A DNA stretch of 64,000 nt, from assembly GCA_018436595.1 (NCBI GenBank), contig JAHDLC010000026.1, positions 1 to 64,000 on the forward strand, read 5' to 3'. Positions 1 to 64,000 of the stretch are shown here, one piece after another. How positions within the stretch are numbered: the stretch's first letter is position 1; every line of letters begins with the position of its first letter. The notes under the pieces are model-generated. The model was not told the origin of the DNA and did not search any database. It saw only the letters and a program-made list of their open reading frames with translations. This stretch comes from Synergistaceae bacterium. GTDB lineage: Bacteria > Synergistota > Synergistia > Synergistales > Aminobacteriaceae. Both the position numbers and the translations under genes were made by a program.

Positions 1-2300
1 ATATTCGCCGCTCCTTCCGAAAATCTTTCACAGAGCGCGATGATGCTGTCCATTTTTTCCGAATCGAAAGTGCCCTTCAGTTCCACGAGCAGCGGCACAA
101 GTTCGTTTCCGAACTCCGCGAAGGGAAGACAGACCCTGTCGGGCAGTGTCATCTCAAGCGCGGCGGATAGTTTTTTCAACGCTGCCCGTTTCCTTCCCTC
201 CCGTTTTTCCGCCGCCGACAGATACAGGAGATGACTGACCCGGGGCAGCAGAAACTTCACCCTGCGGGACAGGTCCATCACCGGGTCGGTGAGGGCTTCG
301 AGTTCCGTGTAACGGCGGTCAGCCAGCAGCAGTGCGCCCAGGATGGAAAATGCGTACGGCCGGGCGTGAAGGAACAGCATGTTGTTGATGCCGTCCGCAG
401 TGAGCAGCCAATCGGGGATTTCGTCCCGCAGGCCGAGAACAGCGTCGAGAGAAGCCCGGGCCAGTTCGCCGAGCAAAAACACCGCCCTCTGCCCGGCGTT
501 CCGTGCACGAGCCGTGAGTTCCTCCCGAAGGGAAATGTACGCCGCCCTGTTCCCGCGCAGAATTGCGAGCCTCGCCAAAACGAGTTCCGCACAGATGCGA
601 TTGCCGATCTGGTTTTCCTCCGAAGCGCGATAAATCGCTCTGTGGGCCGCAACTTCCGCCGCCCTGTCGTCGCCCCGCATGAGCATCGCCTCCGCACGCA
701 TGACGTGCTCCCCGCCGGCGCCGTGTCCTCCGGAAATGGTCACGTAATAGGGCACGCACTCGTCCATTACTTCGAGTTCCCTGTCCAGATCGCCGGATGT
801 GCGCCAGTAAAGGGAGAATACCGACGAACAGCCGAATGTCCACGGAATGTTGCCGCCGAAAAATGACGACCGGGGCGGACATTCCCCCGCCGCCTCGAAA
901 AACCGCAGGGCCTCCCTGTGATACGCGCTCATCTCCACGATATCGTTGAACCTGGAAAACGACATCAGCAGCGCGAACTCCCCTTTTATTTTCAGGAAAT
1001 CCCTGTCCAGCGCACGGTTCGGATCGTCCAGCAACGAGCGTATCAGGCCCGCAAGCTCATTGAACTGTTCCCGCCGCCCGTTCCTGAACATGAAATACGC
1101 CGCCATGACCAGGAACATGGGATTCCCGCCGATCACCTCCGCCGGGCATTCCTTCACGAATCGTTCGAGAAAGCCGAGCATGCCGACATCGAAATTGTTG
1201 TAAAAATACCGCACGGTGAAGGGCAGCTTGATTACCGCCCCGTAATCCCCGGACTCGAAATAAAAACGGGACGCGCCGAAGAGGTCTCCGGCTTCGGACA
1301 GGACGATTCCAGCCCGGTGCAGCAGCTCACGCCGGATTTCAGGCTCGAATTCGTCGAAACGGCTCCGCAGATAATCCCGCAAAAGGCTGTGCATGGAATA
1401 CACGCCTTTGTCCTCGACGTACGGAATAAAAAAATTACCCCTGAGCAGCCGGACCATGTCGTCCGGGACGGACTGCCGGTTCCCCATTATGGCCGCCTGT
1501 TTCAGGGTAAAGCCGTCGAGCAGAGAGAGGGCCGTCAAAAATTCGCGGCTTCTCCCGGGCACCCTGTTCCACACGGTATTTTCGATGAGGAAGTTCATGT
1601 CGTTCGTCTTCACCAGAGAACCCGTTCTTCTGTAGTTGTCGGTTTGGAGGCATATGGCGGCGATCCACCCCTCGGAAATACTTTTTATGTACTCTATCTC
1701 TCGCTCGGAAATATCGATTTTTGCCCCCCGGCAGTATTGGGCGATGCTGTACCGGTCGAACAGGAAATCCTTCGTGCTGATTCTGTGGATGTTGGGGTTG
1801 TGGACGCTCATGGGGCTTGCCGCAAGGGGCTGGGTGACGAAGACGATATGGACATGGGGATTCGTGTGCACGGAGAAGGCGTCCATCAGTCTGGATGGAA
1901 TGGTGTTCCGGAAGAGCTGGTAATTGTCGATGACGAGAAATGTTTCTTCGCCGCAGCCAAGTTCGTGCACCGACGCGGCGATGTCGGAGAGCGTTTCCAT
2001 CGTCGGGGGGTACAGCTCCTTCAATTGCCGCGAGACTTCCGCGTCCACCTCCCCGAACATACGGCAGATGCTTTCCCATGTCTTCGCCGGAGGTTCACCG
2101 AAGCAGGTATGCCAGACGGCACGGGAATTTCCGGGCAGGTTCCGCAGAAATTCCCGCAGTGCGGTCGTCTTGCCGTAACCGGAGTCCGCTTCGATGGAAG
2201 TGACAGGATAGTCCGGGATCGCAGAGAGGGCTTTTCTCAGGTGCTCGGGAAAGTAGTACGGACACGGGGCGTTTTTTTCAGCAAAGATTTTGGAGACCAT
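1..2300 (-). CDS. MalT-like large ATP-binding transcriptional regulator (LuxR family), C-terminus cut off
   Basis: About 766 codons are open from an ATG at 2300 to the window edge without a stop. The start has an AGGAG ribosome site 8-9 bases upstream. The protein opens with a P-loop (SGYGKTT, residues 40-46) and a Walker B-like LVIDN (about 122-126), followed by a long helical region rich in Arg, Glu and Leu. This is the layout of the STAND-class MalT/LuxR regulators, which bind ATP and a ligand and end in a LuxR helix-turn-helix. MalT is about 900 residues, so the missing part would be the DNA-binding domain. That domain is not visible here, so the regulator call rests on the N-terminal architecture. 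Target genes are unknown. Confidence 0.75.
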   Translation of the reverse strand, partial: MVSKIFAEKNAPCPYYFPEHLRKALSAIPDYPVTSIEADSGYGKTTALREFLRNLPGNSRAVWHTCFGEPPAKTWESICRMFGEVDAEVSRQLKELYPPTMETLSDIAASVHELGCGEETFLVIDNYQLFRNTIPSRLMDAFSVHTNPHVHIVFVTQPLAASPMSVHNPNIHRISTKDFLFDRYSIAQYCRGAKIDISEREIEYIKSISEGWIAAICLQTDNYRRTGSLVKTNDMNFLIENTVWNRVPGRSREFLTALSLLDGFTLKQAAIMGNRQSVPDDMVRLLRGNFFIPYVEDKGVYSMHSLLRDYLRSRFDEFEPEIRRELLHRAGIVLSEAGDLFGASRFYFESGDYGAVIKLPFTVRYFYNNFDVGMLGFLERFVKECPAEVIGGNPMFLVMAAYFMFRNGRREQFNELAGLIRSLLDDPNRALDRDFLKIKGEFALLMSFSRFNDIVEMSAYHREALRFFEAAGECPPRSSFFGGNIPWTFGCSSVFSLYWRTSGDLDRELEVMDECVPYYVTISGGHGAGGEHVMRAEAMLMRGDDRAAEVAAHRAIYRASEENQIGNRICAELVLARLAILRGNRAAYISLREELTARARNAGQRAVFLLGELARASLDAVLGLRDEIPDWLLTADGINNMLFLHARPYAFSILGALLLADRRYTELEALTDPVMDLSRRVKFLLPRVSHLLYLSAAEKREGRKRAALKKLSAALEMTLPDRVCLPFAEFGNELVPLLVELKGTFDSEKMDSIIALCERFSEGAAN

Positions 2301-2428
2301 CTCTTTTTCTCCTTCACGGACTGCAATATTATGTAGTGCCGCCCGCCGGCCAAATCCCTGAAAGCTGCGGCTCGCTGCCCGATTCTTTTTTCGCTGTTTT
2401 TGAGATGACAGAGCCCCGGTCCTGTCTT

Positions 2429-3595
2429 TCAGCAGTTCTCCGGCTTTCCGCCCTGGGAGACACACCTCTGGATGAACAGGTTCTTTTCCGCCGCCAGGTC
2501 CACCAGCACCGGATGGGAGTAATGGCTTCCGTCCCTGCCGGTCCGGAGGCAGACCCTCGGCTTCAGGATGCTCAGCTCGCCGGGAGCGGCCACCACGCCG
2601 CACCTGCCGTCGGAGAGCTCAACCTCCGTCCCTGGTGGGTACATGCCGAAGGCGTTGACGAAGGTCCGCACCACCAGGGGATCCAGATGGTTCCCCGCGC
2701 TCGCGATGATCTCCGAAATTCCCTTGTACCCGGGCAGACGCTTCTTGTAGGACCGTTCCGACGTGATGGCGTCGTAGGCGTCAGCTACAGCGGCAATCCT
2801 TGCGGCCATTGAAATGGAACGCCCCTCGAGCCCGTCAGGATACCCCGAGCCGTTCATCTTTTCGTGGTGATGGCGCACGATTTTCAGGACCAGGGGGTCG
2901 TCGATCCCCGCCCTTTTCAGCAGCGCCTCCCCCACTTCCGGATGTCTTTTGATGAGGGCGAATTCTCCTTCCGTCAGCCTTCCCGGCTTGTTCAGAACGG
3001 CATCCGGAACGAACTGCTTCCCTATGTCGTGAAGCAGACCGCCCACTGCCGCACAAGTAATCACTTCGTTCTGTTCGGGAAAAAGCCGGTGGGCGAGAAA
3101 AGCGCAGAGCAGCCCGACGCTGAGTGAATGGGAGAGGAGGAAATAGTCCCTCGGCCGTTCGCGGACAAGGCATAGCAATATTTCGGGGTTGGCCGACACC
3201 GACTCGGCGAGAAACCGGCCGATGCGCAGCAGGGGAAAAACATGTATGTTGCCGGGCGAACCGAAGAGGACATCCTTGCAGTAGCTCGTCACGAACTGGA
3301 GGGTGGCCTCGAAAAGGTTCCTCTCGTCCCCGGCGGAAGGGCGCTTCCCGGTGCGGAATATATCCAGGATCTCATCCAGAGATTGTTCGGCCCGCTCCTG
3401 GACGGCAACACGATCCACTCCCTGCCTGGCAAGGGTAGCGGCCAGGTTTCTGCGGCCCGGAGGTTCGATATGCGCAAAATCGGCGCCCTTGGGAAGGAGA
3501 AGAGCGCCTTTCGGAGACACCACATCCTCTGCTATCCTTCCGCAGAATGTGGAGAGATCCCAGACAGGAAGTCGGAATACGAAGGTATCGAACAT
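2429..3595 (-). CDS. HD-GYP domain phosphodiesterase (probable cyclic-di-GMP hydrolase)
   Basis: A 388-residue soluble protein. The metal-binding HD pair is at residues 189-190 (LLHDIGK), and the HD-GYP signature HHEKMNGSGYP is at about 243-253, complete. A conserved DAYDAITSERSYK stretch follows. The N-terminal 140 residues have no recognised sensor domain. HD-GYP proteins linearise cyclic-di-GMP (some act on cGAMP), and all the hallmark residues are present, so it should be active. A diguanylate cyclase lies at 33.9 kb. The ribosome site is weak (a G-run about 5 bases before the ATG), so the start is less certain than the family. Confidence 0.9.
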   Translation of the reverse strand: MFDTFVFRLPVWDLSTFCGRIAEDVVSPKGALLLPKGADFAHIEPPGRRNLAATLARQGVDRVAVQERAEQSLDEILDIFRTGKRPSAGDERNLFEATLQFVTSYCKDVLFGSPGNIHVFPLLRIGRFLAESVSANPEILLCLVRERPRDYFLLSHSLSVGLLCAFLAHRLFPEQNEVITCAAVGGLLHDIGKQFVPDAVLNKPGRLTEGEFALIKRHPEVGEALLKRAGIDDPLVLKIVRHHHEKMNGSGYPDGLEGRSISMAARIAAVADAYDAITSERSYKKRLPGYKGISEIIASAGNHLDPLVVRTFVNAFGMYPPGTEVELSDGRCGVVAAPGELSILKPRVCLRTGRDGSHYSHPVLVDLAAEKNLFIQRCVSQGGKPENC

Positions 3596-4232
3596 GAAGG
3601 CCCCCGGCCGATGAATTTCCGCGCTTCATGAGTATAGCATCCTGAACTGCATTCAACATGAATGAAAGCACCACTGTTTCTGTGACAAAAGGTTCAGGGA
3701 AGAAGAGAAAAAGTTCCTTTAAAACCTTTCGTTGCGGCCTGCCTCTTCTGTCTTCTCCTGTCCTTTCCGCCGAAAATATAACAAAAAAGAAATATTAACC
3801 ATTGACAATTCTCTCTTTCCTTGTTTTGTGCAGAGTGTTCATATTGTTTTTTCTTTCATGGCCATTAGTCCTTACATTCACACACAACCTGCTGTACACT
3901 TCCTTCACCGATTCGACCCGCCGGGAACAAAGCCGGGGAGGGACAACGAGGAAAAAGATCTCCATGATAGGGAAACAGCCGCCCCAGACTCCCCCGCCAT
4001 TCTGCAGAAACGGCAAACACACAGAGTTCATTTCGTCCATTCCGCTTTTAGCCGGGAACCTGATTCGCCGACAATATACATACGACATTATATAAAATGT
4101 TTTAAAGGGGTGTGATGTTCTTTCGCTCATTTCACGGAAAATGACGCATTCTCTCCGGCATGGAAATTTCCCGGGATACTTTCTTGACAGAACTTTCCGT
4201 TTCTGTCCGAATTCCAAAAGGGGGCTATTGAA
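3596..4232. other. Long intergenic region upstream of the chemoreceptor
   Basis: This 637-base stretch is much more AT-rich than its surroundings. Short open frames on both strands have no ribosome site and low-complexity composition, so no gene is called. Candidate promoter elements for the downstream chemoreceptor are a TTGACA near 4183 without a convincing -10 box, and a GCCGACAA near 4066 preceded by TTTA, loosely like a flagellar sigma-28 site. Neither is strong. Confidence 0.4.
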
Positions 4233-6248
4233 ATGAATACGCTTCGTGCACGACTGATCTCCGTTTTTCTTATTGTGGCCATCGCCGGAGTGGGGGCCGT
4301 CGGGTTTCTCTCACTGACGCGGGCCCGCCGGGCCATCATCGACAGCGCCTGGAAAGAGGGAGAGGCATACGCCTCTGCACTCGCCATGGATGTAAACGAC
4401 TATCTCCAGGAGCGTGCCAAAATTCTCGAGATTTTCGCAGGACTACACTCCGTCCGTTCGATGAACTGGGAGGAACAGCAGCCGGCGCTTGCACCTCTCT
4501 ATGACCGGTTTAACTTTTCGGACATCTTCGTTGCTGACCTCGACGGAGCCACAAAGGATGTCAAGCTCGGCCCCCAGAAAGTAAACGTCAAGGACAGGAA
4601 CTATTTCCTTAAGGCGAAAAACGAGAAGAAGTCCGTTGTTTCCGAACCCGCCGTGAACAGGAGAACCGGTGCCCTGTCCTTCTTCTACGCGACTCCCGTC
4701 ATTCAAAATGGGGAGGTTGTTGCCGTCCTTGTTGCCGGGGACAAAATGGAAAACCTTGCAAAAACCGCCGGTTCCCTGGTCTGGGGCCAAAGCGGGTATG
4801 CCTATCTGCTGGACCGGTCGGGCGTTATCATAGCCCACCGCGTACAGGAATTTGTCGGAACGCTGAATCCATCGGTCGAAAGCGACAAGGTCGCTCCAGA
4901 ACTTGCACGGGGAATGCGTGACGGCCTGGCGGGACGGAAAGGCAGAATAGAGTATTTCTTCAACGGCAGGGACCAGATGAACACCTATGTTCCCGTTCCA
5001 TTCACCGGCTGGCTTGCCGCCGTCACCACGCCCACGGAGGAGTTCCTCGGCCCTGTGCGGGCCATCCAGACAGCGATTCTGATTTCCGTCGCGATAGTCG
5101 CGCTGCTCATCATCGCCGTCTCGCTGTGGCTGGCGAACAGCATCGCCAATCCCGTGCGGGCGGTTGCCGAAAAAATGGATGCAGTTGCCGGGGGAGACCT
5201 TACCTCGACCCTCGAGCTGAAAAGCGGTATGAAGGAAATCAAGACGCTTGTCGGTGCGGTGAACTCCATGATCACCCTCGTGTCAGGGGCCATCCGGGAG
5301 ATCATGGAGGATTCCGGGCAGGTGCTGGCACGGTCCGAAGACCTGAGCGCCGCCGCCGAGGAATCAACGGCTTCCATCGAGGAAGTCATGGCCATCGCCG
5401 AACGTACGAATGAGCAGACGGAAAACGCCGCCGCAGCCGCACAGGAGACGAATGCCGGAGTTGAGGAGGTTGCCGCGGGAGCGCAGGCAGCCGCAAAGGC
5501 CGCCTCGGAAGCCGGCGAAGGAGCCGCGCAGATCGCTGAGGCAGCCCGGAAGGGCGGAGAATCCGTCCAGGAAATGGCCGACATGATCACCCAGACGGCG
5601 AAAGCAGGAGAACAGGTCGGGAACGCCGTGGAGAACCTCGCCGGAACGGTGAAAAACATTTCCGGTTTTGTTGCCACCATCACCCAGATAGCGGACCAGA
5701 CCAATCTCCTGGCACTGAATGCGGCAATCGAGGCCGCCCGTGCCGGAGAGGCGGGCCGGGGCTTCGCGGTCGTGGCGGAAGAGGTCAGGAAACTCGCGGA
5801 GGAGTCCAACCGCTCCGCCGGAGAGGTCGGGAAACTGATTTCGGAGATCACGTCCCGCACCGAGAGTGCGCTGAAAGACTCGGAAGGTTCGTCCAGAATC
5901 CTGAAGGAGCTGGTCGCGAAGGCCTCGGAGACACGGGGCGCGATCGACAATGTCGTGAAGAGCATGAACAATGTGACGGAGAACATCCAGACCATAGCTG
6001 CCACCGTCGAAGAGCAGTCGGCAAGCGCACAGGAAATGACCGCAGGTATGGACAGCGTATCGAAGTCGAGCATTGAGATAGCAGCGCAGATAGCCAGCGT
6101 GAACAGTTCGATGCAGGAGCAGACAAAGGCGGTGGAAGCCATAGCCGCTTCCTCCGAGCAGCTTGTGAGCCTGAGCAATGCCATGCAGCAGGCCGTGTCC
6201 CGCTTCAGGATAAGCGAAGATGAGCGGGGGCTTGTGGTGAGGAAGTAG
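4233..6248 (+). CDS. Methyl-accepting chemotaxis protein with Cache sensor domain
   Basis: A 671-residue transmembrane chemoreceptor. TM1 is at about residues 8-27. A periplasmic double-Cache-type sensor (about 35-270) contains a [11 protein letters not shown] segment and a [12 protein letters not shown] segment typical of amine or acid-binding Cache folds. TM2 (about 278-302), a HAMP linker and a long coiled-coil signalling domain follow. The conserved hairpin tip reads [18 protein letters not shown]. It should bind an extracellular ligand and control CheA, and so motility. A GGGGG ribosome site precedes the ATG. It appears monocistronic, with a hairpin terminator downstream at 6345. The ligand cannot be inferred. 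Confidence 0.95.
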
Positions 6249-6683
6249 GCGGACGCCTCTCCTTTCCTGATTTCCCGGCGTGAGCCCGGGGCAAGCTCTT
6301 CAGCCCGATGGCGGAAAAGTCATCAGGGAAACAGGCAGCTATACAAACACGGCGTTTCCGGGACACCCCCGGAAACGCCGTGTTTCATTCCTCAACCTTT
6401 CGGCCGAAAACGCCTCTCCGCCGGAAGTTCACGTTTCTCTTTGTGCATATTTGTACTATTATTGAGGAAAATAAACGGAACCTTCCGGAACGCCAGCCCC
6501 ATCCGGAAAGAACACCGGCAAACCACAGGAAAAGGGGAAGGAAGTGGTGCGGCGTGAGGCAATTTTCTGTCTTGGGATGCCCCTGTTTTTTTGGCCGGTT
6601 CCTTGTCCGCCGCTGATTTCGGAAGGCGGGACGAGGCAAATCCGGAAACAGCGCACTTCAGGTCCTGCAACGGAATTTTGACC
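6249..6683. other. Intergenic region with terminator; otherwise empty
   Basis: After the chemoreceptor this 435-base stretch holds the strong hairpin at 6345-6385 and an AT-rich patch at 6430-6475 that may carry a promoter for the DUF3089 gene. I saw no gene, RNA or repeat. Confidence 0.4.
6345..6385. terminator. Perfect 17-bp hairpin, likely bidirectional terminator
   Basis: Arms 6345-6361 and 6369-6385 are exact inverted repeats around a 7-base loop. The stem begins with AAA and ends with TTT, so it can work from either side. It lies about 100 bases after the chemoreceptor stop. Confidence 0.75.
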
Positions 6684-7718
6684 ATGCACAAACGAAGGGA
6701 GAGAATCATTACGTCCAAACGATCTGTTTTTATCCTCACTGCGGTGCTGACACTATTCCTGATCCCCCTTTTTTCCGGGCCTTCCTGCGCCGCACCGGGG
6801 TATTCTTTCGACCCGAACCTGGCGCCCCCTCCCCCCGACTACTCGTCACCAAAGAGCTGGGCGGTACTGCCGAAGGCACCCCTCCCTTTCGCCGTGGATG
6901 TTTTCTTCGTCCACCCCACGACTTATAACGGCGACGAGAACTGGAACCAGTCACTTGAAGGAGAAGCCGCCGACCGCAAGGTCCAGGGCATCATGTCGGG
7001 ACAGGCCGGAGTCTTTTCTACCTCCGCATGCCTGTACGCCCCGTACTACCGCCAGGCGAACCTGGCCGTCCTGCACACCCCGGAAGACAGCCCCGAAAGG
7101 AAGTCCCTCGACACGGCCTATTCTGACGTGGAAGCCGCCTTCGACACCTACATGTCCACCTGGAACAGGGGCAGGCCCTTCATCCTGGCCGGACACAGCC
7201 AGGGCTCGCAGCACCTACTGCGCCTGATGGAACGCCGTTTAGGCGACCCCGAAACAGGAAAACTGCTTGTCGCGGCCTATATCATCGGCTGGTCCGTAAC
7301 CCGTGACGATCTCGCCCGGCATCCTCACCTGAAAATGGCGGAGACCCCGGACCAGACGGGCTGCATCGTCAGCTACAACACCCAGGGGCCCAAACCGGGG
7401 TACAGCATCGTCAGAGAAGGCGCTGTCGCCGTCAACCCCCTCACCATGACCATCACGGGAGAACCCGCTGATGCCGGGCTGAACCTGGGGGCCGTGTTCT
7501 GCGACGAGAAGGGGGTCCGGGAAATCCCGCATTATACGGGAGGGCAGACCATCAACGGGGCCTTCGTGATTCCGGCGCCTTCCAACGTGAAAGACCTGGA
7601 CGCAATCCAGATTCCGGAGTTCTACCACCCCTACGACTACGCCTTCTTTTTCCGGAATCTCCAGAAGAACGCCGAACTTCGGACAAAGAAGTTCCTGGAT
7701 TCCGAAGCCGGACACTGA
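6684..7718 (+). CDS. Secreted alpha/beta-hydrolase of the DUF3089 family
   Basis: A 344-residue protein beginning with a signal peptide: a basic start, then a hydrophobic stretch at about residues 14-33 ending before a Cys-Ala-Ala site. The mature part matches the DUF3089 pattern. It has VDVFFVHPTTY near the start, a GHSQGS nucleophile elbow (serine at about residue 175) and a closing HPYDYAFFF segment. These families have a Ser-His-Asp hydrolase fold with no established substrate. The ATG at 6684 is preferred because it directly precedes the signal peptide. An in-frame TTG further upstream would add a non-signal extension. The ribosome site is poor. Confidence 0.8.
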   Translation: MHKRRERIITSKRSVFILTAVLTLFLIPLFSGPSCAAPGYSFDPNLAPPPPDYSSPKSWAVLPKAPLPFAVDVFFVHPTTYNGDENWNQSLEGEAADRKVQGIMSGQAGVFSTSACLYAPYYRQANLAVLHTPEDSPERKSLDTAYSDVEAAFDTYMSTWNRGRPFILAGHSQGSQHLLRLMERRLGDPETGKLLVAAYIIGWSVTRDDLARHPHLKMAETPDQTGCIVSYNTQGPKPGYSIVREGAVAVNPLTMTITGEPADAGLNLGAVFCDEKGVREIPHYTGGQTINGAFVIPAPSNVKDLDAIQIPEFYHPYDYAFFFRNLQKNAELRTKKFLDSEAGH

Positions 7719-7800
7719 GATCCGCCAATCCTCCGAAGACGGCGAAAGAAAAGAGGGGATGACGCAGACCGGCGTTGGCTCGGAAGAGAAGGAGGGGAAA

Positions 7801-8280
7801 ATGATGAACGAACAGGCTCTCCGCATGACCGATGCGGATCATCCCCCGACTCCCGAGGAACTCGGGGAATGGCTCGGGAACAGTGCGTATTCTTTCTGGG
7901 AACGGTTTTCCCGCTTTATCGGGGAGACCTATCCCGGCGTGTTCTCTCCCGAATGGCTCTTCGGCGGGAAGAAGCACGGCTGGTCCCTGAGGTACAAAAA
8001 GAGCAGGTCCTTCTGCACCATGGTCCCGGAAAGGGAGCGTTTCTCTCTTGTGATCGTCTTCGGCGCGGAGGAACGGGCGAAGGCTGAAGCGATCCTGCCC
8101 CGGCTGTCGGAAGAGACGGGAAAGGCGTACTCCGAGGCCGCAACCTGCCACGACGGAAAATGGGTTCTGCTGGACATTGGAAACGACAGTGCCTTCAACG
8201 ACGCAGCCGCTCTGCTGGCCGTCAAAAGAAAGCCGAAGGCAGCTCCGGGAAAACAGCAGATGCAGAAACCCTCTCCCTAA
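7801..8280 (+). CDS. DUF3788 family protein
   Basis: A 159-residue soluble protein. The start at 7801 is set by an AGGAGG ribosome site at about 7789-7794. It matches the DUF3788 family by the aromatic-rich core around WSLRYKKSRSFCT, the following LVIVFG strand and the late KWVLLDIGND segment. The family is a small alpha/beta fold of unknown biochemical role. The last 15 residues are a basic, proline-rich tail. It sits 82 bases after the DUF3089 gene and 28 bases before the DUF364 gene, so the last two are probably cotranscribed. Confidence 0.8.
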   Translation: MMNEQALRMTDADHPPTPEELGEWLGNSAYSFWERFSRFIGETYPGVFSPEWLFGGKKHGWSLRYKKSRSFCTMVPERERFSLVIVFGAEERAKAEAILPRLSEETGKAYSEAATCHDGKWVLLDIGNDSAFNDAAALLAVKRKPKAAPGKQQMQKPSP

Positions 8281-8308
8281 AAAAACTGTCAGGAAAGAAG
8301 GAAACAGC

Positions 8309-9070
8309 ATGAAACCCATCATCGATACGCTCATCGACCACGGACGTTCTCTTGTTAACGGCCAGCGCCTGGAGGACATCCGGGCCGGGCTCGGGTACAC
8401 CGCCGTGAAGCTGGACACCCAAAGGGCGGGAGTGGCCTGCATGCTGCGGCACCGCCTGGGGAAAAGCTCCTGCTCCCTGCTCCCCGAAGCGGGAAGCCTC
8501 TCGGGAATGACCGCCGACCGTGCCCTTCCCCTGTTGCGCTCCCCCAACCCGGTGGAGGCATCCATCGGCCTCGCGGCCCTGAACGCCCTGGTTGACGAGG
8601 GCGAAGCCGGGGAATCGTCCAACGACGACCTGGTGGAGATGCTCGGCATAACCCCGAAGGACAGGGTGGGAATGGTCGGGGACATCATGCCCCTCCTCCG
8701 GATGATCCGGGACCATGCCGGGCACTGCGTGGTCTTCGACGAGGGGAAAAATGAAGAAAAAGGCATCACCTCCACAGACCTGGAGTGGGAGGAACTTCCC
8801 GGGTGCAGCGTGGTGCTTCTCTCGGCGACAACCCTGCTTAACGGCACCTTTGACGATGTTCTTTCCATGGCCTCGGGGGCGAGGGAGATCTGCGTCATCG
8901 GCCCGTCCGCTCCCCTGCTGCCGGACATTTTCCGGGACCGGGGGGTCACGATGCTGTCCGGACGGCGCTTCACCGACGTGGACCGTCTGCTCCGGATCGT
9001 CAGCGAGGCGGGCGGGACGAGGTGCTTCGGCCCCGTGAGCGTGAAGGTGAATATCCGGCTGAAAGAATAA
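8309..9070 (+). CDS. DUF364 / DUF4213 putative heavy-metal-chelation-type protein
   Basis: A 253-residue soluble protein. The N-terminal half (about 1-90, DUF4213-like, enolase-type fold) contains LGYTAVKLD. The C-terminal half has Rossmann-like strands (KDRVGMVGDIMPLL, CSVVLLSATTLLNGT) typical of DUF364. The family is annotated from structure as a possible metal- or cofactor-binding protein, and members often sit beside metal-transport or molybdenum-related genes, which are not seen here. It has two Cys near residue 44 and another at about 58. The start has a GAAAGAAGG ribosome site. A terminator follows directly. Confidence 0.75.
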   Translation: MKPIIDTLIDHGRSLVNGQRLEDIRAGLGYTAVKLDTQRAGVACMLRHRLGKSSCSLLPEAGSLSGMTADRALPLLRSPNPVEASIGLAALNALVDEGEAGESSNDDLVEMLGITPKDRVGMVGDIMPLLRMIRDHAGHCVVFDEGKNEEKGITSTDLEWEELPGCSVVLLSATTLLNGTFDDVLSMASGAREICVIGPSAPLLPDIFRDRGVTMLSGRRFTDVDRLLRIVSEAGGTRCFGPVSVKVNIRLKE

Positions 9071-9076
9071 ACGAAG

Positions 9077-9110
9077 GAGCCCGGCGAAGGAACCGCCGGG
9101 CTCTCTTGTT
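9077..9110 (+). terminator. Rho-independent terminator
   Basis: Perfect 10-bp GC-rich arms (9077-9086 and 9094-9103) with a 7-base loop, followed by a T-rich run. It ends the DUF3788-DUF364 unit. The minus-strand gene at 9132 converges on it. Confidence 0.85.
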
Positions 9111-9131
9111 TCCTGCTGCAGGAACGGCCCG

Positions 9132-10460
9132 TTAAAAGCCGGGAACCTCCATGCTGTCCAGCGTCCCGATACTTCCGTCATGAGAGTACTGGTACAGCCC
9201 GACGTGCCGCTCCCCGTCCTTCGGGATGACCGTGACGAAGGTCATGGTGGGCGTTGCGTTCTTGTCGATCCAGGTGCCGGAGTTCACGTACAGCGCCTTC
9301 TTCCCGTCGTGGGTCTCCGAGGGGATCATTCTGGATTCGTGGCTGTGGCCGAAGATCACGATCCGCTTTCCGGACGCGGGGTTCCTGAAGTACTGCACCA
9401 CCGCCTGCTCGTCCGTCCCCGCTGCGGAGGCCGACTTGACGAGAGCCTCCCGAACGGGGATTTTGACGGCTACTTTGTTGAGGGCCTGCCGTTCGTCCCA
9501 GGTGTCCTGGATCCCCTTGAACAGGTTCACGTCGATACGGCCGCCCGCTTGGGCCTGGCGGGGCATGAGGTCGCTCATGGCGTAGGCTTGCGTGAAACCG
9601 TCGATGTTTGTCCTGATGATCTTCTGTTCGAAGTCTTCCTTTATGGGCAGTTCGTTCATCAGCCCCTCCCATATTTTCCAGTAGAGATATTCGAGGTCCT
9701 GGCTTTCGCCGAGGGAATTCGGCGTGACCATCGGCCTGATTTTTGACGGCTCGGGTTTGCCTTCGACCACCGAGAGGGTGGCGATTCGGGTGAAGAAGTA
9801 TCCCGGAGGCAGGATGGAGCCGGGGGCTATCTCCCTGTTCGAAAGAGGGTCGGGAGCACAGAAGAAGTTGTACCGGTGGCCGTGCTCGATGGCAATCTCA
9901 GGATGGCCTTCAGGAGAGTAGGTTCCGAGCCCACGGACGTCCCTCGCTTCGGAGATTCCCGGAAAAACGGTCTGCATGCTTTCGGAGTCGATCAGAAGGT
10001 CGTGATTCCCGGGGACATAGGTCACCTTGACCTTTCCTTCCCGTATGACGGCGTTGAAGGCGTCCACTACTTCCCTGTTGTTGGCGGCGACGGCCTGGGC
10101 AAACTCCTTCTGGGTCTTTCCGGCGTAGGTGTCCGTGCCGGCGGGGATGAACCATTCGTCCATGAAGTCGCCGGCGATGACAAGCTCCCTGACGTTCGGA
10201 GCACTCCCGATCTTCCGGACAAAGTCAGCGAGAGGGGCCCGGTTCTTCTGGATTTCGGCGTACCGGTCGTCCATTCCCAGGTGAATGTCGCTGATGACGA
10301 CGATGACGGACCGCTCTCCACCGATCCCCGGAATGCCGCCCTGGTCAAGGGTGAAGGGGTACTTCGAGGGTGCGGACTGCGGGGCGGAAGCGAAGCCGCC
10401 GGACGCGGCGCACAGGAGTGCGGAGAGGATCATGATGCTCAGGATGCAGGCTCTTCTCAT
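9132..10460 (-). CDS. Exported metallophosphoesterase
   Basis: A 442-residue calcineurin-like phosphoesterase with an N-terminal signal peptide (residues 1-26, ending in a GGFASA-type site). The metal ligands are present in order: SDIHLG (Asp58, His60), GDFMD (about 97), GNHD (about 151), EHGHRY (about 190) and GHSHESRMI near the C-terminus. These coordinate a two-metal centre that hydrolyses phosphomono- or diesters, here probably in the periplasm. The substrate is unknown. The length and the long insert before the last motif suggest a specialised subfamily. The next gene upstream encodes an outer-membrane barrel 69 bases away, so the two may be expressed together. Confidence 0.85.
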   Translation of the reverse strand: MRRACILSIMILSALLCAASGGFASAPQSAPSKYPFTLDQGGIPGIGGERSVIVVISDIHLGMDDRYAEIQKNRAPLADFVRKIGSAPNVRELVIAGDFMDEWFIPAGTDTYAGKTQKEFAQAVAANNREVVDAFNAVIREGKVKVTYVPGNHDLLIDSESMQTVFPGISEARDVRGLGTYSPEGHPEIAIEHGHRYNFFCAPDPLSNREIAPGSILPPGYFFTRIATLSVVEGKPEPSKIRPMVTPNSLGESQDLEYLYWKIWEGLMNELPIKEDFEQKIIRTNIDGFTQAYAMSDLMPRQAQAGGRIDVNLFKGIQDTWDERQALNKVAVKIPVREALVKSASAAGTDEQAVVQYFRNPASGKRIVIFGHSHESRMIPSETHDGKKALYVNSGTWIDKNATPTMTFVTVIPKDGERHVGLYQYSHDGSIGTLDSMEVPGF

Positions 10461-10529
10461 TGGATTTCATTCCCTTTCATGTGGAGTGTTATTTGGGCAA
10501 CATGGTGGAAAAAAGCGTTTCGTACAGCC

Positions 10530-11294
10530 TTACTTCAGCTTCCAGGTGAATCCGATGAACAGGCCGTCGTTATAGGCGTCCATCACGAAGCCGTCCTTTT
10601 CGTAGTCGACGTAGAGGTAGCGGTACCCGATTTCGAGGGACGTCCGTTCCGAGATCCGCCAGGAAAAGTCCGCCATTCCTCCCCAGGTGAAATCCGAGCC
10701 CATACCGAACCCGCCCGCATCGACAATGGCCGTAAAGGTAAGATTGGGTGAAAGCCTGGTGGAGAACCGGATGCCTATGAGGGGGTCCAGCCAGGACTCC
10801 GTGTCGCTGAAGTGCCTCAGGGGAGCGGAGGCTGTTCTGATGGTCAGCTCGTTTTTCAGGTTCCAGTATCTCAGGCCGGCGAAAACGTGGAGCGATGACG
10901 ATTCCCATTCTTTTACGCGCACGCCCCACGCGGCCTGAAGGCGGGTCGTGGTCACCCCCACGTCGGTGAAAAGCCCGGCAGATACCTGCCCGGTGTCCGA
11001 CAGGTCGAGATACATGCCGTCGAAAAAGAAGTACTGTTTTCCCTTGTGCCCCTGGAAGGTCAGCATCCCCGAGGCGTCCATGGCCGACAGGATGTCGGAG
11101 AAGCTCTGGCTGACCCGGGCCTTGTGCCCCTTCACACCCACCGTTCCGTTCAGGCCGGAGAACCAGACATAGGGCGTGGTGGAAAAGGTCCAATCCTCAG
11201 GGGCGTCTTTCTCCGCGGCCTCCAGGAACGGCAGCCCGCACAGAAGGGAGAAAAGGAACGGAATCAAAAGAAGGATACGGACCGGCTGTTTCAT
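10530..11294 (-). CDS. Outer-membrane beta-barrel protein, uncharacterised
   Basis: A 254-residue protein with a signal peptide (hydrophobic residues about 5-25, ending in LEAAE). The mature part consists of alternating amphipathic strands rich in Trp, Tyr and Phe, with many W-x-F and Y-x-Y pairs. It ends in an aromatic-hydrophobic strand (FTWKLK) as barrel proteins do. It resembles small OmpW/OprB-size porin-like barrels, but no specific family is recognised. The ATG at 11294 is chosen because a GGGAG ribosome site lies about 9 bases upstream. A GTG three codons earlier would sit directly on that site. The 180-bp repeat begins 58 bases upstream. Confidence 0.7.
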   Translation of the reverse strand: MKQPVRILLLIPFLFSLLCGLPFLEAAEKDAPEDWTFSTTPYVWFSGLNGTVGVKGHKARVSQSFSDILSAMDASGMLTFQGHKGKQYFFFDGMYLDLSDTGQVSAGLFTDVGVTTTRLQAAWGVRVKEWESSSLHVFAGLRYWNLKNELTIRTASAPLRHFSDTESWLDPLIGIRFSTRLSPNLTFTAIVDAGGFGMGSDFTWGGMADFSWRISERTSLEIGYRYLYVDYEKDGFVMDAYNDGLFIGFTWKLK

Positions 11295-11352
11295 GAACAC
11301 CACTCCCGCTGGAAAAAATAGGTACCCCCTGCCTAAATCCGCAGCTTTTCCT

Positions 11353-11532
11353 GGCAGAGGGAGTGTCGCTGGGCATAAGGTGAATTCGCCCCGTCAGGGG
11401 CGAAGAGAATATCCCCTGGGGGACAGCGCCCGGGCCGAGAAACCGACAAGGATGTCGGTTTCAGGTGCAGTTGTCAAGGATGACAATCTGCACCGGCGGC
11501 CCAAGCGAGCACCGGTGACGCTCCCCGCTGCC
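11353..11532 (+). repeat. 180-bp structured repeat, copy A (candidate ncRNA)
   Basis: This element recurs at 26556-26735 with 11 substitutions and no gaps. Predicted pairing by element offset: an outer stem (1-5 with 176-180, then 7-15 with 165-173); a hairpin 33-40/45-52; a stem 81-85/145-149 enclosing two hairpins, 87-96/101-110 and 112-124/129-142. Offsets 37/48 are C-G here and A-T in the other copy; 114/140 are T-A here and C-G there. Both hairpin loops at 97-100 and 125-128 read AGGA here and GGGA in copy B. It is intergenic, has no ORF, and its terminal inverted repeats could also mark a MITE. Possible identity: an Rfam-class RNA such as HEARO/OMEGA RNA (not testable here). Confidence 0.8.
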
Positions 11533-11705
11533 TGCGGATTAAGGCCCTGGCACAAAAAGAACCCGGCCCACTGGAGAGCCCCCGGCAGCCGGATCATTTT
11601 CCGGCATCCTTTATACACCTTTCAGGTCGTTCTGTATACCATTTTTCTTCTGTCTCGCGAAAAACCGGTCCCGGCAAAAGACCCCGTATTCAGGAACGTT
11701 GCGGT
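11533..11705. other. Intergenic spacer between repeat and terminator
   Basis: This is the rest of the 455-base gap between the barrel protein and the zinc-ribbon gene. It holds no recognisable gene. A moderately AT-rich patch at about 11605-11660 (TATAC-type words) could be promoter DNA, but nothing specific is assigned. Confidence 0.3.
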
Positions 11706-11740
11706 AGAAAAAAGGGAGTCCGGCATTTTCGGCCGGACTC
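11706..11740 (-). terminator. Rho-independent terminator of the zinc-ribbon gene
   Basis: A 9-bp perfect stem (11716-11724 with 11732-11740) and 7-base loop. On the minus strand it is followed by a run of six T (11708-11713), 10 bases past the stop of the minus-strand gene. Confidence 0.85.
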
Positions 11741-11749
11741 GGGCGTATA

Positions 11750-12442
11750 TTATTTCAGCAGCGGGCAGCCGCACCGGAAGCAAACGTTGTCGCCGATGTC
11801 GCATTTCGTGGCGCAGGCGTTGCAGAAGATGATGCCGTCCCGGGACTTGTCGTATTTCTCGAACGTTTTCAGCCCACCGTGGTGGCGCACCCTGTCCCCC
11901 AACCGGTAGTAGTTGTAGAGGGTGTCGTCGTCGTCGACGACAATGAAATGCTTCTTTCCGCCGTCGGAGCTGATCTCCACCGTGTATTCCGTGTAGTTCA
12001 CCCAGTAATAATCGTTCTTGTCGCCGCCGGTGCTCTGCTTGCGGCGCTTCTGCTTCACCGTCCTGTCGGTGACCACGCCGTCCCAGGTGGTGCTTCTCTT
12101 TCTGCCCAAAATCTGGAAGAAGGCAATGGCGAGAAACATCCCGCCGATCCCGAAGCCAATGTAGAGGGACTCGGGGTTTTCCATGCCCCCCGCGCCGGTC
12201 TCACCCGCTATGAAAAATCCGGCCACGGCAATGACGGCAAGACCTGCCGCAAAGATGGAGGACCACCGGCTGGTGTTCTTCAGATATTTCTGAAACGCCG
12301 GGTCGTGGATCTTCTCAGAGTACCCCACCCGTCCGCCCCTTTTCCCCTTTCCGCAACCCGCCTGGGCCTCTTGCTCCGCCCCGCAGGTATGGCAGAATTT
12401 CGCCCCGTCCGCCAGGTCCGCTCCGCACTTGGAACACTGCAT
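11750..12442 (-). CDS. Membrane protein with zinc ribbons at both ends
   Basis: A 230-residue protein. The N-terminus is a zinc ribbon (MQCSKCGADL then FCHTCGAE; CxxC pairs near residues 3-6 and 17-20). Two transmembrane segments follow (about 63-83 and 95-115). A soluble beta-rich domain with an acidic run (VVDDDDTLYNYYRLG) resembles small SH3-like domains of DUF-type membrane proteins. The C-terminus has a second ribbon (FCNACATKC then VCFRCGCP). The ribbons and the loop domain would face the cytoplasm. The function is unknown. The ATG at 12442 has GAAAGGG 9 bases upstream. The GTG at 12451 abuts that site and is rejected. A terminator follows closely. Confidence 0.7.
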   Translation of the reverse strand: MQCSKCGADLADGAKFCHTCGAEQEAQAGCGKGKRGGRVGYSEKIHDPAFQKYLKNTSRWSSIFAAGLAVIAVAGFFIAGETGAGGMENPESLYIGFGIGGMFLAIAFFQILGRKRSTTWDGVVTDRTVKQKRRKQSTGGDKNDYYWVNYTEYTVEISSDGGKKHFIVVDDDDTLYNYYRLGDRVRHHGGLKTFEKYDKSRDGIIFCNACATKCDIGDNVCFRCGCPLLK

Positions 12443-12513
12443 GAATGCCACCCCTTTCGGTAATTATCTTCTTCTCTCCTGAATACACCGGCCTGAGACG
12501 CGCCCCTTTATCC

Positions 12514-12665
12514 TGTCATCCTGAGAAGGTGTTTTTTTCGCGGCACTATTTCTGTCATCCTGAGGACGTTTCCTGCCCGATCACGTCCCCGAAGGGGGAG
12601 GATCTCGGTTTTGATCCTTCGACCACCAAGGGCGAGATTCTTCGGGCTTCGCCCTTAGAATGACA
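12514..12665. repeat. Dispersed palindromic repeat with TGTCATCC ends
   Basis: The unit 12553-12665 starts TGTCATCCTGAGG and ends with the complement-like GAATGACA. An extra half-unit TGTCATCCTGAG lies at 12514. Internal words (GGATCTCG, GCGAGATTCTTCG) form nested hairpins. The same ends recur at 19233-19469. Such elements occur in many phyla as non-coding, MITE-like repeats. The 394-base gap around it (12443-12836) holds nothing else except a possible -10 box TATACT near 12776 for the next gene. Confidence 0.75.
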
Positions 12666-12836
12666 GCAAAGGCACATCTCCGCAGGATACTGCGCTATCG
12701 TTGTGCTCGCGATGCTTCCGATTGTAGCATCAACTGCATGTGAAACATTCTTTTAGTGAAGCAGCTGAAAATGCTATACTGCGGCCGATGAGCTGACGGA
12801 CGGCACGTTTTCTACACTATTTCGGGAGGTTTTTTC

Positions 12837-13736
12837 ATGAAGAGGAACTATGGAAAATTCATTTCGTCAGTGCTGCTGTTCGGCTCAAACGGCATCGTGG
12901 CAAGCCATATTACGCTGGGCAGCCATGAGATCGTCCTGTGGAGGACACTCATCGGAAGCCTCTTTCTTCTGGCGGTGTTCGTGCTGGCCGGGGGACGGTT
13001 CGGGGGGCTGCGCAGCAGGAAGCATCTCGCGTTTCTGCTCCTTTCGGGCATGGCCATGGGCGCGAGCTGGATGTTCCTGTACGAGGCCTACCGCCGGATC
13101 GGCGTCGGGCCGGCGACCCTCGCGTATTACTGCGGCCCTGTGATCGTGATGGTGCTGGCTCCCGTGATATTCCGGGAAAAACTGGCCCTTTCGAGGATCC
13201 TCGGCTTCGGAGCCGTCCTCGTCGGGATGGTCCTCGTCAACGGGGACGAGGTGATCCGGGGCGGCATTTCCTGGGGGCTGGTGTGCGGCCTGCTGTCGGC
13301 GGTTTTGCTGGCCGTTCTGGTGATCTTCAACAAGATGGCCGCGAGCATCACGGGCTTCGAGAACGCTGTCTGGCAGCTCTCCGCCAGCTTCATAACCGTG
13401 GCGGTCTTCACGGCCGTCCGGCAGGGAACGGTGACGGCCATTCCTCCCGGGAGCCTTCTCCCCCTCCTGCTGCTGGGGTTTGTGAATACGGGATTCGGGT
13501 GCTACCTCTACTTCTCGTCCATGCAGAGCCTTCCGGCCCAGTCCGTGGCGATCTGCGGCTACCTGGAACCCCTCTCGGCCCTCCTCTTTTCGGCGGTCCT
13601 GCTGGGCGAACGGCTGGCCCCCCTCCAGATGGCGGGAGCAGCCCTGATCCTCGGGGGCGCGGCCTTCGGCGAATTCTTCGGCCGGAAGGAATCTCCGGCG
13701 GAAAAACAGAACGGAGAACCGGATACCGGGTCTTGA
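12837..13736 (+). CDS. EamA/DMT-family transporter
   Basis: A 299-residue integral membrane protein with ten predicted transmembrane helices arranged as two repeated EamA domains (about residues 5-135 and 148-280). Conserved features include the WRTLIGSLFLL region in repeat 1, the ASWMFLYEAYRRIG loop, and LEPLSALLFSAVLLGERL near the end of repeat 2, the usual EamA signature. These carriers typically export amino acids or other metabolites. No substrate can be assigned. The start has a GGGAGG ribosome site. It appears to be a single-gene unit ending just before the AT-rich palindrome at 13750. Confidence 0.9.
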   Translation: MKRNYGKFISSVLLFGSNGIVASHITLGSHEIVLWRTLIGSLFLLAVFVLAGGRFGGLRSRKHLAFLLLSGMAMGASWMFLYEAYRRIGVGPATLAYYCGPVIVMVLAPVIFREKLALSRILGFGAVLVGMVLVNGDEVIRGGISWGLVCGLLSAVLLAVLVIFNKMAASITGFENAVWQLSASFITVAVFTAVRQGTVTAIPPGSLLPLLLLGFVNTGFGCYLYFSSMQSLPAQSVAICGYLEPLSALLFSAVLLGERLAPLQMAGAALILGGAAFGEFFGRKESPAEKQNGEPDTGS

Positions 13737-13749
13737 GTTCCGGCAGCTT

Positions 13750-13786
13750 TTCGACTAAAATAAAGTTATATTTTATTTTAGTCGAA
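13750..13786. promoter_or_regulatory. AT-rich 15-bp perfect palindrome before the ATPase gene
   Basis: Arms 13750-13764 and 13772-13786 (TTCGACTAAAATAAA and its exact complement) surround a 7-base spacer. The sequence is nearly free of G and C inside an otherwise GC-rich region and lies about 40-75 bases before the ATPase start. It could be a terminator for the EamA gene, but the lack of GC in the stem favours a protein-binding operator or promoter. Confidence 0.6.
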
Positions 13787-13824
13787 ATCATGTTCCGTTC
13801 CCGTCGGAAAGGGGGGTGAACACA

Positions 13825-15078
13825 GTGTATATTCCACGGGCCGCCGAAGATACGGTCAGAAAGATCGCCGATACATTTCCGGTCCTGCTTGTGACCGGCC
13901 CCCGGCAGGTGGGCAAAACGACCCTTCTCGAACGCCTCGCGGAACCGGAGCGCAAAATTGTGACGCTGGACGACCCGGACGTGCGGCACCTTGCGGGAAA
14001 CGACCCGGCGCTCTTTCTGCAGCGGTACACTCCTCCCGTGCTGATCGACGAGATCCAGTACGCTCCCGGCCTGCTCCCATATATAAAGATGGCCGCGGAC
14101 CGCTCGGGACGAAACGGCGATTTCTGGCTGACCGGTTCCCAATCCTTCGTGATGATGAAAAACGTCGGCGAATCCCTGGCGGGGCGCGTGGGCATTGTCA
14201 GGCTTCCGGGACTGTCCACCAGCGAGATCCTGGGCGTTCCTTCGAGGCCCTTCACCACGGACCCCGAGGCCCTCTCAAAGCGGCTGGGGGAAGTGAAGAA
14301 ACTCGGCCTGAACGAGCTGTACGGACGCATATTCCGGGGCTCCATGCCGAGACTGCACGCCGACGAGAGGGTCGACTGGGAGACCTATTACCGGTCCTAC
14401 GTGGACACCTACCTCAAGCGGGACATCAGGGACCTCACCCAGGTGGCGGACGAGATGGCCTTCTACAATTTCATGACCGTCGCGGCGGCCAGGACGGCCC
14501 GGCCGGTGGTCTACGAGGAGCTGGCCAGGGAAAGCGGCGTTTCGCCGCCCACGGCGAAAAAATGGCTCTCCATTCTCGTTTCGTCCGATATCGCAGCGGT
14601 TGTGCAGCCCTATTCAAACAATATTCTGAAGCGGGTAACCAAAATGCCCCTGCTCCACTTCCTGGATACTGGACTCTGCGCCTACCTGCTGAAGTGGAGC
14701 AACCCGGAGGCGCTGGAACGGGGAGCCATGTCGGGGGCGTTTTTTGAAACCTACGTTTTCTCGGAGGTGTACAAGAGTTTCCTGAACGCCGGAAAGGATC
14801 CTCCCCTGTACTGGTACCGCGATAAAGAGAAGAGAGAGATCGACTTCCTTATCTTCGAGAACGGCACCCTCTCCCCCGTGGAGGTCAAAAAATCGGCATC
14901 CCCGGGAAAAGAGGCTGTGAAACACTTCCGGGCCCTTGATCCCCTCGCCGGACGGGGAAAACCGGGCGAACCGGAGGGCATGAACCTCCGGATAGGGAAC
15001 GGCGCCGTCGTCTGTATGGCAAATGACCTGCTTCCCCTCGATCAGAAGAACTGGTATGTACCGGCCTGGCTGATCTGA
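13825..15078 (+). CDS. AAA+ ATPase with DUF4143 C-terminal domain
   Basis: About 417 residues. The N-terminus begins VYIPRAAEDTVRK and carries a P-loop (GPRQVGKTTLL, about residues 26-36), a Walker B (VLIDEIQYAP) and a sensor segment (FWLTGSQSF). The middle is a winged-helix-like region (VVYEELARESGVSPPTAKKWL). The C-terminus is the DUF4143 domain, with YWYRDKEKREIDFLIF and PVEVKKSASPGK resembling a PD-(D/E)xK nuclease core. These ATPases are common, patchily distributed, and often suspected of being toxin-like or mobile. A GTG at 13825 sits 8 bases after a G-run and is preferred. The GTG at 13816 is the alternative. The palindrome at 13750 is its likely control site. Confidence 0.88.
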   Translation: MYIPRAAEDTVRKIADTFPVLLVTGPRQVGKTTLLERLAEPERKIVTLDDPDVRHLAGNDPALFLQRYTPPVLIDEIQYAPGLLPYIKMAADRSGRNGDFWLTGSQSFVMMKNVGESLAGRVGIVRLPGLSTSEILGVPSRPFTTDPEALSKRLGEVKKLGLNELYGRIFRGSMPRLHADERVDWETYYRSYVDTYLKRDIRDLTQVADEMAFYNFMTVAAARTARPVVYEELARESGVSPPTAKKWLSILVSSDIAAVVQPYSNNILKRVTKMPLLHFLDTGLCAYLLKWSNPEALERGAMSGAFFETYVFSEVYKSFLNAGKDPPLYWYRDKEKREIDFLIFENGTLSPVEVKKSASPGKEAVKHFRALDPLAGRGKPGEPEGMNLRIGNGAVVCMANDLLPLDQKNWYVPAWLI

Positions 15079-15111
15079 AGGGAGGATCTTCGTCTCGTCC
15101 CGGATGCGGGC

Positions 15112-15783
15112 CTACCCCAGGATCACAAGTTCTTTGCGGACCGCCTCAGGACTCAGGACACGGACCAGCTCCTCTATTTCGTCCAGATGAGCCCGCACGC
15201 CTTCCGCCGGAAGGGACGGCACCCCGTAGACGGCGTAGAGCACCCGGGTCGTCTCCGCCGTGACGGAGGTCCTGTCGTCGGGGCCGTAGAGGATGCTGGA
15301 GAGGATCCCATCCCGGTCCGTGAGGAACATGTCCCCCGGCAGGAGGATCCGTTCCCTGCCTCCCATGGCCGTATAGCGTTCCTCTCCCTTCGAGACGTCC
15401 AGGAAAAGGGGCAGGGAAACCCTGTCCAGATCGTGGCCTGCGGTTAAAAAGCCGTTCTTCAGCTCCGCCATGAACATGGCCGCCACGAGGGGGGACGGCG
15501 AGAAGAGGGGCTTTCCCTTCAGCGCCACCGTTTCCACCTGATGCAGCACGGGATATCCCTGGCCGAACCTCTTGTAATACCGGCCGTAGGCCCCGAAGGG
15601 CTCTTCCAGGCCGATCTCTTTTCTGCTTTTTCCTTCGTGGCGGCTCCTGAGGGCGGTTTCAAAGGCGCTTTTCCTCTCCTCGAGGGCGGGGCATTCCCGC
15701 GAATTGTCCACTCCCTCCAGCACGAGCACACCGAAACAGGCGCCGGGAAAGCTCGTCCTCCACTCTCTTGATGCGGTGATCAT
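15112..15783 (-). CDS. B3/4 (tRNA-synthetase beta-domain-like) stand-alone protein
   Basis: A 223-residue soluble protein with the pattern of free-standing B3/B4 domains related to the phenylalanyl-tRNA synthetase beta subunit. It has SREWRTSFPGACFGVLVLEGV at the start, then GRYYKRFGQGYPVLHQVE, and a final regulatory-looking DGILSSILYGPD segment. Free B3/4 proteins are proposed to bind amino-acid-like ligands or edit mischarged tRNA, but evidence is limited. The ATG at 15783 follows AAGGAG by about 11 bases. It is transcribed divergently from an AraC regulator with a 99-base shared upstream region, which suggests that regulator controls it. Confidence 0.75.
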   Translation of the reverse strand: MITASREWRTSFPGACFGVLVLEGVDNSRECPALEERKSAFETALRSRHEGKSRKEIGLEEPFGAYGRYYKRFGQGYPVLHQVETVALKGKPLFSPSPLVAAMFMAELKNGFLTAGHDLDRVSLPLFLDVSKGEERYTAMGGRERILLPGDMFLTDRDGILSSILYGPDDRTSVTAETTRVLYAVYGVPSLPAEGVRAHLDEIEELVRVLSPEAVRKELVILG

Positions 15784-15830
15784 GATGTGATCAGCTCCTT
15801 TTCCTGTGCGTTTTCGTTTATGATACCTGA

Positions 15831-15858
15831 TGAACGGAATAAAATTCTTGAACGGAAT
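15831..15858. promoter_or_regulatory. Direct repeats in the divergent AraC promoter region
   Basis: The 10-mer TGAACGGAAT occurs at 15831-15840 and again at 15849-15858, start-to-start spacing 18 bases, so both copies nearly share one helical face. AraC-type regulators often bind tandem direct repeats. Both lie between the two divergent start codons. Confidence 0.5.
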
Positions 15859-15882
15859 TGCTGCAGCCTTCACGGAGGAACC

Positions 15883-16785
15883 ATGGAAAAGAACGGAGAT
15901 GCCCTGCCCGGACATTCGGAAAAAAACCGTACCCGTTTCTGGCGCTCGGAGTACCTGCCGGGAGTTCTCTTTCTGGACGGTACATTCCTGGACATGAATT
16001 TTTCGCGGCACAGCCACGAAACCTACGCTTTCGGCGTCATTGAAAGCGGGGCCCTCGCGTTCCGCTACCGGGGGGAGGATGTGGTCGCCTCCGAGGGGAT
16101 GCTGGGCATGGTTGTCCCCGGCGAGGTCCACGACGGCCACCCGGCTGTCGGCAGGAGGTGGAGGTACCGCATGGCCTACGCAGACCCCGAATCCGTCCGC
16201 ACAATAGCAGGCGGACTTGGGGGCAAAAACCGGGGCCTTCCCTTCATCGGCCGCGGCGCCCTTGAATCCCGGGAGCTCGCCGCTCTCTTCCGGCGGCTGA
16301 TCGGGGAACTCCAGCTCGGAACCATGGACAGGCTGACGGCCTCCTCCCTCTGGACCGCCTTCATATCCGAGCTTTTCGGGCGCTTCGGCGAATACCCCGC
16401 CGCCGTTCCCAGGGCATCCCGGGGTTCCGTCCGGGCGGCATGCGCCTTCCTGAGAGAGAACATGACACGGAACATCTCCCTTGATGAACTGGCGGCCCTC
16501 TCCTCTCTCAGCCCCTGGCACTTTCTCCGCATTTTCCGGGACGAGACGGGGCTGCCGCCCCACGCCTACCTGATCCAGCTCCGGGTACGTACGGCGGAAC
16601 GTCTCCTCCGGGAGGGATATACCCCCTCCCAGGCCGCGGCGGAAGCGGGGTTCGCAGACCAGAGCCATCTCACCCGCTGGTTCCGGAGGATCGTGGGCGC
16701 CACGCCCGCCGCTTTTCTGAAAGAGGTGTCCCCTGCCGGAGCTCGGCATTCCCGCAGCGAAGGAGAAAACGGCCATGGACAGTGA
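15883..16785 (+). CDS. AraC-family transcriptional regulator
   Basis: A 300-residue regulator. The N-terminal part (about 15-150) is an AraC-ligand-binding cupin: HSHETYAFGVIESG near residue 40 and a VVPGEVHDGHP segment near 80. The C-terminal 100 residues form the double helix-turn-helix: ISLDELAALSSLSPWHFLRIF, then PSQAAAEAGFADQSHLTRWF. Cupin-type AraC proteins sense small molecules, often amino acids. The start has a GGAGG ribosome site 5 bases upstream. It overlaps the next gene (GNAT) by 11 bases and is divergent from the B3/4 gene, so all three probably form one response unit. Confidence 0.92.
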   Translation: MEKNGDALPGHSEKNRTRFWRSEYLPGVLFLDGTFLDMNFSRHSHETYAFGVIESGALAFRYRGEDVVASEGMLGMVVPGEVHDGHPAVGRRWRYRMAYADPESVRTIAGGLGGKNRGLPFIGRGALESRELAALFRRLIGELQLGTMDRLTASSLWTAFISELFGRFGEYPAAVPRASRGSVRAACAFLRENMTRNISLDELAALSSLSPWHFLRIFRDETGLPPHAYLIQLRVRTAERLLREGYTPSQAAAEAGFADQSHLTRWFRRIVGATPAAFLKEVSPAGARHSRSEGENGHGQ

Positions 16786-17644
16786 TTTTTCTCTCCTGAT
16801 AGGCTACCAGGATTTTGAACCGGCGCGGCGCTCCTTCAATACGCTGGCGCGGAAGACCTTCGGCCTCGACTTCGAGGCATGGCACCGGTCCGGCTACTGG
16901 ACGAAGCAGTACATCCCCTATTCCCTGTCCCGGGACGGGGAGGTGGTCTCCAGCGTGTCGGTGAACTTCATGCCCATGACGCTGGAAGGTTCAGGCCTCA
17001 CCATGGTGCAGATCGGCACGGTGATGACCGATCCTGCCTTCCGGGGGCAGGGCCTCAGCCGGTTCCTCATGGAGACCGTCCTGGACGAATGGTCCTCCAA
17101 GGTGGACGATATTTATCTCTTCGCCAACGACGAGGTGCTGGACTTCTATCCCCGGTTCGGCTTCCGGAAGAGCGGGGAAGTGCAGTGCACCGCCGCAGTC
17201 TCCGCAGGGCTTCCCATGCGGGCGGAAAAGGTGGACATGGAGCGGCCCGAAAACCGGGAAAACCTGGAGCGGGCCATACGGGCGACCCGTGGAGTGAGCA
17301 GGTTCAGCATGAACAATGCGGGACTCGCCATGTTCCACCTGACGGGTCCACTGAAGGAGCACGTCCGGCACGACCCGAAAACGGGGGCCTATCTCGTCGC
17401 GGCGGTGGAAGGCGATCTTCTCCGGCTGGACGACGTTTTCTGCGAAGGGGAGGTTGACCTGGATCGTGCCGTCACCGCCTTCGGTCCGGAGATCCGCAGG
17501 GTGGTCTTCGGTTTTTCGCCCTGCTGGAACGAAGCCCTTGAGCGGACGGTCTGCGAAGAGGAGGACACTACCCTGTTCGTCCTGAAGAACACCATTGATT
17601 TCCGGGAAAAAGGGCTGAGATTCCCCGTCCTGTCCCGGGCCTGA
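16775..17644 (+). CDS. GNAT-family N-acetyltransferase
   Basis: A 289-residue protein. The N-terminal half is a GNAT fold with the acetyl-CoA-binding segment IGTVMTDPAFRGQGLSRFLM (about 76-95), followed by LFANDEVLDFYPRFGF. The C-terminal half (about 150-289) resembles the second domain of double-domain acetyltransferases. It transfers an acetyl group from acetyl-CoA to an unknown amine. It overlaps the 3' end of the AraC gene by 11 bases, implying translational coupling. A hairpin terminator separates it from the ABC-F gene. Confidence 0.85.
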   Translation: MDSDFSLLIGYQDFEPARRSFNTLARKTFGLDFEAWHRSGYWTKQYIPYSLSRDGEVVSSVSVNFMPMTLEGSGLTMVQIGTVMTDPAFRGQGLSRFLMETVLDEWSSKVDDIYLFANDEVLDFYPRFGFRKSGEVQCTAAVSAGLPMRAEKVDMERPENRENLERAIRATRGVSRFSMNNAGLAMFHLTGPLKEHVRHDPKTGAYLVAAVEGDLLRLDDVFCEGEVDLDRAVTAFGPEIRRVVFGFSPCWNEALERTVCEEEDTTLFVLKNTIDFREKGLRFPVLSRA

Positions 17645-17668
17645 ACGAGCCCGGCGGAAGGGAATGCA

Positions 17669-17695
17669 AACTCCGGACCGCCGGAGTGCTTTTTT
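17669..17695 (+). terminator. Hairpin plus T-run just upstream of the ABC-F gene (terminator or attenuator)
   Basis: Stem 17670-17676 with 17681-17687, 4-base loop, followed by GC and six T (17690-17695). It lies 25 bases after the GNAT stop and ends about 35 bases before the ABC-F start codon. The position allows simple termination of the upstream gene or antibiotic-dependent attenuation of the ABC-F gene. Confidence 0.7.
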
Positions 17696-17729
17696 CCTGC
17701 GGCTTTTTCTTGTTCACAGGAGGATATGC

Positions 17730-19208
17730 ATGTCTCTGATCAATGTTTCAAACCTCACCTTCGGCTACGAAGGCGGACTGGAGAAGATTTTCGAGAACGT
17801 GAGCTTCCGGGTCGACACGGACTGGAAGCTGGGCTTCACTGGCCGCAACGGCCGGGGAAAGACCACGTTCCTGAACCTGCTGCTCGGCCGGTACGACTAC
17901 GAAGGTTCCATCACGTCGTCCGTGGCCTTCGAGTATTTCCCCTACCCCGTCCCGGACGGGGAGATGGACGCCCCCACGCTCATCAGGACTGTCGCGCCGG
18001 CCGCAGCGGACTGGCAGATCGCCCGGGAGGTCTCCCTGCTCGACGTGACGGAGGACGCCCTCCGCCGTCCCTTCCGCACCCTCTCCAACGGGGAGAGGAC
18101 CAAAATACTGCTGGCCGCCCTGTTCCTGAAGGAAAACAGCTTCCTGCTCATTGACGAGCCCACCAACCACCTGGACCTGGAGGCCCGGGCCGCCGTGAGC
18201 GCCTACCTGAACCGCAAGCGGGGGTTTATCCTGGTGTCCCATGACAGGGCCTTTCTCGACGGGTGCGTGGACCACATCCTGTCCATCAACCGGGCGGACA
18301 TCGAGGTCCGGAAGGGGAATTTTTCGTCATGGTGGCGGAACAGGCAGCAGCAGGACGAGGCCGAGCGGGCGGAAAACGAGCGGCTGAAAAAGGACATCGG
18401 CCGGATGCAGGAGGCAGCCCGGCGGACGTCGGGCTGGTCGGACGCCGTGGAGAAGACGAAACGGGGCGTCCGGAACTCGGGCCTGCGGCCGGACAGGGGA
18501 TACATCGGCCACAAGGCCGCCAAGATGGCCCAGCGGTCGAAGTCCCTGGAACGGCGGCGGCAGGAGGCTCTCGAGGAAAAATCGGCCCTGCTGCGGAACG
18601 TGGAGGAAGGGGAGAAACTGAAGCTCTTCCCCCTCGCCTTCCACTCCCCCGGGCTGGCGGAGCTGGAGAAAGTCTCCGTCCGCTACGGGAACAGGACCGT
18701 ATGCGAAGGAGTGAACTTCTCCATCGGCCGGGGGGAGAGGATCGCCCTCAGGGGCCGGAACGGGTGCGGCAAGTCGAGCATCCTGAAGCTGATCCTCGGC
18801 GAGAGCCTGGAGTACGGCGGAAGGCTCTCCGTGGCATCGGGGCTGAAGATCTCCTGGCTCCCCCAGGACGCCGAAGGACTCTCCGGCAGCCTAAGCGGCT
18901 ATGCGCAGCGGTCCGGAATCGACAGGAGCCTCTTCCTGGCGATCCTGAGAAAGCTGGATTTCTCCAGGACCCAATTCGAAAAAAACATGGAGGACTACAG
19001 CGGAGGGCAGAAGAAGAAGGTGCTCCTCGCCCGGAGCCTCTGCGAGCAGGCACACCTGTACCTGTGGGACGAGCCGCTGAACTACATCGACGTGATTTCG
19101 AGGATGCAGATTACTGAACTGCTGCTGGAGCATCGGCCCACCATGGTCTTCGTGGAGCACGACAGGGCATTCTGCGACGAGGTGTCCACCAGGGTCGTGG
19201 ACCTGTAA
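17730..19208 (+). CDS. ABC-F ribosomal protection protein, Lsa-type
   Basis: A 492-residue soluble ATPase with two ABC domains and no membrane domain. The opening (MSLINVSNLTFGYEG, then GFTGRNGRGKTTFLN, P-loop at about 38-46) is very close to the Lsa/Vga/CplR group. The first signature is LSNGERTK with LLIDEPTNHLDLEA. The interdomain linker is a long, charged coiled coil (about 205-300). The second P-loop is GRNGCGKSS and the second signature YSGGQKKKVLLA. Such proteins bind the ribosomal E site and displace lincosamide, streptogramin A and pleuromutilin drugs. The resistance role is inferred, not proven. AGGAGG lies 5-7 bases before the ATG. Confidence 0.92.
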   Translation: MSLINVSNLTFGYEGGLEKIFENVSFRVDTDWKLGFTGRNGRGKTTFLNLLLGRYDYEGSITSSVAFEYFPYPVPDGEMDAPTLIRTVAPAAADWQIAREVSLLDVTEDALRRPFRTLSNGERTKILLAALFLKENSFLLIDEPTNHLDLEARAAVSAYLNRKRGFILVSHDRAFLDGCVDHILSINRADIEVRKGNFSSWWRNRQQQDEAERAENERLKKDIGRMQEAARRTSGWSDAVEKTKRGVRNSGLRPDRGYIGHKAAKMAQRSKSLERRRQEALEEKSALLRNVEEGEKLKLFPLAFHSPGLAELEKVSVRYGNRTVCEGVNFSIGRGERIALRGRNGCGKSSILKLILGESLEYGGRLSVASGLKISWLPQDAEGLSGSLSGYAQRSGIDRSLFLAILRKLDFSRTQFEKNMEDYSGGQKKKVLLARSLCEQAHLYLWDEPLNYIDVISRMQITELLLEHRPTMVFVEHDRAFCDEVSTRVVDL

Positions 19209-19232
19209 GCCCCGGAGGGGGGATTTCGGGTT

Positions 19233-19469
19233 TGTCATCCTGACGGCGTGTTTTCCGCCGGAAGGATCTCGGTTTTAAAACCTTGGAATCAACCCCGCTA
19301 TCCCTCGTCCCTGCGCAATCGCTACGCTCGTTCGGGACGACAAAGCCAAGCTGTCATCCCGAGCGAACGCGAGGGATCTCGCTCTTGGGTCTCTTCGGAA
19401 TCAAAAGCGAGATTCCCCCCCTCCGGGGATGCTACGCGATCGTCGCTCAAACCGCTCCTCGGAATGACA
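19233..19469. repeat. Two tandem or nested palindromic repeats with TGTCATCC ends
   Basis: One unit starts TGTCATCCTGACGG at 19233 and ends at about 19332 with GGGACGACA. A second runs from TGTCATCCCGAGCG at 19352 to GAATGACA at 19469. Inside the second, GGGATCTCGCT and AGCGAGATTCCC form a nested hairpin. They are the same family as 12514-12665 and fill most of the 372-base gap between the ABC-F and phosphoesterase genes. No coding signal was seen. Confidence 0.78.
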
Positions 19470-19580
19470 GCACGACCAGGCATCGGGATGATATAATACA
19501 AATGTTCGATAAGAGTAACTTTCGAGAATCGAGAATTCCCGCAGGCCCCCGGGGCTTGCGCTATCAGGAGGGCTATAGAA

Positions 19581-20762
19581 TTGAGACTTCTAGGAATACT
19601 GATCACCGTCACGCTGGCAGCGCACTACTCATACATTTATTTCAGGCTGCGGAACGCCATAGGACCGGGATGGAAATGGACGGCCCTGTACCTCGGCCTC
19701 ACCCTTTTCCTTGTTTTCGGGTCACGGGCGCTCTGGCAGGTGGACCTGGGGGATTACCCCGAATTCCGGAAGGTGCTGTCCTACTCCGTGTACATGGGGC
19801 TGGCCTTCTTCTTCATTCTCTTCACGGCCTTCGTCGCTCTCGATCTGGCCAGGCTTGTGGCATGGCTGGCCGACACCCTGTTCTCCACGGACCTGAGGCG
19901 GCTGCTTCCCTCTCCGAAGAGCAGGACATTGGGGGCAGTGGGCTTAGCTCTTCTGGTCTGCGCCTACGGCTGGTTTGAAGCCCTCAACGTACATCCGAGG
20001 CATGTCACCATCGAAACGGAACGGCTTCCGGCCGGAACGGACCGGATCCGCGTAGCCCATATCACCGACGTGCACCTGGGATGGATCATCCAGGAGGAGC
20101 GCCTCGACCGCATCCTCTCCGTGGTCCGGGCGGCGGAGCCGGACCTGGTAGTCAGCACCGGAGACCTCGTGGACGACAACATGGAGTTTCGGGACGAGGA
20201 GATCGCCCTCCTCAGGGGATTGACCCCGCCCCTCGGAACCTATGCAGTCACCGGCAACCATGAGTACCACGTGGGCGTCCGGCAGGCCGTTGAATTCAAG
20301 GAGCGGGCCGGCATGAAAGTCCTGCGGAACGAACACCATTCCGTGGGCGGACTGGTCCTCGTGGGCATGGACGACCCCTCGGCACGGTATTACGGCGAAG
20401 GGATTCCCCCCGAGGGGGATATTCTTGCTTCCCTGCCCGACGACCGATTCGTGGTGCTGCTGAAGCACCAGCCGAGAGTGGAGCCCGAATCGGTGGGGCT
20501 CTTTGACCTCCAGCTCTCCGGCCACACCCACGGAGGGCAGATCTGGCCCTTCTACTGGCTCACCCGCATGGTCTATGAATACCGTCCCGGCCTGCGGGCC
20601 CTGGCACCGTCTCCAAGGGGAGGAGAAGCCTACGCGGATGAAAATTCCAGGGAAAGCTCCATTTACGTAAGCAACGGTGCTGGAACCTGGGGGCCGCCCC
20701 TCCGGTTCTTCGCTCCGCCGGAAGTGACAATTTTCAACATCGTAAGAAAACCGGGGAGCTGA
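19581..20762 (+). CDS. Membrane-anchored metallophosphoesterase (YkuE-like)
   Basis: A 393-residue protein with four or five N-terminal transmembrane helices (residues 1-140) followed by a calcineurin-like domain. The ligands are ITDVHLG (about 157-163), STGDLVDDN, GNHEYHVG and SGHTHGGQIW. The pattern is that of YkuE/YaeI-type phosphodiesterases that act at the membrane, in some bacteria on lipid A precursors or related phospholipids. The TTG start is supported by an AGGAGGG ribosome site about 10 bases upstream. It is preceded by the palindromic repeats and followed by an opposing operon. Confidence 0.88.
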   Translation: MRLLGILITVTLAAHYSYIYFRLRNAIGPGWKWTALYLGLTLFLVFGSRALWQVDLGDYPEFRKVLSYSVYMGLAFFFILFTAFVALDLARLVAWLADTLFSTDLRRLLPSPKSRTLGAVGLALLVCAYGWFEALNVHPRHVTIETERLPAGTDRIRVAHITDVHLGWIIQEERLDRILSVVRAAEPDLVVSTGDLVDDNMEFRDEEIALLRGLTPPLGTYAVTGNHEYHVGVRQAVEFKERAGMKVLRNEHHSVGGLVLVGMDDPSARYYGEGIPPEGDILASLPDDRFVVLLKHQPRVEPESVGLFDLQLSGHTHGGQIWPFYWLTRMVYEYRPGLRALAPSPRGGEAYADENSRESSIYVSNGAGTWGPPLRFFAPPEVTIFNIVRKPGS

Positions 20763-20830
20763 AGGGAAAACAGCCCTTTCAGCCTCCGGACAGCCCCTTC
20801 GGCCGAAGAGAGGACTCCGTCCCGGCGCCG

Positions 20831-21145
20831 CTATTTCTCCTCCATGAGCTCGATGATGGCGCCGTCCTTCCGGACGAAGCAGAGCCAGCAGGCGCCTCCG
20901 TCCATCTTGGGGACGATGATCTCGTCGGCCAGGGCCGCGTACTTCTCGATGGAATCGACCTTCGCGGCCACGTGCACATCATAGTGCATGGACTCGGGGA
21001 AGACCGTCCCGGGAAGGAAACGGACGTATTCCACGGCGAAGGGTGACTTTTCGGGCGGAGTGACGTAGATCTCCGCCCCGGGGACATAGGTCTCCCCCTC
21101 TTTGCTCTGGGTGGTGGGGATGCCGATGTGGACGATCTCGAACAT
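20831..21145 (-). CDS. Small VOC/glyoxalase-like protein in the dha-lsrF operon
   Basis: A 104-residue soluble protein starting MFEIVHIGIPT, with beta strands typical of one vicinal-oxygen-chelate half-domain. It has a YVRFLPGTVFPESMHYDVHV stretch and a closing GAIIELMEEK strand. The His in HIGIP, the two His in HYDVHV and the Glu near the C-terminus could supply metal ligands. It is the last gene of the SorC-associated operon, 77 bases after the lsrF-like gene. The Lsr pathway uses a small isomerase (LsrG) of similar size but different fold, so a similar isomerase or epimerase role is possible. That is inference. Confidence 0.6.
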   Translation of the reverse strand: MFEIVHIGIPTTQSKEGETYVPGAEIYVTPPEKSPFAVEYVRFLPGTVFPESMHYDVHVAAKVDSIEKYAALADEIIVPKMDGGACWLCFVRKDGAIIELMEEK

Positions 21146-21222
21146 GGTATCTCTCCTTTCCTGCTAAATACGATGGAAGAACAGGGGGGCGGAAATGTCC
21201 GTCCCCCTGTTTCATGCAATTC

Positions 21223-22107
21223 TCACGAACGGTTCTTCATCTCGAGATAGGCCTCGTAGGCCTCCCTGTCCGTGAATCCTTCGTGCACCACTTTCCCCAC
21301 TGCCATGGCCATGGCCGCTGGATGTTCGCTCTGGAAGATGTTCCTCCCCATGTCCACCCCCCGGGCGCCCTCCCGGACGGCCCGGTACGCCATGGTCAGC
21401 GCCTCGTCCTCGGGAAGCTTTTTGCCCCCTGCGATGACGATGGGGACGGGGCACGCCGCCGCGATCTGCTCAAAATCCTCGCAGTAATAGGTCTTCACCA
21501 TGTGGGCCCCGTGCTCCGCCAGGATTCGGGTCGCCAGCAGGAAGTACCTGGCGTTCCGGGCAAGCTGCTTTCCCACGGCCACCACACCCAGCACGGGGAT
21601 GCCGTACCGTTCGCCCAGGTCCACCGTACGGCACAGGAGTTCCAGGGAATCCCGCTCGCCCTGTGCCCCAATGAAGGTCTGGACGGCCAGGGCCGAGGCG
21701 TTGATCCGCAGGGCGTCCTCCATGTCCAGGCCTGCCCCTCCCCCGGTGCTCATGTCCTCGAACAGTACCGAGGCGTCGTGGGTGGCCCGCAGGCAGAGGG
21801 CCCTGTTCGTGTCGGGAGGGACGCAGGTGCGCAGGGCCCCCCGGGTCGCCATGAGGACATCCACGAAGGGAAGCAGGGGCTCGATGACAATGTCCAGCCG
21901 CTCCAGTCCCGAGGTGGAGCCCATGATGTACCCGTGGTCGAAGGCCAGCATGACCGTGTTGCCAGAAGAGGGGCGGAAGATGCGGGAGAGCCGGTTCTTC
22001 ATCCCCCAGGAGCAGGAGGAGAGCCCCTTCACGTGGAAATCCCCGCTTTTCGGGGGGACGTCCAGGCGGTAGTCCTTGCCCGAACTGTTTCCGACATTGT
22101 CAGCCAT
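21223..22107 (-). CDS. lsrF: LsrF-like class I aldolase/thiolase (DeoC/DhnA fold)
   Basis: A 294-residue TIM-barrel protein closely following the E. coli LsrF pattern: GKDYRLDVPPK at the start, the TVMLAFDHGY strand, the DVLMATRG strand, the catalytic-lysine region HMVKTYYC (Lys205), VPIVIAGGKKLP and GVDMGRNIFQSEHP. LsrF cleaves phosphorylated AI-2 to dihydroxyacetone phosphate and acetyl-CoA. Related enzymes act on other phosphorylated ketoses, so the reaction is inferred from family. Its partners here are a dihydroxyacetone-kinase-type pair and a SorC regulator, with no Lsr transporter nearby. An AGGAGG site precedes the ATG. Confidence 0.82.
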   Translation of the reverse strand: MADNVGNSSGKDYRLDVPPKSGDFHVKGLSSCSWGMKNRLSRIFRPSSGNTVMLAFDHGYIMGSTSGLERLDIVIEPLLPFVDVLMATRGALRTCVPPDTNRALCLRATHDASVLFEDMSTGGGAGLDMEDALRINASALAVQTFIGAQGERDSLELLCRTVDLGERYGIPVLGVVAVGKQLARNARYFLLATRILAEHGAHMVKTYYCEDFEQIAAACPVPIVIAGGKKLPEDEALTMAYRAVREGARGVDMGRNIFQSEHPAAMAMAVGKVVHEGFTDREAYEAYLEMKNRS

Positions 22108-22146
22108 TGTCTCATCTCCTCCTGGCGATTCTTTGCCTCTGCGCCG

Positions 22147-23145
22147 TCATTTGCTGAAGGCGATGGTCCGGGCCGGTGTGTTCCAGAGGCGCAGGAACTC
22201 GTCGTTCCATCTGGCGATGTTAAGCTGGAAGCCCGCCTGTTCCTGGACGGTAAGGATCTCCCCCACCATGTTGGCCGCCACCTCGATGCCGAGACCCTCG
22301 AGATAGCGGACGCAGTCCTTGTACAGGATGAACTGCTCCATGAGGGTGGTGGCCCCGGAGCCGTTCACCATGACGAAAGCCCTGTCCCCCTTCCGGAGAG
22401 GAATGTCCTTCACGAGGGCATTGGCCATGATGGCGATGGTCTCCCGTGCGGTCTTCATTGGCTGCCGGCCGCCGCCGCCCTCGCCGTGCTGGCCCATGCC
22501 TATTTCCATGTCCTCGTCGCCGAGGTCACCGAAGGACGCGCCGCTGGCGGGGTGGGTGGCGCAGCGGACCGCCACGGCTATGGTGGCCATGCTGTCGGCG
22601 TAGCGCTGGGCCAGGTCTGCCACTTCGTCAAGGGATCTGCCTTCCTTTGCCGCAGCCGCCGCGATATGGTAGAGGGGCACGGCGCCAGCGAGTCCCCGGC
22701 GGTCGTCGGCGTTGGACCGGGGGGCGTTCGAGATATCCTCCTGGGTGACCACCTTCCGGACGTTCAGTCCCGCCTGCTTGCACATCTTCATGGTCATATT
22801 TCCGGTGAGCATGTCCCCGGCGTGGTTCAGCACCAGGAAGAGCACGCCCCTCCCCCTGTCCGCCAGCTTGATGGCCTCAAAACAGTTCTGGGGGTTGGGC
22901 GCGGCGAAGACATCCCCCGCCACGGCGATGTCCAGCATTCCGTCGCCCACGAAACCGGAAAGGGCAGGCTCGTGGCCTGTGCCGCCCAGGGTCACGATGG
23001 TCACCCGGTCGGCGTCCTTCAGCGTCCTGGAGACGACGAGATTTCCGGGAAGCACGTCGACGATATCCCCATGGGCAAGGGCAAGTCCTTCCAGCATCTC
23101 TGCGGTCAGTGTGTTCGGATCGTTGAGAAACTTCTTCATCTTCAT
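22147..23145 (-). CDS. dhaK: Dihydroxyacetone kinase subunit DhaK
   Basis: A 332-residue protein with the DhaK signature GTGHEPALSGFVGDGMLD (about 55-72) and the substrate-binding histidine in EIGMGQHGEGG (His220), which forms a hemiaminal with the ketose carbonyl. The family phosphorylates dihydroxyacetone or other short ketoses, using either ATP or a PTS phosphoryl donor (DhaM) through DhaL. No DhaM is seen here. The ATG at 23145 follows GGGAGG by 8-9 bases. Upstream in-frame ATGs have poorer spacing. It lies 19 bases after dhaL and 39 before lsrF, within one operon. Confidence 0.9.
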   Translation of the reverse strand: MKMKKFLNDPNTLTAEMLEGLALAHGDIVDVLPGNLVVSRTLKDADRVTIVTLGGTGHEPALSGFVGDGMLDIAVAGDVFAAPNPQNCFEAIKLADRGRGVLFLVLNHAGDMLTGNMTMKMCKQAGLNVRKVVTQEDISNAPRSNADDRRGLAGAVPLYHIAAAAAKEGRSLDEVADLAQRYADSMATIAVAVRCATHPASGASFGDLGDEDMEIGMGQHGEGGGGRQPMKTARETIAIMANALVKDIPLRKGDRAFVMVNGSGATTLMEQFILYKDCVRYLEGLGIEVAANMVGEILTVQEQAGFQLNIARWNDEFLRLWNTPARTIAFSK

Positions 23146-23164
23146 GCCGTTCATCCTCCCTGCG

Positions 23165-23797
23165 TTATTGATCCCGGTCAAGGCCTTCGGAGAGGCCCTG
23201 AATAAAATACTTCATCGACATGGCCCCGGCGTCCGGCGTGCCGATGCTCCGCTCCCCGTAGTTTTTCGCCCGGCCGAACCTGGCGGCGAAATTGACGGTC
23301 TCCCCCGCTCCGGCCTCTGCGGCCCGGGCGGTCGCCTTCATCATGTCCGCCAGGCACCCTGTCGTAGCTCCAAGGGCATCCACGGCGGGCTCCAGGGCAT
23401 CCATCATGGTCTTGTCGCCCTTTTTTGCCTTCGATATCTCAAAGAGCGTCTCGTAGCCGCTGCGGAACATGGCCCTGAACTCCTCTTCGCTCATGTCCGC
23501 CCGGTCAGGGGCACCTTCGGCCAGACCGTCGAAGAGTGTGGTCCAGAGCGGAACGGCACTCCCCCCGTTGATGGTCATCACCGCCATGGAAATTGTGTTC
23601 AAAAGCCCCCGGATGGTGCATTCCTCCCCGGAATCGTCCACGGCCTTTCCCAGGGCCTTCATGATCTTTTCCATGGTGATGCCGTGGTCGGCGTCGCCGA
23701 AGCGGGAATCGATGTCCGTCAGCTCGTCCCTGGCCGCGATTACGGACGCCGCACCGCCGAGCAGCATATTCTTCATCTGCCGCAGGGTTACCGTCAC
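23165..23797 (-). CDS. dhaL: Dihydroxyacetone kinase subunit DhaL
   Basis: A 210-residue nucleotide-binding subunit. The GDADHG metal/ADP-binding motif is at about 34-39, followed by KIMKALGKA. The later AGAGETVNFAARFGRAK stretch and the closing IGTPDAGAMSM segment also fit DhaL. DhaL holds ADP/ATP and passes phosphate to the DhaK-bound ketose. The GTG at 23797 is chosen because GGGGGAGG lies about 8 bases upstream. It is the first gene of the operon, 50 bases downstream of a good promoter. Confidence 0.88.
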   Translation of the reverse strand: MTVTLRQMKNMLLGGAASVIAARDELTDIDSRFGDADHGITMEKIMKALGKAVDDSGEECTIRGLLNTISMAVMTINGGSAVPLWTTLFDGLAEGAPDRADMSEEEFRAMFRSGYETLFEISKAKKGDKTMMDALEPAVDALGATTGCLADMMKATARAAEAGAGETVNFAARFGRAKNYGERSIGTPDAGAMSMKYFIQGLSEGLDRDQ

Positions 23798-23855
23798 ATT
23801 TTCGACCTCCCCCGAACAATATTTTGAAACAAAATTCAATCATGACCCCTGGGTT

Positions 23856-23884
23856 ATTTTACATTGGTCAATGATGCCTGTCCA
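23856..23884 (-). promoter_or_regulatory. Sigma-70 promoter of the dhaL-dhaK-lsrF operon
   Basis: On the minus strand a -35 box TGGACA (23879-23884) and a -10 box TAAAAT (23856-23861) are separated by exactly 17 bases. Each box has 5 of 6 consensus bases. The start would be near 23849, giving a leader of about 50 bases. Confidence 0.7.
23858..23871. promoter_or_regulatory. Candidate SorC-family operator overlapping the dha promoter
   Basis: TTTACATTGGTCAA matches the palindrome TTGACATATGTCAA upstream of the sorC-like gene at 11 of 14 positions. It overlaps the -10 box and spacer of the dha promoter, as a repressor site would. Confidence 0.5.
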
Positions 23885-23888
23885 TAGA

Positions 23889-23902
23889 GTTACATAAGTA
23901 AC
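23889..23902. promoter_or_regulatory. Palindrome just upstream of the dha -35 box
   Basis: GTTACATAAGTAAC has perfect 5-base arms and lies 5 bases upstream of the -35 box. It matches the sorC palindrome at 9 of 14 positions, so it may be a second, weaker operator. Confidence 0.4.
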
Positions 23903-23926
23903 CATTTCCGGGAAGATACGGGTATT

Positions 23927-23954
23927 AAAAAACCCCGGAAGGAGAGCTCCGGGG
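23927..23954 (-). terminator. Rho-independent terminator of the sorC-like gene
   Basis: Arms 23933-23939 and 23948-23954 (CCCCGGA/TCCGGGG), followed on the minus strand by six T (23927-23932). It separates the regulator gene from the dha promoter. Confidence 0.85.
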
Positions 23955-23983
23955 GACAGGAAAATGGGCTGTTTGCCGGAAGG

Positions 23984-24940
23984 TTACCGGGGGTCGGCCG
24001 CCTGGACCGCCTGGTCGGCCAGGGTGTCCGGCAGCACAAGGTGGGTGATGATTCCCGTGCGGAGGGCGCCGAGAAGGCTTTCGGGGGTGAGGTAGTCAGC
24101 GCAGAGGGCCACTACGTTTTTCGCGGCCCGCAGCCGGGGAAGGGAAATCTGCACGGCGATGTCGTTCCGGGGCTCGATGAATCGGCCGCCCATGTCGTAA
24201 TAGTGGGCGAGAATTCTTCCCACGGCCCGCTCCTCGGTGAGGGCCCGGCCGAAGCGGGCGGCCGTGGCGAGGTCGGGGGAGGCGTGGAGGTTGGATATGC
24301 CGATCACGGCGGTCTCCAGGGAATTCCACCGGGACTCGATCTCCCGGTAAGCCTCGGTCTGCTCGTACATCCCCTTCTCGTCTTCCGAATCGAAGAGAGC
24401 CGGCATGTAGAGGTACGAGGCCTTCATGCCGGACTGGGCGGCAATAAGACGCACCAGCTCGTTGGTGTGGTAGCTGCGGAAGGATGCCTTGATCCCGCCG
24501 ATGAGGGGAAAAATCTCGCCCTGTCGGGGAGCGGGTTCCGACGGCCGGCTCCCGGTGTATTCGGAGAACAGGCCCACCATGTAGCCGCAGCCCACCCCGG
24601 TGAAGACGGTGTCCTCCAGCTCGTCGTGCCAGAGGGTGAAGGCCCTCCGGACCACTTCTCCGTTGCCGTCCGCCGGAGAAGGTCCCCGGGACGGCACCAC
24701 GCAGGCGCGCTTCAGGGAGAACCGGGCGGCCAGCCTCTCGGCGAGGATCTGCTGGGCGCTGCCGGCCTCGTTGATGGTGATGGTGACCACGCCGAACTCC
24801 CGGGCTTCCGTCAGGAGCCTTGAAACCATGGGGCGGGATATCCCCATGGCGCCGGCGATCTCGCTCTGGAGCATGTTGTCCCTGTAGTACATCTTCGCGG
24901 CGGCAGTCAGCCGCTTCAGTTTTTTTTCATCGGGTACCAT
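23984..24940 (-). CDS. SorC/LsrR-like sugar-binding transcriptional regulator
   Basis: A 318-residue regulator. An N-terminal helix-turn-helix (DNMLQSEIAGAMGISRPMVS, about 22-41) is followed by the sugar-binding SorC domain. This contains a VFTGVGCGYMVGL effector-site region, IFPLIGGIKASF, the TAVIGISNLH stretch and a C-terminal TPESLLGALRTGIITHLV. Family members (SorC, LsrR, DeoR of Bacillus, CggR) bind phosphorylated sugars and usually repress. It sits directly upstream of the dha-lsrF operon in the same direction, with its own terminator. The ATG at 24940 follows GGAGGG by a short 3-5 bases. A palindrome at 24982 may give autoregulation. Confidence 0.9.
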   Translation of the reverse strand: MVPDEKKLKRLTAAAKMYYRDNMLQSEIAGAMGISRPMVSRLLTEAREFGVVTITINEAGSAQQILAERLAARFSLKRACVVPSRGPSPADGNGEVVRRAFTLWHDELEDTVFTGVGCGYMVGLFSEYTGSRPSEPAPRQGEIFPLIGGIKASFRSYHTNELVRLIAAQSGMKASYLYMPALFDSEDEKGMYEQTEAYREIESRWNSLETAVIGISNLHASPDLATAARFGRALTEERAVGRILAHYYDMGGRFIEPRNDIAVQISLPRLRAAKNVVALCADYLTPESLLGALRTGIITHLVLPDTLADQAVQAADPR

Positions 24941-24981
24941 GGGCCCTCCGGGGTGCGTTTTCGACCATTCTATTGAACTGA

Positions 24982-24995
24982 TTGACATATGTCAA
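24982..24995. promoter_or_regulatory. 14-bp perfect palindrome upstream of the sorC-like gene
   Basis: TTGACATATGTCAA is a complete palindrome 42 bases before the regulator start codon, and close relatives occur in the dha promoter. It also sits between the regulator and the divergent MATE gene, so it could affect both. Confidence 0.55.
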
Positions 24996-25124
24996 AAATG
25001 GTTTCCCGCCGTTTCTTGCCTTGTTCAAAAAAATCACAGAGACGCAGTCCCTTCCGGGTTATTCGGGTAGATTCGAGGCGAATCTTTCCCTGACATCCCC
25101 TTTTCGTGTACAATAAACTGGATC

Positions 25125-26504
25125 ATGTCCGAGGAGGGTCCCGCCATTACTCATTCCCGTTCCCTGACGTCGGGGAAGATAGGTTCCCAGCTGCTCTTTC
25201 TCGCCATCCCCCTGCTGCTGGGGAACATTTTCCAGCAACTGTACAATTTTGTGGCAGCCATCATCGTCGGCCGGTACGTAGGAGAGGCGGCCTTCGCCGC
25301 CATAGGCGTCGGCGGGACGGTGATGAACCTGTTCATCTTTGTCCTCACCGGCTGCTGCACCGGCGTGTCCATCATCCTCGCCTCCCTGTTCGGAAAAGGG
25401 GATTTGCACAATCTGCGGAAGGAGTGCTTCCTGGCCGTGGTCTTCGGGGCAGGGTTCACCCTTTTCGTGAGTCTCGCCTCCATCGCCCTTCTCCCCTCCC
25501 TGCTCGAGGCGATTCACACCCCGGCGGAGATATTCGAGGGCACCAGGCAGTACCTGAACATCATCCTGGGAGGGCTCCTGGCGACCTTTTTCTACAATCT
25601 CTCCGCCGCCTCGCTCAGGGCCGTCGGAAATACCCGGTACGCCCTGGTTTTCCTGGTGACCGCCGTGATGCTCAACGCGGCTCTGACCTTCGTGCTTGTG
25701 GCCCTGTTCGGCTGCGGGATCGCGGGGGCCGCGTGGGCGACGGTCTTTTCCCAGGCCTGCTCCGCCCTGTTCTGCATGGCGTACATCAGGAAGAAGCTTC
25801 CCTTCCTTGTGCCGACGAAGGAGGATATGCGGTACGACGGGGCCCTGCTGAAAAAGACGATCCTTTTCGCCTCCCTTTCGGCTCTGCACCAGTCGAGCCT
25901 GTACATAGGCAAGCTGCTGGTGCAGGGGGCCGTGAACCTGCTGGGCACGGCGGCCATCGCAGCCTACACCGCCACGGGAAGGATCGAGGGACTCTCCCTC
26001 GCTGTGGGTGAAAGCGGGGCTGAATCCATCTCCGTCTTCGTTGCCCAGAATACCGGGGCGGGAAATCATACAAGGGCCCTGAAGGGGTTCCTGAAGGGGC
26101 TCGCCTCCCTGGCCCTCCTCAGCCTTTTCGTTTCCCTCACGCTGTTTGTTACCGCCCGTCCGGGCGTAATCCTGTTTGTAGGAGCAAACCAGGGAGAGGC
26201 GGTCGCCGAGGGAGTGGCCTATATGCAGTCCCTCTGTTTCTTCTACATTTTTTCCTACATCGGAAGCTCCTTCGTGGGCTTTTACAGGGGTACCGGCCGG
26301 ATCAACATTCCCTTTATCGGCACGACCCTCCAGATTTCCGTGCGTGTGGTCCTTTCGTACTGGCTCGCTCCCCTGCTGGGGCTGAAGGCTGTGGGGCTGG
26401 CCACGGGGATCGGCTGGATCTCCATCGTGACCTTCCAGCTCCTGGTTTTTTCCAGCATACGGAGAAGGGAGCGGCGGGAAGAAGCGGCCCTATCCGGCCG
26501 TTGA
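25125..26504 (+). CDS. MATE-family multidrug/metabolite efflux transporter
   Basis: A 459-residue membrane protein with 12 transmembrane helices in two MATE repeats. The first repeat has FLAIPLLLGNIFQQLYNFV and GRYVGEAAFAAIGVGGTVMN; the second has LSALHQSSLYIGKLLVQGAV and VAQNTGAGNHTRALKG. These antiporters use Na+ or H+ to export drugs or metabolites. The start is uncertain. The ATG at 25125 has no ribosome site but lies just after a TACAAT box. A GAGGAGGG site lies inside the frame, suggesting an alternative start codon (ATT) a few codons later. The gene is divergent from the SorC regulator. Confidence 0.9.
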   Translation: MSEEGPAITHSRSLTSGKIGSQLLFLAIPLLLGNIFQQLYNFVAAIIVGRYVGEAAFAAIGVGGTVMNLFIFVLTGCCTGVSIILASLFGKGDLHNLRKECFLAVVFGAGFTLFVSLASIALLPSLLEAIHTPAEIFEGTRQYLNIILGGLLATFFYNLSAASLRAVGNTRYALVFLVTAVMLNAALTFVLVALFGCGIAGAAWATVFSQACSALFCMAYIRKKLPFLVPTKEDMRYDGALLKKTILFASLSALHQSSLYIGKLLVQGAVNLLGTAAIAAYTATGRIEGLSLAVGESGAESISVFVAQNTGAGNHTRALKGFLKGLASLALLSLFVSLTLFVTARPGVILFVGANQGEAVAEGVAYMQSLCFFYIFSYIGSSFVGFYRGTGRINIPFIGTTLQISVRVVLSYWLAPLLGLKAVGLATGIGWISIVTFQLLVFSSIRRRERREEAALSGR

Positions 26505-26555
26505 AGAAAATGCCCTGAAAGGGGAAAATGGGAGATTAGGAGAATTTACCATTAT

Positions 26556-26735
26556 GGCAGAGGGAGTGTCACTGGGCATAAGGTGAATTCGACCCGCCAG
26601 GGTCGAAGAGAATATCCCCTGGGGGACAGCGCCAAGGCCGAGAAACCGACAGGGATGTCGGTTTCAGGCGCAGTTGTCAGGGATGACAATCTGCGCCGAC
26701 GGCCCAAGCGAGCACCGGTGACGCTCCCCGCTGCC
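26556..26735 (+). repeat. 180-bp structured repeat, copy B (candidate ncRNA)
   Basis: Same length and orientation as 11353-11532 and about 94% identical. The hairpin at offset 33-52 has an A-T pair at 37/48 where copy A has C-G. The hairpin at 112-142 has C-G at 114/140 where copy A has T-A. Both inner loops read GGGA (a GNRA tetraloop). Three of the remaining seven changes lie in loops (42, 97, 125); the others are at 16, 79, 80 and 144. It lies between the MATE gene and the glyoxalase-like gene in a 285-base gap that holds nothing else recognisable. Confidence 0.8.
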
Positions 26736-26789
26736 TGTAAAAAGTGAAAATAGAGCTTGTCCCTTTATTTCTAGCAGGAGGTATTCGTC

Positions 26790-27431
26790 ATGGGCTGCAT
26801 TCTGGATCATATCGCCGTTGCGGCACCCACTCTCGAAGCGGGAGCCGCCTTTGTCACTGAAACTCTGGGAGTTTCCCCCCAGGCCGGGGGGGAGCATCCC
26901 CGCATGGGAACCCACAATCTGCTTCTGCGCCTGGGCGACCGGGTGTACCTCGAGGTCATCGCGGCAAACCCCGCGGCCCCGGCTCCGGACCGTCCCCGAT
27001 GGTTCGCCCTGGATTCCCTTCCCGGGAACGCCGCTCCCTTCCTCGCCGCATGGGTGGCCCGGGCAGAAGACATCAGGACCTGGGCGGGAAAGTCCTCTGA
27101 GCCCCTGGGCCCGGTGGAATCCATGTCCCGGGGAACCCTGGAGTGGCTCATCACCATCCCGGAAGACGGCTCCCTGCCGCTGGGAACAGGCCCCGCCCTC
27201 ATCCAGTGGCAGCCCGGCGTACATCCCGCGTCGAAGCTCCAGGATCACGGGCTTTCCCTCGTGGGGCTGGACATCCATCACCCCGATCCGAAGCGGGTTT
27301 CCCGTTTGCTGGAATCCCTGGCTCTGGAAGGCCCCCTGTCGGTGAAACCCCTTCCCGAAGGCGCGGCTCCGTTCCTGGAGGCGCACATCGACACTCCCCG
27401 GGGCACCCGGGTTCTCCGGGCAGCCGGGTAG
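26790..27431 (+). CDS. VOC-family (glyoxalase-like) protein
   Basis: A 213-residue soluble protein opening CILDHIAVAAPTLEAGAAFV, the first strand-helix unit of vicinal-oxygen-chelate folds. Then LGVSPQAGGEHPRMGTHNLL and YLEVIA follow. The second half repeats the fold (LSLVGLDIHHPDPKRVSRLL). This is the pattern of the Glyoxalase_3 type, found near peptidases and hydrolases, with no established substrate. AGGAGG lies 6-7 bases before the ATG. It is 13 bases upstream of the M32 carboxypeptidase gene, so the two are cotranscribed. Confidence 0.78.
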   Translation: MGCILDHIAVAAPTLEAGAAFVTETLGVSPQAGGEHPRMGTHNLLLRLGDRVYLEVIAANPAAPAPDRPRWFALDSLPGNAAPFLAAWVARAEDIRTWAGKSSEPLGPVESMSRGTLEWLITIPEDGSLPLGTGPALIQWQPGVHPASKLQDHGLSLVGLDIHHPDPKRVSRLLESLALEGPLSVKPLPEGAAPFLEAHIDTPRGTRVLRAAG

Positions 27432-27444
27432 GAGGGAGCCCTTC

Positions 27445-28965
27445 ATGGCCGGCATGGAAAAGAAGCTGGAGGAGCTGAAAGCACGGCTCCGTGAAGTGAA
27501 CGACCTGAACAGCGCCGGGGCTCTGCTGTACTGGGACCAGGCCACATACATGCCTCCCGGCGGGGCGGAGGCCCGGGGACGCCAGATGGCGACACTGGCC
27601 CGGATCGCCCAGGAGAAGTTCATCGCCCCGGAGGTGGGCAGGCTGATCGACGATCTGCTCCCCTACGCCGGCAGCCTTCCCCCCGATTCGGACGATGGCT
27701 GCCTGATCCGGGCGGCGGACCGGGAATACCGGAAGGCCGTCCGCGTGCCTGCGGATTTCCTGGCGGCCTTTTCGGAGCATTCCGCCCTTTCCTACCAGGT
27801 ATGGACGGAGGCCCGCCCCGCCGACGATTTCAGGCGGGTCCTTCCCCTGCTGGAGAAGACCCTGGACCTGAGCCGCCGTCTGGCGGACTTTTTCCCGGGG
27901 TATGACCACATCGCAGACCCGCTCATCGACTTCTCCGACTACGGCATGAAGGCAGTGAGCGTAAGGAAGATCTTCGGGGAGCTCAGGGAACAGCTCGTGC
28001 CGCTGGTGCGGGCCGCCGCGGCCCGGGAAGCGGCCGACGATTCGTGCCTGAAGGGGCATTTCCCCAAAGAACGGCAGCTCGACTTCGGAAAGATGGTCAT
28101 CGGGACGTTCGGCTACGATTTCGCCAGGGGACGGCAGGATCTGACCCACCATCCCTTCGAGACACGGTTTTCCGTGGGCGACGTGCGCATCACCACCCGG
28201 ATCGACGAAGGAAACTTCGCCTACGGTTTCTTCTCCACCACCCACGAGTCGGGCCATGCACTGTACGAGCAGGGAGTGGCTCCCGACCTGGAGGGAAGCC
28301 TCCTGGCGGAGGGAACCAGCTCGGGGGTGCACGAGTCCCAGTCCCGCACGTGGGAAAACCTGGTCTCCCGGAGCCTGCCCTTCTGGGAACACTTCTATCC
28401 GAAGCTGCAGAAAGTCTTTCCGGACCGCCTGGAGACCGTTCCCCTGGAGACCTTCTACCGGGCGGTGAACAGAGTGGAGCCCTCCCTGATCCGCACCGAG
28501 GCCGACGAGCTGACCTACAACCTCCATGTCATGATCCGCTTCGAGCTGGAGCTGAGGATGCTGGAGGGAAGCCTGGAGGTGAAGGACCTGCCCGAGGCGT
28601 GGAACGCCGCGTACCTGGAGAATCTCGGGATCGCGCCCGAGGACAACGCCGACGGCTGCATGCAGGACGTCCACTGGTTCGGCGGCACTATCGGCGGGGC
28701 CTTCCAGGGGTACACCCTGGGGAACATCCTCTCCGCCCAGTTTTTTGAAAAAGCCCTGGAAACCCACTCCGGCATTTACGATGACATGCGCCTGGGAAAC
28801 TTCGCCGGACTTCACGGGTGGCTGAAGGAGAACATTTACCGGCACGGCAGCAAGTTCACCGCCCCCGAGCTGATCGAACGGGTCACCGGCAGAGGGCTGG
28901 ACATCGGGCCGTACCTCCGGTACCTGCGGGAAAAGTACGGCAAGCTCTACGGCTCGGAAAAATGA
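27445..28965 (+). CDS. M32 family metallocarboxypeptidase
   Basis: A 506-residue soluble protein of the thermostable carboxypeptidase 1 (Taq) family. The zinc site HESGH is at residues 267-271, with the downstream GTSSGVHESQSR motif (about 291-302) supplying the third ligand. The characteristic WDQATYMPPGGAEARG near residue 28 and QDVHWFGGTIGGAFQGYTLG near 412 are both present. M32 enzymes remove C-terminal amino acids from peptides in the cytoplasm, which suits peptide fermentation. Length matches the family (about 500). It is followed by a strong terminator. Confidence 0.95.
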   Translation: MAGMEKKLEELKARLREVNDLNSAGALLYWDQATYMPPGGAEARGRQMATLARIAQEKFIAPEVGRLIDDLLPYAGSLPPDSDDGCLIRAADREYRKAVRVPADFLAAFSEHSALSYQVWTEARPADDFRRVLPLLEKTLDLSRRLADFFPGYDHIADPLIDFSDYGMKAVSVRKIFGELREQLVPLVRAAAAREAADDSCLKGHFPKERQLDFGKMVIGTFGYDFARGRQDLTHHPFETRFSVGDVRITTRIDEGNFAYGFFSTTHESGHALYEQGVAPDLEGSLLAEGTSSGVHESQSRTWENLVSRSLPFWEHFYPKLQKVFPDRLETVPLETFYRAVNRVEPSLIRTEADELTYNLHVMIRFELELRMLEGSLEVKDLPEAWNAAYLENLGIAPEDNADGCMQDVHWFGGTIGGAFQGYTLGNILSAQFFEKALETHSGIYDDMRLGNFAGLHGWLKENIYRHGSKFTAPELIERVTGRGLDIGPYLRYLREKYGKLYGSEK

Positions 28966-28987
28966 TGGGGCCCAGTCACTTCATCAT

Positions 28988-29026
28988 CCCCCGGCGGAGG
29001 AACTTCCACCGGGGGTTTTCTTTTTC
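28988..29026 (+). terminator. Rho-independent terminator
   Basis: A GC-rich stem (28988-28997 with 29006-29015, one mismatch) followed by a T-rich run, 23 bases after the carboxypeptidase stop. Confidence 0.85.
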
Positions 29027-29105
29027 CGAAAGAGTGCCGTAAATGTCAGAAAGCACTAAAAATCCTTCTCATGCGAAGTAAATTCCCCGGCATTCTATAA
29101 TAATA

Positions 29106-29134
29106 CAATTTTAAATTGGTCTTGTCATATTGAC
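29106..29134. promoter_or_regulatory. Two adjacent inverted repeats upstream of the etf operon
   Basis: CAATTT-T-AAATTG (29106-29118) is a perfect inverted repeat, and GTCA-TAT-TGAC (29124-29134) is a second one. Both lie in an AT-rich island (about 29040-29170) directly before etfB. They look like operator sites, but no matching regulator gene is adjacent. Confidence 0.45.
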
Positions 29135-29190
29135 TTTTCGTAGTAATATGTTTTTTTATTCGCTTTTATTTTTGGACAGGAGGTGCGGCC

Positions 29191-29988
29191 GTGCGGATCG
29201 GAGTGCTGGTGAAGCAGGTTCCCGCGACGGAAAACGTCAGGATCGACGAAGAGACGGGAACCATGGTGCGGGAAGGCGTAGAGGCGGAGCTGAACCCTCT
29301 CGACCTTCACGCCGTGGAGGAGGCGGTCAGGCTGAAGGACCGTCTCGGAGAAGGAACGGAGATCACGGTGATTTCCATGGGGCCGCCCCAGGCACAGAAA
29401 GCGGTACGGGCCGCCATCGCCATGGGGTGCGACAGGGGACTGCTTCTGTCCGACAGGCGGTTTGCCGGGTCCGATACCCTGGCCACCGCCAGGACCCTCG
29501 CAGCGGGAGTACAGAAGGCCGGCGGCTTCGACCTCCTGCTCTCGGGCGAACGGGCCACCGACGGCGAAACGGGGCAGGTCGGCCCTGCCGTGGGGCAGAT
29601 CCTCGGGCTGTCGGTGCTCACCTTCGTGAGCGCCGTTGAATCGGCCGCAAAGGGCTCCCTTGTAGTCCGGCGGGCGGTGGAGGGAGGTCACGAGCGGGTC
29701 GAGGCACCCCTTCCGGCCATGCTCTCGGTGGTGAAGGAGATCAATACCCCCCGGCTGTGCACCCTGGGAGGAAAGATCCGGGCGAAGAAGACTGAGATCC
29801 CCGTTCTCGGGGCAGACGATCTTCCCATTCCTCCGGAGCTCCTCGGCCTTCCGGGCTCGCCGACGAAAGTGGTGAAGGTGTCCTATCCCCAGATCACCCG
29901 GTCGGGAAAGAAAGTAGCCGCCGCAGACAGCCTGAACGGCGCCGTTGAGGAAATCCTCAGCGTGCTCCGGGGCCGCGGGATCGTGTAG
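29191..29988 (+). CDS. etfB: Electron transfer flavoprotein beta subunit
   Basis: A 265-residue protein of the adenine-nucleotide alpha-hydrolase fold. It opens MRIGVLVKQVPATENVRIDE. It has the LNPLDLHAVEEAVRLKD strand-helix, the SGERATDGETGQVGP loop (about 129-143) that binds the nucleotide, and the LPAMLSVVKEINTPRLCTL signature. With EtfA it carries electrons between a dehydrogenase and the electron-transfer chain, using FAD. It is first in a four-gene operon with etfA, a hydroxyacid dehydrogenase and a YkvI permease-like protein. The GTG start is supported by AGGAGG. Confidence 0.95.
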   Translation: MRIGVLVKQVPATENVRIDEETGTMVREGVEAELNPLDLHAVEEAVRLKDRLGEGTEITVISMGPPQAQKAVRAAIAMGCDRGLLLSDRRFAGSDTLATARTLAAGVQKAGGFDLLLSGERATDGETGQVGPAVGQILGLSVLTFVSAVESAAKGSLVVRRAVEGGHERVEAPLPAMLSVVKEINTPRLCTLGGKIRAKKTEIPVLGADDLPIPPELLGLPGSPTKVVKVSYPQITRSGKKVAAADSLNGAVEEILSVLRGRGIV

Positions 29989-30000
29989 GAGGAAACCGCC

Positions 30001-30993
30001 ATGAACGAAGAATACCGCGGAGTCTGGACCCTCAGCGAAGTGCGGGAGGGCAGGATACATCCCGTTTCATACGAACTTCTCGCCTGGGGAAGGGACCTTG
30101 CAGACACCCTTGGCGTTCCCCTGTCGGCGGTGCTTCTCGGCTCCGGCGTTACGGAACAGGCTCCGGAACTGATCGTCCACGGAGCTGACCAGGTGTACGT
30201 GGTGGACGACCCGAACCTGGCTCATTTCAAAGCGGACAGTTTTTCCAAAACCCTGGCCGAGCTGGTGAACCGTCACAGGCCGGAAATTTTCATCGCCTCG
30301 GCCACCTCCTCCGGCAGGACTGTGATGCCAGTGCTCTACGCGGACCTCGAGACGGGGCTGACGGCAGACTGCACCGAACTGGGCATCGACACAAAAGAAC
30401 GCCTGCTGCTCCAGACCAGGCCCGCCATCGGGGGAAACGTGATGGCGGACATCAAAACGCCCCTCAGAAGGCCCCAGATGTGCACCGTGAGGCCGAGGTC
30501 GAAGAAACCCCTTCCTCCGGACCGGTCGCGGACCGGCAGGATCATTGCCGAGAAGGCCGTTCCCGGCTCCCTTTCGTCTGTGATGAAGCTCCTGGAGTTC
30601 CTGCCGGAGAAGAACGTGGGCGCACCCCTGCAGGACGCCGAGGTCATCGTGGCGGGCGGAAAGGGGATGAAGAAGGGGGCGAATTTCGCCCTGCTGGAAG
30701 AGCTGGCCGGTCTCCTCGGAGGCTCCGTGGGGGCATCGCGGACCGCCGTCGACCTGAACTGGGCGCCCTATTCCTCCCAGGTAGGGCTGTCGGGCAAATC
30801 GGTGACGCCGAAGCTCTACATCGCCTGCGGCATCTCCGGGGCGGTGCAGCACCTCGCCGGGATGTCCGCAGCGGATACGGTCATTGCCGTCAATACCGAC
30901 CCGGAGGCCCCCATCTTCCGGGTGGCGGACCTGGCCATCGTGGGCGATGTCCTTGAAGTGATTCCCGCGCTCATAGGGAGGCTGAAATCATGA
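30001..30993 (+). CDS. etfA: Electron transfer flavoprotein alpha subunit
   Basis: A 330-residue subunit. An N-terminal alpha/beta domain (residues 1-200) is followed by the FAD-binding domain with VIVAGGKGMKKGANFALLEE (about 216-235), GASRTAVDLNWAP, QVGLSGKSVTPKLYIACGIS and IAVNTDPEAPIFRVADLAIV, all classic EtfA motifs. It holds the electron-transferring FAD. No N-terminal ferredoxin domain is present, unlike LctC of Acetobacterium woodii. It starts 12 bases after etfB with AGGAGG before the ATG, and overlaps the next gene by 4 bases. Confidence 0.95.
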   Translation: MNEEYRGVWTLSEVREGRIHPVSYELLAWGRDLADTLGVPLSAVLLGSGVTEQAPELIVHGADQVYVVDDPNLAHFKADSFSKTLAELVNRHRPEIFIASATSSGRTVMPVLYADLETGLTADCTELGIDTKERLLLQTRPAIGGNVMADIKTPLRRPQMCTVRPRSKKPLPPDRSRTGRIIAEKAVPGSLSSVMKLLEFLPEKNVGAPLQDAEVIVAGGKGMKKGANFALLEELAGLLGGSVGASRTAVDLNWAPYSSQVGLSGKSVTPKLYIACGISGAVQHLAGMSAADTVIAVNTDPEAPIFRVADLAIVGDVLEVIPALIGRLKS

Positions 30994-32447
30994 CGGGCAC
31001 CTTTTTCGGAAACACCGACGCCCTTCGGGAGCGGTACGGAAAAATCACCCCGGAGATCCTCCGGGAGATACAGGAGGCCGCCGGAGCGAAGAACGTGGTG
31101 GCCGGGGACCCCGAAGCCCTGGAGAGCTACGCCTCCGACGAGGCGGGCATCATGTTCACCTCCATGCCGGACGCCGTGGTGAAGGGGGAAAGCGCCGAAC
31201 AGGTGGCGGCAGTCATGAAGGTGGCGTCGAAGCACAGAATCCCGGTCACCCCCAGGGGTGCCGGAAGCGGCCTCGCCGGTGCGGCGGTGCCCCTGTGCGG
31301 CGGCATTGTCCTCTCCCTCGAGAAGATGAACCGCATCCTCGAGATCGACCCGGTGAACCGGGTGGCCGTGGTGGAGCCCGGCGTGGTGACTAACGAGCTG
31401 TGCAAGGCTGTGGCCGAGGAAGGGTTCCTCTATGCGGGATACCCCATGAGCACCGAGACGAGCTTCATCGGCGGCAACGTGGCCACCAACGCCGGAGGAG
31501 GCAAGGTCATCCGGTACGGCAATACCCGGCGGCACGTGCTCGGCCTGGAGGTGGTCCTCCCCACGGGAACGGTGCTGAACCTCGGAGGCAGGATCCGGAA
31601 GGACACATGGGGCTACAGCCTGATGCAGCTCATGGTCGGTTCCGAGGGCACTCTTGGAATTATTACGAAAGTCATCGTCAACCTCGAGCCGAAACCCGGC
31701 AAGACGGTGAACCTCCTGGTGGCCTTCCCGGACCTTGATTCCGCCGTGGACAGCGTGGCGAAGGTTGTCCGCACCGGGATCAGCGTCATCTCCTGCGAGC
31801 TGATGGACAAGCTCTCGGTGAATATCGCCGCTTCCCACGTGAACACGGAGCTCCCCTACCAGGACAGGGCCGACGCCTTCCTCCTCATCCAGATCGAGGG
31901 AGACTCGGACGAACGGCTCGAGGAAGGGTACGAGAAGGTCGGGACCCTCTGCCTCGAGAACGGGGCGCTGGAGGTTTTCGTGGCGGAGAGCCGGACCGAG
32001 TCGGGCATGATCTGGAACATACGGCAGAACCTCGCCGAGGCCATGCGGGCCCATGATCCATACTGCTCCCTGAGCGGCGACATGGTGGTTCCCCTGTCCA
32101 CCGTCCCCGAGATGGTTGAGGAGATCCGGAAAGCGGGAAAGGAACGGGGCATCACTGTGGGGATCCTCGGCCACATCGCCGACGGGAACCTGCACCCCAT
32201 CATCTTCAAGCCCGCCGGCATGGAACCCATGGAATGGGCGGAGTACGCCGAGGCCTTCTACGACGACCTCACCTCGGTGGCGATCCGCCTCGGCGGTGTG
32301 GGCAGCGGAGAGCACGGCATAGGCTACGTGAAGATGCCCATCTTCCTCCACTCCAAGCCGGCGGAGGAAATAGAGATCATGAGAGGAATCAAGCGGTCCT
32401 TCGACCCCGACGGGATCCTGAACCCCGGGAAACTGCTCGGCAGCTGA
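30990..32447 (+). CDS. FAD-linked 2-hydroxyacid (lactate/glycolate-type) dehydrogenase
   Basis: A 485-residue flavoprotein of the GlcD/LctD family. The FAD_binding_4 domain has TPRGAGSGLAGAAVPLCGG (about 86-104) and GGNVATNAGGGKVIRYGNTR. The C-terminal FAD-linked oxidase domain has GILGHIADGNLHP (about 388-400) and the metal-binding GEHGIGYVK. It oxidises a 2-hydroxy acid such as lactate, glycolate or 2-hydroxyglutarate and passes electrons to Etf. The gene starts on an ATGA overlap with etfA, so it is translationally coupled. In A. woodii the LctBCD complex is electron-bifurcating; that ability is inferred here only from gene order. Confidence 0.9.
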   Translation: MTGTFFGNTDALRERYGKITPEILREIQEAAGAKNVVAGDPEALESYASDEAGIMFTSMPDAVVKGESAEQVAAVMKVASKHRIPVTPRGAGSGLAGAAVPLCGGIVLSLEKMNRILEIDPVNRVAVVEPGVVTNELCKAVAEEGFLYAGYPMSTETSFIGGNVATNAGGGKVIRYGNTRRHVLGLEVVLPTGTVLNLGGRIRKDTWGYSLMQLMVGSEGTLGIITKVIVNLEPKPGKTVNLLVAFPDLDSAVDSVAKVVRTGISVISCELMDKLSVNIAASHVNTELPYQDRADAFLLIQIEGDSDERLEEGYEKVGTLCLENGALEVFVAESRTESGMIWNIRQNLAEAMRAHDPYCSLSGDMVVPLSTVPEMVEEIRKAGKERGITVGILGHIADGNLHPIIFKPAGMEPMEWAEYAEAFYDDLTSVAIRLGGVGSGEHGIGYVKMPIFLHSKPAEEIEIMRGIKRSFDPDGILNPGKLLGS

Positions 32448-32525
32448 CAGGTGTTCCGGGGCCCGGATCCGGGACCCCGGCCGGGGAAGTTTTGAACAGG
32501 AGACACGAGAGGAGCAGGGAACGGC

Positions 32526-33647
32526 ATGAAATCGAAGAGTGACATGGGAATTCTGGCTGTGGCCTTTGTCTGGTTCACCACCCATTTCGGCGGCGGCTTC
32601 GCCAGCGGGAGACAGCTCGTTGATTTTTTCGTATCCTACGGATGGTACGCCCTGATCACCCCCGTCCTGTCCATTGCCATCGTCACGGCGGTGCTCTACT
32701 ATGCGTGGAGCTTCGCCGTAACCTACAAAACGTTCGACTACAGGGCATGGGGCAACCAGTATTTCAAACCCTTCGAGGCCATCTTCTCCAACGCCTACGA
32801 AGTCATGTACATCCTTATCCTTCTCATCGCGTCGGCGGTGGCCTTCGCCACCGGAGGCACGGTGATGAAGCAGATCCTCGGGACACCCTACGTAATGAAC
32901 ACGGTGATCGTGGCGGTCTTCATCTTCTTCCTGACCATCTTCGGCGCGGAGATGGTGCGGAGGGCCGCCTCCACCATGGCGGTCATCATCATTGCGGGGA
33001 TGACCTTCATTTACGTGGCGAACCTCGTGACAAACTTCCCCAAGCTGCTTGAGGTCATCCGCACAGCCCCGTCCCCGAAGGGCTTTGTGGAGGCTTTCTG
33101 GGCATCCATGAAGTATGCCGGTTTCCAGGCCTGCGCCATGGGGGCCTACATCGCCGTGGCCGATGCCCTGACGACCAGGGAGGACGCCCGGAAAACATCC
33201 GTCTGGGGCTTTCTCATCAACGCGGGAGTACTCTGGCTTGCCACCGCGGGGGTGCTTCTCCACTATCCGGCCATCCTCCAGGAAAGCGTGCCCGTGCTGT
33301 ACGTGGCGGCCCACGGCGGAGGCGGCGCTTTCGGCACGGCCATCGTGTCCCTCCTGATTTTCCTGGCAGTCATCTCCACCGGCGTGAGCCTCATCTTCGG
33401 CGGCGCCAGGCGCATCGTGGCCTTCTGGGGAAGAACCCGGGGCTCCTCCGTCGCCGGCGACAGGAAGGTGAACATCGCCGCATCCCTCATCTATGTCCTC
33501 ATCACCTGGGGCATCGCCCTGTTCGGCCTCATCCCGCTGGTTGCCAAGGGGTACGGCTACATGGGAACCCTTTCCTTCCCGCTGCTCATCCTGCCGGTCG
33601 TCCTCATCGGCCTGCTCCGGTCGAAAGACTGGGGAAAGAACGCCTGA
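32526..33647 (+). CDS. YkvI-family membrane protein
   Basis: A 373-residue protein with about ten transmembrane helices and no soluble domain. It begins with the YkvI-type first helix (AFVWFTTHFGGGFASGRQ, about 13-30). It belongs to the uncharacterised YkvI group, which resembles LeuT-fold amino-acid/organic-cation carriers, including a GGGFASGRQ-like broken helix. It lies 78 bases after the hydroxyacid dehydrogenase in the same direction. Supplying the dehydrogenase substrate is a reasonable idea that has no direct support. Confidence 0.78.
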   Translation: MKSKSDMGILAVAFVWFTTHFGGGFASGRQLVDFFVSYGWYALITPVLSIAIVTAVLYYAWSFAVTYKTFDYRAWGNQYFKPFEAIFSNAYEVMYILILLIASAVAFATGGTVMKQILGTPYVMNTVIVAVFIFFLTIFGAEMVRRAASTMAVIIIAGMTFIYVANLVTNFPKLLEVIRTAPSPKGFVEAFWASMKYAGFQACAMGAYIAVADALTTREDARKTSVWGFLINAGVLWLATAGVLLHYPAILQESVPVLYVAAHGGGGAFGTAIVSLLIFLAVISTGVSLIFGGARRIVAFWGRTRGSSVAGDRKVNIAASLIYVLITWGIALFGLIPLVAKGYGYMGTLSFPLLILPVVLIGLLRSKDWGKNA

Positions 33648-33879
33648 AAATCTTTCGGGGGAGGGGGGCACCCTGTCCTCTCTCCCCTCCTTTCCTTCCG
33701 CATCCATCCGCCCCATATTCAAAACCATCTCCGGCACAGTTCCCTTGACCTTCGGGAAAAAAGCGGGTACATTCTCTGAAGCCGGCCGGTTATAACCAGA
33801 AGAGCAGACCGGACACACCGCTGACGGGAAAGGAAGGAGAGCCGCAGTAAAAAGCAAATACCGCCTTCTGAGCGCCCTG

Positions 33880-35364
33880 ATGATTCTTCTGTCCTGCTCG
33901 GCAGCCGCTTTTTTCTTCAGTGCCTTCGACCGTCAAATAGAAACCGTCTATGGTGACAACACCAGGGATGCCATCTTCGAAATAAAGAAAACCTTCCTCC
34001 AGCACACTGTGCAGAACCAGATCGCCAGGATCGACGCGGCAAGACAGCGCCATGCAGGCCTTGCCATCGCAAGGCTCGAAGAGAAAAGCGCCCTTCTGGA
34101 GACTTTTCCATCCGGAAACAGGGAGGAGTTCATCGCCTTTTTCCGGGAGTGCTTCCGGGACGGCACTGTCTGGACGGCAGCCCTCTGGGACCCGGCCGCC
34201 GGTGCAGTGCTCCATGACCCGAAGGGCCTGCTCCGGAAGGGGTTTCCCGGTACGCCGGACGGAGGGGAGTTCAGGGATTTTTCGGCCTGGAAGATAGTTG
34301 ATTTCAGAGGGCTGCGGGCTTTTTTCGGCATTTCCCGGGCAGCGGCCGACGAGGCCGTGAAGAAAGAGATCGCCTCGGAGATTCATGCCTCCCGTTTCCC
34401 CTTCGACTCCTACATCTGGGTCAACGAGGTGGTGAACTTCGACGGCGGACTGAACTACGCCATCCGGAGAGTCCACCCGAACCTGAGGGACACGGAAGGA
34501 GCGTTTCTCTCCACCGAAACCAGGGACGTGAAGGGAAACCGTCCGTACCTGACCGAACTGGAGGGAGTGAAGAAGGACGGGCGTATTTTTTTCACTTACT
34601 TCTTCAAGAGAAAGGACAGCGAAGAAATCTCCGAAAAGCTGACCTATGCTGAGCTGTACCGGGACTACAACTGGATCGTCGCCATGGGGATCCATCTCGA
34701 CGACATCTTCGCATCCATCGGCGAGGCCAACGAGGAAAGCGGCACGACCTCCGGGCGCCTCATCGTTCTCTTCCTTCTTCTCATGGTCGCGCTGCTGGGA
34801 ATCAGCGACCTTATCCTCCTTTTCCTCGAGGGCAAAGTCCACGGAGAATCCAGAAAGGGCCTCGAGGATGAACTGAACAGGGACCCCCTGACGGGGGCCT
34901 TCTCCCGCAGGGCCGGAGAGACGGAAATGGCACGGGCTTTCCACTCTTTCACGAAAGGTGCATTGCCGCCGGCGATTGTCCTCTTTGACATCGACCGCTT
35001 CAAGGAAGTGAATGATACCTTCGGCCACGACGCGGGGGACGCAGTACTGAAAGAGGTCGTCAAGACGGTCCTGAGAAATGTAAGAACCACCGACCGGCTT
35101 TTCCGGTGGGGCGGCGACGAATTTCTCCTGGTGGCCGAAGGACTTAAGGCGGAGAACGCCCTCCCGGTAGCCGAGAACATTGTGAAGAGGGTTTCAGAAC
35201 ATGCAGTCTCCGTCGGCGGACACTCCATTCCTGTCACCATCTCCGTTGGCATAGCCTTCTTCCGCGACGGTGACAGGGGATATGAAGACGCCCTGAAACG
35301 GGCGGACAGGGCGCTGTACCGGTCGAAATCAGGGGGAAGGAACCAGGCGAATATGGAAGAGTGA
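33880..35364 (+). CDS. Cache-domain diguanylate cyclase (GGDEF)
   Basis: 494 residues from the first ATG. One TM is near the N-terminus, then an extracytoplasmic Cache sensor (about 25-275) with FDSYIWVNEVVNFDGGLNYA and a YNWIVAMGIHLDD ending. A second TM lies near 290-310. The GGDEF domain has DPLTGAFSRRAGE, FDIDRFKEVNDTFGHDAGD and an intact GGDEF at residues 411-415, so it should make cyclic-di-GMP. The reading frame is open further upstream, with an AAGGAAGGAG ribosome site placed for a start at GTA (33847), before a basic KSKYR. The true start is probably there, though GTA is not a normal start codon. Confidence 0.9.
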   Translation: MILLSCSAAAFFFSAFDRQIETVYGDNTRDAIFEIKKTFLQHTVQNQIARIDAARQRHAGLAIARLEEKSALLETFPSGNREEFIAFFRECFRDGTVWTAALWDPAAGAVLHDPKGLLRKGFPGTPDGGEFRDFSAWKIVDFRGLRAFFGISRAAADEAVKKEIASEIHASRFPFDSYIWVNEVVNFDGGLNYAIRRVHPNLRDTEGAFLSTETRDVKGNRPYLTELEGVKKDGRIFFTYFFKRKDSEEISEKLTYAELYRDYNWIVAMGIHLDDIFASIGEANEESGTTSGRLIVLFLLLMVALLGISDLILLFLEGKVHGESRKGLEDELNRDPLTGAFSRRAGETEMARAFHSFTKGALPPAIVLFDIDRFKEVNDTFGHDAGDAVLKEVVKTVLRNVRTTDRLFRWGGDEFLLVAEGLKAENALPVAENIVKRVSEHAVSVGGHSIPVTISVGIAFFRDGDRGYEDALKRADRALYRSKSGGRNQANMEE

Positions 35365-35368
35365 CATC

Positions 35369-35398
35369 TTGACCTTTCCTGATCCGTCATGGTAGACT
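35369..35398 (+). promoter_or_regulatory. Promoter of the thiol peroxidase gene
   Basis: TTGACC (35369-35374) and TAGACT (35393-35398) with an 18-base spacer, 37 bases before the start codon. The -35 box has 5 of 6 and the -10 box 4 of 6 consensus bases. An AGGT ribosome site lies 8 bases before the ATG. Confidence 0.55.
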
Positions 35399-35435
35399 CA
35401 TCTAACAAAGATTCTATTTCGGAGGTGAATATATC

Positions 35436-35948
35436 ATGGAAAGAAAAGGAATAACCACAATGAAGGGAAACCCCATGACCCTTGTGGGTCCCGAATTGAA
35501 GGCCGGAGACAAGGCTCCCGACTTTACAGTGCTTGATCAGGCTATGGCCCCGAAGTCCCTGAAGGACTTCGAGGGCAAATTCAAGGTGATCTCGGTCACT
35601 CCGTCCCTGGACACTCCCGTATGCGACCTCCAGATCCACTGGTTCAACGAGGATGCGGCCAACCAGCCGGCAGACGTGGCTGTGCTGAACATTTCCATGG
35701 ACCTGCCCTTCGCCATAAAGCGGTTCTGCGCCACCGGAGGCATCGACAGGGCCGAAGCCCTTTCCGACCACAGGGACGCCTCCTTCGGAACCAACTGGGG
35801 CGTGCTGATGAAGGAACTCCGGCTCCTTGCACGGTCCATCTTCGTGGTGGACAGGGAGAACGTGATCCGGTACGTCCAGATCGTCCCGGAACAGACCACG
35901 GAACCCGATTACGAAGCGGCCCTGAACGCCCTGAAATCGCTGATGTAG
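35436..35948 (+). CDS. tpx: Thiol peroxidase Tpx (atypical 2-Cys peroxiredoxin)
   Basis: A 170-residue soluble protein with the Tpx active site TPSLDTPVCD (peroxidatic Cys63) and a second Cys at 98 in KRFCATGG, spaced 35 residues away as in Tpx. The opening LVGPELKAGDKAPDFTVLD and the later GTNWGVLMKELRLLARSIFVVD strand are typical. It reduces hydroperoxides with electrons from thioredoxin, a common oxidative-stress defence in anaerobes. It has its own promoter upstream and a strong terminator downstream, so it is monocistronic. Confidence 0.95.
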   Translation: MERKGITTMKGNPMTLVGPELKAGDKAPDFTVLDQAMAPKSLKDFEGKFKVISVTPSLDTPVCDLQIHWFNEDAANQPADVAVLNISMDLPFAIKRFCATGGIDRAEALSDHRDASFGTNWGVLMKELRLLARSIFVVDRENVIRYVQIVPEQTTEPDYEAALNALKSLM

Positions 35949-35970
35949 AACATCTTCCCCCACCGGCAGT

Positions 35971-36008
35971 AAACGGCGGGACCCGGAGAAAACCGGGTCC
36001 CGCCGTTT
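35971..36008. terminator. Perfect 16-bp bidirectional terminator
   Basis: Arms 35971-35986 and 35993-36008 around an AGAAAA loop, AAA at one side and TTT at the other. It sits between the convergent tpx and soluble-MCP genes. Confidence 0.9.
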
Positions 36009-36030
36009 ATTGCTTCGTTCCGGATGCCTG

Positions 36031-36903
36031 TCATCCTTCCGCGCCGACAAGCTTCCTGGCCAGATCCTCCAGGACCGCCGAGACGGAGGCCACTTCCTGG
36101 CTGGACCCGGCAATCCCCTCGATGATGCGGGCCTGCTCCTGGATAATTTTCAGCAGGACCTCCGTGCTTTCGTTGATCTCGTAGGTGGAGGTGCGGAAAT
36201 AGTCGAGGATGTCCCTGATATGCTTCGCCGATTCCGTTGACCGGACGGCGAGCTTTCTCACCTCGTCGGCCACCACGCCGAAGCCTTTTCCCAGCTCCCC
36301 GATCCTCGATGCCTCGATGGAGGCGTTGAGACCGAGGAGGTTCGTCTGCTTTGCCACCCCTTCGATGATGCCTACCACCTGTTCAGTGCTCGCCACCCGC
36401 TCCACGGCGGTTCCGGTGATGGAAATGAGGGTCTCCCCGGCGGCGCGCATCTCCTCCATCTGGCCGTTCATTGTCTGGAGGGCGTCGGCTATCTGGCTGG
36501 TGGTGGCCCGAAGGGTTTCCGACGTTTCCCGGATGGAGTTCTGCCGCTCCACGTTTTCCGCAAGGATGACGCAGCCCACGGCATCTCCCGAGGCGTCGAA
36601 CACCGGCACGGAGTGGGCGATGTAAGGGATGCCGAAGGGAGACTCGTCCTTCCCGAACTCCTTGACTATAGGCCGTTTTTCCTTCATGCACCTGCGTCCC
36701 GCTGCCCCCTCGGCCAGAACGTCCCCCGGCTTTCTGCCGAAATTCAGGGTTCTTCCCGGAACGTAGGCGATGTAAGTATCGCCCTCGATGACGGCAAAAC
36801 TCATGTCCCCGGGGATGAACCTGTGGATGATACGGGCCGCCCCCGCAAGGGCCCTCAGGGCCTCCAGGCCTTCAAGTGCAGGAATTTCCCTGATTTCGTT
36901 CAT
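36031..36903 (-). CDS. Soluble methyl-accepting chemotaxis protein
   Basis: A 290-residue protein with no transmembrane segment or HAMP domain. Residues 1-125 form a small PAS/GAF-like sensor. The C-terminal half is the MCP signalling hairpin with the tip QTNLLGLNASIEASRIGE (about 190-207). It resembles the YfmS type of short cytoplasmic chemoreceptor. Such proteins feed CheA from internal signals. The ATG at 36903 follows AAAGGTGG. A longer open frame upstream lacks a good start signal. It converges on tpx across the shared terminator. Confidence 0.88.
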   Translation of the reverse strand: MNEIREIPALEGLEALRALAGAARIIHRFIPGDMSFAVIEGDTYIAYVPGRTLNFGRKPGDVLAEGAAGRRCMKEKRPIVKEFGKDESPFGIPYIAHSVPVFDASGDAVGCVILAENVERQNSIRETSETLRATTSQIADALQTMNGQMEEMRAAGETLISITGTAVERVASTEQVVGIIEGVAKQTNLLGLNASIEASRIGELGKGFGVVADEVRKLAVRSTESAKHIRDILDYFRTSTYEINESTEVLLKIIQEQARIIEGIAGSSQEVASVSAVLEDLARKLVGAEG

Positions 36904-37026
36904 AGTGACCACCTTTCTCCGGCTGCCCGTCGGGTTTTCTTTATGTCCTATATTACAGGAACCTTTCCGCCGATAAAAGAGGATACAATAAACACCGGAA
37001 AAAAAAAGAGAGAAGGAGTGGTGCCC

Positions 37027-37827
37027 GTGATCGCGGACATGTTCGACTGTTTCTTTTTCGACCTCGACGGCGTGCTGTACGTGGGGGGGAAGACCACGCC
37101 GGCAGCTGCGGAGAGCCTGGATACGCTCCGAAGCATGGGAAAGGCCATACGGTTCCTGACGAACAACCCCACCACTCGGGTGCGGATCGCCGACCGCCTG
37201 CGGGGGCACGGCATCGCCGCCGAGATGAACGAGATCGTCACCGCCGGTTCGGCCACGGCGAAATACCTCGCCGAGCAGGGAATCTCACGGGCATGGGTCA
37301 TCGGCGAGTCCGGCCTCCACAAAGAGGTGGAGATGGCGGGAATTCTGCCTGCAGGCGAAAAGGACTGCGAGGCCCTCGTCCTCGGCTGGGACGAGACCGC
37401 CACCCTGGCCATGGTCCGCCGGGCAGCCCTGGCCGTTCGGAACGGGGCGCTCTTCGTGGCCACGAACATCGACCGGACGTTCCCCACGGCGGAAGGCCCC
37501 GTGGCCGGGGTCGGCGCCCTGGTGGAGGCGATCCGCACGGGGTCGGGCAGGGACCCTGTGGTGGTGGGCAAACCCTTTCCGCCCATGTTCACCGAGGCCC
37601 TTGCCTCGGCGGGATTTCCCGGGAACCGGACCGTCATGGTGGGAGACACGCCCGAGGTGGACATCCTGGGGGCCCACCGGGCCGGCGTCTCCGCCATCCT
37701 CATGGGCGACGCCCCCCTTTCCGGAGAGGGTGATTTCAAGTGCCCCGACGGCCGCATATCCTCCCTTCCGGACCTTTTCTCACCGGAAAGAACCTGCGGC
37801 CGGTGGTCCCTTCCGAGGACGGAGTGA
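37027..37827 (+). CDS. HAD-superfamily phosphatase, NagD-like (HAD-IIA)
   Basis: A 266-residue hydrolase. The nucleophile motif FFFDLDGVLYVG is near residues 8-19, the RFLTNNPTTR motif II/cap region follows, and the acidic motif GDTPEVDILGAHRAG is near 208-222. The layout matches HAD-IIA enzymes such as NagD and 4-nitrophenylphosphatase, which hydrolyse sugar or nucleotide phosphates. The GTG at 37027 is chosen because GGAG lies 9 bases upstream. GTG at 37021 is too close. Its stop codon directly abuts the stop of the opposite-strand hybrid kinase. Confidence 0.88.
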   Translation: MIADMFDCFFFDLDGVLYVGGKTTPAAAESLDTLRSMGKAIRFLTNNPTTRVRIADRLRGHGIAAEMNEIVTAGSATAKYLAEQGISRAWVIGESGLHKEVEMAGILPAGEKDCEALVLGWDETATLAMVRRAALAVRNGALFVATNIDRTFPTAEGPVAGVGALVEAIRTGSGRDPVVVGKPFPPMFTEALASAGFPGNRTVMVGDTPEVDILGAHRAGVSAILMGDAPLSGEGDFKCPDGRISSLPDLFSPERTCGRWSLPRTE

Positions 37828-40800
37828 CTATCCCTCAGGACCGCCGGGGGACCCCTTGGGGAGAAAGTCCCTCACACGGGCAGTGAAGCGGTCCAGCTCC
37901 TCTTCAAGGGTTTTCGCCAGGGGGAGAACTTCTTCAGCCGGGCATTCTTTCCGCAGGAGCTTCTCGATTTCCGCCGAGAGAGAGTGGATTTCCTCCAGGC
38001 CGAGGGTGAGTGACACTCCCCTGAGCCCGTGGGCACGATGCCGCGCGTCTTCAGCCGTTCCCTTTTCCAGGGCGGCCGCTATCTCCCTGCCGTCCCGCCC
38101 GTGCTGGTCGGCGAACTGGCTCAAAAGGCCGAGAAAGAAGGGCACGTCTCCTCTCACCGACCGGAGGCCCGCCCGCACATCGAGGCCGGGCAGAGCATCC
38201 AAACCCGGGGGAAGGGCGTCAGGGCACTGACCCGATGACGGCACTGCGGCGGATTCCCTTTCGGCAGCGGCCTGCCCGGAGCGAAGGCGGGGAATCCGTT
38301 CCATCAGCACCCGCAGAAGCCGGTCGGGTTCCAGAGGCTTGGACAGGTGAGCATCCATGCCCGCCTCGATGCACATTCTCCCGTCTTCCTCGAAGGCGTT
38401 GGCGGTCATGGCCACTATGGGGACCGCCTTTCCGCCGGGAAGGGCCCTGATGGCGCGGGTGGCCTGCAGGCCGTCCATCACAGGCATCTGCACGTCCATG
38501 AAGACCAGGTCGAAGGTGTCGGGCCCTTTCCTGAAGATCTCCACGGCCTCCCGCCCGTCCCCCGCCACGGTAGTCTCTATTCCCGCGTGTTTGAGGAGGG
38601 CGCAGGTTACTTCCTGGTTGGTTTTGTTATCTTCCGCGAGGAGAACATGGATCTGCGGCATGTTGTCCCTCCAGTCTCCCCAGCCTCCGCTCCCCGGCTT
38701 GAAGAACTGGTCTCCCGCACCCGCGGCGGGCAGGTCCGCAAGGGCATCGGCCAGCCTCGAGGGAGTCACCGGTTTCGTCAGGAACCGACAATCCCCCGTT
38801 TCCTTTCCGGGAACGGCGTTGCCGAAGGGGAGGAGGAGGAGCACCTCCGGCATCCCGTCCCGCCGCAGGAGCCCTCTTTCCTCAAGGATTACCCCGGCGC
38901 CCGGCATCTCCCTTTCGAGAAAGAGGAGGTCCCAGGAGGCACCCCCCTGTCCGGACCGCTTCATTTTCTCCAGGGCGGCTGAAGTGTCCGGGGCTTCCAC
39001 CGCCTGAATTCCAAGTTCCGACAGCATTCTGACGAGAACGGTACGGTCTTCCGGGGATCTGTCGGCCACGAGTGCGCGCCTGCCGATAAACGGTTCCAGC
39101 CGGTCGCTCTTCTCCGGAAGGGAAGAGGAAATCCCGAAAGGGATCTCGAAGCTGAAGGTACTGCCCTTTCCGGGCTCGCTCTCCGCCCGGATCCTGCCGT
39201 CCATCATCTCCACGAGTTTTCTGCTGATGGCGAGCCCCAGCCCCGTTCCTCCGTATTTCCTTGTCGTTGCTGCATCGCCCTGCATGAAGTCGGAGAAAAG
39301 CCGTTCCACCTGCTCCTCTGTCATGCCTATGCCCCCGTCGCTCACGGCGAACCGGACAACAGCCGATGTATCCCGCCATTCGACCACTTCCGCCGTTATG
39401 GAGACCTCTCCCCCGTTGCTGAACTTGACGCCGTTGTCCACCAGGTTCAGCAGAACCTGGGCGAACCGGTTGCCGTCTCCCCGGAGAACGAGGGGGATGG
39501 ACCGGAGATCCACCCGCAGGTTGAGCCCTTTTCCGGCCGCGTCCTCCGCCACGAGGGCGCATACCTGGTCGATGTGCCTGGAAGGCTCGAAATCCCGTAT
39601 CTCCGGTTCCATGCGGTTTGCCTCGATCTTGGAAAGGTCGAGGATGTCGCTGACAAGTCGGAGAAGGTGGCGGGAGGCATCGAGAAGTCTGTCGGCGTGG
39701 TCCCGCTGGACTGTGTCCAGCGGCGAGTTTTTCAGAAGGTGGGCAAAGCCGATGACGGCGTTCAGGGGAGTACGGATCTCGTGGCTCATGTTGGAGAGAA
39801 AGGCGCTCTTCGCCCTGTTCGCCGCCTCTGCCCGCTCCTTCAGCTCGTTTGCCCGGGCGGTCTCGTGGGTGAGCTGCTCCCTGAGCATTCTGTCCGTTGA
39901 AATGTCGATAATGTACATAATCACGTGGGTCACCCTGCCGTCCCGGTCGAAGACCGGGTGACAGTATCTCCTGTAGTAGGCGTCGTTCCTGCCCTGGGAG
40001 GTCTCCTCCTGGAAGGGCAGTCCCGTCGACACCACCTCCCGCAGAGGACAGACCCTCTCCGAAGGGGAACAGGGATCCTCCGCGCCGAAGAACAGGTCGT
40101 GGCAGGTCCGGGCGCCCGGGCGGAAGGCCGCCGCGGCGTCGTTCTGTATCACGAGGGAATAGTCCGATGCGTCGATGACGCAAAACGGATAAGAAAAGGA
40201 TTTGAGTATGGAAGTGAGGAAGCTTCGTTCCATGTCGAGCCTTTTCATGGCATTTTCCAGGTCTGCCGTTCTGTAGGCCACGAGGTTCTCCAGGTTCTGG
40301 CGGTACAGTTCGAGGCGCTGCTCGGAATTCACCTGGAGGGTGATGTCCCTCACGGTCCCCAGACCGGCGACGGGAACCCCGCCGCTGTCGAACTCCACCT
40401 CCGCCCGCTCCTCCACCCACCGGCTCTCGTTTCCGCGGAGGATCCTGTGGCGGAGAAAATAGGGCTCTCCCCGGAGGGTTCTTGCCCATCCTTCCTTTAC
40501 TGTTGTCATGTCTGAAGGATGCACCAGGGAATAAAAGGTCTCGAGCGTGACGGGACTTCCGGAAGGGACGCCAAAAATTTTGTAGGTTTCCTCGGACCAC
40601 AGAATCCTGTTTCCGGGAATGTCAATCCGCCAGTGGCCTGTCCGTGCCACTTCCTGGGCCTTTTTCAGGAACAGTTCGCTCTCTTTCAGCTTCTCGAGGG
40701 CATCGAGCCGTTCCCTGTTCAGGAGGACCATCCCCGCCTTTCCTGCGACTTCGCTGAGAAAGAGAGCGTCCTCATCTCTCCGGGAACAGTCTCCATCACT

Positions 40801-41157
40801 GTACTCCAGCCGGAAACAGCCAAAGGTCCGCCCGCCGAAGACGATGGGGCATCGAAAGGCAGACAGGGAAAGCCCGCCGGAACGTTTTTCCTCTCCCGGA
40901 GAAGGCACCCGGGATTCTCCGCTGTTCAGGCAGATGGCAACTGATTTTATGCCCATCTCCCGTTTCAGTATTTCCGAAAGATCCGATGCAAAAAGGGAAA
41001 TATCCCCCGCCGCCACGGACGGCAGCGAGTCGATGCGCCCTATGATCCTGCCGTAGAGGGCAACCCGCCCGGCAAGAGAGGACTCCGCTCCGCTCCGTCC
41101 CCGCCTGCCCCTTTCGGTGCGGGAAAGGAAACGTCCCGGTGAAATGCCTTTTCTCAC
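37828..41157 (-). CDS. Hybrid sensor histidine kinase with two receivers and an Hpt domain
   Basis: A 1109-residue soluble signalling protein. Order: GAF-like N-terminus; PAS domain with a PAC tail (about 175-300); a second PAS (about 310-430); HisKA with phospho-acceptor His459 (MSHEIRTPLNAV); HATPase (DNGVKFSNGG, DGGIGM, GGTGLGLAISRKLVEMM); receiver 1 (about 700-820) with Glu in place of the phospho-Asp (LFLEREMPG); receiver 2 (about 855-975, MDVQMPVMDG); C-terminal Hpt with His1043 (AHGLRGVSLTLG). No membrane segment is seen. The layout resembles BarA/ArcB phosphorelay kinases. The GTG at 41157 follows GGGAGGG. No response-regulator output gene is adjacent. Confidence 0.92.
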   Translation of the reverse strand: MRKGISPGRFLSRTERGRRGRSGAESSLAGRVALYGRIIGRIDSLPSVAAGDISLFASDLSEILKREMGIKSVAICLNSGESRVPSPGEEKRSGGLSLSAFRCPIVFGGRTFGCFRLEYSDGDCSRRDEDALFLSEVAGKAGMVLLNRERLDALEKLKESELFLKKAQEVARTGHWRIDIPGNRILWSEETYKIFGVPSGSPVTLETFYSLVHPSDMTTVKEGWARTLRGEPYFLRHRILRGNESRWVEERAEVEFDSGGVPVAGLGTVRDITLQVNSEQRLELYRQNLENLVAYRTADLENAMKRLDMERSFLTSILKSFSYPFCVIDASDYSLVIQNDAAAAFRPGARTCHDLFFGAEDPCSPSERVCPLREVVSTGLPFQEETSQGRNDAYYRRYCHPVFDRDGRVTHVIMYIIDISTDRMLREQLTHETARANELKERAEAANRAKSAFLSNMSHEIRTPLNAVIGFAHLLKNSPLDTVQRDHADRLLDASRHLLRLVSDILDLSKIEANRMEPEIRDFEPSRHIDQVCALVAEDAAGKGLNLRVDLRSIPLVLRGDGNRFAQVLLNLVDNGVKFSNGGEVSITAEVVEWRDTSAVVRFAVSDGGIGMTEEQVERLFSDFMQGDAATTRKYGGTGLGLAISRKLVEMMDGRIRAESEPGKGSTFSFEIPFGISSSLPEKSDRLEPFIGRRALVADRSPEDRTVLVRMLSELGIQAVEAPDTSAALEKMKRSGQGGASWDLLFLEREMPGAGVILEERGLLRRDGMPEVLLLLPFGNAVPGKETGDCRFLTKPVTPSRLADALADLPAAGAGDQFFKPGSGGWGDWRDNMPQIHVLLAEDNKTNQEVTCALLKHAGIETTVAGDGREAVEIFRKGPDTFDLVFMDVQMPVMDGLQATRAIRALPGGKAVPIVAMTANAFEEDGRMCIEAGMDAHLSKPLEPDRLLRVLMERIPRLRSGQAAAERESAAVPSSGQCPDALPPGLDALPGLDVRAGLRSVRGDVPFFLGLLSQFADQHGRDGREIAAALEKGTAEDARHRAHGLRGVSLTLGLEEIHSLSAEIEKLLRKECPAEEVLPLAKTLEEELDRFTARVRDFLPKGSPGGPEG

Positions 41158-41230
41158 GATCTCACCCTCCCTGCCGTTCACCCGGCACGGCCCTTTTCGG
41201 GGGGAAAGGAGGACCGTGCCGGAACCAGAT

Positions 41231-42169
41231 TCAGCTCAGCGACGCCAGGAAATACCCGACGACGATGGACACAGCCCAGAGAAGCCCCCCGAAGAGCATA
41301 CCCCCCGCTCCCGCCTTTTTCACCACGGAACGGTGGAGACCGAACCCCACCATGTAGAGGGCCGCGGCCATGAACACCTTCCCCGCCGAGGCGAGGCTTT
41401 TGAAGAGGCCCGGGAAGGGAAGCACCGATGCGGCGGCCGACGCGAGAAGAAAGAGGATGATGAAGAGGGGCACCGAGAGTTTTCCCTTTTCTCCCTGCCG
41501 GAGGGAGAGGACAAAGACGATGGGGGTGATCCACAGGGTCCGGGTGAGCTTCATGATGGTGGCCGTGGAGAGGGACGCGTCCCCGAGAAAGGCGGCGGCC
41601 CCCACCACGGAACTCGTGTCGTGGATGCTGAGGGCGCACCAGATGCCGTACTGTTCAGGAGAAAGAGAGACTATTTCGGCCAGCAGCGGAAAGGCGAAGA
41701 GGGCCACGGTGTTGAGCAGAAAGACCACGCCCATGGCGACCCCGATCTCTTCGTCCCGGGCCTTCATCACCGAGGAGACGGCGGCTATGGCGCTGCCGCC
41801 GCAGATGGAGGTACCGAAGGTGATGAGTTTCATGGTATCCCCGTCGAGGCGGAAGAACCGGAGCAGGAAATACCCCAGAGAGATGATCACGCCGAGGCTC
41901 ACCGCCGTCTGCCAGAATCCCTGCCCGCCCACGGAGATCACCTGCCCGATGTTCAGGCCGAACCCGAAGAGGACCACCGCCGTGTTGAGGGCGAGCTTCC
42001 GCATTTTCCCGAGGCCTGAAGGAGCCGCCGACGGTACGGTGTTGCTCACCGCCGCGCCGAGAAGCAGGGCAATGCCCACCGCCCAGGTTTTCGTGGCGGG
42101 CAGGAGGGCCAGAGCCACCACGACGGCGAGAAAGAGAAGAAACGGGACGTTCGTTCGTTTCAGTTCCAA
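41231..42169 (-). CDS. YeiH/Cons_hypoth698 family transporter
   Basis: A 312-residue protein with about nine to ten transmembrane helices. It has the family motifs LLGAAVSNTVP, GFGLNIGQVISVGGQG, FGTSICGGSAIAAVSSVMKA and WCALSIHDTSSVVGAAAF. Members are annotated as putative sulfate or sulfite exporters, mainly from YeiH and TauZ-type context. It begins 6 bases after the cysteine-desulfhydrase-type gene. That pairing suggests it exports a sulfur product, but transport has not been shown for this type. The ATG follows a plausible ribosome site inside the end of the upstream gene. Confidence 0.85.
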   Translation of the reverse strand: MELKRTNVPFLLFLAVVVALALLPATKTWAVGIALLLGAAVSNTVPSAAPSGLGKMRKLALNTAVVLFGFGLNIGQVISVGGQGFWQTAVSLGVIISLGYFLLRFFRLDGDTMKLITFGTSICGGSAIAAVSSVMKARDEEIGVAMGVVFLLNTVALFAFPLLAEIVSLSPEQYGIWCALSIHDTSSVVGAAAFLGDASLSTATIMKLTRTLWITPIVFVLSLRQGEKGKLSVPLFIILFLLASAAASVLPFPGLFKSLASAGKVFMAAALYMVGFGLHRSVVKKAGAGGMLFGGLLWAVSIVVGYFLASLS

Positions 42170-42175
42170 AAGTGA

Positions 42176-43201
42176 CTACCTCCGCCCGTCCTCCGGAAAC
42201 AGTTCCGGATCGAAATACTTCTGGTAGTGGAAGAGGGCGGGCACTCCCCCTGTGTGGAGGAAGAGAACCCGTTCCCCCTTTTTGCAGAATCCCTGCCCGA
42301 TAAGGTCAAGCATTCCGGCGAAGGCCTTTCCGGTATACACGGGATCGAGCAGGATGGATTCCATCCGGGACAGCAGGACCACCGTCTTCGTCATGGCGGG
42401 GGTAGGCAGGGAATACCCTTCGCCCACGTAGCCGTCGAAGCACTGGATGAGGCCGCCGGGGAGAGGTTCTTCGATCCCGAGAAGGGCGGCCGTCTCGCGG
42501 GCGACCTTCTCCACGAGAGGAACCTGCAGCGAGTTCGGACGGCTGATGTTGATTCCCGCGAGGGGAATTCCCGAACGGTTTGCCCAGAGTCCCACGGCCA
42601 GGCCCGCATGGGTGCCGGAGCTGCCGCTGGTGGTAAAGACCCTGTCGAAGGAAACGCCCTTCCGGAAAGACTGGGAGAGAATCTCCTCGGCGCAGGCCAC
42701 GTAGCCCAGGGCTCCCACGGCGTTTGATCCGCCGCCGGGAATGATGTAGGGTTTCCTGCCCGACGCCCTGAGTTCCGCCGCTGTCTTTTCCATTTCGGCG
42801 GTCATGTCGGCTCCCGCGGGAACCACCCGGATGGAGTCCACTCCCATGAGCTGGAAGAGGAACATGTTTCCCGATGCTCTGTCGGAATAGGTGCCGGGGA
42901 CCCGCTCCTCGATGAGAAAGTGGCATTCCATGCCCTCTTTGCGGGCTGCGGCGAGGGTGAGACGGCAGTGGTTCGACTGGGGGGCGCCGCAGGTGATGAC
43001 GGCGTCAGATCCCTTCTCCAGGGCATCGGCCATGAGGAATTCGAGCTTCCTGGTCTTGTTGCCCCCGGGGAAGAACCCCAGAAAATCATCTCTTTTGATC
43101 CATATCTCGGGGCCGTCAAGATAAGCGGACAGCCTGTCGAGCCTTTCCAGGGGCGTTTCTCCTTCGGTGTACCTGCGGCGGGGAAAACGGGCGAGATTCA
43201 C
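42176..43201 (-). CDS. PLP-dependent D-cysteine desulfhydrase / ACC-deaminase-type enzyme
   Basis: A 341-residue fold-type II PLP enzyme. The PLP lysine lies in FPGGNKTRKLEF (Lys49). The phosphate-binding loop is TTSGSSGTHAGLAVGL, and the substrate strand TCGAPQSNHCRLTL contains the conserved Ser-Asn-His. The family includes D-cysteine desulfhydrase (pyruvate, ammonia and H2S from D-cysteine) and ACC deaminase. The loss of ACC-specific features is not checkable here. Together with the downstream YeiH transporter it suggests a sulfur amino-acid unit. Confidence 0.85.
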   Translation of the reverse strand: MNLARFPRRRYTEGETPLERLDRLSAYLDGPEIWIKRDDFLGFFPGGNKTRKLEFLMADALEKGSDAVITCGAPQSNHCRLTLAAARKEGMECHFLIEERVPGTYSDRASGNMFLFQLMGVDSIRVVPAGADMTAEMEKTAAELRASGRKPYIIPGGGSNAVGALGYVACAEEILSQSFRKGVSFDRVFTTSGSSGTHAGLAVGLWANRSGIPLAGINISRPNSLQVPLVEKVARETAALLGIEEPLPGGLIQCFDGYVGEGYSLPTPAMTKTVVLLSRMESILLDPVYTGKAFAGMLDLIGQGFCKKGERVLFLHTGGVPALFHYQKYFDPELFPEDGRR

Positions 43202-43263
43202 TTTTATCCAGCTCCTTTAATAAAAATCGAATCTGTCATAAACAGTATACCTTACGGAGGAAC

Positions 43264-43302
43264 AAAAAGAAAAACGTCCCTCCCGGACAGCCGGGAGAGA
43301 CG
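43264..43302 (-). terminator. Rho-independent terminator of the SSB-like gene
   Basis: A 12-bp stem with one mismatch (43275-43286 with 43291-43302), a 4-base loop, and on the minus strand a T-rich run (43264-43274). It ends the unit that begins with the keto-acid decarboxylase operon or at least the SSB-like gene at 43328. Confidence 0.82.
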
Positions 43303-43327
43303 CCGAACGATGCTCGTACAGGAGGAG

Positions 43328-43630
43328 CTAGGCCGCCCCTTCCTCCAGGGTTTCCGCGAGGATGTACATCTCGCCGCTTCCGCTGGAGGTCTGAAGCCGG
43401 CCCGTGATCCGCACCGGGGAGCCTTCGCCCTTTCCGCGGAGCCATTCCTGAAGGGGGGCATCAAAAACCCGGACGGGGAGGAAACTCGTCCGCTCCACGC
43501 CGTCATACCCGACGCTGGGATGCTTCAGGGAAAATCTCAGGTAGACGCCGTTCCGGTTTCTTCCGGCCATGTCGCCCTTGGGAAGGTGGATCGAGCCGGT
43601 GACCGTGACAGAATTCTCGAAGTTCAACAA
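43328..43630 (-). CDS. Small stand-alone SSB-like OB-fold protein, copy 1
   Basis: A 100-residue protein with the single-strand-DNA-binding OB pattern: an opening strand ENSVTVTGSIHL, then a FLPVRVFDAPLQEWL helix-strand, then GSPVRITGRLQTSSGSGEMYIL. It lacks the acidic C-terminal tail of true SSB. It is a paralogue of the gene at 49536, with identical GSGEMYI and matching PVR-x-x-G cores. It starts at a TTG (or a second TTG next codon) with AAGGAG 8 bases upstream. It follows the opu-type operon by 108 bases and ends in a terminator. The function is unknown. Confidence 0.7.
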   Translation of the reverse strand: MLNFENSVTVTGSIHLPKGDMAGRNRNGVYLRFSLKHPSVGYDGVERTSFLPVRVFDAPLQEWLRGKGEGSPVRITGRLQTSSGSGEMYILAETLEEGAA

Positions 43631-43738
43631 AAATCCAACTCCTTGCTCGTTATTGATCCCCCGTCATGGAGGGGTGAAGGAACGATACCACTCTTTGCCC
43701 TTTTTCGCAAATTTTTCTTTATTCCCTAAATCCGCTGG

Positions 43739-44644
43739 CTATTGAATGAACCCCTTCTTCCGGAGGAAGGCGGCGGCGATGTCCTCGGGATCCTCTCCCT
43801 CGTCGAAGGCCAGGTTCATGGCCGCCATGGCCTGCTCGTCGATGGCTCCGCTGATCTTCTCCACCACGGGGACGAGGCCGGGGTATTTTTCCGCGAGGGG
43901 TATGGGCAGGACGAAAGCGGCGCTGTAGTCGGGGAAGAAACTTTTGTCGTCTTCCAGAAGGACAAGGTTCAGCTTCTTTATCCGGGAGTCGGTGGAGTAG
44001 GCCGCGATGACGTCCACTTCGTCCTGGGCGAGGGCCATGTACATCATGGCGTACTGCATGGGAAGCACGTCCCTGAAGGTGATGCCGTAGCGCTCCGACC
44101 AGCCGGGGTATCCGTCCAGCCGGGTGTCGAAGTTTTCATCGCCGCCCAGTTTCCATTCCGGGCCATGGTCCGCCAGGTCGGAGGCCTTTTTGAGACCGTA
44201 TTTTTCGGCCCTCTCCGCCTTCACGGCCATGACGTAGGTGTTGTTGAACCCCACCGGGCGGGTCCAGGTCATGTTGAAGTTCTTCTCGAAGCCTTCCTTC
44301 ACCATTGCGAAGGTTTCGTCCGAAGGCTTCGACTCGCCCTCGTACCGGAGAATTCCCGTGAGCTGGGTCCCCGTCCACGAGGGATAGAGGTCGATCTCGT
44401 CCGCGGCCATGGCCTGGTGGAGCACGGCGGAACCGGCGAACTCGGTGTTGATGGTGGTATCGAGGCCCGTGTGCCCGTCGATGAGGAGCTTGGCCATCCA
44501 GGCGAGGATGATCGTCTCGTTCACGTTCTGCGAGGCGATGCGGATCGTCCCCCTGTAGTCCATGGGGTTGCCGGCCGCGAAGGCGGCGCCTGCGGATCCT
44601 GCGAAGAGAACAAGGGCGAGAACCAGTGCTGTCAGTTTTTTCAT
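43739..44644 (-). CDS. OpuAC-type substrate-binding protein (quaternary-amine class)
   Basis: A 301-residue exported protein with a signal peptide (residues 1-24) and the OpuAC fold. It has TIRIASQNVNETIILAWMAK, TINTEFAGSAVLHQAMA, DLYPSWTGTQL, and the late DEVDVIAAYSTDSRIKKLN and KSFFPDYSAAFVLP segments found in glycine betaine, choline and carnitine binding proteins. The aromatic cage residues cannot be confirmed by eye. It is the last gene of a run that includes an aminotransferase and a decarboxylase, so the ligand may be an amine rather than betaine. Confidence 0.9.
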   Translation of the reverse strand: MKKLTALVLALVLFAGSAGAAFAAGNPMDYRGTIRIASQNVNETIILAWMAKLLIDGHTGLDTTINTEFAGSAVLHQAMAADEIDLYPSWTGTQLTGILRYEGESKPSDETFAMVKEGFEKNFNMTWTRPVGFNNTYVMAVKAERAEKYGLKKASDLADHGPEWKLGGDENFDTRLDGYPGWSERYGITFRDVLPMQYAMMYMALAQDEVDVIAAYSTDSRIKKLNLVLLEDDKSFFPDYSAAFVLPIPLAEKYPGLVPVVEKISGAIDEQAMAAMNLAFDEGEDPEDIAAAFLRKKGFIQ

Positions 44645-44673
44645 GGTGTCACTCTCCTTTTTTGAAATTCGTT

Positions 44674-45372
44674 TCAGTCGGTGTCATCCGCCGCCCCGTG
44701 CCTTGCGGCGAGCCGTACCGCCCGGGCGGAGGGGTTGAAATAATCCTGGGCCCTCTTGAGAATCCAGTCGGCGAAGAGGGCGAGCAGGGTCGCCGGTATG
44801 GCGCCCGCGAGAATGATCTCGTTCCTGATGGAGGAAAGGCCCGAGAAGATAAGTCTCCCCAGCCCGCCGCCGCCGATGGCCGAGGCAAGGGTTGCCGTGC
44901 CGATGGTCCAGACCATGGCCACCCGGATGCCCGCCACGAGGACGGGACGGGCCAGGGGAAGCTGGACTTTCAGCAGAATCTGGAAGTCGGTCATCCCCAT
45001 CCCCCGGGCTGCCTGCACGTAGGATCTCGGAACGCTCCGGATGCCCGTGTAGGTGTTCTGGATCACCGGGAGCATGGCGTACAGGAAGAGGGCACAGACG
45101 GCGTTGTCGTTGCCGATGCCGAAGACGAAAATGAGGAACCCCAGGAGCGCCAGGCTCGGAATGGTCTGGAACACGTTGGCGAGCCCGATGACGTAGGGAG
45201 CCGCCTTTTCGTTCCTCGTGAGGTATATTCCCAGGGGAACGCAGACCATGACCGTAATGCCCACGGCGATGAGGGAGATCATGATGTGTTCTCCGGTGAG
45301 GTTCAGGATGCGCATGTAGTTTCTTCCCACGTAGGTGATGAAAAGATCCCACAGGGGGCGCTGCTCCATCAT
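44674..45372 (-). CDS. ABC transporter permease (OpuCB-type)
   Basis: A 232-residue inner-membrane protein with six transmembrane segments. It has the permease loop (SYVQAARGMGMTDFQILLKVQLPLARPV, with the EAA-like contact) and the IGGGGLGRLIF segment of OpuCB/OpuCD. It forms the channel of the glycine-betaine-type uptake system. Its start overlaps the stop of the ATPase gene by 4 bases (ATGA), and the binding protein follows after 29 bases. Only one permease gene is present, so it presumably works as a homodimer. Confidence 0.9.
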   Translation of the reverse strand: MMEQRPLWDLFITYVGRNYMRILNLTGEHIMISLIAVGITVMVCVPLGIYLTRNEKAAPYVIGLANVFQTIPSLALLGFLIFVFGIGNDNAVCALFLYAMLPVIQNTYTGIRSVPRSYVQAARGMGMTDFQILLKVQLPLARPVLVAGIRVAMVWTIGTATLASAIGGGGLGRLIFSGLSSIRNEIILAGAIPATLLALFADWILKRAQDYFNPSARAVRLAARHGAADDTD

Positions 45373-46538
45373 GACTGCTTCCCCTCCTCCCTGCCGCTTC
45401 TGAGCCGTTCCACCGCCAGGCGGGCAAGGGCGCCGGACGTGATGACGCCCACAAAGCGCTCGTCCTCACCGACGACGGGGATGGAAATATCCCTGTCGGC
45501 GAGCATCTCCGCCGCGTCCCGGAGGGTGGCGTTCCCCGCGTAGAGCTTTCTTTCCCGGTAGATGCCCTTCATTACCGTCTCACCTGCGGACGCCGCCCGG
45601 CGCAGCCGTCCGAGAAGGGCCATGCCCAGCCACTGGCCGCTTTTGGGATCCACCACCTGGATGAACTCCCGGTCGTTCTCCTCCATGCGTTCCAGCACGC
45701 CGGCGGCCCCTTCCCAGGGAGCGGCCGTTCCCCAGGGCTCCTCCACGATGGACTCCGCCGGGTCGTCGGGGGACATGCGGGAGAGCCTGTCCTCGCCGAT
45801 GAAGCTCCGGACGAAGTCGTTTTTCGGGGAATACTGAATGTCCTCCGCCGAGCCCTCCTGCTCCACCCTCCCCTTCCGCAGGATCACGATCCTGTCGGAG
45901 ATGCGGATGGCCTCCCCCATGTCGTGGGTGACAAAGACAATGGTTTTCTTCAGATTCTTCTGGAGGGAGACCAGTTCGTTCTGGAGCACTTCCCTGCTTA
46001 TGGGATCCAGGGCGCCGAAGGGTTCGTCCATGAGGATGACCTTCGGGTCCGACGCCAGGGCCCGGAGCACGCCGATCCGCTGCTTCTGTCCTCCGCTGAG
46101 CTGATCGGGAAGACGGAACCGGTATTTTTCCGGCGGAAGCCCCGCCATGGCGAGAAGCTCGTCCACCCTGGACCGGATTTTCTTCGCCGGCCACCCCAGC
46201 AGGGAGGGCACAACGGCGATATTCTCCGACACCGTCATGTGAGGGAACAGGGCAATCTCCTGCACCACGTACCCGATGCGCCTCCGGAGCTCCACGGGAT
46301 CGCACCGGAGAATATCCTCCCCCTCCACGGTGATCCTTCCCGAGGTGGGATCCTCCAGCCTGTTGATCATCTTGAGGGTGGTTGTCTTTCCGCAGCCCGA
46401 CGGACCGATGAGACTGACCAGCCCGCCGCTCCGTATTTCCAGGTCCAGGCGGTCCACGGCATTGGTGCCGTCGGGATAGGTCTTCGTCACCTCTTTGAAA
46501 ACCACGCCGCCCTGTGTACCTGGCAGATCTCCGTTCAT
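45369..46538 (-). CDS. ABC transporter ATP-binding protein with CBS domains (OpuCA/ProV-type)
   Basis: A 389-residue ATPase. The P-loop is GPSGCGKTT (45-53), with a Q-loop, the LSGGQKQRIGVLRALASDPK signature and MDEPFGALD Walker B. It has VTHDMGEAIRISDRIVILRKG after the switch His. The C-terminal 130 residues contain tandem CBS domains, as in OpuCA, where they sense ionic strength. It overlaps the aminotransferase gene upstream and the permease downstream by 4 bases each, so all are coupled. Confidence 0.93.
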   Translation of the reverse strand: MNGDLPGTQGGVVFKEVTKTYPDGTNAVDRLDLEIRSGGLVSLIGPSGCGKTTTLKMINRLEDPTSGRITVEGEDILRCDPVELRRRIGYVVQEIALFPHMTVSENIAVVPSLLGWPAKKIRSRVDELLAMAGLPPEKYRFRLPDQLSGGQKQRIGVLRALASDPKVILMDEPFGALDPISREVLQNELVSLQKNLKKTIVFVTHDMGEAIRISDRIVILRKGRVEQEGSAEDIQYSPKNDFVRSFIGEDRLSRMSPDDPAESIVEEPWGTAAPWEGAAGVLERMEENDREFIQVVDPKSGQWLGMALLGRLRRAASAGETVMKGIYRERKLYAGNATLRDAAEMLADRDISIPVVGEDERFVGVITSGALARLAVERLRSGREEGKQS

Positions 46539-47650
46539 TCCCGTTCCCCCTTTCTCTCCGCGAGCACCTGTCCGAGAGCTTCCAGGAAGAAGGAATTGTC
46601 TTCCGCCGTTCCGACGGTCACCCGGATGGAGCGGGGAAATCCCCAGCCACCGCAGGGACGGACGATGACACCCCGCTCCAGGAGCATACGGGACACCTCC
46701 GAAGCGTCCAGGGGGAGGGTGAAGAAAATGAAATTGGTGCTCGACGGCAGGACCCGGAGCCCCATGGCCCCAAGGGAGCGGGACACCCGCTCCCGCTCCG
46801 AGACGATGGCGTCCAGGGCCTTCCGGAAGGCTTCGCCGTCCTCCCGCAGGGCCGCCGAGGCTCCCGCGATGGCCGTCCGGTTGGCGTTGAAGGGCTCACT
46901 CACAGTGTCGATGACCGTGACCAGCTCCGGACGGGCGAGGGCGTAGCCGATCCGTGCCCCGGCGAGGCCCCAGGCCTTGGAGAAGGTCCTCACCGCCACG
47001 AGATTCCGCCTTTCTTCGAGGAGAGCCTTCGTGCCGGGCATGCTTCCGGGGGCGGCGAACTCGCCGTAGGCTTCGTCGAGGACAACCCACGTCCCCTCGG
47101 GGAGGCCGCGAACGAAGCCCTCCACCTTTTCGGGAGGCAGGGCCAGCCCCGTGGGGTTGTTGGGGTTGTTCAGCCAGACGAGCTTCGTTTTGCCGGTTAT
47201 CGCCTTTCTCATTTCCTCAAGGTCCATGGAGAAATCGTCTCCGAGGGGAATTTCCCGGAGGACGGCCCCCATGACGAGGGATATTTCCCGGTAGAGTCCG
47301 TAGGTTCCCTTCGGCAGGACGACCTCGTCGCCCGGGTCGAGGAAGACCTTCCCCAGGGTCTGGAGCATGCCCTCCGCCCCGTGGGACAGGGCGACCCATT
47401 CGGGTTCCAGGCCGGACTGCCGGGCGATGAGCCCTTTCAGCTCGCGGAAGGAAACGTCGGGATAGGTGTTCAGCCTGACGATCTCCTCGGCCATGGCCGC
47501 CCGGGCCGCCGGGAAGGGGCCCCAGGGGTTCTCGTTGGACCCCAGCTTCACTATTCTCTCGAGGCTGAGCTCCCGCCGGACCTCCTCCACGGTTTTGCCC
47601 GGGACATAGGGGGAGGCCGATAAAACCGCCTTTCTCACTCCGGGGATCAT
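46535..47650 (-). CDS. HisC-like PLP aminotransferase in an amine-catabolism operon
   Basis: A 371-residue fold-type I aminotransferase with the HisC pattern: LGSNENPWGP, the AYGEF strand after LDE, and the PLP lysine in RTFSKAWGLAGARIGY (Lys225). HisC acts on histidinol phosphate, but several close relatives act on arginine, tyrosine or other amines. The operon has no histidine genes. It overlaps the TPP decarboxylase gene by 4 bases (ATGA at 47647-47650) and the ABC ATPase by 4. This supports a catabolic role in producing a 2-oxo acid for the decarboxylase. Confidence 0.85.
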   Translation of the reverse strand: MIPGVRKAVLSASPYVPGKTVEEVRRELSLERIVKLGSNENPWGPFPAARAAMAEEIVRLNTYPDVSFRELKGLIARQSGLEPEWVALSHGAEGMLQTLGKVFLDPGDEVVLPKGTYGLYREISLVMGAVLREIPLGDDFSMDLEEMRKAITGKTKLVWLNNPNNPTGLALPPEKVEGFVRGLPEGTWVVLDEAYGEFAAPGSMPGTKALLEERRNLVAVRTFSKAWGLAGARIGYALARPELVTVIDTVSEPFNANRTAIAGASAALREDGEAFRKALDAIVSERERVSRSLGAMGLRVLPSSTNFIFFTLPLDASEVSRMLLERGVIVRPCGGWGFPRSIRVTVGTAEDNSFFLEALGQVLAERKGERE

Positions 47651-49248
47651 ACCCTCGCCCCCTTCCGGACCTTCACTTCGATGATGGACGGTGTGGGGAA
47701 TTGAAAGGCCGACTCCAGCGCCTGGCCGATACCAGCGCCCCCTTCGGGGGCGAAATAGGGGATCCCGTAGGCCCCCGCCAGGGCACGGAAATCGGGATTC
47801 CAGTGATCCACGGCGATCCTGGGACCGCCGTTCCTGTCCTGGGTACGGCGGATTTCGCCGAAACCCCCGTCGTTCCAGAGCACCACGGGAAGGCAGATCT
47901 TTTCCTGCACGCCCACCGCAAGCTCGGGAAGGGTGAACTGGAATCCTCCGTCTCCTGTGAGGACCGCAACCCTGCGGTCCGGGAAGGCGCACATTGTCCC
48001 GAGGCCGCCCGGAAGAGCCGCCCCGAGGGTGCCGAACCCGACGGGATGGAGGAACCTCCTGGGCCGGGAGCAGGGATATTCGCTGATGGCGCAGTACGCC
48101 GCCCCCGTCATGTCGGCCCAGAGGACGCCCTCGCCGCCGAGAGCCCCCGCAAGGGCCGAGACGGTGTCACGCAGCAGGGGAAGCTCTTCTTCCACGCCGA
48201 GAACGGAACCCAGGGCCTCCCGGCATTCACCGAGGATGGCCGTCCTGCCGGGGAAGGACACGCCGCCCCTGTCGTTCACCGCTCCCGCAAGCATGGGGAC
48301 CACGTCCTCGCACCTGCCCCCGAGGAACAGTCCTCTCCGGGACGAGGCGAAACCGCCGTCCGTGTCCACCGAGATCAACCCGTCCGGGAAGGGAAACTCC
48401 TCTTCCCACATGTCCGGAGGGGAAAGTTCGGTTCCCAGGGCGAGGATACAGTCCGAATTCCGCAGAAGCTCCTTCACCGCCGGGAAATGAAGCCGTGCCC
48501 CGAGGCAGAGGGGATGGTCGTCCGGAAGGATTCCCTTTCCCGCCGAGGTCAGCACCACAGGAGCGGAGAGCTTCTCCGCAAGGAGCCTCACCGCTTCAGC
48601 CGCTCCCGCGGCACCCCCGCCGGCGATGATGACGGGCGACCGGGCGGCTGACAGGCTCCCGGCAGCTTCACCGGCAAGCCCTTCGTGGAGAGAGGGTCCC
48701 TCCCGGCGCACCGGTTCACCGGGGGGCATGCCGCAGGGTTCGTCGAGATAGTCCAGGGGAATCTCAACGTGCACGGGCCCCGGCCGTCCTTCGACGGAGA
48801 GCCGGAGGGCCCGTTCCACAAGATGGGGAATCTCCTCCGGGGACGATGCCCGGAAGGAACCCTTGGTGACCGATGAGGACATGACGGTGGAGTCCCGAAG
48901 TTCGTGAAGGTAGCCGGAACGGCCTGAAAGAAACCGCGAGGGGATCTGGGTGGTTATGGCCACCATGGGAACTGAGTCGTGAAATGCCTGGCCGAGGGGC
49001 GTGAGGATATTGGTGAGTCCGGGTCCGGTGATGGCGAGAACCACTCCCGGTGTTCCCGTGGATTTGCCCCATCCGTAGGCCATAAACCCGGCCCCCTGTT
49101 CGTGGCGGGTGGTGATGTGCCTGATGGGGCCGGATGAGAGACCTTCATAAAGAGAAAGGTTGTGAATGCCCGGTATGCCGAAGAGAACGGAAATGTTCAT
49201 GCGCTCCAGGACCCGGACGGCTGTTCTTCCGCCGGTATTCCCTGCCAT
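47647..49248 (-). CDS. TPP-dependent 2-oxo-acid decarboxylase, AruI/acetolactate-synthase-like
   Basis: A 533-residue three-domain enzyme. The catalytic Glu50 lies in HITTRHEQGAGFMAYG. A central Rossmann-like domain follows (AARSPVIIAGGGAAG). The TPP-magnesium motif is GDGG (432-435) with the following NDGGFGE. The opening and the TNILTPLGQAFHDSVPMV and YLHELRDSTV segments match 5-guanidino-2-oxopentanoate decarboxylase (AruI) more than biosynthetic IlvB, and no IlvN regulatory gene is nearby. It should convert a 2-oxo acid to an aldehyde and CO2. It is first in a five-gene run with an AGGAGG site before the ATG. The substrate is unproven. Confidence 0.82.
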   Translation of the reverse strand: MAGNTGGRTAVRVLERMNISVLFGIPGIHNLSLYEGLSSGPIRHITTRHEQGAGFMAYGWGKSTGTPGVVLAITGPGLTNILTPLGQAFHDSVPMVAITTQIPSRFLSGRSGYLHELRDSTVMSSSVTKGSFRASSPEEIPHLVERALRLSVEGRPGPVHVEIPLDYLDEPCGMPPGEPVRREGPSLHEGLAGEAAGSLSAARSPVIIAGGGAAGAAEAVRLLAEKLSAPVVLTSAGKGILPDDHPLCLGARLHFPAVKELLRNSDCILALGTELSPPDMWEEEFPFPDGLISVDTDGGFASSRRGLFLGGRCEDVVPMLAGAVNDRGGVSFPGRTAILGECREALGSVLGVEEELPLLRDTVSALAGALGGEGVLWADMTGAAYCAISEYPCSRPRRFLHPVGFGTLGAALPGGLGTMCAFPDRRVAVLTGDGGFQFTLPELAVGVQEKICLPVVLWNDGGFGEIRRTQDRNGGPRIAVDHWNPDFRALAGAYGIPYFAPEGGAGIGQALESAFQFPTPSIIEVKVRKGARV

Positions 49249-49297
49249 TGAATCGACCTCCTGATGATAAATTTTCTTGCGCTGTACCAAACGGGAA

Positions 49298-49315
49298 GCC
49301 CCCCTTCCGGGGGGC
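49298..49315. terminator. GC-only hairpin upstream of the decarboxylase operon
   Basis: Arms GCCCCCC (49298-49304) and GGGGGGC (49309-49315) with loop TTCC. No T-run follows on either strand, so a terminator call is weak. It lies in the 287-base gap between the SSB-like gene and the decarboxylase, which otherwise shows no feature I could support. Confidence 0.35.
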
Positions 49316-49535
49316 ACTAGATGAAAACGGTACTGAAGAATGGGAAAAAGACGATGCTGGCGACGGAGTTTTCGGCAAAAAAAGGGCAGAAGCGAATCAG
49401 GGGATTGGAAAAACCGGTTTGTTCCGGCACCGGGATCAGCCGGCTGCTGTCCCTGATGCCGCACACCATCTGCACGCACTGCAATGCGCGTCCCGAAGCA
49501 ACCTTTCGGCCCGCGGGCCGGAAACCTGGAAGTAC

Positions 49536-49829
49536 TTAAGCCAGCGCTTCGATGGCGGTCACGTTGATGTACATCTCGCCGCTTCCCAGGGATGAGCGCA
49601 CATCCCCCTGCACTCGTACAGGCACCCCTTCCTTCAGGCTCTTCATTTCTTCCTGGATGCGGGGATCATAAATCCTGGCGAGAAGGAAGTCCTTTCTGAC
49701 GCTCCCGTCCGTCCCCGGCGTGTCCTGGCGCACCGAAAAGGGCATGTATTTCTTCGGCTTGCCGGCGCTGGCCTCGACGCGGACCAGATGGAGCGTCCCC
49801 GAAACCGTCACGATGTTCTCCGTCAGCAT
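49536..49829 (-). CDS. Small stand-alone SSB-like OB-fold protein, copy 2
   Basis: A 97-residue protein with the same OB-fold plan as the gene at 43328: MLTENIVTVSGTLHL, FLLARIYDPRIQEEM, then GVPVRVQGDVRSSLGSGEMYI. It lacks the SSB acidic tail. The start at 49829 aligns with the paralogue start. Upstream ATGs are in frame, but their GGGAG spacing is poor. It lies between the aldehyde oxidoreductase and the decarboxylase operon, all on the minus strand. An SSB-related role such as replication, competence or phage response is possible but unproven. Confidence 0.65.
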   Translation of the reverse strand: MLTENIVTVSGTLHLVRVEASAGKPKKYMPFSVRQDTPGTDGSVRKDFLLARIYDPRIQEEMKSLKEGVPVRVQGDVRSSLGSGEMYINVTAIEALA

Positions 49830-49984
49830 CTGGACATCAACTCCCATTCCCTGAAAGTGTGTGTTGCCTCTGCCTGGAAACCTCGTCATCATCCTGTTCT
49901 TTACATAACGCGTTCATATTTTACCTTTTTTTTCCCCGTTTGTCTCCCGCCTTTTCCGTGCAAATGTTTTGTGCATCCTGTCTT

Positions 49985-51859
49985 CTATCCCTCAATCCCC
50001 AGCCGAAGGAGGGTTTCCTCCAGGGGGGCGCCGGTTTTCCTGTCCCATCCCCTGGCGTCGTAATATTCGTCCAGCATGAGGTCGTAGTTCCGGACGGCGC
50101 TTTCCGGACTGCCGGCATATTTCCCGAAGGCAGGCAGGGAGCGCGCCCTGTCCGGAAGACGGTCCTGCTCTCTTCCGAAGCCCTCCCGGCAGTTGAAAAG
50201 TCGCTGCAGGTTCGTCACCCGCTCCGCCGCCCCCAGAAGCTCCTCCCCCGTCACCTTCCACCCTGTCAGCGCCGAGAGCATGGCCGCATATTCCTTCGGG
50301 GTTATGCCCACGTACATGTAAAACTTGCAGGTTCCGAGGATATCGGGGAGGGCCCCTCCGTCCTGCAGGATCCTGGTCGCCTCGCCCTTTCCTTCCTCGT
50401 CCCACCGGCCGAACTGATTCGGGTCGGGCAGGCCGAAGGGGATCAGCCCGAAATCGGTGTGGGAGCAGTCGTACGCCACCGTTTCAAGGGGATGGATGTG
50501 GCACATGCCCCGGTTGCCCGTGCCGTAGCTGACGGCAAGGGTCTTGCCGGACCGGGGGTCGTGGCAGGGGCCCTCCAGCCCCTTCACGTGGACGGCGAAC
50601 CGCTCCGCCCCTCCGCCGATTGTTTCCGCCGCCCGCCTGACGCCGTCGGCGAGAATATCACCGATGCCTTCCCTGAGGGCAATCATCTCCACGAGCCGGG
50701 GAAGAACGGCGCCGTTCCCCCAGGAGAGATCCAGGCCCCCCCCTGCCTCCAGCGAGACCAGGCCCTTCTCCGCGCACTCGAACAGGAAGCCGATGACCGC
50801 TCCCGTGGAGATTGTATCGATGCCGAGCTCGTTGCAGAGGTACCCGCAGTGCACTGCACAATCCACGTCCTCGTTGAGGACATAGGCGGTGAAGGATCCC
50901 ACGGTCTCGTATTCTCCGCCGTCGTGTTCGGGGGTCTTCCAGGGACCGTTCTCCACGCGGACCTTCCGCCCGCACTTCATGGGGCATCCCTTGTAGCAGC
51001 CGGTGGAGGCCACCTGGTTTTTCCCGAAAAAATGGGAGGAGACAGCCTCACCCTTCCCCCAGGAATTGGACTGCCAGTTTTTCGTGGGAAGGTCCCCGAT
51101 CCGGTCGGAATTCTCGTATCCTCCCATGGTGCCGAGTTCCGTAAACCCAGGCGTGTTGGGATTTTCCTTCACGATTCCATGGGCGGCGCGCACCTCCCGC
51201 ATCCAGGCTGCGGGGTCGGCGGGGGCAATTCTTCCCGTCCCCTTCACAGAAAGGGCTGCCACGTTTTTCGAACCGAGGACGGCTCCCGCGCCAATGCGCC
51301 CGGCGGCCCTGTGCCCAACCATGACGGAAGCGAAGAGCACGCCTTTTTCTCCCGCAGGACCGATGGTGAGGATGGAATGGTCTTCAAGGCCATCCAGTTC
51401 CCTCACGAGCTTCTCTCTTTCCAGCACCTTCCTTCCGGCGAGAAAGGCTCCGTCCCGGAGCTCCACGGTGCCGTCGGTGATGACGATGTGCAGGGGGCGG
51501 TCCGATACGCCGGAGAGCACGACGAAGTCGTACCCCGCCCGCTTCAGCTCAGGTCCGAAGTCGCACCCGACCCTGGCCTCGCCCCATCCTCCGGTGAGGG
51601 GGGACTTGCAGCAGACCGACAGGCTTCCGCCGCCCGGAACGACATTGTCCGTGAGAGGACCGGTGGCGAGTATAAACAGGTTTTCCGGGCCCAGGGGGTC
51701 CGCTCCGGGAGGCACCCCGTCGAAAAGGAGGCGGGCGGCATACCCCGTTCCTCCAAGCCAGGGCCGTATGGTTTCAGCGGAAAGGTCCTTCCGGGAAATC
51801 CCGCCGGACGTGAGGTCGATCCACAAAACGGTGCCGGCGTAGCCGAACAGTTTTTCCAT
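49985..51859 (-). CDS. aor: Aldehyde:ferredoxin oxidoreductase (tungsten/molybdopterin enzyme)
   Basis: A 624-residue protein of the AOR family. The N-terminal domain (RPWLGGTGYAARLLFDGVPPG) binds the pterin. The [4Fe-4S] ligands are Cys288, Cys292 and Cys296 in CYKGCPMKC plus Cys511 (LGTCKFYM). Other matches include GYENSDRIGDLPTKNWQSN and GTGNRGMCHIHPLE. It oxidises aldehydes to acids, reducing ferredoxin with a tungsten cofactor. The residue pattern fits the general AOR type but not a defined substrate. It lies upstream of a keto-acid decarboxylase that releases aldehydes, which suggests one pathway. Confidence 0.92.
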   Translation of the reverse strand: MEKLFGYAGTVLWIDLTSGGISRKDLSAETIRPWLGGTGYAARLLFDGVPPGADPLGPENLFILATGPLTDNVVPGGGSLSVCCKSPLTGGWGEARVGCDFGPELKRAGYDFVVLSGVSDRPLHIVITDGTVELRDGAFLAGRKVLEREKLVRELDGLEDHSILTIGPAGEKGVLFASVMVGHRAAGRIGAGAVLGSKNVAALSVKGTGRIAPADPAAWMREVRAAHGIVKENPNTPGFTELGTMGGYENSDRIGDLPTKNWQSNSWGKGEAVSSHFFGKNQVASTGCYKGCPMKCGRKVRVENGPWKTPEHDGGEYETVGSFTAYVLNEDVDCAVHCGYLCNELGIDTISTGAVIGFLFECAEKGLVSLEAGGGLDLSWGNGAVLPRLVEMIALREGIGDILADGVRRAAETIGGGAERFAVHVKGLEGPCHDPRSGKTLAVSYGTGNRGMCHIHPLETVAYDCSHTDFGLIPFGLPDPNQFGRWDEEGKGEATRILQDGGALPDILGTCKFYMYVGITPKEYAAMLSALTGWKVTGEELLGAAERVTNLQRLFNCREGFGREQDRLPDRARSLPAFGKYAGSPESAVRNYDLMLDEYYDARGWDRKTGAPLEETLLRLGIEG

Positions 51860-51924
51860 GAGACCAGCTCCTTTTCTCCTTTTACTATACCAGACGCCGC
51901 CGCGGGGATTCCCTGCGTGAAATA

Positions 51925-51951
51925 CGCCCCGCCCGGACCCCGGGCGGGGCG
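51925..51951 (-). terminator. GC-rich 12-bp hairpin between the UspA and AOR genes
   Basis: A perfect 12-bp stem (51925-51936 with 51940-51951) and 3-base loop. On the minus strand the following sequence is only moderately T-rich, so it may act as a partial terminator or mRNA stabiliser after the UspA gene. Confidence 0.6.
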
Positions 51952-51991
51952 CTCTTCCCCTTCATTTCTGAGCTTTCGGATTAAAAGGTGC

Positions 51992-52450
51992 TCATTTCGC
52001 CTCTGCTTCGGGCCTCGGCCTATGGACATAGACGCTGCATGGAGCGTTGGCCACCACCTTCGCGGCAACGCTGCCCAGGAAGAACCGTTCCATTGCCCCC
52101 AGCCCCCGGTGGCCGATCATGATCATGAACGCGTCATTTTCAACGGCGAATTTCACGATCTGGTCGTACACCTTCCCCGACCTGACAGAGATGGACATTT
52201 TGGGAATGGTCTTCCCGAGAACATCCATTTCCTTCCTGATAAACTCTCCGAACTCGGCCTTCACTTCATCGTCGGTGGGGGGAACCACTACCGTTCCTTC
52301 TCCGTAGAACACAGGCTTATGCTCGGAAAGAGCGATGACATGGAGAAAGAGCATGTCGGCATCCGGCTCGCGATTGGCATAATTGATTGCGTAGTCCACC
52401 ACTCCCCTGCTGGCCTCGCTCCCATCGATCGCCACGACCACTTTCTTCAT
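51992..52450 (-). CDS. Universal stress protein UspA family
   Basis: A 152-residue protein with the Usp fold. MKKVVVAIDGSEASRGVVDYAINYA opens the first strand and helix. The ATP-binding consensus is GHRGLGAMERFFLGSVAAKVV (about 115-135), where G-x2-G-x9-G is present. It should bind ATP, which fits nucleotide-sensing Usp members active in stress and growth arrest. The ATG has a GGAGGG-type ribosome site, and an extended -10 promoter lies about 85 bases upstream. Confidence 0.92.
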   Translation of the reverse strand: MKKVVVAIDGSEASRGVVDYAINYANREPDADMLFLHVIALSEHKPVFYGEGTVVVPPTDDEVKAEFGEFIRKEMDVLGKTIPKMSISVRSGKVYDQIVKFAVENDAFMIMIGHRGLGAMERFFLGSVAAKVVANAPCSVYVHRPRPEAEAK

Positions 52451-52531
52451 CTGAATCCCTCCTTCGCCGCCTTGGAAAAGAAGGCGGATTTCCTCCCGGT
52501 TTCACCAGCCATGGAATATAGCTTCATGGCT

Positions 52532-52540
52532 ATTATAGCA
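52532..52540 (-). promoter_or_regulatory. Extended -10 promoter of the UspA gene
   Basis: On the minus strand the sequence TGC-TATAAT contains a perfect -10 box with the TG extension, placed about 85 bases before the start codon. No good -35 box is seen 17 bases upstream, consistent with the extended-minus-10 type. Confidence 0.55.
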
Positions 52541-52680
52541 CAAAATACACTATCTAGATTGAATTTTTAGTTTATTTATGTCCCCAGTCTGTCCCTTCCC
52601 GTTTCTTTTCGCCTCTTCTTTTTGTCTTCTCCATGCTAAAATTACATTGAAAATACCCAATATTTCCGGGGAGGCTGGTA

Positions 52681-54852
52681 ATGGTGAATCGTTCAGGATT
52701 TTTCCGTGCGGCACTGCTCTTTCTTCTCTTCTTCCTGGCAACGGGTTCCTGGAGCCCGGTCCTTGCCCAGGATGATGCCACAACCCACATAGAGCTCATC
52801 CTGGACGCTTCGGGGAGCATGTGGGCAAAGCTCGGGGGGTCCACCCGGATCGAGGTGGCGAAGGACGCCCTGGGCAAAATCATCGACGACCTGTCGGAGC
52901 GGAAAGGGATCGCCGTAGGACTGCGGGTCTACGGTCACAGGACAAACGACTGCAAGGACACGAAGCTGGAGATTCCCATCGGTCCCATGGACGAAAAGAA
53001 AATGAAGGCCTTCATCGGGAAGATCAAGCCCAAGGGGAAGACCCCCATCGCCTACTCCCTCCAGGAGGCGGCGAAGGACTTCCGGAAAGACTTCACCGGC
53101 AGCAAAGTGATCATCCTCGTCACTGACGGCCTTGAAAGCTGCAACGGGGATCCCTGTGCGGCGGCGAAGGCCCTGGCGGAGAAGGGAATCGTCTCGAAGA
53201 TCCACGTCGTGGGCTTCGGAATGGACAAAAAATCCGTCTCCCAGCTCGAATGCATCGTGAAACCCTCAGGGGGACTGCTCCTGGAGGCGAACAGCGCCGC
53301 CGAGCTTGCGAAGGCCTTCGACACCATAGTGAAAACTGCCCTCGATACGAACCTGGAGGTCACGGGACTTGACGGGAAAGGAAAGCCCGTGGAGATGTCG
53401 GTCTCCGTTCTGCAGGAAGGGGATGAAGTCCTCTCCGAGAAGGGGCAGACTGTAAAGGCGAACCTCCCCGAGGGAAGTTACCTCGTGCGGGCGACAGCGA
53501 CGGAGACAGGCGAAGAGATCTTCTTCGAGGGTGTGGACCTTGTGGAGGACAAGCTCACCTCCCTGAAAGCCGTGTTTTCCATTGCAAGGATTCGGGTCAG
53601 GGCACTGGACAGCGCCGGGAAGCCCGTCCGTGCGGAGTGGCAAATATTCCGGAAGGACGCTCCGGAAGAACCGGTGGTGCGCTTCTCCGGCGCCGATTGG
53701 ACCGAGAAAGCCCTCTCACCCGGGGAATACACCCTCAAGGCCCACCACAAGGACACCAAGGTCACCCTGACGGCGGACGCAGCCCCCGGGAACGGGGAGA
53801 CCGCCGCGGTGGAACTTGTTTTTGCCCAGGGGAAGCTGCTCATTTCGGGCCTCGACTCCAACGGCAAGCCGGTCTACACAGACTCCTACGTTTACAAAGC
53901 CCCCTTCGACAGGGACAATCCCGACGAGGCGGGGCGCGACGGCGGCAACAAACATGAGTATTCCCTTGTCCCCGGGACCTACGACATCCTCGTCAGGGAC
54001 CACAACACAAAGGTCGAACAGTGGATCAGGGACGTGGTCATCGAAGGAGGGAAGACCGTCCGGAAGGAAGTCTCCTTCGCCCAGGGGAAGCTGATCATTT
54101 CGGGCCTCGACTCCAACGGCAAGCCGCTCTACACCGACTCTTACGTTTACAAAGCCCCCTTCGACAGGGACAATCCCGACGAGGCGGGGCGTGACGGCGG
54201 CAACAGCCACGAATATTCCCTCGTCCCCGGGACCTACGACATCCTGGTGAGGGACGGCAACACCAAGGTCGAGCAGTGGATCAGGGACGTGGTCATCGAA
54301 GGAGGGAAGACCGTCCGGAAGGAAGTCTCCTTCTCCCAGGGAACGGTCCGGCTGACGGTGAAGGGATTCGAAGGGAAACCAGTCTATTTCTTCACAGAGA
54401 TTTTCCTGTCCCCGGCCGAAGAAAACGACGAATTCGTCCACTCGGACAGCGGCGAAAACGAGGTATCCTTCCCCATCGTCCCGGGCACCTACGATGTGAA
54501 AGTGTGGACCGAGGAGCCCAGGGCAGAGCTGTGGGAAAAGGGAATGGAAGTGAAGGCCGGAGCGACGGCCGCAAAATCCTTCGCTTTTCCTGCCGCCCGG
54601 GTCCGGATAACGCCTCCCAAAAAGGGGACGGAATGGACCTATATCTTCGTGGACGTCTTCCCCCACCCCGCCGGAGAGGACGATGAAGCGGCAGTCTCCG
54701 AAGCAGGCGCTGAAGAGCACATCCAGTTCTTCCTCGTTCCCGGAACCTACGATTTCCGTATTCGCGACGAAGAGGAGCGGGAGACCTGGATGCGGGGAAT
54801 TGAACTGGCGGCGGACGAAAAGTTTGCCGGAGAAGTGAAGTTCGAGGACTGA
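52681..54852 (+). CDS. Secreted von Willebrand factor A-domain protein with duplicated module
   Basis: A 723-residue exported protein with a signal peptide (hydrophobic stretch about 9-29, ending in VLAQ). A VWA domain (about 35-220) carries the metal-ion-dependent adhesion motif: DASGSMW (residues 41-47), a later conserved Thr and TDGLESC. The rest is a chain of beta-sandwich-like modules that share a PGTYD(I/V) motif. Two are almost identical (residues 382-466 and 467-551). The pattern suggests surface adhesion or a protein-complex scaffold. GGGGAGG lies 7 bases before the ATG. Confidence 0.85.
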   Translation: MVNRSGFFRAALLFLLFFLATGSWSPVLAQDDATTHIELILDASGSMWAKLGGSTRIEVAKDALGKIIDDLSERKGIAVGLRVYGHRTNDCKDTKLEIPIGPMDEKKMKAFIGKIKPKGKTPIAYSLQEAAKDFRKDFTGSKVIILVTDGLESCNGDPCAAAKALAEKGIVSKIHVVGFGMDKKSVSQLECIVKPSGGLLLEANSAAELAKAFDTIVKTALDTNLEVTGLDGKGKPVEMSVSVLQEGDEVLSEKGQTVKANLPEGSYLVRATATETGEEIFFEGVDLVEDKLTSLKAVFSIARIRVRALDSAGKPVRAEWQIFRKDAPEEPVVRFSGADWTEKALSPGEYTLKAHHKDTKVTLTADAAPGNGETAAVELVFAQGKLLISGLDSNGKPVYTDSYVYKAPFDRDNPDEAGRDGGNKHEYSLVPGTYDILVRDHNTKVEQWIRDVVIEGGKTVRKEVSFAQGKLIISGLDSNGKPLYTDSYVYKAPFDRDNPDEAGRDGGNSHEYSLVPGTYDILVRDGNTKVEQWIRDVVIEGGKTVRKEVSFSQGTVRLTVKGFEGKPVYFFTEIFLSPAEENDEFVHSDSGENEVSFPIVPGTYDVKVWTEEPRAELWEKGMEVKAGATAAKSFAFPAARVRITPPKKGTEWTYIFVDVFPHPAGEDDEAAVSEAGAEEHIQFFLVPGTYDFRIRDEEERETWMRGIELAADEKFAGEVKFED
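53824..54333 (+). repeat. Tandem 255-bp duplication inside the VWA gene
   Basis: Two in-frame copies, 53824-54078 and 54079-54333, encode 85-residue modules differing at four residues (Leu/Ile, Val/Leu, Lys/Ser, His/Gly). The DNA is also very similar. The exact junction and the near-identity point to a recent tandem duplication that may still vary in number. Confidence 0.85.
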
Positions 54853-54884
54853 TTCCTTTTCCCGAAGAAAGGAAAAAGAAAACG

Positions 54885-54917
54885 GATGGGGCGCCTCACG
54901 GCGCCCCATCTTGTTTT
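54885..54917 (+). terminator. Rho-independent terminator after the VWA gene
   Basis: An 11-bp perfect stem (54885-54895 with 54900-54910) with a TCAC loop, followed by TTGTTTT, about 33 bases after the stop. Confidence 0.88.
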
Positions 54918-55022
54918 ATGGAATTGTTCCCTGAAGCGCCGTACAGGTCCTTCCCTTCAGCCATGCAGTCTCACATCAGGCTCCCCACGTTACCGGGCAC
55001 GATCCTGCTTCTTTCCTCGGCA

Positions 55023-56660
55023 TCAGGAACGCCCTCTCCGGATCAACACCAGCCCGAAGGGCGCCAGCAGCAGGACCGCCGAAAGTGACGGAGCCCCGGT
55101 GCTGCAGCCGCCGGATTCTGCCCCCTGTCCCAGCGCCTTGAGGCAGAAGTTTCCTCCGGGAACACCCCCGGTGAGGTCGATCCAGGTCTCGCCGTCGGCA
55201 CTGCAGAAGCTCTGCCCCGGCTCAGCGGAAGCCCTGTCGGAATACCCTGCCACAGGAGCTTCCACCGGAAGGGGATACCCGTATTCCGGGGCGGTTACCT
55301 TCACTTCCACTGAGAACCGCGTTCCCCGGGGGAGGTAGACCTGTTTTCCAAGGGCGACGGTGTGGTACCCCGGTTTTTCCAGCACGCCCCGCTGCCCCCG
55401 GAGGGGCATGGACTCCTTGTCGGCAGGGGTTGGGCCGGACAGGACCCCTATCGTGATTTCATATTCCGTTCCGTAGTCGGGCACGTAAAAAGAGACCGCC
55501 CTCAAAACCTGGCTCTCCTCGGTCGTGAAGACGTTGGCCATCCAGGCCGGAGTGCCTGCAGCGGGCGTTTCGAGGGGGGAGACGGACCGTATCCATCCCA
55601 GAGGGTCGTACTGGTGGATGATACCGTATTCCCCCGCGGGTGAGGCAAGGTAGACAATGCCGCTGTCGAGGCTCGTGTCCTCGTAGGACATGTAGAAGTA
55701 CCCCGCCTCGCCGAAAGATGTTCCCCAGCTGTTCCGGACGATCCACGCCCCGTCGCCTGCCGGCCGGGTCGCGAATCGCTCCCTGGGGAAATGGTCGTCC
55801 CACCCGACGATGTTCACCGCATGGTTCGCTCCCCGGGGACCGCTGTAAAAAAAGGCTCCCGTTTCCCCGTTCCAGGTGTCTTCGTTGAAGTCAGCCATCA
55901 TGCCGATGGACACAGCCCCCCGGTTCATCAGGGCGTCCTTGACCTCCTCCACGGCGAGATAGGGGTAGCCGTCCCTCCAGATTTCCACGGCCGGATAGGG
56001 CATGTACAGGGCACTGGTGAGAAGCTTCTGTCGCGGAAGCCGGGGTTTTTCCGACGGCAGGGGGCCGCCGTAGGGAAGATCCGATTCGTTCACCGGACCG
56101 GTGCCTCTCGCGAGGACGGCCATGGCCTTCCAGTCATCCCCTCCCTGATCGAAGAGGCCGACCCCGTCATACACGGTGAAGGCCGGGAATCCGTCGGGAG
56201 TGTCATTATAGGCCCAGTAGGCCAGGTGCCACTCCGAGAAATCGGCTGTCTCTCCCGGCAGAAGAGGCGATTCCAAAGCCGCCATGGCGGCGAAGGTCCA
56301 GCAGGTGCCGTAAGGATCCTGGTCCCGTACGGGGGACAGTTTCCCCTGTTCCCGGAGGTCGAACCTGGAGGGAAAGGCTGCGTCTTCTCTGAAGGTCCGG
56401 GCCGCAAGATACCGGACAGTTTCTCCCCTGCCCCGGAGATGATCCAGGTTCAGAGGAGACGGCCGTTTTCCGGAGGGACGCCTTTCCCCCGCGAAAAAAA
56501 CACTTCTCCGGAGCTCTGCTTCTCCGCCGCCGGGAAGAGCCCGGTCACGGAGAAAGGCCGGGTTGAGGGGGGCAAGGGACGGACCTGCCGCAGGGGACGG
56601 CAGAGCGGCAGCGGTGAACAGAAAAAGAGCGGCTGCCGCAAAAACGGCAGTTTTTTTCAT
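55023..56660 (-). CDS. Secreted papain-like (C1A) cysteine protease with Synerg-CTERM-like tail
   Basis: A 545-residue exported protein with a signal peptide. The C1A domain has the catalytic Cys120 (GTCWTFAAM), His in GANHAVNIVGWDD and Asn in RNSWGTSFGEAGYFYMSYED. A lectin-like beta domain follows (about 350-500). The C-terminus has a Gly-Gly-Cys motif, a hydrophobic stretch and an Arg-rich end, as in Synergistota sorting tails. It should be a cell-surface or secreted peptidase that digests external protein. The ATG at 56660 follows AGGAAG by about 8 bases. An earlier GTG three codons upstream is less likely. Confidence 0.86.
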   Translation of the reverse strand: MKKTAVFAAAALFLFTAAALPSPAAGPSLAPLNPAFLRDRALPGGGEAELRRSVFFAGERRPSGKRPSPLNLDHLRGRGETVRYLAARTFREDAAFPSRFDLREQGKLSPVRDQDPYGTCWTFAAMAALESPLLPGETADFSEWHLAYWAYNDTPDGFPAFTVYDGVGLFDQGGDDWKAMAVLARGTGPVNESDLPYGGPLPSEKPRLPRQKLLTSALYMPYPAVEIWRDGYPYLAVEEVKDALMNRGAVSIGMMADFNEDTWNGETGAFFYSGPRGANHAVNIVGWDDHFPRERFATRPAGDGAWIVRNSWGTSFGEAGYFYMSYEDTSLDSGIVYLASPAGEYGIIHQYDPLGWIRSVSPLETPAAGTPAWMANVFTTEESQVLRAVSFYVPDYGTEYEITIGVLSGPTPADKESMPLRGQRGVLEKPGYHTVALGKQVYLPRGTRFSVEVKVTAPEYGYPLPVEAPVAGYSDRASAEPGQSFCSADGETWIDLTGGVPGGNFCLKALGQGAESGGCSTGAPSLSAVLLLAPFGLVLIRRGRS

Positions 56661-56697
56661 GAAGGACACTTCCTTTCGCTGGTCTTTTTTCCGGGAC

Positions 56698-57741
56698 TCA
56701 GGCCCTTTCCTCGAACTCCTTCTGGTAGACCTTGCCGGACCCCATCATGACGCTGATGAAGTTCAGGGAGGGTATGTTCTCGCAGATGATCTTGATGATG
56801 GCGGCGATGATGGTGGATATGAGAGCCCCCACCACGCCCCAGATGAGGCTCCAGAAGAGCAGGGAGATGAGCACCACGACGGGACTGAGGTTCAGCCGGT
56901 CCCCCATGACTTTGGGCGTGATGAAGTTGCCGATGGTCACCTGGATGGTCAGGAGGACCAGGGCTGTGATGACCGCCGGCATGTAGCTCGGGTAGAACTG
57001 CACCAGTGCCACCAGGACCGGAGGAATGGAGGCCACGATGGAACCCACCGTGGGGATGAAGTTCAGGATGAAGGCCAGTACGCCCCAGGTCACCGCAAAG
57101 TCCACCTGGAGGTATTCGAGGGCGAACCACACCAGGAACCCCGTCACGGCGCTGATGAGAGCAAGGGCGCTCAGGTACCGCCCTATCTGGAAAGAGATGG
57201 TGCCGAGAATGCCTTTCACTTTTTCGGCAGTGCTCGGCGAGAAGGCCTTCTGAAGCTTGTAGTCGAAGTAGGGAGCGCCGAGAAGGAGAAAGACGAGGAA
57301 CACGATCACCATGACGAGTTTGGAAACGATAGTGACGAAGGAGCCCGACAGTTCGATGAGATACCCCCTGACGGTGACGCCCCAGTTTATGGACGACCAG
57401 AAGTCGGGAGGAAGTTCAAGATTGACCGTGAGGGTTTTTCCTATTTCGAGGAGCCTGGCGTAGTACTTCGGGAACGCCTCGGTGAAGGTGAGGATCCGGG
57501 CATTGAAAAAGAGAGCGCCGAGGACGCAGACGCCGAAGAAAAGCGCCAGAACCACGACGACGTTGAGAAATGTGGGGATTTTCAGCCTGGAGAGAAACCG
57601 GACGACCGGACCGAAGAGATAGGAAAGGAGCCATGCGATGATCAGCGGAATGAATACCGCCTGGGCAAAGTTGAGGACCAGCCCCGTGGCCACGATGGAG
57701 ATGATGCCTATGAGACCGATGATGACCTGGAAGTTCCCCAC
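56698..57741 (-). CDS. AI-2E family transporter (PerM/YdiK/TqsA type)
   Basis: A 347-residue membrane protein with about seven to eight transmembrane helices and the characteristic ASIPPVLVALVQFYPSYM and ITPKVMGDRLNLSPVVVLISLLFW segments, plus a large soluble loop near 90-130. Family members export AI-2 (TqsA) or act in Na+/H+ balance. The AI-2 name describes the founding member only. The GTG at 57741 is chosen because AAGGGAG lies 8 bases upstream. GTG at 57750 would directly abut it. Confidence 0.85.
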   Translation of the reverse strand: MGNFQVIIGLIGIISIVATGLVLNFAQAVFIPLIIAWLLSYLFGPVVRFLSRLKIPTFLNVVVVLALFFGVCVLGALFFNARILTFTEAFPKYYARLLEIGKTLTVNLELPPDFWSSINWGVTVRGYLIELSGSFVTIVSKLVMVIVFLVFLLLGAPYFDYKLQKAFSPSTAEKVKGILGTISFQIGRYLSALALISAVTGFLVWFALEYLQVDFAVTWGVLAFILNFIPTVGSIVASIPPVLVALVQFYPSYMPAVITALVLLTIQVTIGNFITPKVMGDRLNLSPVVVLISLLFWSLIWGVVGALISTIIAAIIKIICENIPSLNFISVMMGSGKVYQKEFEERA

Positions 57742-57870
57742 AGTATCCACTCCCTTGAAAAAGCCTTTGTTCCTATTTTACAGGAGGATAGGCTTTTGGG
57801 AAGAAGGTTTTTCCCGTTTCTTCGGAAAACTTTCACTTGTCGGGGAAAAAACAGGCTGCCCCGGTCACCC

Positions 57871-57916
57871 AAAAAAGGACGGGGAGCGGAAAACCCCTTC
57901 GGGTACTTCCGCTCCC
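57871..57916 (-). terminator. Rho-independent terminator of the hydantoin-type operon
   Basis: A 10-bp stem (57882-57891 with 57907-57916); on the minus strand it is followed by T-rich sequence at 57871-57876. It lies 25 bases past the stop of the amidase gene. Confidence 0.82.
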
Positions 57917-57940
57917 CCCTTATCGTTTCACGAATGGTCC

Positions 57941-59131
57941 CTACAGTCTCCGGTCGGCCTCCAGGATGGCCCGGGCAAGGATGTCCGCTCCACGGGCAAG
58001 GTCTTCCGGCGAGGTATATTCTTCTTTGGAGTGGCTGATGCCGCCCGCGCTCGGCACAAAAATCATTCCCGCCCTGGTGATCCGGGCCATGGGGTTCGCG
58101 TCGTGGGATGCGCCGCTCGGCATGCGCACCGAGGGGACGTCCGCCTCACGGCAGGCTGCCTCGACAGCGTCCTGGAGAAGGGGATCAAGGTCCACCGCCC
58201 CTTTCCATACCACGGGTTCCATGGAGACGGAAACTTTTTTCCTTTTTTCAAGGAGGGAGCGGAACTGTGCAGCAGCCTCATCCATGATTGAATCCCTGAG
58301 GGAGCGGATTTCGAGAAGGAAGTCGGCCCTCCCCGGGACAATGGCGTCAGCCCCGGGATGCAGGGAAAAAACGCCCACGTTGCAGACAAAGTCATCCCGG
58401 GTATCCGTCCAGGCAAACCATTCCGAGAGCAGTTCCGACGCCTCCCGCATGGCGTCCTTCCGCTCCTTCATGGGCGTGGTTCCGGCGTGGTTCGCCTCGC
58501 CCTCGAGCCGGACGGCGTACCGGCTGATGCCCACGATTCCCGTGGGAATCCCGATGGGAATGCTCCTTCGTTCGAGATAGGGTCCCTGCTCGATGTGCAG
58601 CTCGAAATAGCAGGCGATTCCGCCGGGGTCCCCCTTCGCTGACAGGATTCCGTCAGCCGTAAGCCCGACTCGGGACAGCTTTTCCGCCGGGAAGGGCTCC
58701 TGCAGCAGTCCTGCAAAGGCCCTGCTTCCGAAGGTGCCTCCCATCTCGCCCCCCTCTTCACCGGTGAACCCGGCGACCACCAGGGGATGACGGAGGGGCA
58801 GCGCTTTTTCCCGGATGGTCCGGGCAGCCTCCAGGGCCGCCATCACGCCCAGGGGACCGTCGTATTTCCCTCCCCCGGGCACGGCGTCCAGGTGGGATCC
58901 GGCATATATGGCGGGCAGGGAAGGGTCGCTCCCCTCCAGCCTGCCGAAAAGGTTCCCCACCCCGTCGATCTTTGCGGAGAGGCCGGCGTCCTTCATCCTG
59001 TCCTCCACGAACTTCCTCGCCGCATCGTAGGAAGGGGTAAAGGCGGGTCTGTCCATCCCTTCCCCGTCCACCCAGCCTATACGGCCGAGGGCTTCAAGGT
59101 CCGCGAGGAAACGGTCTGCGGAGATGATCAC
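57941..59131 (-). CDS. M20-family amidase (carbamoylase/allantoate amidohydrolase type)
   Basis: A 396-residue metalloenzyme. The metal ligands lie in AGSHLDAVPGGGKYDG (about 77-92), TGEEGGEMGG and the later FELHIEQGPYLER. The SHSKEEYTS stretch near the C-terminus supplies the last His. The dimerisation lid (ANHAGTTPMKERKDA) is present. The family hydrolyses N-carbamoyl-amino acids, allantoate or ureidoglycolate. In this operon, next to a hydantoinase-like and a racemase gene, an N-carbamoyl-amino-acid hydrolase is most likely. It is the last gene, 4 bases after the DapA-like gene. Confidence 0.88.
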   Translation of the reverse strand: MIISADRFLADLEALGRIGWVDGEGMDRPAFTPSYDAARKFVEDRMKDAGLSAKIDGVGNLFGRLEGSDPSLPAIYAGSHLDAVPGGGKYDGPLGVMAALEAARTIREKALPLRHPLVVAGFTGEEGGEMGGTFGSRAFAGLLQEPFPAEKLSRVGLTADGILSAKGDPGGIACYFELHIEQGPYLERRSIPIGIPTGIVGISRYAVRLEGEANHAGTTPMKERKDAMREASELLSEWFAWTDTRDDFVCNVGVFSLHPGADAIVPGRADFLLEIRSLRDSIMDEAAAQFRSLLEKRKKVSVSMEPVVWKGAVDLDPLLQDAVEAACREADVPSVRMPSGASHDANPMARITRAGMIFVPSAGGISHSKEEYTSPEDLARGADILARAILEADRRL

Positions 59132-59135
59132 GGGA

Positions 59136-60032
59136 CTATACCGTGGGGATCCCCAGCTCCTTGAGGATCCTGGCGATTTCCTTCTTCGTCTCCTCCCCGG
59201 CGGGAAGGATGGGCAGGCGGGGCAGTCCGCCCTTGAAGCCCACCATGTCCATGGCGGCCTTCATGCCGCCGATGCCGAAACGGCTGGTGACGGCGGCGTT
59301 GAGGGGAAGGAGGGCGAGCTGCATCTTCCGGGCCTTCTCGATATCGCCCTTCTCGAAGTTCTCCTGGATTTCGGCGCAATAGTCGGGAACCACGTTGGCC
59401 ACAGCCAGGGTGCCGCCGACGCCGCCGAGCAGGAGGGTGGCGAGAAGATAGCTGCCCGAGCCGGCGAACACGGAAAAGCCTTCGGGGGCCTTGGCGAGCA
59501 CTTCGGATATCTGGACGATGTTGCCGCCGCTGTCCTTGATGCCCGTGATGTTGGGGTGAGCGGCCAGCTTCAGCGTCAGGGAGGAGGGAACGTTGACCCC
59601 GGAGTTGCCGGGCATGTTGTAGATCATCACGGGGATGGGTGAGGCGTCGGCAAGCATGGTGTAGAAATTCACGAGGGCAGCCTCGTTCATGTCCTTCTTG
59701 TAGTAGTTGGGGGTTACGACAAGAGCCACGTCGGCGCCCACGGCGGCGCATTCCTTCGTAAGCTGCAGAGTCTCCCTGAAGGACTCGCATCCCGTACCGG
59801 CGATGACCATTTTTTCCGCCGGAAGATGGTTTCTCGCGGTCTCCACGAGCTTCACCTTTTCTTCGTGGGACAGGAGGGTGAACTCGCCGTTGCTGCCGAG
59901 CACCACGAGGCCGGACAGTTTTGTGGCGCCGAAAGCCACCGTGTTCTCCGCAAAGGTCGAATAATCCACCTCTCCGGAAGCATCGAAGGCGGTGGCGATG
60001 GGGGCGAAAATTCCACGGACTTTTTTATTCAT
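59136..60032 (-). CDS. DapA-family (dihydrodipicolinate synthase-like) lyase
   Basis: A 298-residue TIM-barrel Schiff-base enzyme. The pyruvate-binding motif GSNGEF is at 46-51, the catalytic Tyr138 is in MIYNMPGNSG and the Schiff-base Lys166 is in GIKDSGG. Its context is catabolic, not lysine synthesis, so it more probably cleaves or forms a 2-oxo acid aldol (as NAL or KDG-aldolase types do). The ATG at 60032 gives the usual family start. It lies between the TRAP permease and the amidase gene and is probably cotranscribed, though it may also have its own promoter. Confidence 0.85.
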   Translation of the reverse strand: MNKKVRGIFAPIATAFDASGEVDYSTFAENTVAFGATKLSGLVVLGSNGEFTLLSHEEKVKLVETARNHLPAEKMVIAGTGCESFRETLQLTKECAAVGADVALVVTPNYYKKDMNEAALVNFYTMLADASPIPVMIYNMPGNSGVNVPSSLTLKLAAHPNITGIKDSGGNIVQISEVLAKAPEGFSVFAGSGSYLLATLLLGGVGGTLAVANVVPDYCAEIQENFEKGDIEKARKMQLALLPLNAAVTSRFGIGGMKAAMDMVGFKGGLPRLPILPAGEETKKEIARILKELGIPTV

Positions 60033-60058
60033 TGCATTTCTCTCTCCTCGTAAAAAAT

Positions 60059-60080
60059 ATATGATATTCCGCATATGATA
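60059..60080. promoter_or_regulatory. Direct repeat upstream of the DapA-family gene
   Basis: ATATGATA occurs at 60059-60066 and 60073-60080, with a 14-base period, in an AT-rich patch between the TRAP permease and the DapA-like gene. It could be a regulator site for an internal promoter. No consensus is recognised. Confidence 0.35.
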
Positions 60081-60126
60081 CTTCAAAACACTCCAAACCG
60101 GAAGGGCGTTTCATCCATGACGCCTT

Positions 60127-61410
60127 CTACCTGAAAAACTGCAGCGGCCAGAGGGACAGCATGGGAATGTAGGTAATCATGAGCACCGCCGCGAGGTTCC
60201 AGACCATGAACGGAATGGAGCCCCTGAGAACCTTCTCAAAAGGTGTTTTGCAGATATTCGACGCCACGAAGAGGTCCACCCCCATGGGCGGCGTCGCCAT
60301 GCCGAGGGCGAGGTTCGCCACCACGAAGGTGCCGAAATGGATGGGATCCACGCCGATCTTCAGCGCCAGCGGAAGGAAGATTGGGCAGAAGATAAGGATA
60401 TTTGACAGGGTATCGATGAACATTCCTCCCACCAGGAAGACCGCGTTGAACATGAGCAGGATGAGGAACTTGTTGGTGGTGAGGGAAAAAATGAGGTTTG
60501 AAATGAGGTTCGGAACGTCCTTCATGTGGAGGAGCTTTGCAAAAGCGCTCGCCGTCCCCATGAGGAAAATGCATGAACCGGTGATGACGGCCGCTTCCAC
60601 CATGGCGCTGCAGAGCCCCTTCATCGTCAGGCCGCCAGTGGCAAACCCGAGGACGATGGCGTAGGCAACGGCTACGATTCCGGCTTCCGTCGGCGTGAAC
60701 ACACCGGAGTAAATCCCGCCGAGAATGATGAGGGGCATGAGAAGAGCCGATTTCGCCTGCCAGACCCTTTTCAGAACCCAGCTCGTTCCCCCTTCCCGGG
60801 GCAGCCCCGCATATCCTTTTTTCCTTGAAATATAAACGGCCGGTATCATCAGAAACAGCCCCACCAGGATTCCGGGAAAGAGCCCGGCGATGAAGAGGTC
60901 GGTGATGGAGACTCCGCTGTTCACGCCGTAGACGATCATGGGAACGCTGGGGGGTATGAGGACGCCGATGCCCCCCGCACAGGCGACCAGCCCTCCGGAA
61001 AATCCGACCCCGTAGCCCCGGGAGATCATGGCCGGCAGAATGATGGTGCCGATGGCCGCCACGGTGGCAGGCCCCGAACCGGAGACGGCGCCGAAGAACA
61101 TGCAGGCAACGATGGCCGCTATTCCCAGCCCGCCGGGAAAGTCTCCGGCTACCGCTTCCGCAAGGTCTGTGAGCTTCCGTGCGATTCCCCCGTGGGACAT
61201 GAGGGTTCCGGCAAGAATAAAGAAGGGAAGGGCGAGAAGGGTGAAGGAGTCGGCTGTAACCACCATGCGCTGGCCGACGAAGAACATGACCCGGTCGAGT
61301 CCTCCGGGAATCCAGGGGATGAAGGCGAGGCAGCTGAACCCTATGGCAGCGGCTATGGGGATACTGAGCAGCAACGCGAGAAACATTCCTCCGAATACGG
61401 CGGTCAGCAT
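60127..61410 (-). CDS. dctM: TRAP transporter large membrane subunit (DctM)
   Basis: A 427-residue membrane protein with about 12 transmembrane helices and the DctM motifs: LFFILAGTLMSHGGIARKL near the start, FFGAVSGSGPATVAAIGTIILPAM, GGIGVLIPPSVPMIVYGV, and the late LGMATPPMGVDLFVASNI. It forms the Na+-driven transport channel of a tripartite TRAP system with DctQ and DctP. Order here is dctP, dctQ, dctM on the minus strand, then the DapA-like gene. The ligand is probably the acid or amide handled by the hydantoin-type enzymes. Confidence 0.92.
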   Translation of the reverse strand: MLTAVFGGMFLALLLSIPIAAAIGFSCLAFIPWIPGGLDRVMFFVGQRMVVTADSFTLLALPFFILAGTLMSHGGIARKLTDLAEAVAGDFPGGLGIAAIVACMFFGAVSGSGPATVAAIGTIILPAMISRGYGVGFSGGLVACAGGIGVLIPPSVPMIVYGVNSGVSITDLFIAGLFPGILVGLFLMIPAVYISRKKGYAGLPREGGTSWVLKRVWQAKSALLMPLIILGGIYSGVFTPTEAGIVAVAYAIVLGFATGGLTMKGLCSAMVEAAVITGSCIFLMGTASAFAKLLHMKDVPNLISNLIFSLTTNKFLILLMFNAVFLVGGMFIDTLSNILIFCPIFLPLALKIGVDPIHFGTFVVANLALGMATPPMGVDLFVASNICKTPFEKVLRGSIPFMVWNLAAVLMITYIPMLSLWPLQFFR

Positions 61411-61423
61411 TCCGGCATCCTCC

Positions 61424-61921
61424 TCATTTGAGAGTCTCCGTTTGTTCCTCCCGGGGGAAGAACACGGGCAGGATGTCCTTCTGTACGATGCGGAAAGCCA
61501 TCAGCAAAAAAAGGACGGGACCCAGGGAGAAGTAGGTCCAGGTGGGCATATCCATGGCCGCCGTGGTCTGGCCGCTTTCAAACTGGAGCCGGGTTATGTT
61601 GTAGGAATATTTCACAACAAGAAGGGTGAATCCGAGGAACGCCAGGGACGCAAAAAGCGATACCGCCTTCCCGAGCTTCGGGGGCAGGCTCATGGTGAGG
61701 ATTTCCACTTTGACATGCTGCCTTTTCTTCGCGCAGAGAGAAAAGCTCACGAGGCTCAGGGCCACGAAGAGAATCCGCATCAGCTCTTCGGCCCACGAAT
61801 GGACAAACCGGAGCAGATAGCGGGACACAACCTGTTCCATCCCTATGAGCAGAATGGCGGAGAAGAGGATCACCGCGAGGGCTTCCTCAAAATACCGGTC
61901 CGCTAGGCTCAGAATTTTCAT
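61424..61921 (-). CDS. dctQ: TRAP transporter small membrane subunit (DctQ)
   Basis: A 165-residue protein with four transmembrane segments, including the conserved GMEQVVSRYLLRFVHSWAEE (about 27-46) and LFVALSLVSFSLCAKKRQHV. This is the standard DctQ layout. It joins the binding protein to DctM. It lies 13 bases before dctM and 61 after dctP. Confidence 0.92.
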   Translation of the reverse strand: MKILSLADRYFEEALAVILFSAILLIGMEQVVSRYLLRFVHSWAEELMRILFVALSLVSFSLCAKKRQHVKVEILTMSLPPKLGKAVSLFASLAFLGFTLLVVKYSYNITRLQFESGQTTAAMDMPTWTYFSLGPVLFLLMAFRIVQKDILPVFFPREEQTETLK

Positions 61922-61982
61922 TGTCGGGCACCTCCGGGACAGATCGGGGGAGAGGGGAGCCCTCTCCCCCGGAATAAACGGA

Positions 61983-62999
61983 CTAGCTGTTTGGGGCCTC
62001 TTCCGGATAGGCTTCCTGGAACTTCATGATCTTTTCGTAGATGGCCATGTCGATATCCTTTTCATGATCCTTGAGCACGGACCTGCTGGCCTCCCGGAAT
62101 CCCTGCCGCTGCTCGGCGGTGAGCTCGATGACCTCGGGAGAGGGCGCGGCTTTGAACTCTTCCATGATTTTCTTGTTGTTCGCGAGGACATTGTCCTGTT
62201 CCCATGTGCAGGTCTCGTCAACAGCCTTTTGCAGGACTGCCTTTTCCTCGTCGGAGAGTTTGTCCCACGATTTTTTCGACATGACGATCAGCATGGGGTC
62301 CAGAATGTGTCCGTCGGTGGTGATGTACTTCTGCACCGTGTGGAACCCCTGGGACTTGATGTTTTCGAAGGTGTTCTCCCCTGCGTCGATCACGCCCTGC
62401 TGCAGGGAGGTGAACACTTCGCCGAAATCCATGGGAATCGGGTTCGCTCCCATGGCCTTGAATATGGCCATGCGGATGGGTGCGGGTTCTGTGCGGATTT
62501 TGACGCCCTTCAGGTCTTCGGGCTTCCGGACGGCGATATTGCTGTGGGTATGCCGCCATCCCATGATGAAGTAGCCGAGGGGCTTGATCCCTTTTTCTTC
62601 AAGGGGCTTCACCACTTCCATGGCAAGATCGCTGTTCACAAAATCGAGGGCGGCCTTCTCGCTCTTGAAGAGATAGGGCACGTCGTACACTGTCACGGCT
62701 TTTGTAAAGGGAGCCAGGAGTCCCGTCGAGATGAGCCAGAAGTCGGTGACTCCCTGCTGGATCTGTTCGATGCCTTCCCTGTTGTTTCCCAGGGCGGCTG
62801 CTCCCATGACCTGGACCTTCATTTTCCCGCCGGAGTGCTTGTCCAGCAGCTCGGCGAATTTTTCGCCCGCCTGGGCGAAGGTCACCAGGGGCTGTCCGGT
62901 GTGGCCCATAACGAATTCCTTCGCATAGGACGCCGCTGAGAAGGAAAGAACCAGCGCAGCCAGAAGAACGCAAAAAACCAACCGTTTCATCGTAGTCAT
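61983..62999 (-). CDS. dctP: TRAP transporter substrate-binding protein (DctP)
   Basis: A 338-residue periplasmic protein with a signal peptide (about 1-25, ending before KEFVMGHTGQP). DctP features are GEKFAELLDKHSGGKMKVQV, a conserved Arg in GVKIRTEPAPIRMAIFKAMGANPIP (about residue 168-172) that normally holds the substrate carboxylate, and the GVIDAGENTFENIKSQGF segment. It is first in the TRAP unit. The start ATG at 62999 lies 11-12 bases after GGGAGG. An internal ATG (MKRL) three codons later is possible. Confidence 0.9.
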   Translation of the reverse strand: MTTMKRLVFCVLLAALVLSFSAASYAKEFVMGHTGQPLVTFAQAGEKFAELLDKHSGGKMKVQVMGAAALGNNREGIEQIQQGVTDFWLISTGLLAPFTKAVTVYDVPYLFKSEKAALDFVNSDLAMEVVKPLEEKGIKPLGYFIMGWRHTHSNIAVRKPEDLKGVKIRTEPAPIRMAIFKAMGANPIPMDFGEVFTSLQQGVIDAGENTFENIKSQGFHTVQKYITTDGHILDPMLIVMSKKSWDKLSDEEKAVLQKAVDETCTWEQDNVLANNKKIMEEFKAAPSPEVIELTAEQRQGFREASRSVLKDHEKDIDMAIYEKIMKFQEAYPEEAPNS

Positions 63000-63109
63000 C
63001 TTTCGTGTCGCCTCCCTTGTGATAGTCGTTCCCGGTTCCGGTACCTGCTTCCTGTGCATTCCGTTCCGTTTCTCCGTACTCTCACCCCCGTCCTGTCCGG
63101 TCCCCTTTT

Positions 63110-63796
63110 TCAGCCCTTGCCGAAGGTATTGTCGTACCGCCTCTTTTTGCTGATGGAAACGCCGTACTTCACCAGTCCCGAAGCGACAATGAGGGCGCAG
63201 ATGACGCCGTCGAGCACCGGAACGCCCAGTTCCTTCTCCATTCTCTTGTCGAGGCCGGCGAAACCGGCACAGCCGAGAACAAGCACTTCCGCCATGTCCT
63301 CCTCCACCGCTCTCCGTCCCGCCGCGATGAGCCGCTCCGCCTCGTCCGCCCCCTGCTCGACGCTTGCCGGGCGGACGGAGGCCATGTCCCTCGCAAGGCC
63401 GTACCTGTCGATGAGGGCTTTCTTGTTGGGAACCGTACGCTCCACGGGGGCAATCACGGAGAAGCTGTGCCCCAGCATGGTGGCCATTTTCATGGAGGCT
63501 TCCGCGATGCCCACCACCGGTTTCGTGGTTATCTCCTTCATCAGGTCGATGTTCGGGTCGCCGTGGCAGGCGATGACAAAGGCATCAAAACTGTCTTCGT
63601 TCTCCCTCAGAAGCCGGACCATGCCGGGTGCGGCCATGGCGTGATCCTCGTAGGTGGCGATGAAGGGCGATGTTCCCGGCGTGGGAACCGTGAGGACCTC
63701 CATGTCGTCCCCGGCGAAGGCGGCGGCGTTCCTGTGGATCGCTCCGGTCATCTCCTCGCTGCTGTTGGGGTTGATGATGAGAATCCGGGGCTTCAT
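63110..63796 (-). CDS. Asp/Glu/hydantoin racemase family enzyme
   Basis: A 228-residue cofactor-free racemase. The two catalytic Cys are Cys77 (VIACHGDPNID) and Cys176 (VLGCAGFAGL), and the opening RILIINPNSSEEMT is typical of hydantoin/allantoin racemases. It interconverts the enantiomers of 5-substituted hydantoins or related ureides for the stereospecific hydantoinase. It overlaps the upstream hydantoinase-type gene by 4 bases (ATGA at 63793-63796), giving translational coupling. Confidence 0.86.
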   Translation of the reverse strand: MKPRILIINPNSSEEMTGAIHRNAAAFAGDDMEVLTVPTPGTSPFIATYEDHAMAAPGMVRLLRENEDSFDAFVIACHGDPNIDLMKEITTKPVVGIAEASMKMATMLGHSFSVIAPVERTVPNKKALIDRYGLARDMASVRPASVEQGADEAERLIAAGRRAVEEDMAEVLVLGCAGFAGLDKRMEKELGVPVLDGVICALIVASGLVKYGVSISKKRRYDNTFGKG

Positions 63797-64000
63797 GCGG
63801 TCCTCCCTGACCCCCAGCCGGGCAGCATCACTTTTCCCCAGCCTTCGGCGGAGTCGTCGATCACCCGGTTCTTCATGATGATCCTGCCCCGGACGATGGT
63901 GTGCAGGGGCTTCCCGACGAGGCGGAACCCGTTGTACATGGGGGACGTGTCCCTGGAGTGGGTCACAAAATCCTTGTTGTTCACCGTGTATTCGTTTTTC
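63793..64000 (-). CDS. Amidohydrolase (dihydropyrimidinase/hydantoinase/allantoinase-type), C-terminus only
   Basis: Only the last 68 residues lie in the window. They contain NNKDFVTHSRDTSPMYNGF and KPLHTIVRGRIIMKN, the C-terminal strand pattern of cyclic amidohydrolases, where the metal-dependent barrel gives way to the small beta domain. The family opens hydantoin, dihydropyrimidine or allantoin rings. Membership of the exact subclass cannot be settled from this fragment. The stop overlaps the racemase start. Confidence 0.75.
   Translation of the reverse strand, partial: KNEYTVNNKDFVTHSRDTSPMYNGFRLVGKPLHTIVRGRIIMKNRVIDDSAEGWGKVMLPGWGSGRTA

Follow-up and report, generated by a model that had tools for sequence, protein, structure and literature searches.

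A transporter-linked aminotransferase and decarboxylase cassette in anaerobes of three phyla, predicted to import and convert a cationic amino acid

What does an anaerobe do with a gene cluster that couples an OpuC-type transporter to an aminotransferase and a 2-oxo acid decarboxylase? We addressed this question for a Synergistota locus within the window (the whole 64,000-nucleotide stretch of DNA that was analysed). A preliminary description had proposed that five minus-strand genes form one unit and that, with a neighbouring aldehyde oxidoreductase, they import an amine, transaminate it, decarboxylate the oxo acid and oxidise the aldehyde, with arginine as the first-choice substrate and trimethyllysine as a speculative alternative. 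ORF coordinates and family matches bore out the five-gene unit (Table 1), which runs from the decarboxylase through the aminotransferase, ATPase and permease to the substrate-binding protein (SBP), with 4-base overlaps at three of the four junctions. The decarboxylase gene starts with ATG and is preceded by a GGAGGT ribosome-binding site.

Table 1. Genes of the cassette and its upstream neighbours in the window
Feature	Position	Strand	Basis and junction
TPP-dependent 2-oxo acid decarboxylase, AruI-like, cassette gene 1	47647..49248	-	Three TPP-enzyme domains
HisC-like PLP aminotransferase	46535..47650	-	hisC TIGR01141; 4-base overlap with decarboxylase
OpuCA/ProV-type ABC ATPase, C-terminal CBS	45369..46538	-	ABC_tran + CBS; 4-base overlap with aminotransferase
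Single ProW/OpuCB-type permease	44674..45372	-	BPD_transp_1; 4-base overlap with ATPase
OpuAC-type (cluster F-III) binding protein (SBP)	43739..44644	-	PF04069; 29 bases past permease
Aldehyde:ferredoxin oxidoreductase family enzyme (AOR), upstream of decarboxylase	49985..51859	-	AFOR_N + AFOR_C
Small OB-fold/SSB-like ORF between decarboxylase and AOR	49536-49826		ORF + OB-fold/SSB likeness

The AOR gene, described earlier as lying just upstream, is indeed upstream of the decarboxylase gene but is not its immediate neighbour. The SSB-like ORF plus ∼290 bases separate the two, and the AOR may therefore lie outside the decarboxylase transcript in the window. No riboswitch or other known RNA upstream of the cassette matched near the gathering score, and a promoter/terminator scan was uninformative except for one possible terminator (∼43273-43304) downstream of the SSB-like gene. 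The cassette is followed immediately downstream by genes for a cysteate sulfo-lyase (CuyA; 482 bits against a model cut-off of 450) and a YeiH exporter.

Comparison of the operon across genomes, proposed earlier as a check for conserved co-occurrence, demonstrated that the cassette recurs in three phyla. With gene order and strand unchanged, all five genes were found in 14 genomes of Synergistota, 4 of Bacillota and 5 of Spirochaetota; a rearranged cassette is present in 3 further Bacillota genomes. In the Bacillota-type loci L059, L061 and L142 the modules are swapped with their linkage retained, and one locus (L036) has no aminotransferase beside the decarboxylase. Among 188 Synergistota genomes, decarboxylase orthologues occurred in 23, SBP orthologues in 19 and both in 18, compared with 2.3 expected (Fisher test; P ∼ 1e-19, uncorrected for shared ancestry). 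The cassette arrangement is far beyond chance. Its distribution is sporadic, with 2/391 genomes of one Bacillota class and 2/393 Spirochaetota genomes, each count including the cassette genome on which the search was centred. Judged from isolate names, several Spirochaetota cassettes apparently come from saline sediments, and the hosts also include sludge- and reservoir-type anaerobes. The cassette may have spread among the anaerobes of these three phyla by horizontal transfer.

A gene for an aldehyde-oxidising enzyme usually adjoins the cassette, namely an AOR in most Synergistota and an aldehyde dehydrogenase (ALDH) in 9 of the 12 non-Synergistota loci. The window AOR has both family domains (AFOR_N, 210 bits; AFOR_C, 384 bits) and the cluster cysteines, albeit with CX3CX3C rather than CX2CX3C spacing. 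In other Synergistota families the same AOR subfamily (54-56% identical) directly adjoins the SBP gene, a different AOR accompanies the cassette at L060, and at L035, L039, L055 and L056 no aldehyde-oxidising gene is adjacent. The betaine-aldehyde dehydrogenase (BADH) model TIGR01804 was the top match for 4/5 cassette ALDHs scanned, whose catalytic residues are intact and whose scores (480-549 bits) fall below the model cut-off of 669, i.e. they are BADH-like.

This alternation of AOR and BADH-like ALDH, together with recurrence in three phyla, strongly supports the proposed order of import, transamination, decarboxylation and aldehyde oxidation. We estimate a probability of about 0.72 that the cassette imports and catabolises, or otherwise converts, one cationic alpha-amino acid anaerobically; this figure refers to the type of pathway and not to trimethyllysine, and arginine, S-methylmethionine and osmoprotection are alternatives of substrate or role within it. 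We infer the individual enzyme steps and their order as follows. The OpuC-type ABC system (SBP, permease and ATPase) would take up a quaternary-ammonium compound with a free alpha-amino acid group. Transamination by the HisC-like enzyme would give the 2-oxo acid, and the TPP enzyme would release an aldehyde with one carbon fewer. The last step, from this aldehyde to the acid, would fall to the AOR, or in most other phyla to the BADH-like ALDH, with electrons passing to ferredoxin or NAD(P).

The transporter gives an indication of the substrate. Its components matched as follows: the ATPase scored 354 bits against the proV/OpuCA subfamily model TIGR01186 (cut-off 327) with an additional CBS match, the best NCBIfam match of the permease was ProW (101 bits), and the SBP matched OpuAC PF04069 with 181 bits. 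Profile matches of the SBP in the PDB were OpuBC, OpuCC, EgtUC and ProX. An AlphaFold model of the SBP (pTM 0.81) has the cluster F-III fold, with a Foldseek TM-score of 0.93 (target-normalised) to Lmo1422, and the closest solved structures in the fold search are quaternary-amine binders. Since confidence in residues 171-200 of the model is low, all statements about residues come from the sequence alignment. Pocket residues of EgtUC (PMC9732360) align to W90, T93, N135, Y137, R175, Y216 and Y240 of the SBP, which thus retains in alignment the full quaternary-ammonium cage and the carboxylate contacts. The aromatic cage W90/Y137/Y216/Y240 and the Asn base N135 are present across 33 cassette rows (28 distinct proteins, as five genomes occur twice), with Y216 replaced by Phe in two. 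Residue 173 is acidic in 32/33 of these rows and in L142, compared with 0/14 comparators, and the W90 position is never Trp in the same 14. Assignment to EgtU itself did not follow, with W90 at the F293 position and V41 at the G244 position.

Cage, carboxylate contacts and D173 together give a predicted pocket that would accommodate a quaternary amino acid bearing a free amine, although D173 could merely pair with R175. N6-trimethyllysine is our best candidate for such a ligand, but a tentative one. The earlier suggestion of this substrate therefore gains in that it fits the SBP pocket best, while the assignment itself is still a prediction from sequence. With trimethyllysine, the steps would run from 2-oxo-6-trimethylaminohexanoate through 5-trimethylaminopentanal to delta-valerobetaine (TMAVA). 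Bacterial conversion of trimethyllysine to TMAVA is known via DavB/DavA (PMC8976029, PMC11773067). The cassette might thus encode an undescribed O2-independent route from trimethyllysine import to TMAVA, shared by three phyla and with AOR and ALDH interchangeable in the last step, a possibility that we put forward with reserve. A literature search on the cassette or on trimethyllysine ABC transporters returned nothing direct.

The enzymes bear on whether the substrate is instead arginine or a methylated arginine, converted by an anaerobic version of AruH-AruI to 4-guanidinobutyrate or its methylated form. The AruI model PRK07524 was nearest in NCBIfam for all 12 decarboxylases scanned, and the top cassette decarboxylase matched it with E 2e-160, implying a score over the cut-off. 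Guanidinium, especially dimethyl-guanidinium, can occupy aromatic cages, and the cassette ALDH group could also accept 4-guanidinobutyraldehyde. However, the resemblance to AruI noted earlier holds only for the nearest model, as the window decarboxylase scored 439 bits, below the cut-off of 500, and belongs to a separate clade. All 33 cassette rows form this clade (SH-aLRT 100), whose sister comprises 37 proteobacterial/actinobacterial rows. A long supported stem separates the cassette enzymes from the proteobacterial AruI-type clade (the tree rows contained no biochemically proven AruI), and positions 30 and 120, near active-site motifs, are fixed differently in the two groups. Moreover, the Rhodobacteraceae plasmid AruI-type genes inspected lie beside another aminotransferase type and an arginine-deiminase-family gene, one of them accompanied by an ABC system of another type, and the SBP is closest to quaternary-ammonium binders. 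Arginine, weakened by this decarboxylase clade, the HisC-like aminotransferase and the quaternary-amine transporter, is now an unlikely substrate. Separately, a recoded internal TGA in the Acetomicrobium decarboxylase was considered and rejected, as the TGA sits at the ORF end. A fortuitous biosynthetic cluster, in which a histidine-pathway HisC and an acetolactate synthase adjoin an ordinary betaine transporter, is very improbable. The HisC-like identity of the aminotransferase proved correct (about 308-309 bits against a hisC TIGR01141 cut-off of 276.6, with the PLP Lys motif and NNPNNPTG conserved); it is the sole protein of the window genome over that cut-off, and hisD is on another contig. 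Yet a second HisC-like gene adjoining a YerC-like gene is kept in 3/3 members of the genus that were tested, among them G002, where the cassette aminotransferase has been lost. This other copy and the transport linkage in three phyla do not fit the cassette enzyme as the only or his-linked copy, and the decarboxylase reached just 249 bits against an acetolactate synthase cut-off of 538. The other HisC-like gene and the separate decarboxylase clade thus weaken the histidine-synthesis and arginine readings. Cysteate or taurine metabolism, suggested by the downstream CuyA and exporter genes and by the possibility that the aminotransferase and decarboxylase could act on cysteate/sulfopyruvate, is hardly credible, since, of the loci searched, only those of the window's genus have CuyA beside the cassette, and the SBP pocket appears built for a cation.

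The remaining alternatives concern ligand length and the fate of the product. In EgtUC and AfProX, the counterparts of T93 and R175 hold a carboxylate near the quaternary nitrogen, whereas the trimethyllysine carboxylate is six carbons from it, so the pocket may prefer shorter ligands, e.g. S-methylmethionine. This short-chain cation with a free alpha-amine matches the T93/R175 contacts, and the cassette steps match DMSP routes starting from S-methylmethionine, with DMSP serving for osmoprotection or catabolism; the apparent saline origin of several Spirochaetota cassettes would agree. We nevertheless regard it as quite improbable, given the sludge- and reservoir-type hosts, the lack of any S-methyltransferase noticed by eye in the cassette loci, and a cage Trp that is without precedent here for sulfonium. 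Alternatively, an imported precursor could be converted to a betaine that is retained as an osmoprotectant, as with choline (OpuB) and GbsA/GbsB. A CBS domain in an OpuC-type transporter and the BADH-like ALDH beside sister cassettes favour this. So does the scarcity of MTTB demethylases, which would break the product down further and which occur in 2/17 cassette genomes and not in the window genome. On that count, MTTB-type demethylation was rejected as a conserved next step. In contrast, coupling of AOR to ferredoxin is characteristic of amino acid oxidation by fermenters, and the sporadic distribution is unlike that of a core stress system, which leaves osmoprotection a doubtful role beside catabolism of a cationic amino acid.

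Microbial delta-valerobetaine from trimethyllysine has been reported in mammals as a carnitine-synthesis inhibitor and obesogen. One of the enzymes so far assigned to this conversion (DavB/DavA) is an oxygenase, which is hard to reconcile with the lack of oxygen in gut and sediments. With a genetic signature for an anaerobic route, or for any anaerobic breakdown of quaternary amino acids, the question could be tested in culture-collection strains; Sedimentibacter acidaminivorans DSM 24004 is one anaerobe that carries the cassette. The automatic names HisC, '5-guanidino-2-oxopentanoate decarboxylase' and 'glycine betaine transporter' may also be wrong as a set.

The predicted pathway shares features with several known systems. 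As in AruH-AruI (with KauB), a cationic amino acid would be transaminated, decarboxylated by a ThDP enzyme of the same subfamily and oxidised as the aldehyde; the cassette differs in its HisC-like aminotransferase, separate decarboxylase clade, quaternary-amine ABC transporter, AOR or BADH-like ALDH and anaerobic hosts. DavB/DavA has the same proposed start (trimethyllysine) and end product (delta-valerobetaine), but DavB is a lysine 2-monooxygenase that needs O2 and is followed by an amidase, 5-aminovaleramidase, whereas the cassette has neither enzyme and has built-in transport. With the cluster F-III systems OpuC, EgtU and ProX it shares the fold, the cage and carboxylate residues and a CBS-bearing ATPase; specific to the cassette are Trp at the first cage position, N171, D173, W182 and S183, a single permease and linked amino acid-degrading enzymes. 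Conversion of choline to glycine betaine (OpuB and GbsAB) likewise combines quaternary-amine import with BADH-type oxidation to a betaine, but there the aldehyde comes from an alcohol and in the cassette it would come from an amino acid via transamination and decarboxylation. Finally, the route from S-methylmethionine to DMSP also leads from a cationic amino acid via an aldehyde to a zwitterionic acid, while the cassette precursor would be imported rather than synthesised.

The five minus-strand genes in the window encode a TPP-dependent 2-oxo acid decarboxylase (DC), a HisC-like aminotransferase (AT) and an ATPase, permease and OpuAC-type binding protein (SBP). The single run with overlaps given in the preliminary description is borne out by the coordinates (three 4-base overlaps and a 29-base gap ahead of SBP), and its family names are upheld by Pfam and NCBIfam matches. 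DC is a three-domain TPP enzyme whose closest model is AruI, with a score under the AruI cut-off. The aldehyde:ferredoxin oxidoreductase family gene (AOR), described as just upstream, does lie upstream of DC, but a small ORF separates the two. This ORF and its paralogue on the other side of the cassette (∼41-43% identical) are both conserved among relatives. The neighbouring CuyA/YeiH pair, likely for cysteate desulfonation and sulfite/sulfate export, is retained next to the cassette within the window's genus. Further away, a von Willebrand-type protein has near-identical internal repeats, whose copy number may differ among relatives.

Features of the cassette and its surroundings
Feature	Position	Strand	Remarks
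CuyA-type cysteate sulfo-lyase, then YeiH-family putative exporter	41231-43201	-	CuyA 482 bits, cut-off 450
Small SSB/OB-fold-like ORF	43328-43630	-	
SBP	43739-44644	-	OpuAC binding domain (Pfam/NCBIfam)
Permease	44674-45372	-	BPD_transp_1 (Pfam/NCBIfam)
ATPase	45369-46538	-	proV-type with CBS (Pfam/NCBIfam)
AT	46535-47650	-	HisC-like class I/II aminotransferase (Pfam/NCBIfam)
DC	47647-49248	-	ATG start preceded by GGAGGT
Small SSB/OB-fold-like ORF	49536-49826	-	upstream of DC
AOR	49985-51859	-	AFOR domains (Pfam/NCBIfam); upstream of DC
von Willebrand-type protein	52681-54852	+	

When relatives were searched in six frames, DC orthologues turned up in several families of the window's order, and the surrounding sequence (15-20 kb in most cases) held the same five genes in the same order and strand at ∼42-79% identity. 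Since gene order is retained at such low identity, close kinship does not explain the conservation. A scan with the DC alignment across 84,980 species genomes added Bacillota (Sedimentibacter acidaminivorans, Fusibacter paucivorans and uncultured Clostridia) and Spirochaetota. The five-gene order occurs in 14 distinct genomes of Synergistota, 4 of Bacillota (loci L052, L055, L056, L060) and 5 of Spirochaetota (L066, L069, L070, L096, L097). Three further Bacillota-type loci (L059, L061, L142) have the transport genes ahead of DC-AT, with no gene split off; L142 is a single unbroken run of ATPase-permease-SBP-DC-AT-ALDH, the last being an aldehyde dehydrogenase. Across 188 Synergistota genomes, 23 have DC orthologues, 19 SBP orthologues and 18 both, against 2.3 expected, a co-occurrence whose P-value is inflated by shared ancestry. 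The cross-genome comparison proposed earlier as a check thus favours the operon, with the same five genes kept in three phyla. Outside Synergistota the cassette is rare (2/391 genomes of Sedimentibacter's class and 2/393 Spirochaetota, each count including the genome on which the search was centred), which suggests horizontal spread. Three Acetomicrobium loci (L042, L043, L064) have a cassette-clade DC alone, with no AT or transporter genes near.

Two unrelated kinds of aldehyde-oxidising gene are repeatedly found next to the cassette. An AOR 54-56% identical to that of the window directly follows SBP in Synergistota families f5, f6 and f8; in the window's family the AOR sits upstream of DC. 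In nine Bacillota/Spirochaetota loci, mutually similar ALDHs (52-57% to that of Sedimentibacter) follow the cassette, while L060 has an AOR of a different kind there. Betaine-aldehyde dehydrogenase was the top model for 4/5 scanned ALDHs, all scoring under its cut-off, and the catalytic Cys and Glu motifs are retained. Cassette AORs keep their cysteines, spaced CX3CX3C versus the usual CX2CX3C; this spacing, common to the AORs of the window and L036, L038, L040, L045 and L048, marks a subfamily. At L055 (10731-12125), a putrescine/PigE-like class III aminotransferase gene follows SBP, where the aldehyde oxidase otherwise stands. The exchange of one aldehyde oxidase for an unrelated one in this position argues strongly that the pathway yields an aldehyde, the expected product of a 2-oxo acid decarboxylase working on the AT product. 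Together with conservation in three phyla, this swap upholds the type of pathway first read from gene order, and transamination, decarboxylation and oxidation of a cationic amino acid is well supported.

Could the enzymes instead be biosynthetic? AT scores above the hisC cut-off, as a histidine-pathway HisC would, but a second HisC-like gene, next to one resembling YerC, is present in the window genome and in two compared genomes of the genus (G001, G002). In G002, an internal deletion (locus L032, ∼13790-14230) has removed most of AT through SBP. The AT start is now fused to mid-SBP, the junction carrying additional sequence that does not align, and DC is left intact and orphan. AT is therefore probably dispensable for histidine synthesis in G002. 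DC matches acetolactate synthase models poorly, which speaks against that assignment.

Profile matches of SBP in the PDB were OpuBC/OpuCC, nicotine/acetylcholine sensor proteins, ProX and the ergothioneine-transporter protein EgtUC, in agreement with a fold search using a predicted model (pLDDT 83, pTM 0.81). EgtUC has a cage of F293, Y341, Y419 and Y443 on N339, and carboxylate contacts K242, T296 and R379 (PMC9732360). By alignment, these are W90, Y137, Y216, Y240 and N135, and Q39, T93 and R175, in the window SBP. The cage is conserved across the 33 cassette SBP rows (28 of them distinct, identity at least 47%), with F replacing Y216 in two. R175 occurs in 31 rows and D173 in 32, and N171, W182 and S183 are invariant. 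In all 14 comparators position 90 is Tyr or Phe, and none has the cassette residue at 171, 173, 182 or 183. N171, D173 and R175 occupy every second position of the segment matching EgtUC ligand contacts E375, N377 and R379, so D173, next to carboxylate-binding R175, could plausibly receive an alpha-ammonium group, a reading from the alignment, the model being weak exactly at N171-R175. In Martelella (L151), an OpuAC-type binding protein gene between histidine ammonia-lyase-like and ornithine cyclodeaminase-like genes is a further tie of this transporter type to amino acid breakdown.

SBP would hold a caged cation and, through Asp/Arg, an alpha-amino acid end; transaminase, decarboxylase and aldehyde oxidase would then act in series. 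The substrate indicated by this combination is a cationic amino acid whose alpha-amine is free. Trimethyllysine, S-methylmethionine and arginine or methylarginine are candidates. Trimethyllysine, which is released by protein digestion and was raised earlier as an alternative, suits the caged cation and the Asp/Arg pair, but its carboxylate lies far from the quaternary nitrogen, whereas the EgtUC equivalents of T93/R175 hold a carboxylate close by. S-methylmethionine or another shorter ligand would suit these contacts better. From trimethyllysine, the cassette would produce delta-valerobetaine. Bacteria are known to make this conversion via DavB (lysine 2-monooxygenase) and DavA (PMC8976029, PMC11773067), and the literature searched yielded no route that is independent of oxygen. 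MTTB-family demethylases are absent from the window genome and 15/17 other cassette genomes, so the product may leave the cell, be retained as an osmolyte or serve some other use. The cassette would attract considerable interest were trimethyllysine confirmed as its substrate.

A tree of 90 DC relatives groups every cassette DC in a single clade (33 rows; SH-aLRT 100; stem 0.57). Separate from it stands a proteobacterial/actinobacterial clade, in which annotated members bear the name 5-guanidino-2-oxopentanoate decarboxylase. Four positions are fixed differently between cassette and AruI-type enzymes, including residues 30 and 120 by the GIPGxH and LHE motifs. Two Rhodobacteraceae plasmid AruI-type genes are flanked by aminotransferase and arginine-deiminase-family genes, one locus also having an ABC system of a different type, whereas the cassette pairs DC with a HisC-like AT and an OpuC-type transporter. 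Transamination, decarboxylation and oxidation of a cationic amino acid is a known kind of pathway; what sets this variant apart is a dedicated transporter and enzyme clades of its own.
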